This document shows positions 1-37,613 of a stretch of DNA of 37,613 nucleotides, in pieces. A program made the position numbers and the translations under genes. Source of the stretch: a bacterium BMS3Abin01 (GTDB lineage Bacteria > Actinomycetota > Thermoleophilia > BMS3ABIN01); the NCBI GenBank assembly GCA_002897715.1, contig BDUA01000037.1, positions 1-37,613 on the forward strand. The letters run 5' to 3'. Under the pieces are notes generated by a model. The model made no database searches and was not told the origin of the DNA. It saw nothing but the letters and a program-made list of their open reading frames with translations. Each line of letters starts with the position of its first letter. Within the stretch, counting starts at the first letter, position 1.

Positions 1-1
1 C

Positions 2-2077
2 CTCTATTACAAGGACACGCGCTTCCTTTCCCGGCTGGTGCTGCGGCTGATGGAGGAACGGCCGCTGCTGCTCAGCTCGACTATCCTGGCGGACAACGCC
101 GGCCTGGCCGTCGACCTGATGAACCCCGACCTGCCCCGCGGCGATGATACGGTGATCCCCCGCGGCGCGGTGCACCTTTTCCGGGCCAAACTGCTTTGGC
201 GGGCCACCTGTTACGAGCGCCTGACCATTCACAACTATGGCAATTCGGCCGTGAACCTGGGCTTCTCCCTGGTGGTTGATGCCGATTTCGCCGACATCTT
301 CGAGGTGCGCGGCGCCACCCGCAAGCAGCGGGGGCGGCTGCTGCCGCCGCAGGTGACGGAGGATTCACTGCTGCTGGCCTATGAGGGACTGGATGGACGC
401 GTCCGCCGGACGCGACTGCGCTTCGCTCCGCCGCCTGTCAAGATCGATGAGTCCGGTATCCGGTTCCAGCTGAAGCTGGAACCGCGGGGCGAAGCGCGTT
501 TCCAATGGACGATTTGCTGTGAGCTGGAAGAAGAGGGGGGGACGGGCGCCGGCGGGGGGCCGGCTCACTCCCCGGCGGCGGATACTGCGCCGAAAGAAGG
601 CAGGTCGGGGGACTGGTACAGGCAGGCCGAAAAAGAGGCCGAAGCCGCGCGCCTGGACACCGCGGCCGGCGACCCGGAACTGGACTCATCCAACAGCCAG
701 TTCAACGACCTGCTGGCCTGCACCATCGCCGACCTCCATATGTTGCGGACCGAGACGGAATACGGACCTTACCCTTACGCCGGCGTGCCTTGGTACAGTA
801 CGGTCTTCGGCCGGGACGGCATCATCACGGCGCTGGAGTGCCTCTGGTACAATCCCGGGCTGGCGCGCGGCGTGCTCAGCTACCTGGCCGCCAGGCAGGC
901 CGACAGGGACAGCCCGGCGCAGGACGCCATGCCGGGAAAAGTGCTCCATGAGGTACGGGTCGGCGAGATGGCCGCCCTGGGCGAGGTGCCCTTCGCCCTT
1001 TATTACGGCTCCGTTGACGCTACGCCGCTTTTTGTCATGCTCGCCGGCGCCTATTACCTGCGCACCGGCGACCTCTCCTTCGCCCGCTCGCTCTGGCCCC
1101 ATGTGGAGCGCGCGCTGCAGTGGATCGACCGCTACGGCGACCTGGACGGTGACGGCTTCGTGGAGTACTCGCGCCGCTCGCAGCAGGGTCTGCTGCATCA
1201 GGGCTGGAAGGATTCGCAGTACTCGGTCTTCCACCGTGACGGCACGCCGGCTGAGCCACCCATCGCTCTCTGCGAGGTGCAGGGCTATGTGTATGCCGCC
1301 CGCAGAGCGGCCGCCGCCCTGGCCCGGGGGCTGGAGATGGAGGAGGCGGCGCGGGACCAGGAACGGCTGGCAGAGGAGCTGAGGCGGCGCTTCGAGGAGG
1401 CCTTCTGGTGCGAGGAACTCTCCACCTATGCTCTGGCGCTTGACGGAAAGAAACAGCAATGCCGGGTAGTGACCTCCAACGCCGGGCATTGCCTCTATAC
1501 CGGTATCGCCGGGGAGGAGCGCGCCCGGCGGGTGGCGGCGACCCTGACCGCCGAGGAATCCTTCTCCGGCTGGGGGATCCGCACGGTGGCGGCCGGAGCA
1601 GTCCGTTACAACCCCATGGCCTATCACAACGGTTCGGTATGGCCTCATGACAACGCGCTGGTCGCCGCCGGGTTCGCCCGCTATGGCCTCAAGGAAGAGG
1701 CCGCGAAGGTTCTCACGGGCCTGTTCGATGCCGGTGTCTACTTCGACCAGCACCGCCTGCCCGAACTGTTCTGCGGCTTTAACCGCCGCGCCGGCGCCAG
1801 TCCCACCCTGTATCCGGTCTCCTGCGCCCCCCAGGCCTGGGCCTCGGGCTCGGTGCTGATGCTGCTGCAGGCCTGTCTGGGGTTGGAGGCGCGCGCCGCT
1901 GAAAACAAACTGATATTCACCAACCCCTATCTGCCGGAGTTCCTCAAGGAGCTGCGTATCAGGCGGCTGCGGGTGGGAGACGCCAGTCTCGACCTCTCCC
2001 TGACCCGGCACGAGAACGACGTAGGCATCAACGTCCTGTTCCGCGAGGGCCACGCCGACGTGGTCGCCGTGAAATAA
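2..2077 (+). CDS. Glycogen-debranching-type amylo-alpha-1,6-glucosidase, 5' partial
   Basis: The reading frame is open from base 2, so the true start lies upstream; the ORF-track ATG at 38 is internal. The first visible residues (YYKDTRFLSRLVLRL) and LLLSST match the N-terminal beta-sandwich domain of bacterial GDB1-like debranching enzymes. The segment from about residue 230 (YGPYPYAGVPWYSTVFGRDG) to the end is the (alpha/alpha)6 catalytic domain, with HNGSVWPHDNA and PVSCAPQAWASGS near the C-terminus, as in the GDE_C family. Such enzymes hydrolyse alpha-1,6 branches or related glucans; many family members have untested substrates. A low-complexity Gly/Ala linker of about 35 residues separates the two domains. 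About 691 residues are visible, close to full length. Family assignment is firm, exact substrate is not. Confidence 0.9.
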   Translation, partial: LYYKDTRFLSRLVLRLMEERPLLLSSTILADNAGLAVDLMNPDLPRGDDTVIPRGAVHLFRAKLLWRATCYERLTIHNYGNSAVNLGFSLVVDADFADIFEVRGATRKQRGRLLPPQVTEDSLLLAYEGLDGRVRRTRLRFAPPPVKIDESGIRFQLKLEPRGEARFQWTICCELEEEGGTGAGGGPAHSPAADTAPKEGRSGDWYRQAEKEAEAARLDTAAGDPELDSSNSQFNDLLACTIADLHMLRTETEYGPYPYAGVPWYSTVFGRDGIITALECLWYNPGLARGVLSYLAARQADRDSPAQDAMPGKVLHEVRVGEMAALGEVPFALYYGSVDATPLFVMLAGAYYLRTGDLSFARSLWPHVERALQWIDRYGDLDGDGFVEYSRRSQQGLLHQGWKDSQYSVFHRDGTPAEPPIALCEVQGYVYAARRAAAALARGLEMEEAARDQERLAEELRRRFEEAFWCEELSTYALALDGKKQQCRVVTSNAGHCLYTGIAGEERARRVAATLTAEESFSGWGIRTVAAGAVRYNPMAYHNGSVWPHDNALVAAGFARYGLKEEAAKVLTGLFDAGVYFDQHRLPELFCGFNRRAGASPTLYPVSCAPQAWASGSVLMLLQACLGLEARAAENKLIFTNPYLPEFLKELRIRRLRVGDASLDLSLTRHENDVGINVLFREGHADVVAVK

Positions 2078-2099
2078 CGGAGGCGCCGAACCATCTTCA

Positions 2100-2212
2100 G
2101 CGGCTTTCCCCTGGAAAGAGGGACGCAAGTCATGCCCCTTAGCGTGTAATTACAACAAGAAAAGGGGAGAAGGCCCGCCGGCCGCCTATGTGTGATTCGC
2201 TGTCCCGGCGGG
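2100..2212 (+). other. Structured leader/intergenic RNA candidate with GGGACGCAAG core
   Basis: The gap between the debranching gene and the next CDS is structured. GGGACGCAAG (2120-2129) follows a GGAAAG loop, then CCCCTT (2135-2140) can pair with AAGGGG (2162-2167), and CCCGCCGG (2174-2181) pairs with CCGGCGGG (2205-2212). The GGGACGCAA box, the flanking GGC/GUC that could pair, and a nearby CCUUAG resemble parts of the c-di-GMP-I (GEMM) aptamer. The conserved CAAA segment before the first hairpin is UUU here and the second arm does not fit cleanly, so this may be only a partial match. No T-tract follows the hairpins. Confidence 0.3.
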
Positions 2213-2216
2213 TATG

Positions 2217-2240
2217 CTAATAAGACGAAATTAGTCTTAA
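2217..2240. promoter_or_regulatory. AT-rich inverted repeat upstream of the small Cys protein
   Basis: TAAGAC (2221-2226) and GTCTTA (2234-2239) form a perfect 6-bp inverted repeat around a 7-nt centre. An alternative overlapping pair, CTAAT/ATTAG, is also present. It is a local AT-rich island in GC-rich surroundings, about 40 bp before the start codon, so it may be an operator or part of a promoter. The binding factor is unknown. Confidence 0.3.
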
Positions 2241-2279
2241 ATCAGACCCGCAGACAGAGAAACCAAAGGAGTGACTGCC

Positions 2280-2720
2280 ATGTGTGAGGAGCATGCCATA
2301 GGCTGCCATTGCGGCCGGAGTTCCGCCAGCCTGATGTTCCGGGATGAGATATTCCCTGAGGAGATAGTCGGCGCCGTGTATTGCCCCGTCTGCTCGGGTG
2401 AGCGGGAGTTCGATGGTGACACCATGATCGCCGACAACGGCTGGCTGATTGAATATGACATGGAGGCGGCGCGCTTCTTCCAGGGCCGGGTCCCGGAGAT
2501 AGCCGCCGAGATGTCCCCCGGCGCCCTGTTCGACGGTGGCTATGCCACCTGGCGCGGCGTATATCCCGGTGACCACATCGACAGCGCCCGTGAACGGCAG
2601 GAACTGCTGGACCTGGCCAGGACCGACAAGCTGAGGTATTTCCAGGAGTTCAAGCAGTGGGGCCTGAAGCGCATGGAGCGTCTGCGGCTGGACGGGTGGC
2701 GGAAGGCGCAGACGGATTGA
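2280..2720 (+). CDS. Uncharacterised cysteine-motif protein (146 aa)
   Basis: I do not recognise this family. The ATG at 2280 is preferred over the GTG at 2271 in the ORF track, because the AAAGGAG ribosome site directly abuts the GTG but is well spaced from the ATG. The N-terminal half holds a CHC pair (about residues 10-12) and a CPVC motif (about 36-39), which could bind zinc or a metal cluster. The rest is acidic and soluble with no membrane segment or signal peptide. The C-terminal 35 residues are rich in charged helix formers (KLRYFQEFKQWGLKRMERLR). It sits between the debranching gene and an HD-GYP gene, with a structured leader upstream. Function unknown. Confidence 0.8.
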   Translation: MCEEHAIGCHCGRSSASLMFRDEIFPEEIVGAVYCPVCSGEREFDGDTMIADNGWLIEYDMEAARFFQGRVPEIAAEMSPGALFDGGYATWRGVYPGDHIDSARERQELLDLARTDKLRYFQEFKQWGLKRMERLRLDGWRKAQTD

Positions 2721-2756
2721 AGTTGCCTCTGGCCTGGATGCAACAGGTTTGAAAAG

Positions 2757-2783
2757 AAAGGAGATAGTAAAAAAATGTCATAG
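2757..2783 (+). promoter_or_regulatory. Strong ribosome site followed by a two-codon ORF
   Basis: AAAGGAG (2757-2763) is followed 11 nt later by ATG TCA TAG (2775-2783). The ATG is in frame with the downstream HD-GYP reading frame, but two TAG codons (2781 and 2823) intervene. It could be a minimal upstream ORF or a relic start. The presence of the motif is certain, its role is not. Confidence 0.35.
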
Positions 2784-2879
2784 ATTAAGTCTACTATTTG
2801 TCACCCGGCAAATAGCCGATAGATTATGGGCCGGAGAGACCGGACTTCTTCCCTTCTCTCCCGCAAGGCGGGGTTCTGT

Positions 2880-4646
2880 ATGGTAAAGAGGTTGATGGTC
2901 CAGGTCAGATCGTTGCCGCTGAGCGTGAAAATGATGGTGACGATGCTGACACTCTCATTGGTGCCGTTGTTCGTCGCCGGTTACTTCGTGCAGAAGACCG
3001 CCTATAACCTCATGCTCGAGAACAAGCGCAGCGATCTGATCACCCATACCGGAGAAGTGGCGAACACCCTCAGCCGGGAGATAGAGAATCACCTCGCCGA
3101 GGCGGCGGCCATCGCCGGGAACAAGGTCGTAAGACAATATGCCGACAACCCCGCACCCGGTGATGGGTCCGGGAAGATGGTGACCACCGTTAACGCCTTC
3201 CTTACCATGCACGCGGAGATCAAGTCCATTTTTTTTGTGGATCTGGACAGCGGCAAGGTCATCTTCTCCACATCCGACAACCTGGGTCAGTACCTCGGCA
3301 ACCGTTCCTTCATAAAACAGACCGCTACCGGCGTGAAATGCACATCGGCGCCCTCGCGGGACGGCGGCAAGGATGTCATCTATTATTCGGCGCCGGTGAC
3401 CAACAGCCAAAATCGTGTTGTGATGGCGGCGGTCAGTACGGTCGCTGCTGAAAGCTTTTGGGAGCCCCTGCAGGAGGACAGCAAGTTCCGCGGTCCGGGG
3501 TCGGTGGCGATCATAACCGACGAGTACGGCGTGCGCATCGGCCACGGGTCTGACCGGGGCATGATCTACAAGGCGTGGGCGCCGCTTCCCCGGGAGACGG
3601 TGACCGCCCTCCTGGACGAACAGCATTATGGCGCGGATATCACCGAGATAGAGGCCACTGATTACCCGGAGATAATGGCGATAATACTGGGCGCAAGGAC
3701 CACCCAGACCTTCACCAGTCAGCTGGATATGAGCGGCGAGACCTACGAGTTCGGTATCAGCAAGATCCCGGGGAAGCAGTGGACGGTGATGACCGCCGTC
3801 CCCCATTCATCCTTCCTGGGCGCTCTGGACGCACTACGGAAAGGGATGATGGTAATCATCATAGTGACGGCGTTGATCGTTACCGGCGTAACGTTGATTG
3901 CCAGCCGGTTCGTCTCCAAGCCCATCCGCCTGCTGGTGTCATCGGCCCAGCAAATGGCCGACGGTGATTTTACCGTCCGGGTGCCGCCGATCTATGACCG
4001 CGAACTGGGTTGCCTGTCGGACGAGTTCAACAAGATGCGCGCCAAAGTGGCTGAGACATATAGCGAACTGGAGCAGGGATACCTGGATATGGCCAAGGCC
4101 CTGATAGCGAGTCTGGAAGCCAGGGACCATTACACCGCCGGTCATACCGAGCGCGTGGGCCAGTATGCGGTGACGCTGGCCCGCAAGCTGGGGCTGGACG
4201 ATGAAGAGACGATGAAGATCAAGAAGGCAGCCGACCTGCACGACATCGGCAAAGTCGGCGTATCTGATTCGATACTGCTGAAGCCCGGCAAGCTCAGCCC
4301 GGAAGAATTTGCCGAGATCAAGCGGCATCCGGGAAAGAGCGGGGAGATCGTGCGCTATCTGGGGTTCCTGCGGGATATTGTCCCCGCTATCGAAGGACAC
4401 CATGAACGTTACGACGGCAAAGGCTATCCCCGGGGTCTGAGGGGGAAGAATGTCCCCCTGGGGGCCCGGATCCTGGCCGTAGCGGATGCTTACGACGCCA
4501 TGACCACCAAGCGAGCTTATCGCGATGCCTTGAGCCATGAAGTCGCCATCAGGAACCTGAAAGAGGGGGCCGGCGGCCAGTGGGACCCTCACATCGTCGC
4601 TGCCTTCCTGGAGATAATCGAGACTGAGAGGGGCGAGGGTCAGTAA
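2880..4646 (+). CDS. Membrane HD-GYP cyclic-di-GMP phosphodiesterase with extracytoplasmic sensor and HAMP
   Basis: Predicted to hydrolyse cyclic di-GMP in response to an external signal. In order: TM1 (VTMLTLSLVPLFVAGYF), an extracytoplasmic Cache-like sensor of about 250 residues, TM2 (VIIIVTALIVTGVTLIA), a HAMP linker, and a C-terminal HD-GYP domain. The HD-GYP domain retains H-TERV, LHDIGK and HHERYDGKGYP, so metal binding and catalysis look intact. I chose ATG 2880 because AAGGCGG lies 8 nt upstream; the track start at 2826 has no ribosome site and adds 18 residues before the usual short N-terminus. 588 aa from this start. No GGDEF domain is attached. A possible c-di-GMP-type RNA fold lies about 700 bp upstream. 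Enzymatic role is firm by motif, ligand unknown. Confidence 0.9.
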   Translation: MVKRLMVQVRSLPLSVKMMVTMLTLSLVPLFVAGYFVQKTAYNLMLENKRSDLITHTGEVANTLSREIENHLAEAAAIAGNKVVRQYADNPAPGDGSGKMVTTVNAFLTMHAEIKSIFFVDLDSGKVIFSTSDNLGQYLGNRSFIKQTATGVKCTSAPSRDGGKDVIYYSAPVTNSQNRVVMAAVSTVAAESFWEPLQEDSKFRGPGSVAIITDEYGVRIGHGSDRGMIYKAWAPLPRETVTALLDEQHYGADITEIEATDYPEIMAIILGARTTQTFTSQLDMSGETYEFGISKIPGKQWTVMTAVPHSSFLGALDALRKGMMVIIIVTALIVTGVTLIASRFVSKPIRLLVSSAQQMADGDFTVRVPPIYDRELGCLSDEFNKMRAKVAETYSELEQGYLDMAKALIASLEARDHYTAGHTERVGQYAVTLARKLGLDDEETMKIKKAADLHDIGKVGVSDSILLKPGKLSPEEFAEIKRHPGKSGEIVRYLGFLRDIVPAIEGHHERYDGKGYPRGLRGKNVPLGARILAVADAYDAMTTKRAYRDALSHEVAIRNLKEGAGGQWDPHIVAAFLEIIETERGEGQ

Positions 4647-4680
4647 AGGCATGAGAGCCTAACACAGGGATACGATATTT

Positions 4681-5190
4681 ATGGGCGACAAGATCAGATT
4701 GGGGATCAGTTCCTGCCTGCTGGGACAGCGGGTTCGCTATGACGGGGGCCATCAGCAGGATCGTTCCCTGGCCGGCACGCTGGGGCGGTTGTTCGACCTG
4801 GTCCCGGTCTGTCCGGAAGTGGAGGCCGGCCTGGGTGTCCCCCGGGAGCCGATGCGCCTGGTGGGAGGCCCGGGCCGGTTGCGTCTGATCACCGTCGACA
4901 CCGGCATCGACCTCACGGCCAAAGTGGACGGATGGGCGCGGAACAGGCTTAAGCAGTTGCGGGACGAGGAACTGTCAGGGTTCATCTTCAAGGGCGGATC
5001 GCCCAGTTGCCGCCTGGCCGGCGGCATCTTCGCCCGCGTTTTCATGGATACCTTTCCCCTGGCGCCGGTGGAGGAGGATGACCGTCTGGGCGACCTCGCT
5101 GTCAGGAAGGATTTTATCGAACGCGTCTACGTCTTCAGCCGCCGCCGGCAGACGATGCCCGGAAAACAGGAACGAACACCGTTGAGTTGA
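4681..5190 (+). CDS. DUF523 family protein
   Basis: The N-terminus (ISSCLLGQRVRYDGGHQ), VPVCPEVEAGLGVPREPM and FKGGSPSC are the hallmark motifs of the DUF523 family (COG1683). Conserved cysteines at about residues 12, 40 and 106 suggest a metal or redox site; the biochemical function of the family is not established. Length (169 aa) is near the usual single-domain size, with no fused DUF1722 domain. It lies 34 bp after the HD-GYP gene on the same strand and may be co-transcribed. The ribosome site is weak (CAGGGA). Confidence 0.85.
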   Translation: MGDKIRLGISSCLLGQRVRYDGGHQQDRSLAGTLGRLFDLVPVCPEVEAGLGVPREPMRLVGGPGRLRLITVDTGIDLTAKVDGWARNRLKQLRDEELSGFIFKGGSPSCRLAGGIFARVFMDTFPLAPVEEDDRLGDLAVRKDFIERVYVFSRRRQTMPGKQERTPLS

Positions 5191-5227
5191 GAGCGGCAGC
5201 GGGGCTGGGGCAGTTCCGCCGGCGCCC

Positions 5228-5560
5228 CTACAGGAGCCCGGCGATGATGTTGGTAATGAGGATGGCGAACACGGCGCCGATGGTGATAGCGATCGCCTGG
5301 GCCAGATACCGTTGCCACCTGGGGAAATGCAGGTCGACCGGCGCCGCCGGGACTGCGGGTGTGGAAGCGCCGGCGATAATGGGACGACTGTAGTTTCTTA
5401 GCCCTCGCTGAGCTTTTCTCCGCCTGGAGGTCCGCGTGGCCTGGGGCGTGGAGGTCTGAAGCGAAACCAGGTAGGCGGCTACGATGACAGCCAGCATCAC
5501 GCCGAAGAACATGAAGCCGAGTCCGGCCAGAATCGGATGCTTTTTACACCATTTTCCCAT
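5228..5560 (-). CDS. Small two-helix membrane protein, unknown
   Basis: Not recognised. The 110-aa product has a hydrophobic helix near the N-terminus (LAGLGFMFFGVMLAVIVAAYLV), a basic Arg/Lys/Ser-rich middle (TSRRRKAQRGLRNYSR), an Ala/Pro stretch, and a second helix at the C-terminus (AIAITIGAVFAILITNIIAGLL). The topology suggests a hairpin with the basic loop on one side. It is convergent with the DUF523 gene, 37 bp apart, and no terminator was seen between them. Composition fits a real membrane protein rather than a shadow ORF. Confidence 0.7.
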   Translation of the reverse strand: MGKWCKKHPILAGLGFMFFGVMLAVIVAAYLVSLQTSTPQATRTSRRRKAQRGLRNYSRPIIAGASTPAVPAAPVDLHFPRWQRYLAQAIAITIGAVFAILITNIIAGLL

Positions 5561-5676
5561 TACCCTGTTCCTGCCTTCAGGATGATAATTCCTACCCTTT
5601 TCAGTATATGAATGATACCATCATCCGGCCGGATTGAACATAGCCGGTAACGGCAGGGCACCGTTATGGGTGGTGT

Positions 5677-5880
5677 TTACGCTGCGCCCATCCGGCTGTG
5701 GTCCATATCCCCGATATCCTGTGGCTTGAGCCCGGCGGAAGAGGCAGTAACCGTCATCTTCTCTCCGGGGTCGTGCTCCAGGCCGACCTTGCACGCCTCG
5801 CATATATGCAGGCCCAGGCACATCTCATATTCCAGGGGACTGTCACAGCTGACACAGGTTTTGAAATGTTTTTTTAGCAT
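5677..5880 (-). CDS. Small zinc-ribbon-like protein
   Basis: A 67-aa product with CVSC...CLGLHICEAC, giving two CxxC pairs 14 residues apart plus a middle Cys, typical of a small zinc ribbon. No membrane segment. The track start is GTG 5889, but ATG 5880 is better spaced from AGGGGTG. A CCTCA-GGGG-TGAGG hairpin covers this ribosome site and could limit its use. Function unknown; it may bind nucleic acid or a protein partner. Confidence 0.65.
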   Translation of the reverse strand: MLKKHFKTCVSCDSPLEYEMCLGLHICEACKVGLEHDPGEKMTVTASSAGLKPQDIGDMDHSRMGAA

Positions 5881-5935
5881 AACCCTCACCCCTGAGGTGT
5901 TATTGATGGACAGGAGACATACAGAACCTATGTAG

Positions 5936-5964
5936 TTGGGTTAGTTATTATATACAACTGTATA
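5936..5964 (+). promoter_or_regulatory. Candidate promoter with palindrome over -10
   Basis: TTGGGT (5936-5941) and TGTATA (5959-5964) are separated by 17 nt. The -10 is the right half of an inverted repeat, TATACA-AC-TGTATA (5951-5964), which could be an operator. It lies about 90 bp upstream of the lipoprotein start at 6055 in a strikingly AT-rich gap. Confidence 0.45.
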
Positions 5965-6054
5965 GCCTTTTTGAAGGTTTTAAATAAAATTGAGCATTGA
6001 ACGCCTGAATGATAGGGTCTTTCAAATGTCTGGATAAATATGAAAGGAGAACAG

Positions 6055-6462
6055 TTGAACAGACGCACGGTATTGATGGCGGTATTGGCCGGGCTGCTGC
6101 TGGTGGCGATGGCGTTACCCGCTGTAGGCTGTGGCGGTAGCGGCGCGGAGGCGGCGGTTCAGGACTTTATGGACGCATCCAAGAACAAGGATTGCGACAA
6201 GATGGTCAGCTACATCGACCTGGAGGCTCCGGAATTCTCTGGCCTGGGGGTCACCAAGGAGGCCCTGGTCGCGTCCTGCAATGACAGCATGGACCTGGGT
6301 GAAGTTGTGAGCTACAAGATCGTCAATGTGACCGAGGATGGCGACACGGCCACAGCTGAGGTGGAGGCGACGACCAAGACCAACGGCGAGGAGAGTACCG
6401 ATTCCACGACCTTTAAACTGGTCAAGAAGGACGGGGAGTGGAAAGTGGGCCCCTCGTTCTGA
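6055..6462 (+). CDS. Exported lipoprotein, DUF4878-like
   Basis: The 135-aa product starts with NRRT, a hydrophobic signal, and a lipobox-like ALPAVGC, followed by a Gly/Ser spacer, so it is likely a lipid-anchored surface protein. The mature part (AVQDFMDASKNKDCDKMVSYID ... TFKLVKKDGEWKV) resembles the DUF4878/NTF2-like lumazine-fold lipoproteins. TTG 6055 is chosen because AAAGGAG lies just upstream; the track ATG 6040 would place the ribosome site inside the gene. It has its own candidate promoter and a strong terminator, so it is probably monocistronic. Confidence 0.8.
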   Translation: MNRRTVLMAVLAGLLLVAMALPAVGCGGSGAEAAVQDFMDASKNKDCDKMVSYIDLEAPEFSGLGVTKEALVASCNDSMDLGEVVSYKIVNVTEDGDTATAEVEATTKTNGEESTDSTTFKLVKKDGEWKVGPSF

Positions 6463-6479
6463 CGCTTTGAGGAAGTGAA

Positions 6480-6518
6480 GGGGGATGCGCCCGCCAGACG
6501 GGCGCATCCCCCTTTTTT
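6480..6518 (+). terminator. Intrinsic terminator after the lipoprotein gene
   Basis: A perfect 14-bp stem (GGGGGATGCGCCCG / CGGGCGCATCCCCC) with loop CCAGA is followed by TTTTTT. It ends plus-strand transcription; the stem could also slow minus-strand transcription from the SHOCT genes, though that side lacks a T-tract. Confidence 0.93.
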
Positions 6519-6525
6519 GGTTACA

Positions 6526-6795
6526 TCAGCCGCGGCCCAGAGTGTCCCTTTTTTCTTCGAATTCGGCTTTATCGATCTCACCCTTCGCATATCTTTTATG
6601 GAGTATGTCCAGGGCCGTCTCGCTGGTATTTCCCGGGCCGGTAACGCTCCGGTTGCCGCCTGCCTGAATCTGCCGGAACAGCCAGACGATGAACAGGATA
6701 ACGGCGATCAGCACCGCCGCCCAGAAGACCATCATGATGATGCCGCCGGCGATACCGAAGCCGGTTTCAGAGTGTCCCCAGTCCCAGCCGTGCAT
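6526..6795 (-). CDS. SHOCT-domain membrane protein (89 aa)
   Basis: A short N-terminus with His and Trp (MHGWDWGH) leads to one strong membrane helix (IIMMVFWAAVLIAVILFIVWLF), a linker, and a C-terminal SHOCT motif (ALDILHKRYAKGEIDKAEFEEKRDTL). SHOCT domains are short oligomerisation or binding modules often found at the end of bacterial membrane proteins. A ribosome site AAAGGAG lies upstream. It is second in a two-gene unit with the paralog at 6821-7021 (25 bp gap) and probably shares its promoter. Confidence 0.88.
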   Translation of the reverse strand: MHGWDWGHSETGFGIAGGIIMMVFWAAVLIAVILFIVWLFRQIQAGGNRSVTGPGNTSETALDILHKRYAKGEIDKAEFEEKRDTLGRG

Positions 6796-6820
6796 GATTC
6801 ATCCACTCCTTTATCCATCA

Positions 6821-7021
6821 TTATTCGCAGTAGCGCCGGCGCTCCTCGTATTCGTCCCTGTCTATCTCTCCACGGGCGTACCGCTTTTTCAGCACCTCCA
6901 GCGGAGTCTCCACCGGTATCGGGGTGCCAGGATTGAGAATGCTCCTGCCGGAACCGTTGCCGGCGTAGAACAGGAACAGGAAAACGGCTATGAACAAAAA
7001 CCCAATGAACGCGATTCCCAT
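6821..7021 (-). CDS. SHOCT-domain membrane protein (66 aa)
   Basis: The start is ATG 7021, preceded by AAAGGAG with good spacing; the longer track start at 7105 would run through the promoter elements. The protein has one membrane helix (GIAFIGFLFIAVFLFLFYAG), a Pro-rich linker and a SHOCT motif (PLEVLKKRYARGEIDRDEYEERRRYC) ending in CE. It is a paralog of its downstream neighbour. About 80 bp upstream lie four 11-nt-spaced ATNAAG repeats, so the pair is likely under an OmpR/PhoB-type activator. Confidence 0.88.
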   Translation of the reverse strand: MGIAFIGFLFIAVFLFLFYAGNGSGRSILNPGTPIPVETPLEVLKKRYARGEIDRDEYEERRRYCE

Positions 7022-7087
7022 TGCTATCTCCTTTGTTGCCGTGTGTATTGCCGTCTGCGCACGGACGCTGATTTCCTTGTTCTTATT

Positions 7088-7142
7088 AGTATGCCCACCA
7101 CGCATGAAAGAAACATAAAGCGTTGATTAAGAGTTGATTAAG
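7088..7142 (-). promoter_or_regulatory. 11-nt-phased ATNAAG array and -10 for the SHOCT genes
   Basis: Plus-strand hexamers ATGAAA (7104), ATAAAG (7115), ATTAAG (7126) and ATTAAG (7137) start exactly 11 nt apart. Read in the direction of transcription they are CTTNAT-type repeats. The -10-like CATACT (complement of 7088-7093) begins after a 10-nt spacer from the last repeat. Direct repeats of one helical turn, 10 nt from a -10, are typical of promoters activated by PhoB/OmpR-family regulators. No good -35 is present. Confidence 0.7.
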
Positions 7143-7148
7143 GAAAGA

Positions 7149-7173
7149 AGAGACGCCCCGGTGGGGCGTCTCT
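7149..7173 (-). terminator. Terminator of the Met/His-rich protein gene
   Basis: GAGACGCCCC and GGGGCGTCTC form a perfect 10-bp stem with a GGT/ACC loop, extended by one A-T pair. On the minus strand it is followed by TTCTTTCCTT. It lies just after the stop of the 7201-7644 gene and just before the SHOCT promoter array, so it insulates the two units. Confidence 0.85.
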
Positions 7174-7200
7174 CTGGCTCCTCTTCCATTTACCTGGTGG

Positions 7201-7644
7201 TTACCTTCCCATGTGTCCACCGGGGCCCGGGCCGTAACCCTGGCCGGTTTCCGGGGCACCGCTACCCATATGATCCTGATAGGTGCCGTCGCCCATGTGC
7301 TCGTTCATGGTCTGCTGCATATCTTCCCGGGTCTGATCACTCATATGGCCGGTTCCATCAGCGCCGTGGTGCTGCTCCATGGTGCCGTCCTGCATGTGCT
7401 GCTCCATGGTGCCGTCCTGCATGTGCTGCTCCATGTTCTGCCTGTGCTCTTGCGTCTGGTTTCCGCAGACTTCGCTGATATCCGTGACTCCTTCAGTGAT
7501 ACCGCTGCCGGTGGTTTCGCCGCCCCACATGGGCATGCCGCCGTAATCAGGGGTCGTCCCCTGGGTGGTCTGCGCCAGGACCACTGCGGCTCCGGCCAGC
7601 AGGACCACTACCGAAAGGATCGTTATAGCGATTGCTTTTGTCAT
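7201..7644 (-). CDS. Exported Met/His/Gln-rich repeat protein
   Basis: A 147-aa product with an N-terminal signal (AIAITILSVVVLLAGAAVVLAQ) and a mature region rich in Met, His, Gln, Asp and Gly. It contains MEQHMQDGT twice in tandem plus further MEQH, GHMSD and NEHMGDG variants, and one Cys (SEVCG). Met/His-rich exported proteins often bind copper or other soft metals, but no known family is evident. The start has GGAGG upstream. It has its own regulated promoter array (7678-7732) and terminator. Function inferred only from composition. Confidence 0.85.
   Translation of the reverse strand: MTKAIAITILSVVVLLAGAAVVLAQTTQGTTPDYGGMPMWGGETTGSGITEGVTDISEVCGNQTQEHRQNMEQHMQDGTMEQHMQDGTMEQHHGADGTGHMSDQTREDMQQTMNEHMGDGTYQDHMGSGAPETGQGYGPGPGGHMGR
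7369..7435. repeat. 27-bp tandem repeat inside the Met/His-rich gene
   Basis: The unit GTGCTGCTCCATGGTGCCGT (first 20 bases) recurs exactly at 7369-7395 and 7396-7422, with a 13-bp partial third copy. It encodes MEQHMQDGT on the minus strand. Perfect identity suggests recent slippage, so copy number may vary between strains. Confidence 0.93.
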
Positions 7645-7677
7645 TTCTGACCTCCATCTGGATTTGATCTCAATGCT

Positions 7678-7732
7678 ATTATCGCCGCCGGTGATGAAGG
7701 AGCAATTAAGCGTTTGTGAAGATTATATGAAG
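7678..7732 (-). promoter_or_regulatory. 11-nt-phased ATNAAG array and -10 for the Met/His-rich gene
   Basis: Plus-strand hexamers ATGAAG (7694), ATTAAG (7705), GTGAAG (7716) and ATGAAG (7727) start exactly 11 nt apart. The -10-like GATAAT (complement of 7678-7683) starts 10 nt from the last repeat, the same geometry as the array at 7088-7142. The predicted start site near 7671 gives a leader of about 27 nt. The array lies immediately after the stop of the 7735-8517 gene. Confidence 0.75.
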
Positions 7733-7734
7733 AT

Positions 7735-8517
7735 TTACTGGAGCAGAAGGCGCTGCCAGACGGGGAAATGGTCGCTGGCGGCGGTGTCCTTCCAGACCCG
7801 GTTGTCGATACCGGCCATACCGCGGACGAAGATATGGTCGAAGGTGAAACTCATGAATCCCGCCTTGAGGGTAGGACCGGCCCCGGCCGAAACCCGTCTG
7901 AGTCCCACCTGGCGGAACCGTTCCTCCAGCTTCTTGATGTTCTTGGCCTTGATGGTATTGAAGTCGCCGCCAACCAGCACGTATCCCTGGTCTTCGCCGG
8001 CGATATCGTCCACCAGCGAACGGAACTGCTCGTAGCGTTTGCGGGCGCTCAGGGCGAAGGTCTCGGTGTGGACACTGTAGGCGACCACATCCCGTCCATC
8101 GACCGCCACGTGGGCCCGGGCAGCGATGCGGCGCTCGCCGGTGCGGGGACTTTCGTGCGGCAACAGCAGCTTGGCGCTGCCGGAGATCTCCCACCGCGCC
8201 AGCACGGCGTTTCCGAATTTTTTACCGGTGCGGCAATGCACCGAAGCGGGGAAGTACACATAGTTGAGTCCGAGGGAGCGGGCGATGGCATCCACACCTT
8301 CGTCGTCCATCTCCTGCAGCAGCATGATATCGGCGTTGCGCAGCTGGTCTGTCTCATTCAGTTCGGCGATGGCGGTGTCGATTTCGCGCGCGAACTTGAT
8401 GTTCCAGCTCACCACGCTGAGCTCGCCGGAGAACCTGGCTGAGCCGCCGGCGTAGCTCCCCTCATAGCGGGGCCCGTCCGGTTTACAGAAGTTCTCGGTG
8501 TCGCCGGTGGCGGCCAT
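7735..8517 (-). CDS. Endonuclease/exonuclease/phosphatase-family enzyme
   Basis: The 260-aa protein has the EEP fold motifs in order: LSVVSWNIKFAR (Asn metal ligand), LLQEMDDEG (catalytic Glu), SVHTE (His), GGDFNT (Asp/Asn) and ASDHFPV (Asp-His at the C-terminus). EEP enzymes cleave phosphodiesters in nucleic acids or lipid head groups; the substrate cannot be read here. No signal peptide, so probably cytoplasmic. The start ATG overlaps the stop of the upstream phosphodiesterase gene (TGATG), implying translational coupling and a shared pathway. It is the last gene of the two-component operon. Confidence 0.88.
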   Translation of the reverse strand: MAATGDTENFCKPDGPRYEGSYAGGSARFSGELSVVSWNIKFAREIDTAIAELNETDQLRNADIMLLQEMDDEGVDAIARSLGLNYVYFPASVHCRTGKKFGNAVLARWEISGSAKLLLPHESPRTGERRIAARAHVAVDGRDVVAYSVHTETFALSARKRYEQFRSLVDDIAGEDQGYVLVGGDFNTIKAKNIKKLEERFRQVGLRRVSAGAGPTLKAGFMSFTFDHIFVRGMAGIDNRVWKDTAASDHFPVWQRLLLQ

Positions 8518-10595
8518 CAGTCCTTGTCATCATTCCCGTTGTTTTTCTTTACCGCATCCAGCCATCCTCGCATGACCTGGTTCAGGTGCTCAGCGCCGAC
8601 GATCTCCTCCTCCGGCAACTCCCACGCGGCCGGGAACAGCACGAAGGGGTGGGCCTGGTCGCCACCCAGACCGCCGTGGCTTCCCACCAGCTCCTCAAAG
8701 GCGGCCACTTCGTCGGTGACCGGGTCGTAGAAGCTGTTGACCATGATGTCCGCCACATGGGGAAAACCATCGGTGCGCTTCAAGTGGGCTGCTGCGTTGG
8801 CGCCGAAGTACGCCAGTGGGTTCTTCCCCTGGAAACGGTCCTCCTCCAGGAAGTATACGCCATTGGCGCCGATGGCCAGCGGGCCCTTCTCCGCGGAACG
8901 GACCATCACGAAACCGATGCCGGGATGGTTCGCCAACCCCTGCAGAAGGCCGGGAAAAGCCCCGTCTATCTGTTCCAGGGTCATGCGTTCCTTCCAGTCG
9001 GTGAAATAAATCAGCCCCAGGTTACCGGAGGCCATCACGATCGCCTCTTCCTTCTCGCCGGCGATCTTCTTCTTGTCCTCCAGGGCATCGCGCTCCGGAC
9101 CCAGCATCACCTCGCCCTCGCTGGTCTTTTTCTTGACGGCCAGCCGGAGCGCCTTGGCGGAAAGCTGATGCTGGTCCCCCTGGATCGCGTCCGTTAGCGG
9201 CGCGCTCAGGTAGCTCCAGTGTTCGGCGACGGCCCCGGTGGTTCCCACCTTGACCTTGCCGGCCACCAGCTGTTCCACGTATTCCTCCAGGGTGATGTCA
9301 TAGCGTTGTTTGAAGGTCGCCCCCTGGCTCTGGCCGTGGTCGGAAAGGATGACGAAATCATAGGGACGGGGAGCCTGCCGGGAGGCGGCCTCCAGCCGTT
9401 CGAACTGTTGGTCCAGCTTGCGCAGGACCTCCAGCGTGTCCTCGCGCTCGACTCCCGAATGATGAGCCACCTCGTCATATCCGAACAGGGTGACATAAGC
9501 TGACGGGATGCCGGCGAACATGTCGCCTATGAGCGTATAGATACTCAACTCCCTGATGATGGTGGTGGTGGCCGCCCGGATAAAGGCGAACTTGAGACCC
9601 CGGTGTTCCAGCCGTGGCTGCACGTCACGCTGGCGCTGCCGTCGCTTGCTCCTGAGTTCCAGGAAGATGTCCCAGAGGGCCAGCATGAAGGCCCGAAGGA
9701 AGTTATAGGGATCGATAAAGAACATGTAGAAGCTTCTCTTGTGAAAATCAGACGCCTTCGGGTTCTTGACCGTGCTCATGGTGAACACAGTGATGGGGGC
9801 CTCTCCGGAGAACATGTTGCTGAGACTGAGGCCGCCGTCTGCCAACAGCCCCTTGCCGCTGGACTGCCGCTTCTCGATCTCGGAGATATCGCTCATCTGG
9901 CTGGATACCATCAACCGGCCCGTGTCCTTCTCGTACCAGCGGAAGGCGGGGATATCGTAGTTGTTCCCCAGCAGGATGCCGGCCTGGCTGGCCCCGGTCT
10001 GGGACGAGAGGTCACACTCCCAGCCGGCGAGGCGGTGGCTCCCCTCTACCAGCCAGCGGGCCATGATGGGGGCGTGGCCGTTACGGATGGCCCGGAGCAG
10101 CACCGGTTTGGCCAGTCCGTCTATCTCCAGGAATATCACTCCCGGCACATCGGACTCGACCGGCTTTAACTGCTTGGTGACCTTTCTTTTCAGCACATTG
10201 CGGTAGTAGGACTCGTCGTCATCTACGGAGAACAGGCTGGTAAGCAGGGTGTTGACCGCGGCTAAGCCGATGGCGATAAACAGCGGGTCCCATACATTGA
10301 TGATATCGATACCCGGGACGATCACCGAAGCCAGCCAGATTATGAAACCGTTGAGCACCAGCGTGAACAGGCCCAGGGACAGGATGCTCAGGGGCAGGGT
10401 CAGATAGACCAGTGTCGGCCATAGCAGGGCGTTGAGGATGCCGATGCCAGCGGCGAGGGCAATCACCGACCAGATTCCGTCGATCCTGAAACCGGGAAGC
10501 ATGCCGGACAGCAGGTATAGGCCCAGCGTGGTGATAACCCAGATGGCTACCAGGCGTTTGATTTTAACCCTGAACTTTCGTCTCGACCCACTCAT
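8517..10595 (-). CDS. Holin-like membrane domain fused to an alkaline-phosphatase-superfamily phosphodiesterase
   Basis: The N-terminal 125 residues contain four hydrophobic helices of the mycobacterial 4TM 'phage holin IV' type (PF04020-like); this is a membrane anchor, not evidence of a prophage. From about residue 150 comes a nucleotide pyrophosphatase/phosphodiesterase domain: FLEIDG (metal Asp, about D159), SSQTGASQAGIL (likely Thr nucleophile), FGYDEVAHHSG, LSDHGQ and SHGGLGGDQAHPF supply the remaining metal ligands. Likely a membrane-bound hydrolase of a phosphoester, possibly a lipid or envelope polymer. 692 aa. It follows the histidine kinase gene by about 70 bp and is coupled to the EEP gene. 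Confidence 0.88.
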   Translation of the reverse strand: MSGSRRKFRVKIKRLVAIWVITTLGLYLLSGMLPGFRIDGIWSVIALAAGIGILNALLWPTLVYLTLPLSILSLGLFTLVLNGFIIWLASVIVPGIDIINVWDPLFIAIGLAAVNTLLTSLFSVDDDESYYRNVLKRKVTKQLKPVESDVPGVIFLEIDGLAKPVLLRAIRNGHAPIMARWLVEGSHRLAGWECDLSSQTGASQAGILLGNNYDIPAFRWYEKDTGRLMVSSQMSDISEIEKRQSSGKGLLADGGLSLSNMFSGEAPITVFTMSTVKNPKASDFHKRSFYMFFIDPYNFLRAFMLALWDIFLELRSKRRQRQRDVQPRLEHRGLKFAFIRAATTTIIRELSIYTLIGDMFAGIPSAYVTLFGYDEVAHHSGVEREDTLEVLRKLDQQFERLEAASRQAPRPYDFVILSDHGQSQGATFKQRYDITLEEYVEQLVAGKVKVGTTGAVAEHWSYLSAPLTDAIQGDQHQLSAKALRLAVKKKTSEGEVMLGPERDALEDKKKIAGEKEEAIVMASGNLGLIYFTDWKERMTLEQIDGAFPGLLQGLANHPGIGFVMVRSAEKGPLAIGANGVYFLEEDRFQGKNPLAYFGANAAAHLKRTDGFPHVADIMVNSFYDPVTDEVAAFEELVGSHGGLGGDQAHPFVLFPAAWELPEEEIVGAEHLNQVMRGWLDAVKKNNGNDDKD

Positions 10596-10666
10596 ACCAT
10601 CACATTCTTACAGAAAAGCGATTGGTATGACCAGAGATGGCGGCCGGCAGTCCATGACTTCAGCGC

Positions 10667-11773
10667 TCAGGAGGCGGGAAAGGATAGGGTAATCCGGGTG
10701 CCGGTGCCGGGAGTGCTGGCGGCGCTGATACCGCCGCCCATGGCTTCCACATAGCTCCTGGCGATGGTGAGGCCGATGCCGCTGCCGCCGCTGTCGCGGG
10801 AACGCGACTTGTCGGCCCGGTAGAAGCGGTCGAATATGTGGGGCAGGTCGGCGGCGGGGATGCCGCCGCCGCTGTCGGCGACGACCAGGAACACGCGGCC
10901 CTCATACCGGTCCGCGGACAGGGTTACGCCGCCGCCGCCGTCCGTATGCCGCAGGGCGTTGTCCAGCAGGTTTATCATTACCTGGTCCAGCTTGTCCTCG
11001 TCGGCGGTGACGGTGACCCCCTCGTTCTCTCCGTCGATGGTGAGGGAGACCCCCTTGGCGACGAATCGCGGCTCCATCTTCCGGCGCACCCTCTCCAGGA
11101 AACCCGCCAGGGGGATGGAGACCGGGTTCAGTTGCTCTTCTCCCGATTCCGCCCGGGAGAGCTGCTGCAGGTCATCCACCAGGCGGTTGAGGCGGCCTGC
11201 CTCCTGCCTGACCAGATCATAGGTCTCCTTCTCGGCGGGTACCACACCGTCGGCCAGGCCCTCCATGTAGCCGGATATGCTGGACAGGGGGGTGCGCAGC
11301 TCGTGGGCGATATTGGCCATCAGGTCGCGTCGCTGCTGCTCCGATTGCTCCAGGCTCTCGGCCATGCGGTTGAGGCTCTGCGCCAGGTTTCCCAGCTCAT
11401 CGCTGGAGCCCTCCTTCACCCTTCGGCTGAAATCGCCGGCAGCTATCTGCCGGGTGGCCGCCGCCATCTCGTGAACCGGACGGGTTATACGACGGGATAT
11501 AAAAAAGCTTACTACCACCGCCGCCGCCACCGCCGCCAGTCCTCCCCACAGCAGGGCGTAATTGAGCGCTTGGCGGAAAGCCCGGTCCAGGTCGGTGCTC
11601 ATGGAGGACATCATGCCGCCCATGCCGCCGCCGGTCATGTTGCGCAGGTGCTCACTGTAGGAGCTCAGGGTCAGCTGGCGGGTGATAATTATGATGACGC
11701 CGATGCCTACCGCTATTACCAGCAGGAAAGTCGCCAGCAGTTTCCATCTGAGTTGCAGCCCCTGCTTGATCAC
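10667..11773 (-). CDS. Sensor histidine kinase with Met-rich extracytoplasmic loop
   Basis: A 368-aa two-helix sensor kinase. TM1 is LLATFLLVIAVGIGVIIII and TM2 is ALLWGGLAAVAAAVVVSFFI. The loop between them is short and holds five Met in 13 residues (M46-M58, NMTGGGMGGMMSSMS), unusual for a general sensor and suggestive of soft-metal or redox sensing. Then HAMP, HisKA (IAHELRTPLSS, phospho-His about H157) and HATPase_c with N-box (NLLDNALRHT), DSGGGIP and GGSGIGLTI. The GTG start overlaps the regulator's stop (GTGA), so the pair is coupled. Confidence 0.93.
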   Translation of the reverse strand: MIKQGLQLRWKLLATFLLVIAVGIGVIIIITRQLTLSSYSEHLRNMTGGGMGGMMSSMSTDLDRAFRQALNYALLWGGLAAVAAAVVVSFFISRRITRPVHEMAAATRQIAAGDFSRRVKEGSSDELGNLAQSLNRMAESLEQSEQQRRDLMANIAHELRTPLSSISGYMEGLADGVVPAEKETYDLVRQEAGRLNRLVDDLQQLSRAESGEEQLNPVSIPLAGFLERVRRKMEPRFVAKGVSLTIDGENEGVTVTADEDKLDQVMINLLDNALRHTDGGGGVTLSADRYEGRVFLVVADSGGGIPAADLPHIFDRFYRADKSRSRDSGGSGIGLTIARSYVEAMGGGISAASTPGTGTRITLSFPAS

Positions 11774-12498
11774 CGCCCGGCCTCCAGCTTGTAGCCGACG
11801 CCCCTGACGGTCCTGAGGTACCGGGGCTCGGAAGCGTCCGGCTCCAGCTTCTTCCTCAGCTTGGCCATGTGCACGTCCACTACCCGCGGGTCACCATAAT
11901 AGGTGTAGCCCCATATGCTCTCCAGCAGCTGCTCCCGGCTGAGGACGATGCCGGCGTTGGCGGCCAGCGCTGCCAGGATATCGAATTCGCGGGCGGTCAG
12001 GTCCAGCTCGCGGTCGCCTATCTTCGCCAGGTGGCGTTCGGTGTCCACCAGGACGGGGCCGGCCCGGAATACTCCGGTAGCAGCACCGGCGGCCCCGGTC
12101 CTGCCGCCCCGCCGCAGGATGGCTTTGACCCTGGCCACCAGTTCCCGCGGGCTGAACGGCTTGGTCAGGTAGTCGTCGGCGCCCATGCCCAGACCCACCA
12201 GCTTGTCCGCCTCATCGGCTCTGGCGGTCAGCATCAGGACCATGGGGCCGTCTTCGCCGCAGACGGTGCGGCAGACTTCAAGCCCGTCCATCTCCGGCAG
12301 CATCAGGTCCAGCACTACCAGGTCCGGCCGTTCGCTGCGGACCATCTCGATGGCGCGCACGCCATCAGCGGCCTCGCTCACCTGGAAGCCATCCTTTTCC
12401 AGGTAGGAGCGCACCAGCTTTCTCACGTTGGCCTCGTCGTCGACTACGAGTATTCTGGTCTTTGTCGTTCCGCCGGCCCGGACGGACCCCATCCTCAC
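11770..12498 (-). CDS. OmpR/PhoB-family response regulator
   Basis: The receiver domain has ILVVDDE (acidic pocket), VVLDLMLPEMDG (phospho-Asp) and LTKPF-type YLTKPFSPREL (conserved Lys). The C-terminal winged helix (LTAREFDILAALAANAG ... VDVHMAKLRKKL ... YLRTVRGVGYKL) is the OmpR/PhoB DNA-binding domain, which typically binds tandem direct repeats one helical turn apart. 242 aa from GTG 12498; ATG 12492 is an equally plausible start, and no clear ribosome site decides. First of the pair with the kinase. It is the best local candidate to bind the 11-nt-phased arrays at 7.1 and 7.7 kb. Confidence 0.93.
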   Translation of the reverse strand: MRMGSVRAGGTTKTRILVVDDEANVRKLVRSYLEKDGFQVSEAADGVRAIEMVRSERPDLVVLDLMLPEMDGLEVCRTVCGEDGPMVLMLTARADEADKLVGLGMGADDYLTKPFSPRELVARVKAILRRGGRTGAAGAATGVFRAGPVLVDTERHLAKIGDRELDLTAREFDILAALAANAGIVLSREQLLESIWGYTYYGDPRVVDVHMAKLRKKLEPDASEPRYLRTVRGVGYKLEAGR

Positions 12499-12534
12499 AG
12501 GTTCGGGCCTGCCGCGGCCGGGAACGATTCGCGT

Positions 12535-13275
12535 TCAGACAACGGCCTGGAAGTCATGATGCCAGTCCAGTATAAGTTCCGCCCTATGGATCTCCGGTTC
12601 GGGTCCGGTCTTCGGAGCGTTATAATCGATGCCGGTGAATTCCAGCAGTTTCTCCTTCATCCAGGTATCGAACCGGTGCTCCGAGCGGGTAAAGCCGCGG
12701 AACGACTTATCCGGATCCTCGACCAGGGCGAAGGTGATGAGGGTATCGTCGCCGGGAGAGGTCTGCAGATACCATGTTTCCCGCGCCAGGCCGCCGCGCT
12801 CCAGGTAGTTCCTCAGTTCGTCGACACGCGGCCCCTTAAGCTCCTCGAACCAGGCCCGGAGCTGGTCGGCCTTACCTTCCACCACCGGCGATGCCGAAGC
12901 AACGGGTATGGCGTGGGCCACCGCGTCGACCTGTAAACTGCAGAGCACATCGGGGAGAGGCGGGATGTCTTCGGCTTTGGTGAAATCGATACCGGTAACG
13001 TAGAAAAGCTGTTCCTTCAGCCAGGTATCATAGGGTGAGTCGGCGGCCGCCCAGCGGCCCATGGCCAGGCCGATATCTTCGGCCTCCAGGTGAAGGATCA
13101 GCAGATCGCCTCCCCGGGTGGACTTCTGTATCCAGGCGAACTCGTGGGTGATGCCGTTGCGGTTGCATGATTCAGCCAGCTCCACTCTGCGCTTGCCCAT
13201 CGACTCACTGAAGATGAGCCGGGCCTCGTCCGTTTTCCCCGGCGAGACAGGTATTGCAAATGATGTGGATTCCAT
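12535..13275 (-). CDS. Internally duplicated alpha/beta domain protein, DUF6176-like
   Basis: The 246-aa protein contains two similar halves: IPVSPGKTDEARLIFSESMG ... DTWLKEQLFYVTGIDF and IPVASASPVVEGKADQLRAWF ... DTWMKEKLLEFTGIDY. Each looks like a ferredoxin-like dimeric alpha-beta-barrel module (DUF6176 or monooxygenase-like), so the protein may fold as an internal pseudo-dimer. No signal or membrane helix. ATG 13275 is preferred to 13284 because AAAGGGG is correctly spaced from it. It lies 36 bp upstream of the response regulator on the same strand and may head that operon. Function unknown. Confidence 0.78.
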   Translation of the reverse strand: MESTSFAIPVSPGKTDEARLIFSESMGKRRVELAESCNRNGITHEFAWIQKSTRGGDLLILHLEAEDIGLAMGRWAAADSPYDTWLKEQLFYVTGIDFTKAEDIPPLPDVLCSLQVDAVAHAIPVASASPVVEGKADQLRAWFEELKGPRVDELRNYLERGGLARETWYLQTSPGDDTLITFALVEDPDKSFRGFTRSEHRFDTWMKEKLLEFTGIDYNAPKTGPEPEIHRAELILDWHHDFQAVV

Positions 13276-13491
13276 GGTTACCATCCCCTTTATTCATCAA
13301 TAGTTGAACGTAGGTTTCTATTGCTTTGTTTCCCGCGAGAAGGGTTTCTGAAACTGCTGTTATTCTATTTCAGGAGAAGGCCTCCGGCCGGACCGGTCGA
13401 AAGGGGGGGAGACATTTCATCGCCGGATAGATAAAATATCAGGGTCAGTAATATCCGGGGTCGTCCCGGCCCAGCCAGGAGGTATTGGAAA
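13276..13491. promoter_or_regulatory. Divergent intergenic region
   Basis: This 216-bp gap separates the minus-strand operon from the plus-strand lipoprotein. It holds GTTTCTGAAAC (13344-13354), a perfect palindrome that could be an operator, and an AT-rich GATAAAATAT near 13430 that could be a -10 for the lipoprotein. No clear -35 was found for either direction. No gene or RNA was recognised. Confidence 0.35.
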
Positions 13492-13902
13492 TTGAAACGA
13501 GCGCTGCTTTTAGCCACGGTACTGGTCTTCGGCTCCCTGTTTCTGCAGGCCTGCGAAGTCTCGACTACCGAGATCACTGATGTGAAGATATGTGATAATA
13601 TGACCGGGGATCAGTGCGATGCGGACATGCAGATAGTCAGCGCCACTGCTCCAGCCTTATTTTGCAGCGGCCAGATGGACAACGCGCCGGAAGGTACCAC
13701 CCTGAAGATCACCTGGCGCTACCTTACCGATGATCAGGATATCGATTCCGTGACCCTGACCGCAGAGAAGGGCGGCGGCGGTCCCTTTAGCTCGTCGCTG
13801 TCCAGGCCTGACAGCGGCTGGCCGTCGGGCAAGTACGAGGTAGTGCTGGACCTGGGCACGGACAATTCCGAGCCCATTCATAAACAGTTCGAAATAATGT
13901 AG
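13492..13902 (+). CDS. Predicted lipoprotein, unknown function
   Basis: TTG 13492 has AGGAGG 9 nt upstream. The 136-aa product has a basic start (MKRALLLA), a hydrophobic signal and lipobox LFLQAC, then three further cysteines (KICDN, DQCDA, LFCSG) in the first half of the mature part. The C-terminal region (TLKITWRYLTDDQD ... WPSGKYEVVLDL) reads as a beta-sandwich, similar in style to ligand-binding or cell-surface modules. No known family. It precedes acsA by 60 bp with no terminator seen. Confidence 0.78.
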   Translation: MKRALLLATVLVFGSLFLQACEVSTTEITDVKICDNMTGDQCDADMQIVSATAPALFCSGQMDNAPEGTTLKITWRYLTDDQDIDSVTLTAEKGGGGPFSSSLSRPDSGWPSGKYEVVLDLGTDNSEPIHKQFEIM

Positions 13903-13962
13903 AGCAACGCATATCGTCTGACAACGGCTTGAGCCCCGGAAGTCCGGAGAACGGGAGCAGTA

Positions 13963-16005
13963 ATGGCTGACGAAAGCAGGGAGCAGAAGGCGACAGGCGG
14001 TGACCGGGGCGAACCGGTCGATCCGCCGGAGGTTGATGAGGCCATCCAGGTCCTCGCGCGCGAGAGACGTACCTTCCCGCCGCCGCCGGAGTTCAGCGAA
14101 CATGCCTACATCAAGAGCATGGAGCAGTATGAGCAGATCTACCGGCGCTCCATGGAAGACCCCGAGGGCTTCTGGGCCGAGATGGCCGAGGAGAATATAG
14201 ACTGGTTCCGTAAATGGGACCGGGTGCTGGAATACGACTTCGGCATCCCCGAGATCTCCTGGTTCCAGGGCGCCGAGCTCAACGTGTCCTACAACTGTCT
14301 GGACCGCCACCTGAAGACCTGGCGCCGCAACAAGGCCGCCCTCATCTGGGAGGCTGACGACGGCAGCTACCGGACCTTCACCTACCAGCAGCTGGCGCAC
14401 GAGGTCAACCGCTTCGCCAATGTTCTGCAGAAGCATGGCATCGTGCGGGGCGACCGGGTGACCCTCTACCTGCCGATGATTCCCGAGCTGGCCATAGCCA
14501 TGCTGGCCTGTGCCCGCATCGGCGCCATCCACAGCGTGGTGTTCGCCGGCTTCAGCGCCGGTTCGCTCGGCGACCGCATCCGCGACTGTGGCGCCCGTAT
14601 GCTGATCACCGCCAACGGCGGCATGCGCGGCGGCCGGGTGGTGCCGCTGAAGGCTAACGCCGATGAGGCGCTGCGGCACTGTACCACGGCGGAGAAAGTG
14701 ATTGTGGTTGACCGGGTCAAGGGCAGCGCCGTGGCCATGAAAGAAGGGCGCGATCTCTGGTGGCACGAGGAGATGGCGGCGGACGATATCGAGGATTTCT
14801 GCCGCCCCCAGGAGCTGGATGCCGAGGACCCGCTGTTCATCCTGTATACCAGCGGCTCTACCGGCAAGCCCAAGGGGGTACTGCACACTACCGCCGGCTA
14901 CCTGGTCTATGTTCATCTCACCTTCAAGTGGATCTTCGATTACCACGAGGAAGATACCTATTTCTGCGCCGCCGACATCGGCTGGATCACCGGCCACAGC
15001 TATATCGTCTACGGGCCCCTGAGCAACGGCGCCACCAGTATCATGTTCGAGGGGGTTCCCACCTATCCTAAACCCAACCGTTACTGGGAGATCATCGACC
15101 GCCACCGGGTGAGCATCCTGTATACGGCGCCTACGGTCATCCGCGCCCTGATGAAGGAAGGGTCCAAATGGCTGGATGGATTCTCGCTGAACAGCCTGAG
15201 GTTGCTGGGCTCGGTAGGGGAGCCCATTAACCCGGAGGCCTGGATGTGGTATCACCGCCACGTGGGCAAGAGCCGCCTGCCCATCGTCGATACCTGGTGG
15301 CAGACGGAGAACGGCGGCATCCTCATAACACCGCTGCCGGGGGCCACCACCCTCAAGCCGGGTTCGGCCGGACGCCCCTTTCCCGGGGTCTCACCGGAGA
15401 TCGTGCGGGCCGATGGTTCGCGCGCCGACGCCAACGAGGGCGGTTACCTGGTGATCGACAAGCCCTGGCCGGGCATGATACGTGGTACTTACGGCGACCC
15501 GGAGCACCGGCGCGTCAAGGAAGTGTATTTTGACCGCTTCCCCGGCAAGTATTTCTCCGGTGACGGCGCCAGCGTCGACGAGGATGGTGATTACTGGATC
15601 CTGGGCCGTATGGATGATGTCATCAACGTCAGCGGCCATCGCCTGGGAACGGCCGAGATAGAGTCGGCCCTGGTGTCGGATGAGGCGGTAGCGGAGGCGG
15701 CGGTGGTCGGCTTTCCCCATGAACTGAAAGGCAGCGGACTTTACGCCTTTGTCATCCTCAAGGAGGGTTACGACGGCACGGACGAGATGCGCCAGGTGCT
15801 CAGGGCTCACGTGCAGCAGGAGATCGGCCCCATCGCCAAACCGGACAAGGTCCAGTTCACCCATGGCCTGCCCAAGACCCGCAGCGGCAAGATCATGAGG
15901 CGCATCCTCCGGAAGGTAGCCGCCGGCGAGGTGGACGACCTGGGCGACATATCGACCCTGTCCGATCCCGAGGTGGTGGAGGATATAGTCGCCGGGCGGC
16001 TGTAA
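13963..16005 (+). CDS. acsA: Acetyl-CoA synthetase (AMP-forming)
   Basis: Activates acetate to acetyl-CoA through acetyl-AMP. The 680-aa length and the motif series fit Acs[12 protein letters not shown] (P-loop of the ANL superfamily), [33 protein letters not shown], and [32 protein letters not shown] near the C-terminus contains the catalytic Lys that is commonly regulated by acetylation. The usual WWQTETGG is WWQTENGG here, a Thr-to-Asn change in the acyl/ATP pocket motif. An N-terminal extension of about 30 charged residues precedes the conserved start. A ribosome site (GGGAGCA) lies upstream of the ATG. Confidence 0.95.
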
Positions 16006-16199
16006 GCCACGGCTGTTTCCGTGGTCACCCGGGGGGCGGGCTGGTCGCCGCCCAGGGCCCTGGTGAGCAGGAGAAGGAGCCCGGCCAGGATGAACACGGC
16101 GATGACGCCGCCGATGATCAGGAGCCGGGACCAGTCCGATGGCGGCCCGGGTGCGTCGCCGGCGGCCGGTGCCTGGCGGTTACGGCTGTCCTGCCCCAA
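15807..16199 (-). CDS. Possible small membrane protein overlapping the acsA 3' end
   Basis: A TTG at 16199 has a strong GGAGGGG ribosome site with 6-nt spacing. The first 50 residues ([20 protein letters not shown] ... [11 protein letters not shown]) form a Pro-rich head and a convincing membrane helix lying outside acsA. The remaining 65 residues are read antisense to acsA and look like shadow sequence (Ser/Arg/Thr-rich). Either the gene truly overlaps acsA by about 200 bp, or a frameshift or stop loss extended a shorter protein. The longer track ATG at 16229 places the ribosome site inside the ORF. Confidence 0.4.
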
Positions 16200-16300
16200 C
16201 TTGTTACCCCTCCGTTGATTGAAAGCCACGTGATACGCAGTCTATATTTTTTCCCGAATACGTGCCATGATGCTGCCGCCCCGGCGGGGTGTCGCCGTAT

Positions 16301-16329
16301 TTGACTCCACCCGGGCCGTCTGATAAATT
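16301..16329 (+). promoter_or_regulatory. Promoter of the pyr operon
   Basis: TTGACT (16301-16306) is followed by GATAAA (16322-16327) or the overlapping TAAATT (16324-16329), with a 15-17 nt spacer. It lies 20-40 nt upstream of the PyrR-binding loop, so the start site near 16335 would put the loop at the 5' end of the mRNA. Confidence 0.75.
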
Positions 16330-16346
16330 AAGCGTGCACATATAAA

Positions 16347-16380
16347 CCCTTTAATCACGCCCCGTGAGGCTGACAAGGGA
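16347..16380 (+). promoter_or_regulatory. PyrR-binding RNA loop in the pyr leader
   Basis: CCGTGAGGCTGACAAGGG matches the pyr anti-antiterminator consensus (CC-G-GAGGCU---AAGG) recognised by PyrR when UMP is abundant. CCCTT (16347-16351) and AAGGG (16375-16379) form the closing stem, with CAC/GTG inside. This is the expected site for UMP-dependent feedback by PyrR, the first gene product of the operon. Confidence 0.82.
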
Positions 16381-16407
16381 GACAGAGATCAGTACTTTAT
16401 CAAGTAA

Positions 16408-18013
<1,606 letters not shown>

Positions 18014-18025
18014 CAGGATGATTTG

Positions 18026-18070
18026 TCATTCCGAAGAGCGAGCCGGAGGCGAGCGACGAGGAACCTGTTG
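18026..18070. repeat. Degenerate GTCATTCCGA-type dispersed repeat between pyrB and pyrC
   Basis: GTCATTCCGAAGAGCGAGCC, continuing through GCGAGCGACGAGGAACCTG, sits in the 82-bp pyrB-pyrC gap. It resembles the copy at 25600-25627 (GTCATCCCGAGCGCAGCGAG...). Elements of this GTCATYCCGAGC...GAGGRAYCTG form are common as dispersed intergenic repeats in many bacteria. Confidence 0.6.
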
Positions 18071-18095
18071 TTAAAGTAGCAAAAGGATAACGGCC

Positions 18096-19415
18096 GTGAA
18101 AGCAACGATAGCCAAAAAAGGCACGAAAGCCACCATGACAATCAGGGACGCTCACCTGTTCGATCCCGTACAGGGACTGGACACTGTAACCGATGTCGTC
18201 CTGGAAAAAGGGATGATAGCCAGGATCGGCAAATCAGCGGGTGGAGGAAAGGACGGCCGGGTGCTTAAGGCGGACGGCCGCCTGCTGCTCCCGGGATTCG
18301 TAGACCCCCACGTACACCTGCGCGCCCCCGGACGGGAGGACGAAGAGGATATCGCCAGTGGCACGCGCGCCGCGGCCAGCGGCGGCTATGTAGCCGTGTG
18401 CGCCATGCCCAACACCGACCCGGTGGCCGACAACGCCGCCGTACTCCAGTCCCTTATCGAGCAGGCGGAGGCCGAAGCCGTGGTGCGGGTCGCCTTCATG
18501 GGCGCCATCAGCCATGGGCTGGACGGCGAACGCCTGAGTGATATGTGGGACCTGGCTGACGCCGGCGCTGTGGCCTTCACCGACGACGGCAGTCCGGTGG
18601 ACAGCGGCGGCCTGCTCCGGGCGGCGTTCAGGGCTGCGGAGCTGGTGGGGTTGCCGCTCAGCCTGCATTGTGAGGACCGGACCCTGTCGGACCGGGGACA
18701 TATGAACGAGGGTGGGGTCTCGGCGGAGCTGGGCCTGGCGGGCATACCCTGTGTCGCCGAGACGGCCGCCGTGGCCCGGGACCTGGACATAGCCGTCTTT
18801 GAGGGCGCCCGCGTCCACGTGGCCCATGTGAGCTGTGCCGGGTCGCTGGGGATAATCCGGGCGGCCCGCGACCGGGGCGCTACCATAACCTGTGAGGCGA
18901 CGCCGCACCACCTGTTGCTGAGCGATGAGGCGGTACGTGGCCTGGATACCGGTTTCAAGATGAACCCGCCGCTTCGGGGTGAGGACGACCGCCGGGCTCT
19001 GGTAGCGGCCCTGGCCGGGGGAACCATCGATTGCATCGGCACCGACCATGCTCCCCACGCCGGACAGGAGAAGGAGGTCCCCTTCGAAGAGGCTCCCTTC
19101 GGCGTCATCGGCCTGGAGACCGCCTTCGCCATGCTGTACACGGAACTGGTCGAGGACGGCGATGTGCCGCTGGAGACGCTGGTGACAGCCATGTCCGCCA
19201 ACCCGGCGCGGGCCTTCGGCCTGCCGCTGCCGGCCATCGCCGAGGGTGAGGAAGCCAACCTCTGCCTGGTGGACACGGAACAGGAATTCAATATCGAACC
19301 GGACCGGTTCCGGAGCAAGTCGCGCAACACGCCCTTCGCTGGTCGAAGGGTCAAGGGGCAGGTACGGCTGACCATCGCCGCCGGCCGCGTGGCTTTCAGG
19401 GAGGAAAATGTCTAG
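18096..19415 (+). CDS. pyrC: Dihydroorotase
   Basis: Cyclises carbamoylaspartate to dihydroorotate. Type I dihydroorotase features are present: DPHVHLRAPG (zinc ligands), ASGGYVAVCAMPNT, HCED, VAHVSC, KMNPPLR and GTDHAPH. 439 aa. GTG 18096 has AAAGGA 7 nt upstream; a later ATG at 18135 would remove only the basic N-terminal 13 residues. It overlaps carA by 8 nt. An intergenic repeat precedes it, the only break in an otherwise tight operon. Confidence 0.95.
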   Translation: MKATIAKKGTKATMTIRDAHLFDPVQGLDTVTDVVLEKGMIARIGKSAGGGKDGRVLKADGRLLLPGFVDPHVHLRAPGREDEEDIASGTRAAASGGYVAVCAMPNTDPVADNAAVLQSLIEQAEAEAVVRVAFMGAISHGLDGERLSDMWDLADAGAVAFTDDGSPVDSGGLLRAAFRAAELVGLPLSLHCEDRTLSDRGHMNEGGVSAELGLAGIPCVAETAAVARDLDIAVFEGARVHVAHVSCAGSLGIIRAARDRGATITCEATPHHLLLSDEAVRGLDTGFKMNPPLRGEDDRRALVAALAGGTIDCIGTDHAPHAGQEKEVPFEEAPFGVIGLETAFAMLYTELVEDGDVPLETLVTAMSANPARAFGLPLPAIAEGEEANLCLVDTEQEFNIEPDRFRSKSRNTPFAGRRVKGQVRLTIAAGRVAFREENV

Positions 19416-20588
19416 CAAACAAGTGACAACAGGTTTACCCGCTGCCGCGGTTCTGGAGGACGGTACCGTCTACCGCGGCCATGGTTTCGGCGTCCCCGGA
19501 GCCGTCTTCGGCGAGGTGGTGTTCAATACCGCCATGACCGGCTATCAGGAGGTGGTTACCGACCCTTCCTACCACGGACAGATGGTGACTTTCACCTATC
19601 CGCTGATCGGCAACTACGGCGTGAACAAGATCTTCAGTGAGTCGGGAGAGGTACATGCACGCGCCGTCATTACCCGCGAGGCTCATAATCTGGATCGCAA
19701 CTGCACCGCTGAACAGGGCTGGGTAGACTGGCTGGCAGAGCGGGGTGTTACCGGTGTAAGCGGTATCGATACCCGGGCGCTGACCCGGCGCATCCGCAGC
19801 CGGGGCGCCATGCGCGCCTGTGTCTACTGGGGCGATTTCGATGAAAAAGAGATAGCGTCCAGGATCAGGGAGACGCCGTCCATGGCCGGGCGGGACCTGG
19901 TCGCGGAAGTCACCTGCGATGAGCGTTATGACCTGGAGTTCCTGCGGGGCAAGAGGCGGGTGGTTGTGCTCGATTTCGGCGTCAAGCGATCCATCATCAA
20001 GAGCCTGGGAGCCGCCGGCTGCAATGTCTCCATCCTGCCGGCCAACACCCATGCCAACGAGATTCTGGCCCTGGAGCCCGACGGAGTCTTCCTTTCCAAC
20101 GGACCGGGCGACCCGGCGCCGCTCGATTACGCGGTGAACACGGTACGGCGTCTGCTGGGACAGTTGCCCGTTTTCGGCATCTGCCTGGGCCACCAGATAC
20201 TCTGCCTGGCGTTGGGGCTGGAGACCTACAAGCTCAAGTTCGGGCACCGGGGGGTCAATCACCCCGTGAAGGACCTGGGGTCGGGCAAGGTGGAGATAAC
20301 CTCGCAGAACCATGGTTTCGCGGTGGCGCCGCCGGCCGCCATAAGCGAACGACTTGAGCGGGCCTGTTCCGGCAAGACCTTCTTCGAGGCGCCGCCTCCG
20401 GAGGACCTCATACTCGCTACCGATTTCGGCACGGCCACCATCAGTCATCTCAACCTTTACGACGGCACGGTGGAAGGTATCCGTTGCCGCGAGGTACCTG
20501 CCTTCTCCGTGCAGTATCACCCCGAGGCCAGCCCCGGGCCCCATGATTCCCATTATCTGTTCGACGAGTTCGCCGGGCTGATGTCCTG

Positions 20589-20589
<1 letters not shown>
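19408..20589 (+). CDS. carA: Carbamoyl-phosphate synthase small subunit
   Basis: Supplies ammonia from glutamine to CarB. The N-terminal domain ([12 protein letters not shown]-like, [19 protein letters not shown]) is followed by a class I glutamine amidotransferase domain with FGICLGHQ (nucleophile Cys) and [21 protein letters not shown] (His-Glu). 393 aa, standard length. Its start overlaps the pyrC stop and its stop overlaps the carB start (TGATG), so the three are translationally linked. Confidence 0.97.
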
Positions 20590-23772
<3,183 letters not shown>

Positions 23773-23798
<26 letters not shown>

Positions 23799-24564
23799 CC
23801 TCTACCAGTGCTCGGTGGTGGAAAGCCGGACCGTGGGCGCCTACCACCTGATTGCTTTCGTCGCCGGTGAGATAGCCGCGGTGGCGCGGCCGGGCCAGTT
23901 CGTCATGATCAGGCAGTCGGGTCCGGCGCTGGATCCTTTATTGCCACGCCCCATGGGCATTCACGATGTGGAAGCGGACCTGGTGAAGGTCCTCATCGAG
24001 CCGGTGGGGAAGGGGACGGTGGTGCTGACGGATGCCAGGGTAGGTGACCGCTTCAGCGTCCTGGGCCCTTTGGGCAACGGTTTCGACCTGTCGGGGGAAG
24101 GGCCGGCGGTGATCGTCGGTGGCGGTGTAGGCGTGGCGCCGCTGGCGCTGCTGGCCGGGACACTGGCCGGGCGGGGCCGCGATATACGCTGTCTGCTGGG
24201 TTTCAAGACGCGGGTACAGGCGGTGGCGGCCGGACTGTTCCGCGATGTGGATGTGGATATCTGTACCGAGGACGGAACCATGGGCCGCAAGGGCGTGGTC
24301 AGCGATCTGCTGGCGGAGTGCCTCATCGGCCTGGGTCCTGCCGCCGCCGGGGTGGAGCTGTTCACCTGTGGTCCCGGTGCCATGATGCGGGCCGTTGTCG
24401 ACGCGGCACGGGAGTGCGGCGCCGACGCCCAGGTATCGGTGGCCACCCACATGGCCTGCGGCGTCGGCGCCTGCCAGGGCTGCGTGGTCCGGGTCGACGG
24501 CGAGTACCGCTGCGCCTGTAACCAGGGGCCGGTATTTCGGGCAGGTGAGCTGGAATGGCGGTGA
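23773..24564 (+). CDS. pyrK: Dihydroorotate dehydrogenase electron-transfer subunit
   Basis: PyrK passes electrons from PyrD to NAD+ through FAD and a [2Fe-2S] cluster. RPGQFVMI and RPMGIHD form the FAD-binding region (usually RPxSI; Gly replaces Ser here), [12 protein letters not shown] the nucleotide site, and [11 protein letters not shown]...C the cluster cysteines. The start is ATG 23773, inside the carB 3' end, with GCAGGAG upstream; the track ORF starts 48 codons too early. 263 aa. Presence with pyrD indicates the class 1B, quinone-independent enzyme. Confidence 0.95.
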
Positions 24565-25478
24565 ACATGGAATCGTCGCTGGGGCCGCTGCGGCTGCGCC
24601 ACCCGATAATCAACGCGTCCGGAACCTTCGATGTGCTGGCGGCGGACAGGGTGCTGGCGGCGGACCTGTTCGCCGATTTCCCCTTTGCCGCCTATGTGCC
24701 CAAGACGGTCACTTTAAAGCCGCGGGAGGGCAATCCGCCGCCCAGGCTGTATGAGACGGCCGCCGGTCTGCTCAACTCCATCGGTCTGGCCAACAAGGGG
24801 ATAGACGCCTTCATTGCCGATGACCTGCCGCGGCTGGGAAGGCTGCCGGTGCCGCTAATCGCCAGTATCGCTGCCGAGGAGACCGACGGCTACGGCCGCT
24901 GTGCCGGTATGCTGGATGGGCATGACGAGGTGGCGGCGCTGGAGCTCAATGTTTCATGTCCCAACGTGGAGCTGGACGGAAAGGCGCTGGGTTGTGACCC
25001 GGATCTTACCGCGCGCGCCACGGCGCAGGCGCGGGCTGCCACCGGCAAGTTCCTTATCGTCAAGCTGACTCCCAATGTCACCGATATCCTGGCTCTGGCG
25101 CACGCTGCGGTGGAGGCGGGGGCTGACTGCCTGTCGGTGATCAACACCGTACACGGCATGGTTCTGGATCCCTGGACCCTGAAGCCGGCGCTGGGGCACG
25201 TCACCGGTGGTCTTTCCGGGCCGGCGATAAAGCCGGTGGCCTTGCGCGCCGTCTATCTCATAAGCCGTGAACTGGATGTACCGGTAATCGGCATGGGGGG
25301 CGCCACCAGCGCCAACGACGTGCTGGAGTTCATGGCGGCCGGGGCCACTGCCGTGGCCGTCGGCACCGCCAGCTTCCGCGACCCGCTGCTGGCAGCTCCA
25401 CTGGTGCAGGAACTGGGACGCCAGATGGAGCTGCGTGGCATCGCCTCACCGGAGCAACTGGTGGGCCGGTCGCACTAA
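24555..25478 (+). CDS. pyrD: Dihydroorotate dehydrogenase, class 1B catalytic subunit
   Basis: Oxidises dihydroorotate to orotate using FMN. Diagnostic segments: INASGTFD, PKTVTLKPREGNPPPRLYE, LLNSIGLANKG, ELNVSCPNV (catalytic Cys of class 1 enzymes), VKLTPNVTDI and the phosphate site GMGGATSANDVLEFMAAGA. 307 aa. It overlaps pyrK by 10 nt. It is the last pyr gene in the window; pyrF and pyrE are not adjacent and a repeat block follows. Confidence 0.96.
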   Translation: MAVNMESSLGPLRLRHPIINASGTFDVLAADRVLAADLFADFPFAAYVPKTVTLKPREGNPPPRLYETAAGLLNSIGLANKGIDAFIADDLPRLGRLPVPLIASIAAEETDGYGRCAGMLDGHDEVAALELNVSCPNVELDGKALGCDPDLTARATAQARAATGKFLIVKLTPNVTDILALAHAAVEAGADCLSVINTVHGMVLDPWTLKPALGHVTGGLSGPAIKPVALRAVYLISRELDVPVIGMGGATSANDVLEFMAAGATAVAVGTASFRDPLLAAPLVQELGRQMELRGIASPEQLVGRSH

Positions 25479-25487
25479 GCCAACGCC

Positions 25488-25627
25488 GTCACCCCGAGCC
25501 ACAGGAATCGTCACCCCGGACCGCCAATGCCTGTCACCCCGAGCCGCCAATGTCTGTCATCCCAAGCCGCAGGCACCTTCACCCAGAGCCACAGGCATCG
25601 TCATCCCGAGCGCAGCGAGGGATCTGC
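25488..25627. repeat. Six tandem degenerate 22-23-bp GTCACCCCGAGC repeats
   Basis: Copies start at 25488, 25510, 25533, 25556, 25578 and 25600. Each begins with a GTCACCCCGAGC-like core followed by a CC(A/G)C(A/C)(A/G)GCAT-like second half. The last copy extends into GCGAGGGATCTGC and resembles a complete dispersed repeat, similar to the one at 18026. The block fills the gap between pyrD and the minus-strand lipoprotein. There are no spacers, so it is not CRISPR. Confidence 0.85.
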
Positions 25628-25641
25628 TTTTCCGCCATGCA

Positions 25642-26355
25642 TTACCTGTTGGGAATGTTCACATCCGGTACCTGTATGTTCTCCAGCCCTTCGATGTCAG
25701 ATAGCGCCGTAACGGTCACGTTGGACGGCAGGATGAACAGGTCATCGGAAACGTTGCCGACGTCCTTGTAAGCGAACTCGATGACCTCGTCTTCTTCGCC
25801 CGGCGCCTTGACTTCTATCTTGGTAGGCAGCCCCTGGGGTCCTTTCAACTCGATGGTGACGCTGCCGCCGCCGGGTACATTCATCTGCCACGTGTCACCG
25901 GACTGGTTGCCGGGGAAGAGGGCAAACGTCTGTATCATGGCCGCGGGGCTCATTCCCCACCAGGACTGGCCCTGGGCACCGACACCGGATGATTCGGTTG
26001 CGGTATCCCCGTCCACTATCCACAGTTTGTCCTGGATGTCGTTATAGATTACATAGGAAGACTTGTCGGTAGGGTCCTGCCAGCGCCAGCTGCCGTCTTT
26101 TTGGGACCAGGTGACCAGCATTTCCCCGTTTTGCGAGACATCCACGGTGGCCTCCAGGTCCTCCAGGTCGCTCATCTGGCTCTCGAAGTCGCTCGAAGTG
26201 CCCGAACCGGTGCCCTCCGCCGTGTCCGCGGCCACAGTAGCCGCGTTATCTTCCGTAGTCGTGCCGCTGTCCTGGCCGCCGCAGCCGGCCCAGGCCAGCA
26301 TTACCATAAGGGTCAGGGCAGTCGCAGCGATTATCAACGGTGATCTCTTTTCCAT
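25642..26355 (-). CDS. Exported lipoprotein, paralog A
   Basis: AAAGGAG precedes the ATG. A basic start and hydrophobic signal end in lipobox AWAGC, followed by a long Thr/Ser/Ala/Glu/Asp linker of about 45 residues and a globular domain (TVDVSQNGEMLVTWSQKDGSWRWQDP ... VTIELKGPQGLPTKIEV ... LPSNV). The pattern is reminiscent of LolA/LppX-type folds that bind lipids, but no firm family match is visible. 237 aa. It is a paralog of the gene just upstream, with a longer linker and C-terminal tail. Confidence 0.82.
   Translation of the reverse strand: MEKRSPLIIAATALTLMVMLAWAGCGGQDSGTTTEDNAATVAADTAEGTGSGTSSDFESQMSDLEDLEATVDVSQNGEMLVTWSQKDGSWRWQDPTDKSSYVIYNDIQDKLWIVDGDTATESSGVGAQGQSWWGMSPAAMIQTFALFPGNQSGDTWQMNVPGGGSVTIELKGPQGLPTKIEVKAPGEEDEVIEFAYKDVGNVSDDLFILPSNVTVTALSDIEGLENIQVPDVNIPNR
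26075..26115. repeat. 41-bp exact repeat shared by the two lipoprotein genes, copy 1
   Basis: The segment starting TCCTGCCAGCGCCAGCTGCC and ending ACCAGGTGAC is identical to 26773-26813. It encodes the conserved TWSQKDGSWRWQDP region on the minus strand. Nucleotide identity, in genes that otherwise diverge strongly, suggests gene conversion or strong constraint. Confidence 0.95.
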
Positions 26356-26411
26356 TTCTCTCCTTTTATAGCTTTTTGGTGACCGGTAACCTGGCCGGAA
26401 GCGATATCGTC

Positions 26412-27011
26412 CTACCGGGATATTACTACATCCGGAGGCAATTCAAACATACTATCCGGCACATCATCGATATCGGTATAAGTATATTCAAGTACCTTGG
26501 TCTCAACGCCTTCCTCTTCGATTACCATCTTGCTGGGGAGATTCTTCGGCCCCAGGAATTCGACGGTTATTATGCCGAACGGATATTTGATTTCAACCTT
26601 TTCTCCTGATATAGGTCCGGAACTGAGCGTGTAGTTCCTCATGAAAGATGAAGGGTTCTTGGCTTTCCAAAGGCCCTCCGTTCCGGTGACTACGCTGGCC
26701 GAACCCCCCTGAACCTCCCAGGCTGTTCCCATGTCGGCGTTATAGATCACATAATGGTCCGGATCATCCGGATCCTGCCAGCGCCAGCTGCCGTCTTTTT
26801 GGGACCAGGTGACAATCGTCTGGCCGTTCTGGGATACTTCGACAGTAGCCTGGAGATTATCGAGGTCGTTCAGGACGCTCTCAATGTCCCGGGGCTGCGT
26901 GGCCTTGTAGGTCCTGGTCACTGTATCCTGGCCGCCACATCCCGCCCAGGCCATCAGGGCCAGCAGGACCGGGACGATGACGATGGATCGGATCCTTGGC
27001 ACTTTTGTCAT
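26412..27011 (-). CDS. Exported lipoprotein, paralog B
   Basis: The 199-aa product begins MTKVPRIRSIVI with a hydrophobic signal and lipobox AWAGC. The mature domain shares QATVEVSQNGQTIVTWSQKDGSWRWQDP, YVIYN and VEFLGPKNLPSKMVI with paralog A. The start is set at ATG 27011 (or 27014), where AAAGGA is well placed; the track TTG 27032 precedes that site. It is 56 bp upstream of paralog A on the same strand and both probably form one unit. Role unknown; a surface lipid or polymer binding function is only a guess. Confidence 0.8.
   Translation of the reverse strand: MTKVPRIRSIVIVPVLLALMAWAGCGGQDTVTRTYKATQPRDIESVLNDLDNLQATVEVSQNGQTIVTWSQKDGSWRWQDPDDPDHYVIYNADMGTAWEVQGGSASVVTGTEGLWKAKNPSSFMRNYTLSSGPISGEKVEIKYPFGIITVEFLGPKNLPSKMVIEEEGVETKVLEYTYTDIDDVPDSMFELPPDVVISR
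26773..26813. repeat. 41-bp exact repeat shared by the two lipoprotein genes, copy 2
   Basis: Partner of 26075-26115; see that entry. The two copies are about 700 bp apart in direct orientation, so recombination between them could fuse or delete one paralog. Confidence 0.95.
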
Positions 27012-27129
27012 CATGATCCTTTCATGGTGCAATCTTGGATAAATACCGCGCTAATGATTAAAAAATATCACAAATGGAGAATATCCGTTAAAGGAAATGC
27101 GTCATAGAATCGTAATCGGGGAATTCATC

Positions 27130-27159
27130 TTGCAAAGGTCGTCTATCAGCCCATATAAT
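27130..27159 (+). promoter_or_regulatory. Promoter giving a leaderless mihF transcript
   Basis: TTGCAA (27130-27135) and a consensus TATAAT (27154-27159) are 18 nt apart. Only 8 nt (ACCGTCTG) separate TATAAT from the ATG, so transcription should begin at or within a base or two of the start codon. No ribosome site exists before the gene. Confidence 0.8.
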
Positions 27160-27167
27160 ACCGTCTG

Positions 27168-27497
27168 ATGCCTCCTTCCGAACCGACATCGACAACCCCG
27201 GCAAGGACCCTGGAACAGCGTCTCGAAGCACTACAGCGCGCTAATGAGATTCGCTCCAAGAGGGCCCGCCTGAAGAAGGACCTGAAGCAGGGGATCGTCA
27301 AGATCGACGAGATACTGGACGATCCGCCGGAGTACATCAAGACCGCCAAGGTCGTGGATGTGCTACTGGCCATCCCCAATTGCGGCAAGGTTAAATCCAC
27401 CAAGGTGCTGAACCATTGCCGCATCAGCCCCAATAAGACCGTCAGCGGCCTTTCTGAGCGGCAAAGGCGGGAGCTGGTCGCCTTTTTTCGCTCCTGA
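27168..27497 (+). CDS. mihF: Actinobacterial integration host factor
   Basis: mIHF is a nucleoid-associated DNA-binding protein specific to Actinobacteria. The conserved core ALQRANEIRSKRARLKKDLK, LPNCG-like IPNCGKVKSTKVLNHCRISPNKTV, and LSERQRRELVAFF match the family; length (109 aa) is typical. The position immediately before gmk-rpoZ-coaBC is also the conserved family context. The transcript appears leaderless, with a consensus -10 box 8 nt before the ATG. gmk follows after 16 nt. Confidence 0.95.
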   Translation: MPPSEPTSTTPARTLEQRLEALQRANEIRSKRARLKKDLKQGIVKIDEILDDPPEYIKTAKVVDVLLAIPNCGKVKSTKVLNHCRISPNKTVSGLSERQRRELVAFFRS

Positions 27498-27513
27498 GCG
27501 GAGCCCAATTCCT

Positions 27514-28086
27514 GTGCGGAAAGGCAAACTTCTGGTGATTTCCGGTCCCTCCGGGGTTGGTAAGGGGACTTTGATCAACAAGGTCCTGCCGCGCCTGGAA
27601 AGGACCTGTCTCGCCCGGTCCGCTACTACCAGGTCCAGGCGTCAGCATGAGCAGGATGGGCGGGAGTATTTCTTTCTCTCCCGTGAGGAATTCGAGAAGC
27701 GCGCGCGCCGCGGCGATTTCATCGAACATGTAAGCTATGGCTCTAACCTGTACGGTACGCTGCGGAGCGAGGTGGAACGGAACCTGGAGTCCGGCCGTAA
27801 CGTGATTCTGGAGATCGAGGTGGAAGGCGCCATGGCGGTGCGCCACCAGATGCCGGAGGCGGTGCTGTTCTTCATCGCGCCTCCCTCGTTCGACGAGTTG
27901 AGAAAGCGTCTCATCGGCCGTGATACGGAGATCTCCGCCGAGATCGAGACCAGGCTCGCCCGCGCCGGGGAAGAGCTTGCGTTGCAGGACAAATTTGACT
28001 ACATTGTAATCAATGACGATATAGACAGGGCAGCCGATGAACTGGAACAGAAGATCATGACTTGCCTGGAGGGAGGAAAGACTTGA
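27514..28086 (+). CDS. gmk: Guanylate kinase
   Basis: Phosphorylates GMP to GDP. The P-loop GPSGVGKGT, the GMP-binding region [22 protein letters not shown] and EIEVEGA are present. 190 aa. The start is GTG 27514 with GAGCGGAG upstream. The stop TGA overlaps the rpoZ TTG start (TTGA). Supplies nucleotides alongside the nearby pyr operon. Confidence 0.96.
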
Positions 28087-28313
28087 ACAATCCCAGAATC
28101 GATGTATTGCTGGAAAAGGTGGACTCCAAGTATGCGCTGGTGGTTATGGCGGCCAAGCGGGCGCGGCAGATTAACAACTACTATCGTAACCGCGATGAAG
28201 GCAGTATCGACGATGTGCCGCCGCCACTGGTTGATACTCGCAGCAAGAATATCCTCACTATCGCTCTGGAGGAGATAGCGTCGGACAAGATCTCCTATCG
28301 TTACCGCGCCTGA
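28083..28313 (+). CDS. rpoZ: RNA polymerase omega subunit
   Basis: Small subunit that aids assembly of RNA polymerase. [30 protein letters not shown] and [13 protein letters not shown] are characteristic. The start is TTG 28083, because AGGGAGGAAA lies just before it and it overlaps the gmk stop; the track ATG 28062 would read the ribosome site as coding. 76 aa. Confidence 0.93.
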
Positions 28314-28344
28314 CGGGAGCTCCGTAGCGCGGCAAGGCGCGGCC

Positions 28345-29553
28345 ATGGAATCTTCAGGTAATAAAATCGTCCTCGGAGTAACCGGCAGTATCGCCGCCAC
28401 CAAGTCTGTTGAACTGTTGCGGTTGCTGCGCCGCGCCGGACACGATGTCCACGTGGTGATGACACCCGCCGCCGGGCATTTTGTCGGTGAGGCGGCCATG
28501 GCGGCTCTCAGTGGACACCCGGTGGCGGCAGAGCAGTTCGACTTCGACGCCGACGCATCCCCCGGTTTCACTCATATCGACCTCTCGGACAGCGACCTGC
28601 TGGTGATAGCGCCGGCGACCGCCAATACCATCGGCAAGATGGCGGCGGGCATCGCCGACAACCTTCTGTTGACCGCATATCTGGCCATGGAATGTCCCGT
28701 GGTCATCTGCCCCGCCATGAACCAGAGAATGTGGAACCATCCCGCCGTCAGTGACAATGTGGGCAGGCTGGTGGAGCGCGGAACGATACTTGTACCCCCC
28801 GAAAGGGGCGGACTTGCTTGCGGCGAAGAGGGTATAGGCAGGCTGGCCGAGCCGCGTGTGATCCTGGAGCGGATACAGGATCTGCTTGGTGAAAGCAGGG
28901 AGCGTGACCTGGAAGGCGTCAGGGTGCTTGTCAGTGCCGGCGGCACCAGGGAGCCCATCGATGCGGTCAGGTTTATCACCAACCGTTCCAGCGGCAGGAT
29001 GGGCGTAAGTGTCGCCGAGGCGGCTCACGCCCGCGGCGCCCTCGTGACCCTGGTGGCGGCCAACTGTTCGCTGCCTGTTTCACCGGGTGTCAACCGCGTT
29101 GACGTGACGACCGCTGACGAGTTGCGGCAGGCGCTGGAAACGGCCTTTGATGACTGCGATGTGTTGGTAATGACAGCGGCCGTTTCCGATTACAAGGTTT
29201 CGGTGGAAGAAGCCACGGGAAAGATTCGTAGTAATGAAAGAAAGTACTTGCACTTGGTACAATCTGCTGATATTGTGTCTGCTTTAGGAAGCAACAGCAA
29301 CGGCAGGATGGTAGTGGGGTTTGCGGCTGAGTATGGCGAAGACGGTATTGGCCGGGCTCGGCGAAAGATGCGGGAGAAGAATCTTGATATGATGGTTTTT
29401 AATGACATCTCCCGTAAGGACATCGGTTTTGAAACCGGTAGCAACGAGATCACGATTCTGCTACCCGATGATGATGACTATTTCGTAAGCAGGACATCCA
29501 AACTGGAGTGCGCGCACGAGATTCTGGACAAGGTTACGAGCAGGTTGACCTGA
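28345..29553 (+). CDS. coaBC: Bifunctional phosphopantothenoylcysteine decarboxylase / phosphopantothenate-cysteine ligase
   Basis: Catalyses two steps of coenzyme A synthesis. The N-terminal CoaC flavoprotein half has LGVTGSIAATKS, PATANTIGKMAAGIADNLL, and PAMNQRMW; GGLACGEEGIGRL carries the active-site Cys loop. The C-terminal CoaB half has VSAGGTREPIDAVRFITNRSSG and MTAAVSDYK, with KIRSNE in the usual Lys-containing region. 402 aa. No strong ribosome site before ATG 28345. The stretch 29210-29300 is more AT-rich than the rest of the gene. It ends without a clear terminator. Confidence 0.95.
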   Translation: MESSGNKIVLGVTGSIAATKSVELLRLLRRAGHDVHVVMTPAAGHFVGEAAMAALSGHPVAAEQFDFDADASPGFTHIDLSDSDLLVIAPATANTIGKMAAGIADNLLLTAYLAMECPVVICPAMNQRMWNHPAVSDNVGRLVERGTILVPPERGGLACGEEGIGRLAEPRVILERIQDLLGESRERDLEGVRVLVSAGGTREPIDAVRFITNRSSGRMGVSVAEAAHARGALVTLVAANCSLPVSPGVNRVDVTTADELRQALETAFDDCDVLVMTAAVSDYKVSVEEATGKIRSNERKYLHLVQSADIVSALGSNSNGRMVVGFAAEYGEDGIGRARRKMREKNLDMMVFNDISRKDIGFETGSNEITILLPDDDDYFVSRTSKLECAHEILDKVTSRLT

Positions 29554-29706
29554 CAGGAACGGGAGAATATGGACGGAGCCGGTTTGGGTTACGGTTGAGT
29601 CTAGTTCTGTTGGTGGGCATCCGGCAATCAGCCGGTAGGTAGGGGAGGCCTTCACAGGGTCTCGATCCTTATCCCGTTTAAACGGGACGTAAAAAGGAGT
29701 GAAAGA
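29554..29706 (+). promoter_or_regulatory. Structured leader upstream of the H1-like gene
   Basis: The leader contains GCCGG (29578), CCGGC (29621) and GCCGG (29631), so the middle element can pair with either flank. Next comes TCCCGTTTAAACGGGA (29672-29687), a perfect 16-bp palindrome, then AAAAAGGAG and the ATG. The palindrome could be an operator or an RNA hairpin close to the ribosome site. No matching known riboswitch was recognised. Confidence 0.5.
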
Positions 29707-30564
29707 ATGCAGAAAATCTACAGCGACATGGATTTACTCGACGCACTGAGGAGGGAGAGTGATGATGGTCTGATGGGACCCACCTATCACGGCTATCTCA
29801 AAGGGCCGAACCGTCCCAGCGCCGAGGCGATCAGGGCCCGATTCGGAGGTTGGACCAACGCTGTACGTAAGGCCGGCATGATTCCGGCGGCGCGCCGCAC
29901 CAATAAGGAAATGAGGAAGCTGGTCAAGATGGGCAAGGTGGATGCCAAGTACCCGGCCCTGAGAATGGGCATGAGCGTCCGCGAGCTTAAGGTATCGGTG
30001 GGGCTTGAGAAGCCACGCAAGCCGACCAAGGAGCGTTACATCGATGAAGGTGTGCGCATCGCCAGGAAATTGGGCAGAGCTCCCAATTTTCACGAGTTCA
30101 ACCGTTACACCAAGACGGTCACGGCGTGGAATCCATATCGCCTCTATGGCCGTGACTGGAAAGCATTCAAGCGGGATGTCGAAAAGCGTTTGAAGGAGAA
30201 GACCAAGGCCATACCCAAGGCCAAGGCCAAGACCAAAGCGAAGCCCAAGAGCAACGCCAAGGCAAAACCCAAGGCTAAGGCAAAGCCCAAGGCTAAGTCT
30301 AAGACTCAAGCAAAACCGAAGACCAAACCCAAGGCCAAAGCAAAAGCCAAGCCCAAGGCAAAGCCCAAGGCAAAGGCAAAAGCAAAGCCCAAGCCCAAGC
30401 CCAAGGCCAAGGCAAAAGCAAAAGCAAAAGCCAAGCCGAAGCCCAAGACTAAGACCAAAACTAAGCCGAAGGCTAAAGCCAAACCGAAGGCTAAAGCCAA
30501 ACCGAAGCCGAAGCCCAAGGCTAAAGCCAAGACCAAGGCCAAGACCAAGGCCAAGAAGAAATAA
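29707..30564 (+). CDS. Histone H1-like protein with homing-endonuclease-associated repeats
   Basis: The N-terminal half has two helical DNA-binding repeats of the homing-endonuclease-associated type: PSAEAIRARFGGWTNAVRKAGM (about residues 37-58) and a second segment, ARKLGRAPNFHEFNRYTK ... YGRDWKAFKRDV. From about residue 160 to the end it is a Lys/Ala/Pro-rich tail (repeated KAKPKAK, no acidic residues after the first few) like histone H1 or the tail of actinobacterial HupB. No nuclease domain. The protein is 285 aa and very basic. I infer a nucleoid-associated protein. AAAAAGGAG is the ribosome site. A strong terminator follows. Confidence 0.85.
   Translation: MQKIYSDMDLLDALRRESDDGLMGPTYHGYLKGPNRPSAEAIRARFGGWTNAVRKAGMIPAARRTNKEMRKLVKMGKVDAKYPALRMGMSVRELKVSVGLEKPRKPTKERYIDEGVRIARKLGRAPNFHEFNRYTKTVTAWNPYRLYGRDWKAFKRDVEKRLKEKTKAIPKAKAKTKAKPKSNAKAKPKAKAKPKAKSKTQAKPKTKPKAKAKAKPKAKPKAKAKAKPKPKPKAKAKAKAKAKPKPKTKTKTKPKAKAKPKAKAKPKPKPKAKAKTKAKTKAKKK
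30208..30561. repeat. Low-complexity AAGGCCAAG/AAGCCCAAG tract
   Basis: About 350 bp of purine-rich codon repeats (AAG GCC AAG, AAG CCC AAG, AAA GCC) encode the KAKPK tail. Such tracts are prone to slippage, so tail length may differ among strains. The antisense ORF is a Leu/Gly-rich shadow. Confidence 0.9.
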
Positions 30565-30597
30565 CAGCAGCTGCAATGGTTGTGCAACCGAATATGG

Positions 30598-30626
30598 CAG
30601 CGGAGACCCGTGGTCTCCGCTGTTTT
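30598..30626 (+). terminator. Terminator after the H1-like gene
   Basis: CAGCGGAGACC and GGTCTCCGCTG form an 11-bp perfect stem with a 3-nt loop, followed by TTTTC. It lies 34 bp after the stop codon. Confidence 0.9.
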
Positions 30627-30675
30627 CGGTGAGTCATCCGATACCTAACTTTGCTTGAGACAGGAGGCGCTTCTT

Positions 30676-30804
30676 ATGATTTGTTCCGGCAGGAAACCCA
30701 GAAGACTCAGGACCCTGTTGTTCGGTATGATGGTCGGCCTGATGATCGGACTGATGTTTGCCCCTCGCCCGGGCACGGAGATCATCCAGAAGATCAGGGG
30801 CTGA
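30676..30804 (+). CDS. Small YtxH-like membrane protein (not in ORF track)
   Basis: ATG 30676 has AGGAGG 9 nt upstream and opens a 42-codon ORF: a basic start (CSGRKPRRLRTL), a Gly/Met-rich membrane helix (LFGMMVGLMIGLMFAP) and RPGTEIIQKIRG. The G-x3-G-x3-G helix followed by APRPGTE mirrors the APKSGKE signature of YtxH/gas-vesicle-like small proteins linked to stress. It is shorter than typical YtxH. The ORF track lists other frames here, which lack this pattern. Confidence 0.7.
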   Translation: MICSGRKPRRLRTLLFGMMVGLMIGLMFAPRPGTEIIQKIRG

Positions 30805-30862
30805 CCCCGAGCCTTCATCATCGTTCACGGTTTAAGCGGATATAGCCCGCCCGTCGACGACG

Positions 30863-30872
30863 ATGATAATAT
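30863..30872 (+). promoter_or_regulatory. Possible extended -10 for uvrC
   Basis: TGATAATAT can be read as TGn plus TAATAT (30867-30872), or as GATAAT (30865-30870). It lies about 25-30 nt before the uvrC start. No convincing -35 accompanies it. Confidence 0.35.
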
Positions 30873-30896
30873 TAAGAGTAGGAACAGACTACCCCG

Positions 30897-32762
30897 GTGA
30901 TGGCTGACAACGAGAAATCAACCCCTATCTCCAGGCTGCTGGACCTGTTGCCGATGGAACCCGGGATATATGTCTTCCGTGATGACGCCGGCCGGGTATT
31001 GTATGTCGGCAAAGCCAAATCGTTGCGTAAGCGGGTGATGTCTTATTTTCGCGACTCCGGACCGGGCATCGATAACAAGCGTATCGCTCGCATGCTGAAG
31101 CGTGTCCACGATTTTGATTTCATGGTGACTTCCAGCGAGACAGAGGCGCTGTTGCTGGAGTCCAATTTCATCAAGCACCACCGGCCACCGTACAATATCT
31201 CTCTGCGCGACGACAAATCCTATCCCTATGTGGCTGTGACGCTCGGTGAGGAATTTCCCAGGGTGATGTTAACCCGCAAGTCTCATCGTCCCGGGGTCGC
31301 CTATTTCGGACCCTTCACCAATACCGGCATGGTACGTAAGACCCTGGACCTGCTGGGCAAGGTATTCCCTTATCGCAAGTGCCGTGGCATCGAGCCCGGC
31401 CGTCACTCCGGTACCCCTTGCCTCAATTACCACATAGGCCTCTGTATGGCTCCCTGTGAGGGCAAGATCGATGCCCGGGCGCATCGCCGGATAATCGACC
31501 AGGTGATCCGCCTGCTGTCCGGCAAGACGGAAGGGCTTGCCGGACAGCTGGAGGTGGAGATGAAACTGGCGGCGGACGACCAGAACTTCGAGAAGGCCGC
31601 CATCCTGCGCAACCGTTTGAAAGCGCTGGAACACCTGGTGGAACGACAGCAGGCGACGGCGCTGGGCGTGGACTGCATGGACGTGATCGGCGTATACGCC
31701 GAAGGAGATACCGCCAATGTCCAGGTGTTGCAGGTCCGTGACGGCTCCCTCAGCGACCGCCGCAGCTTTTTCCTGAAGAACGTAGCCGGCGAGTCGGAGA
31801 CGGTGATGCTGGAGCAGTTCATGGTCCAGTATTACAACGAAGCTATCGGCTATCCACCGCAGGTGGTGGTTCCCTTAGGCTTTACCAGGGCCGGGGTAGT
31901 GGAGAAGTACCTTTCGGAGAAGAAAGGGTCCCATGTTGATGTGAAGCCGGCGCGGCGGGGCCGGCGGCGGGAACTGACCCGCATGGCTGAGCAGAACGCG
32001 GCCCTGGCGCTCAGGCACGACCAGTTGCGCGAACAGGAGCAGAAGGGCCGTCCTTACCGGGCGCTCAGCCGGCTCAAGCGGGAGTTGGGGCTGGGCTTCA
32101 TCCCCACGCGGATTGAATGTTATGACATCTCCAATATCGGCGGCGAGCACGCGGTGGGATCCATGGTGGTGTTTGAGGACGGCGTTCCCAGCCCCTCCCA
32201 CTACCGCAGGTTCTCCATCAAACAGTCGGCGGGACCGGACGATCCTGCCATGATGTCCGAGGTGCTGGCCCGCCGCTTCTCACGCAAACGGCTGGACTCT
32301 GAATACGGGGATGCCAGTTTCTCCGCTCGCCCGGACCTGATAGTCCTGGATGGCGGCGCCGGTCAGGTTTCGGCGGTGACCGCCGCCCTGGCGGCCATCG
32401 GCGAGAAGGACGTATCCGTGCTGGGCATCGCCAAGCGGTTCGAGGATATCTATCTGCCATCCAGGCCGGAGCCGTTGCGGTTGCCCCGCGATTCCGAAGC
32501 GTTGGCCCTGCTTAAACGGTTGCGTGACGAGGCCCACCGTTTTGCCGTGAACTATCACCGGCGGCGGCGCGACCAGGCTGTGAGCAACTCCATCCTCGAC
32601 GAGATTCCCGGCATCGGCCCGGCGCGCAAGAAAGCTATCCTGGAATATTTCGGCTCCCCCGAGCGGTTTCTTGCCGCCAGCCGGGATGAACTGGAGGCGG
32701 TCCCGGGGCTGCCCGCCAAGGTTGCAAGGGAGGCATATGCCCATGTCCACCGGTTCGGCTAG
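30897..32762 (+). CDS. uvrC: Excinuclease ABC subunit C
   Basis: Makes the dual incisions in nucleotide excision repair. In order: GIY-YIG nuclease (EPGIYVFRD ... LYVGKAKSLRKRV, with ETEALLLE), a Cys-rich segment (YRKCRGIEPGRHSGTPCLNYHIGLCMAPCEG), UVR motif (DDQNFEKAAILRNRLKALEH), RNase H-like C-terminal nuclease (CYDISNIGGEHAVGSMVVFEDG, LIVLDGGAGQV, DEAHRFAVNYHR) and a helix-hairpin-helix tail (IPGIGPARKKAILEYFGS). 621 aa from GTG 30897; ATG 30900 is equally possible. The next gene overlaps its 3' end. Confidence 0.96.
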   Translation: MMADNEKSTPISRLLDLLPMEPGIYVFRDDAGRVLYVGKAKSLRKRVMSYFRDSGPGIDNKRIARMLKRVHDFDFMVTSSETEALLLESNFIKHHRPPYNISLRDDKSYPYVAVTLGEEFPRVMLTRKSHRPGVAYFGPFTNTGMVRKTLDLLGKVFPYRKCRGIEPGRHSGTPCLNYHIGLCMAPCEGKIDARAHRRIIDQVIRLLSGKTEGLAGQLEVEMKLAADDQNFEKAAILRNRLKALEHLVERQQATALGVDCMDVIGVYAEGDTANVQVLQVRDGSLSDRRSFFLKNVAGESETVMLEQFMVQYYNEAIGYPPQVVVPLGFTRAGVVEKYLSEKKGSHVDVKPARRGRRRELTRMAEQNAALALRHDQLREQEQKGRPYRALSRLKRELGLGFIPTRIECYDISNIGGEHAVGSMVVFEDGVPSPSHYRRFSIKQSAGPDDPAMMSEVLARRFSRKRLDSEYGDASFSARPDLIVLDGGAGQVSAVTAALAAIGEKDVSVLGIAKRFEDIYLPSRPEPLRLPRDSEALALLKRLRDEAHRFAVNYHRRRRDQAVSNSILDEIPGIGPARKKAILEYFGSPERFLAASRDELEAVPGLPAKVAREAYAHVHRFG

Positions 32763-33291
32763 CCTGCTCAGGGAAACCTACACCACCTGCTTTGGAAACG
32801 GTTTGCTGCTATGGCGGGAAGGGGCGCTAGTCGCTCATTCCCTGCCGGGGCGACCGGCGCCACCACCGATGGCGGCTGCAGTATCGCCGCAGTCCGGGGA
32901 GGATACCGACATAGTGGAGGTATCTACCGGAAAGGGCCTGGCGGAGATGTTGCGTGAATACTTCACCGGCAGGCCCGTGAGTTTTCCCGTGGGCCTGCCA
33001 CTGGCATGGCCACGTCTGAGCCCGTTCGCGGCGGCGGTGTTCGCGGCGCTTGCCGCCATACCCTACGGTGAGACCCGCAGCTACTCCCGTTTGGCGGCGG
33101 CGGCCGGTTACCCGGGGGCGCAGCGGGCCGTGGGAACGTTGCTGTCGTGTAACCCCTTTCCCATTATCCTTCCCTGCCACCGCGTTATTCGCGCCGATGG
33201 CAGTCCGGGCGGGTACTCGTCCGGGCGGGAATGGAAGCTGCGGCTGCTGGGGATGGAGGGCTTCCCCGGAAATAGGATAGAATCAGGGTAA
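32743..33291 (+). CDS. Methylated-DNA-protein cysteine methyltransferase (MGMT/Ogt type)
   Basis: Transfers alkyl groups from O6-alkylguanine to its own Cys. The active-site PCHRVI (within LPCHRVIRADGSPGGYSSG) and PYGETRSYSRLAAAAGYPGAQRAVG with the DNA-contacting Arg region are intact. The N-terminal domain is divergent. 182 aa from ATG 32743, which has GGGAGG 9 nt upstream; ATG 32737 is too close to that site, and the track start at 32671 reads deep into uvrC. Overlap with uvrC places two DNA-repair genes together. Confidence 0.92.
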   Translation: MSTGSASLLRETYTTCFGNGLLLWREGALVAHSLPGRPAPPPMAAAVSPQSGEDTDIVEVSTGKGLAEMLREYFTGRPVSFPVGLPLAWPRLSPFAAAVFAALAAIPYGETRSYSRLAAAAGYPGAQRAVGTLLSCNPFPIILPCHRVIRADGSPGGYSSGREWKLRLLGMEGFPGNRIESG

Positions 33292-33344
33292 CAGGGGGCG
33301 GATGCTCATATTGCCGCTGTCGCGGAACCGTCAAAGGCGGATAA

Positions 33345-34217
33345 ATGCATAGTCATGTGGAAATGATTATTATCACCGGCGAGTCCGGAGCCGGAAAATC
33401 TCACGCCATGGCTGCCTTTGAAGACGCCGGCTTCTTCTGCATCGACAATCTGCCGCCTCAGATGATCGAGGCTACCGGCGATCTTTTTGTCCACAAAGGC
33501 AGCAAGGTGAAACGCGCGGCCGTAGTGACCGATGTGCGCGGCGGTGAGTATTTCGAAGAGATCGGCAAGTGTCTCAAAGAGCTGGAAAACAAGGACATTC
33601 CCTTCAAGCTGCTGTACCTCGAAGCCTCCAGTGAAGCCCTGCTGCGCCGCTTCAAGGAAACGCGGCGGCCCCATCCCCTGGCGCCGGACGGTGATGTACT
33701 CAAGGGAATCCAGCTGGAAAAGAAAAAACTGGTATCGCTGAAGAAACGCGCCGACTGGGTCATCGACTCATCCGAATACAACGTACACGAACTGAGGTCC
33801 TATATCATCGAGAATATCGTGCCCCAGCGCACCGGCGGCATGATTGTTACCATCAGCTCTTTCGGCTATAAGTACGGCACGCCTCTGGACGCGGACCTGG
33901 TCATCGATATCCGTTTTCTCCCCAATCCCAACTATATCCCTGCCCTCAAGGCGCGAACCGGCATGGACCGGGATGTCAAGGACTATATCTTTAATAACGA
34001 GATCGCGGCTGAGTTCCTGGAGAAGCTGTCACCGCTCATGGACTTCATGCTGAAGATGTATGTGGCTGAGGGCAAATCCAACCTGATTATCGGTATCGGC
34101 TGCACCGGCGGGCGCCACCGGTCGGTAGCGGTGGCCGAATGGCTGGCCGAGCGGTATCGGTCTGATGAATACGGCTATAATATAATCGTCCGCCACCGGG
34201 ACATAGGCAAGGATTGA
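33345..34217 (+). CDS. rapZ: RapZ/YvcJ family P-loop nucleotide-binding protein
   Basis: GESGAGKSHAM is the Walker A P-loop; FFCIDNLPPQMI, RRFKETRRPHPL and the C-terminal SFGYKYGTPLDADLVIDIRFLPNP and IGCTGGRHRSVAVAEWLAERY are RapZ signatures. In enterobacteria RapZ is an RNA-binding adaptor controlling amino-sugar synthesis; in Gram-positives the YvcJ role is less clear. 290 aa. It sits directly before whiA, as usual, but without yvcK between them. Confidence 0.95.
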   Translation: MHSHVEMIIITGESGAGKSHAMAAFEDAGFFCIDNLPPQMIEATGDLFVHKGSKVKRAAVVTDVRGGEYFEEIGKCLKELENKDIPFKLLYLEASSEALLRRFKETRRPHPLAPDGDVLKGIQLEKKKLVSLKKRADWVIDSSEYNVHELRSYIIENIVPQRTGGMIVTISSFGYKYGTPLDADLVIDIRFLPNPNYIPALKARTGMDRDVKDYIFNNEIAAEFLEKLSPLMDFMLKMYVAEGKSNLIIGIGCTGGRHRSVAVAEWLAERYRSDEYGYNIIVRHRDIGKD

Positions 34218-34226
34218 TACTCAGGA

Positions 34227-35156
34227 TTGTCTTTTACCATATCGGTAAAACAGGAGCTCAACCACGTAGCCCGGAAACGGCCCTGTTGCCGTACGGCGGA
34301 ACTTGCTTCGCTTTTCCGCGCCGCCGGCAGTTTCCACATCCAGGGCGGGGAACGATACGGTCTTCATGCCTCCTTCGGTCTGTCGGCCACAGCCCGGACC
34401 GCAGTGTTGCTGGTCAAGTCCTTCAAGCTACCCCTGGAAGTGAGGGTACATGAAGAGCACCGGCTGGGACAGCACAAACGCTACGAGATACGGATCGAAG
34501 GCAGCGGGCGGCTGGTCCAGTTCCTCAATGAGATAGGGGTTCTGGCGGACGACCTCTCCCTGCAAGAGAAGATACCGCAACGGATAGTGCGGTGTTCCTG
34601 CTGCCGCGACGCCATGCTCCGGGGCGCCTTTCTGGCGGCCGGGTCGGTCAGCAAGCCGGGGGCTCCGGCGCACCTGGAGATCTACTCCCGCAGCATCGCT
34701 TATCTGGAATCGGTCCGGGATGTGGCGTCAGCGGCGGATATCCGCCTGACCATCTTGCGGCGCCGGCACAACTCTGCCGTTTACACCAAGAACCTGAAGA
34801 CCATCAAGGATCTCCTGGTAGCTGCTGGTGCCCACCAGTCCGTGCTGGAGATGGAGCAGCGTTCCATACTCGGCGCCGTCAAGGTCGATGCCAATCGCCG
34901 TGCCAACTTCGATCAGGCCAATGCCGTCCGCTGCGGCCGCGCCGCCGCCCGCCAGATCCGGGCGATCCGGGAACTGCAGGGGCGTAGCTTCTGGGCCAAC
35001 CTTCCTTCCGGGCTTATCGAGATGGCTCAACTTCGCCTGGAACATCCATCTCTCACCATCGCCGACCTGGGCAGGAAAGCCGAGCCACCATTGAGCAAAT
35101 CGGCGGTCAACCACAGGCTGCGCCGCCTGATACGGATAGCAGAAAGGGGCGAATGA
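34227..35156 (+). CDS. whiA: WhiA family DNA-binding regulator
   Basis: WhiA combines a LAGLIDADG-like N-terminal domain with a C-terminal helix-turn-helix and controls sporulation or cell division genes in Actinobacteria and Firmicutes. FTISVKQELNHVA starts the protein; RGAFLAAGSVSKP, the LAGLIDADG remnant, and HPSLTIADLGRKAEPPLSKSAVNHRLRRL (HTH) are typical. 309 aa. The start is TTG 34227, 9 nt after rapZ, with AAGGA upstream. Confidence 0.94.
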   Translation: MSFTISVKQELNHVARKRPCCRTAELASLFRAAGSFHIQGGERYGLHASFGLSATARTAVLLVKSFKLPLEVRVHEEHRLGQHKRYEIRIEGSGRLVQFLNEIGVLADDLSLQEKIPQRIVRCSCCRDAMLRGAFLAAGSVSKPGAPAHLEIYSRSIAYLESVRDVASAADIRLTILRRRHNSAVYTKNLKTIKDLLVAAGAHQSVLEMEQRSILGAVKVDANRRANFDQANAVRCGRAAARQIRAIRELQGRSFWANLPSGLIEMAQLRLEHPSLTIADLGRKAEPPLSKSAVNHRLRRLIRIAERGE

Positions 35157-35194
35157 TCGCCGACTCCGGAGGGGGTTACGAATATCCGCCCATG

Positions 35195-35203
35195 TGGTAG
35201 AAT
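35195..35203 (+). promoter_or_regulatory. Extended -10 promoter for gap-pgk
   Basis: TGGTAGAAT combines the TGn extension with TAGAAT (35198-35203), 44 nt before the gap start. A weak TTACGA (35176-35181) is 16 nt upstream as a -35. Confidence 0.5.
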
Positions 35204-35247
35204 TCCCCGGTATCGCAAATAATCTCTACCGTAGGAGGAGAACGTAG

Positions 35248-36246
<999 letters not shown>

Positions 36247-36257
36247 GCGGCCAATCC

Positions 36258-37436
36258 GTGAAGAAAAGCGTCAGGGACATAGACGTGAAAGGGAAGCGGA
36301 CCCTGGTCCGTGTGGACTTCAATGTCCCCCTGTCCGGGGGAAGGGTTGTGGATGATACCCGCATCCGTGCCGCTCTGGCAACCATTGAATACCTGCGGGA
36401 TAATGGCGCGCGGGTCATACTCATCTCCCATCTGGGCAGGCCTGAAGGCGGTCCTGATGATTCGCTCAGGATGGATCCGGTGGCGGCGCGACTCTCCGAG
36501 CTTCTTGGAGAAAAGGTGATGAAGCTGGACGATTGCGTCGGCGCCGCTGTGGAAGAACGGCTGGCGGAGCTGCCTGCGGGCGGGGTGGCACTGCTGGAGA
36601 ACAGCCGGTTTCACGCCGGAGAGAAACAGAATGACGCCGATTTCGCCGCGGCGCTGGCGCGCCTGGCGGATATTTTTGTGAATGACGCTTTCGGCACAGC
36701 CCACCGGGCCCATGCCTCCACCGCCGGCGTAGCCGCCTATCTCCCCGCTGTGGCGGGATTCCTGGTGGAGAATGAACTGCGGCAGCTATCGCGGCTGCTC
36801 GATGACCCGGAACACCCCTTCGTGACCGTTCTCGGCGGCGTAAAGGTATCCGACAAGATCGGGGTCATCGACCGTTTTCTCGACGTCGTAGATGCCATTC
36901 TCATCGGCGGTGCCATGTGCTTCGGCTTCCTCAAGGCTCAGGGGATCGATATCGGCGCGTCGAAAGTGGAGGAGGAGGCGGTAGGGACGGCGGCGGCGGC
37001 CCTGGAAAAGGCGGCGGACTCCTCCTGCCGGTTGTTGCTGCCCACGGATCTGATAGCCGCCGCGGGTTTTTCCCCTAACGCTGACAACAAGGCGGTGACG
37101 GTGGACAGGATCCCCAGGGGCTGGATGGGCCTGGATATCGGCCCGCTAACAGCTTCTACCTATGTCGACGAGATAGAGAAAGCCAAAACGGTATTCTGGA
37201 ACGGTCCCATGGGGGCCTTCGAGATGAAACCTTTCGAGATGGGGACCAGGGCGATCGCCGAAGCCATGGCTTCGGCATCAGCGCTGACCGTCTCCGGCGG
37301 TGGCGACACGGTGGCCGCCCTCAACCAGTTCGGCCTGGGTGGCAGACTGGACCATGTCTCCACCGGCGGCGGCGCCGCTATGGAGTTTCTGGAAGGCAGG
37401 GAACTGCCCGGTATCGCCGCCCTGCTGGACGCCTGA
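36258..37436 (+). CDS. pgk: Phosphoglycerate kinase
   Basis: Transfers phosphate from 1,3-bisphosphoglycerate to ADP. VRVDFNVPL, SHLGRPEGG, LLENSRFHAGEKQND, FVNDAFGTAHRAHAST, VLGGVKVSDKIGVI (usually GGAKVSDKI), WNGPMGAFE and SGGGDTVAAL are present. The start is GTG 36258; the track ATG lies inside gap. 392 aa. Its stop is one base from the stop of the convergent gene on the other strand. Confidence 0.96.
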   Translation: MKKSVRDIDVKGKRTLVRVDFNVPLSGGRVVDDTRIRAALATIEYLRDNGARVILISHLGRPEGGPDDSLRMDPVAARLSELLGEKVMKLDDCVGAAVEERLAELPAGGVALLENSRFHAGEKQNDADFAAALARLADIFVNDAFGTAHRAHASTAGVAAYLPAVAGFLVENELRQLSRLLDDPEHPFVTVLGGVKVSDKIGVIDRFLDVVDAILIGGAMCFGFLKAQGIDIGASKVEEEAVGTAAAALEKAADSSCRLLLPTDLIAAAGFSPNADNKAVTVDRIPRGWMGLDIGPLTASTYVDEIEKAKTVFWNGPMGAFEMKPFEMGTRAIAEAMASASALTVSGGGDTVAALNQFGLGGRLDHVSTGGGAAMEFLEGRELPGIAALLDA

Positions 37437-37437
37437 G

Positions 37438-37613
37438 TCAGCTGACGGCGGTTTCCGCCGTGACCATGTCTATCACCGGCAGGACGAATGTCTCGTCGCC
37501 CAGCAGTTCATCGACCAGCGATTGTGGCGCCGTGCGGTAGTGGAGTGTGGCCTTGATGGTCAGGGGCAGCGCCACGCCTTCCGGCAGCGGGATCGAGTAG
37601 CTGTCGGTGACCG
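37438..37613 (-). CDS. C-terminal part of an unknown protein, partial
   Basis: On the minus strand a frame open to the window edge ends at TGA (37440-37438). It encodes VTDSYSIPLPEGVALPLTIK ... ATLHYRTAPQSLVDELLGDE ... VLPVIDMVTAETAVS. This reads as real protein: a beta-rich tail with an LHYRTAPQ-type motif also found at the C-terminal end of some multihaem cytochrome-like proteins. The identification is weak because only 58 codons are visible. ACGGCGG-TTT-CCGCCGT (37445-37461) is a hairpin within its last codons. Confidence 0.65.
   Translation of the reverse strand, partial: VTDSYSIPLPEGVALPLTIKATLHYRTAPQSLVDELLGDETFVLPVIDMVTAETAVS

Follow-up and report, generated by a model that had tools for sequence, protein, structure and literature searches.

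Phased four-hexamer arrays as candidate operators of an OmpR-type two-component system in Thermoleophilia and Chloroflexota

Introduction

The draft genome of BMS3Abin01, an uncultured member of the Thermoleophilia in the phylum Actinomycetota (1.5 Mb, 86% complete), contains two arrays of short direct repeats that raise the question of which protein reads them and in response to what signal. Both lie in the window analysed here, the stretch of 37,613 nt that comprises positions 1–37,613 of contig BDUA01000037.1. A sequence-only reading had described the arrays as ATNAAG hexamers at steps of 11 nt with a -10-like box 10 nt beyond the last repeat, and had proposed a local regulon in which one OmpR-type regulator co-activates small envelope genes.

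Direct repeat units of 11 nt are known from PHO boxes, which are bound head-to-tail and support activation via a contact with sigma (PMC4415409). PhoB/PhoP promoters share this unit length with the arrays in the window, but differ in the hexamer, the targets and the kinase. A closer geometry is found at the copper-responsive promoters of Synechocystis, as described below.

Results

Two arrays with the same phase precede two kinds of putative target genes

The hexamers start at 7104, 7115, 7126 and 7137 (array B) and at 7694, 7705, 7716 and 7727 (array A), with a step of 11 nt throughout, as originally claimed. Six of the eight match ATNAAG exactly, the deviants being ATGAAA at 7104 and GTGAAG at 7716. 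The genes concerned all lie on the minus strand; in their direction, each array reads as CTTMAY-N5 repeated four times, followed by 10 nt and a -10-like box. This box is present at the proposed distance in both arrays, and the assignment of array A to the gene of a Met/His-rich exported protein and of array B to a pair of SHOCT genes also stands.

7694..7732, minus strand: array A, four putative operator half-sites in 11-nt phase, CTTCAT-N5-CTTCAC-N5-CTTAAT-N5-CTTCAT
7678..7683, minus strand: -10-like box GATAAT of array A, 10 nt past the last hexamer
7201..7644, minus strand: small exported Met/His-rich protein, first gene of array A, 147 aa, without a Pfam or NCBIfam match
7149..7173, minus strand: probable intrinsic terminator between the two transcription units, AGAGACGCCCC-ACC-GGGGCGTCTCT followed by TCTTT, read by eye
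7104..7142, minus strand: array B, CTTAAT-N5-CTTAAT-N5-CTTTAT-N5-TTTCAT
7088..7093, minus strand: -10-like box CATACT of array B, 10 nt past the last hexamer
6821..7021, minus strand: SHOCT small membrane protein 1, 66 aa from the ATG at 7021 (Pfam PF09851)
6526..6795, minus strand: SHOCT small membrane protein 2, 89 aa (Pfam PF09851)

The window contains four overlapping matches to three in-phase hexamers with up to two mismatches, where 0.01 are expected from shuffled sequences. The full pattern (four hexamers, 10 nt and NANNNT, with at most one mismatch) occurs at exactly two sites in the host draft genome, which are arrays A and B, and its reversed version at none.

The exported protein contains 13 Met and 9 His in about 122 mature residues (18% Met+His). 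The start of the first SHOCT gene in the list of open reading frames, 7105, falls inside array B; the ATG at 7021, which has a good ribosome-binding site, is the most likely start. The same two kinds of genes, exported Met-rich proteins and clusters of small SHOCT membrane proteins, are headed by arrays across the family. In eight family genomes, 8 of 11 SHOCT clusters have an array upstream, and in some genomes the cluster is followed by a Met-rich two-domain protein. The predicted structure of the latter has moderate confidence (pLDDT 70.7) and its matches in the PDB are weak, the first being the C-terminal domain of YpeB, which hints at a PepSY-like fold.

The pattern is conserved throughout the family

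The full pattern, for which a genome search had been suggested by the sequence-only reading, was found in 19/19 family genomes and in 1 of 100 other genomes of the class, while the reversed pattern was found in none of the 119. In the sister genome (G001), repeats 2 and 3 of array B are one base closer together, and the repeat is therefore weak there. In two genomes, G002 and G006, the two kinds of targets are located on separate contigs, which indicates a regulon rather than a single locus. The proposed local character thus applies to the host genome and its sister, but the targets are unlinked in other genomes, and the arrays extend to a second phylum.

Additional repeats can be observed in the class. 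Several family genomes contain a second type, ATTAAC/CTTAAC (GTTAAG on the other strand), at 11 nt and beside a conserved promoter-like stretch, GGTCAACAGCCAATTAGGATA on one strand (L012:1501-1528, L013:1501-1528, L054:4870-4897, L160:1501-1539 and L010:662-689). The arrays at L012, L013, L054 and L160 were set apart, as their geometry and promoter context differ; the geometry suggests a repressor or another regulator. In another family of Thermoleophilia, degenerate arrays (L224:4443-4481, L222:8749-8787 and L223:3589-3627) are located near kinases of 43–47% identity, before Met-rich exported proteins, and are possibly diverged versions.

The arrays end 10 nt before a -10 and lack a -35

The -10 box was not part of the earlier searches by which the arrays were found. 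Of 30 offsets tested for NANNNT, offset 10 nevertheless stands out by a wide margin, with 25 of 26 arrays in Thermoleophilia and 31 of 35 in the Chloroflexota set. When 20 family arrays are aligned without gaps, the hexamers agree and the -10 falls at the same place. As the array set was partly found with the motif itself, the conservation of the hexamers stems in part from selection; the -10 placement is not affected by this. No -35 element was detected, the mean best match to TTGACA being 1.6 of 6 positions versus 2.4 for shuffles.

The arrays thus combine in-phase direct repeats of about 11 nt with an end point close to the -10 and no -35, which are the features of class II operator-promoters. 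The layout corresponds to class II promoters of the PhoB or CopR type, which OmpR-type regulators activate by a mechanism of known kind. We conclude that the arrays are very probably operators for an OmpR-type activator.

A neighbouring OmpR-type regulator, encoded with a kinase, is the probable reader

A two-component pair is encoded upstream of array A on the same strand:

11770..12498, minus strand: OmpR/PhoB-type response regulator (PF00072 and PF00486), the inferred reader of the arrays
10667..11773, minus strand: sensor histidine kinase (PF00672, PF00512, PF02518) with a very short periplasmic loop that carries the conserved Met motif GGMGGMMSSM, as seen in the alignment

The loop of the kinase comprises about 40 residues, and the Met motif is kept across the aligned kinases. 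In ten family genomes (G002, G004, G006, G008, G009, G010, G013, G014, G015 and G017), all with a regulator–kinase pair orthologous to that at 10667-12498, an array is located directly 3' of the kinase gene and before a small exported Met-rich protein. In the window and in G001, two genes lie between kinase and array. Between them in the window, positions 8517-10595 encode a holin-IV-like four-helix membrane domain (PF04020) fused to a phosphodiesterase/nucleotide pyrophosphatase domain (PF01663). Elsewhere in the window, positions 29707-30564 encode a protein with a long, repetitive K/A/P-rich tail that resembles a histone tail.

The host genome contains three OmpR-type DNA-binding domains in all. 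In a tree of 99 regulators, the array-linked family regulators form one clade (100/99), with some long branches, that is separate from the two host paralogues and from RegX3, MtrA, PhoB, BaeR, CusR and CopR. The nearest solved structure to the window regulator is RegX3, and the best curated model of the kinase is BaeS, which it matches far below the cut-off. One of the paralogues, on contig C33, adjoins a weak TTAC-like array (L231:3977-4015) before a Met/Gly-rich exported protein, perhaps a paralogous system.

No array that would point to autoregulation was found upstream of the window's own regulator gene; in the Chloroflexota loci L093, L099, L115 and L130 the repeats are located directly before the regulator gene. 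In G003, G011, G016 and G018, the last three of which are draft genomes, arrays are present and a close orthologue of regulator or kinase was not found. The G003 regulator gene (L235 near 10020) breaks off after about 105 residues and continues in frame into an unrelated sequence that resembles a membrane protein, which reflects either a deletion or an assembly misjoin. Another regulator could read the sites in these four genomes.

Conservation of the pattern in the family, synteny in ten genomes and the small number of OmpR domains together support the claim that a single regulator, encoded at 11770-12498, co-activates both targets; its description as a regulator of generic envelope genes gives way to a likely copper/silver theme. 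We strongly infer a link between this regulator and the sites, and very probably it is the protein that reads them.

The system extends to Chloroflexota

Genome contigs were also searched with the kinase alignment alone, without use of the motif. Matches beyond the family were mostly from Chloroflexota, with 49% identity at best. Four-unit arrays at step 11 were present in 29 of 74 kinase-homologue loci; steps of 7–10 and 12–19 gave 0 or 1, and the reversed pattern 0. In whole-genome searches, 15 of 21 genomes contained 1 to 6 arrays each, with 0 in the control.

Among the Chloroflexota genes headed by arrays are those for SHOCT pairs, PCYCGC proteins and Met-rich proteins, the last with the regulator and kinase genes after them. 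Homologues of the Met-rich two-domain protein occur behind arrays in both phyla (37% identity, E 1e-39). Six arrays are present in G061 (Anaerolineales), one of them before a multicopper oxidase with a Met-rich insert. The others precede PCYCGC proteins, a SHOCT protein, the operon of a NarL-type regulator and 4Fe-4S membrane proteins, which accompany a cupredoxin/COX2-like protein in one case and a YtkA-like protein in another. In G062, an array is followed by a SHOCT pair and a multicopper-oxidase-like gene, and in G080 a CopA-type P-ATPase with YHS and HMA domains is located behind an array. Arrays before NarL-type regulator genes, at L181, L205 and L209 in two Chloroflexota genomes, suggest a cascade.

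Similarities to known copper systems point to a likely signal

The site assigned to CopR, the copper regulator of Synechocystis, is TTCAT-N4-5-TTCAT (PMC4182526), and sites of this kind are also present in the arrays. On pSYSX, the regions upstream of copM and of the copB operon contain TTTCAT-N5-TTTCAT, with a -10-like hexamer 10 nt further on; this is the geometry of the window arrays. CopM, a Met/His-rich periplasmic Cu-binding protein, adjoins two-component genes (PMC4335983), and a Met/His-rich exported protein is likewise located near such genes in the window. In E. coli, the copper-sensing CusRS system is also of the OmpR type, like the proteobacterial CopRS/PcoRS systems; a Met triad in the periplasmic loop of CusS contributes to copper sensing, and the triad together with a His stretch is needed for copper resistance (PMC10100754). 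The sensor loops of CusS and of the window kinase thus both contain Met.

Several differences separate the window system from all of these. The sites of Synechocystis CopR consist of two repeats, while the window arrays have four. CopR is an RppA equivalog, is located on another branch of the tree and is 31% identical to the window regulator; CopM has a DUF305, while the window exported protein lacks any Pfam domain; the sensor domain of CopS is long, while the loop of the window kinase is very short. The RppA model (NF041734, cut-off 250), against which Synechocystis CopR scores 384, is absent from the 25 best models of the window regulator, which limits its score to about 151 bits at most. 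The heavy-metal regulator and kinase models were also missed (TIGR01387, 164.5 vs 279.2; TIGR01386, 197.7 vs 292.55), and CusR is on another branch than the window regulator. Proteobacterial CopR and PcoR bind an inverted repeat (PMC7380067), in contrast to the direct repeats of the arrays. On the basis of curated models, identity and tree, membership of the window regulator in the CopR/RppA or Cus groups was rejected.

The Met motif in the kinase loop and the CopR-like geometry at copM/copB led us to put copper/silver first. In the window's own family, the genes examined behind arrays include Met-rich proteins and no proven copper enzyme; there the argument comes from Met-rich composition and homology, while in Chloroflexota it comes from copper proteins behind arrays (multicopper oxidase, P-type ATPase and cupredoxin). 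With moderate strength we infer the metal, and the balance leans towards Cu(I)/Ag(I) as the signal. The papers searched on SHOCT and copper yielded a single mention, which concerns the induction of a SHOCT protein by silver in Haloferax (PMC10694973).

Discussion

Motif, spacing, -10 placement, -35 absence, conservation, synteny and regulon content of the arrays were computed. In the proposed mechanism, the partner kinase would sense a periplasmic signal through its Met-rich loop, most likely excess Cu(I)/Ag(I) or a stress closely akin to it. The phosphorylated regulator would then bind head-to-tail on one face of the DNA, as two dimers on the four half-sites phased at 11 nt. With 10 nt between the last half-site and the -10, it would replace the missing -35 and recruit RNA polymerase by class II activation. 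Array A would switch on the Met/His-rich exported protein and array B the SHOCT membrane pair, and the Met-rich proteins would buffer the metal. We assign a probability of roughly 70% to this explanation as a whole, that is, to the arrays as class II sites of the regulator at 11770-12498 under a probable Cu/Ag signal sensed by the kinase.

Chance AT-rich repeats or an ordinary promoter can practically be dismissed: while single hexamers are common, the shuffle, reversed-pattern and step controls are at or near zero, and a chance origin was rejected on these grounds. It is also very improbable that the arrays are PHO boxes read by a phosphate-starvation regulator of the PhoB/PhoP/RegX3 type. 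Although the 11-nt direct repeat units and the structural proximity of the regulator to RegX3 fit this reading, the PhoB model gives 210.3 bits against a cut-off of 296.2, genes for pst, phoU or phosphatases are absent behind all arrays examined, and the syntenic kinase has a Met-rich loop. The identification as PHO boxes was rejected on model scores and target genes.

The reader could instead be one of the two other OmpR-type regulators of the host (on C33 or C15), with the neighbouring pair a coincidence. The four genomes that keep arrays without a detected orthologue of the pair, and the weak repeats near the C33 regulator, are in line with this; adjacency in ten genomes and the independent recovery of Chloroflexota arrays by the kinase-only search make it improbable. 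A weightier alternative, though still unlikely, retains the regulator and the class II mechanism and changes the signal to another metal, to redox stress or to a general envelope stress as in BaeSR/CpxAR systems. The BaeS model as best match of the kinase, even far below its cut-off, and Chloroflexota neighbours such as DoxX, CcdA/TlpA-like proteins, NarL-type regulators and an ABC permease point in that direction. The copper/silver signal is favoured by the Met motif of the kinase loop and by the recurrence of Met-rich proteins, cupredoxin, multicopper oxidase and Cu-type ATPase in association with arrays.

The wider proposal is tentative, at odds slightly short of even: a copper/silver-stress regulon common to Thermoleophilia and Chloroflexota, with four-repeat operators and a two-component system outside Cus, Cop and RppA, whose core would consist of Met-rich exported proteins, Met-rich two-domain membrane-anchored proteins and tandem SHOCT proteins. 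In the literature searched, we found no description of the regulon, of its operator code or of its occurrence in two phyla.

Starting from two short repeats, the analysis arrives at an operator code with which genomes can be searched and the regulon of an undescribed two-component system predicted, in two phyla whose members are mostly uncultured. It suggests that TTCAT direct repeats serve copper-type systems beyond Synechocystis CopR, with readers from more than one branch of the regulators. It also provides a testable role for a Met-rich family without a Pfam entry and for the small SHOCT membrane proteins, for which it would, if true, be the first defined physiological role.
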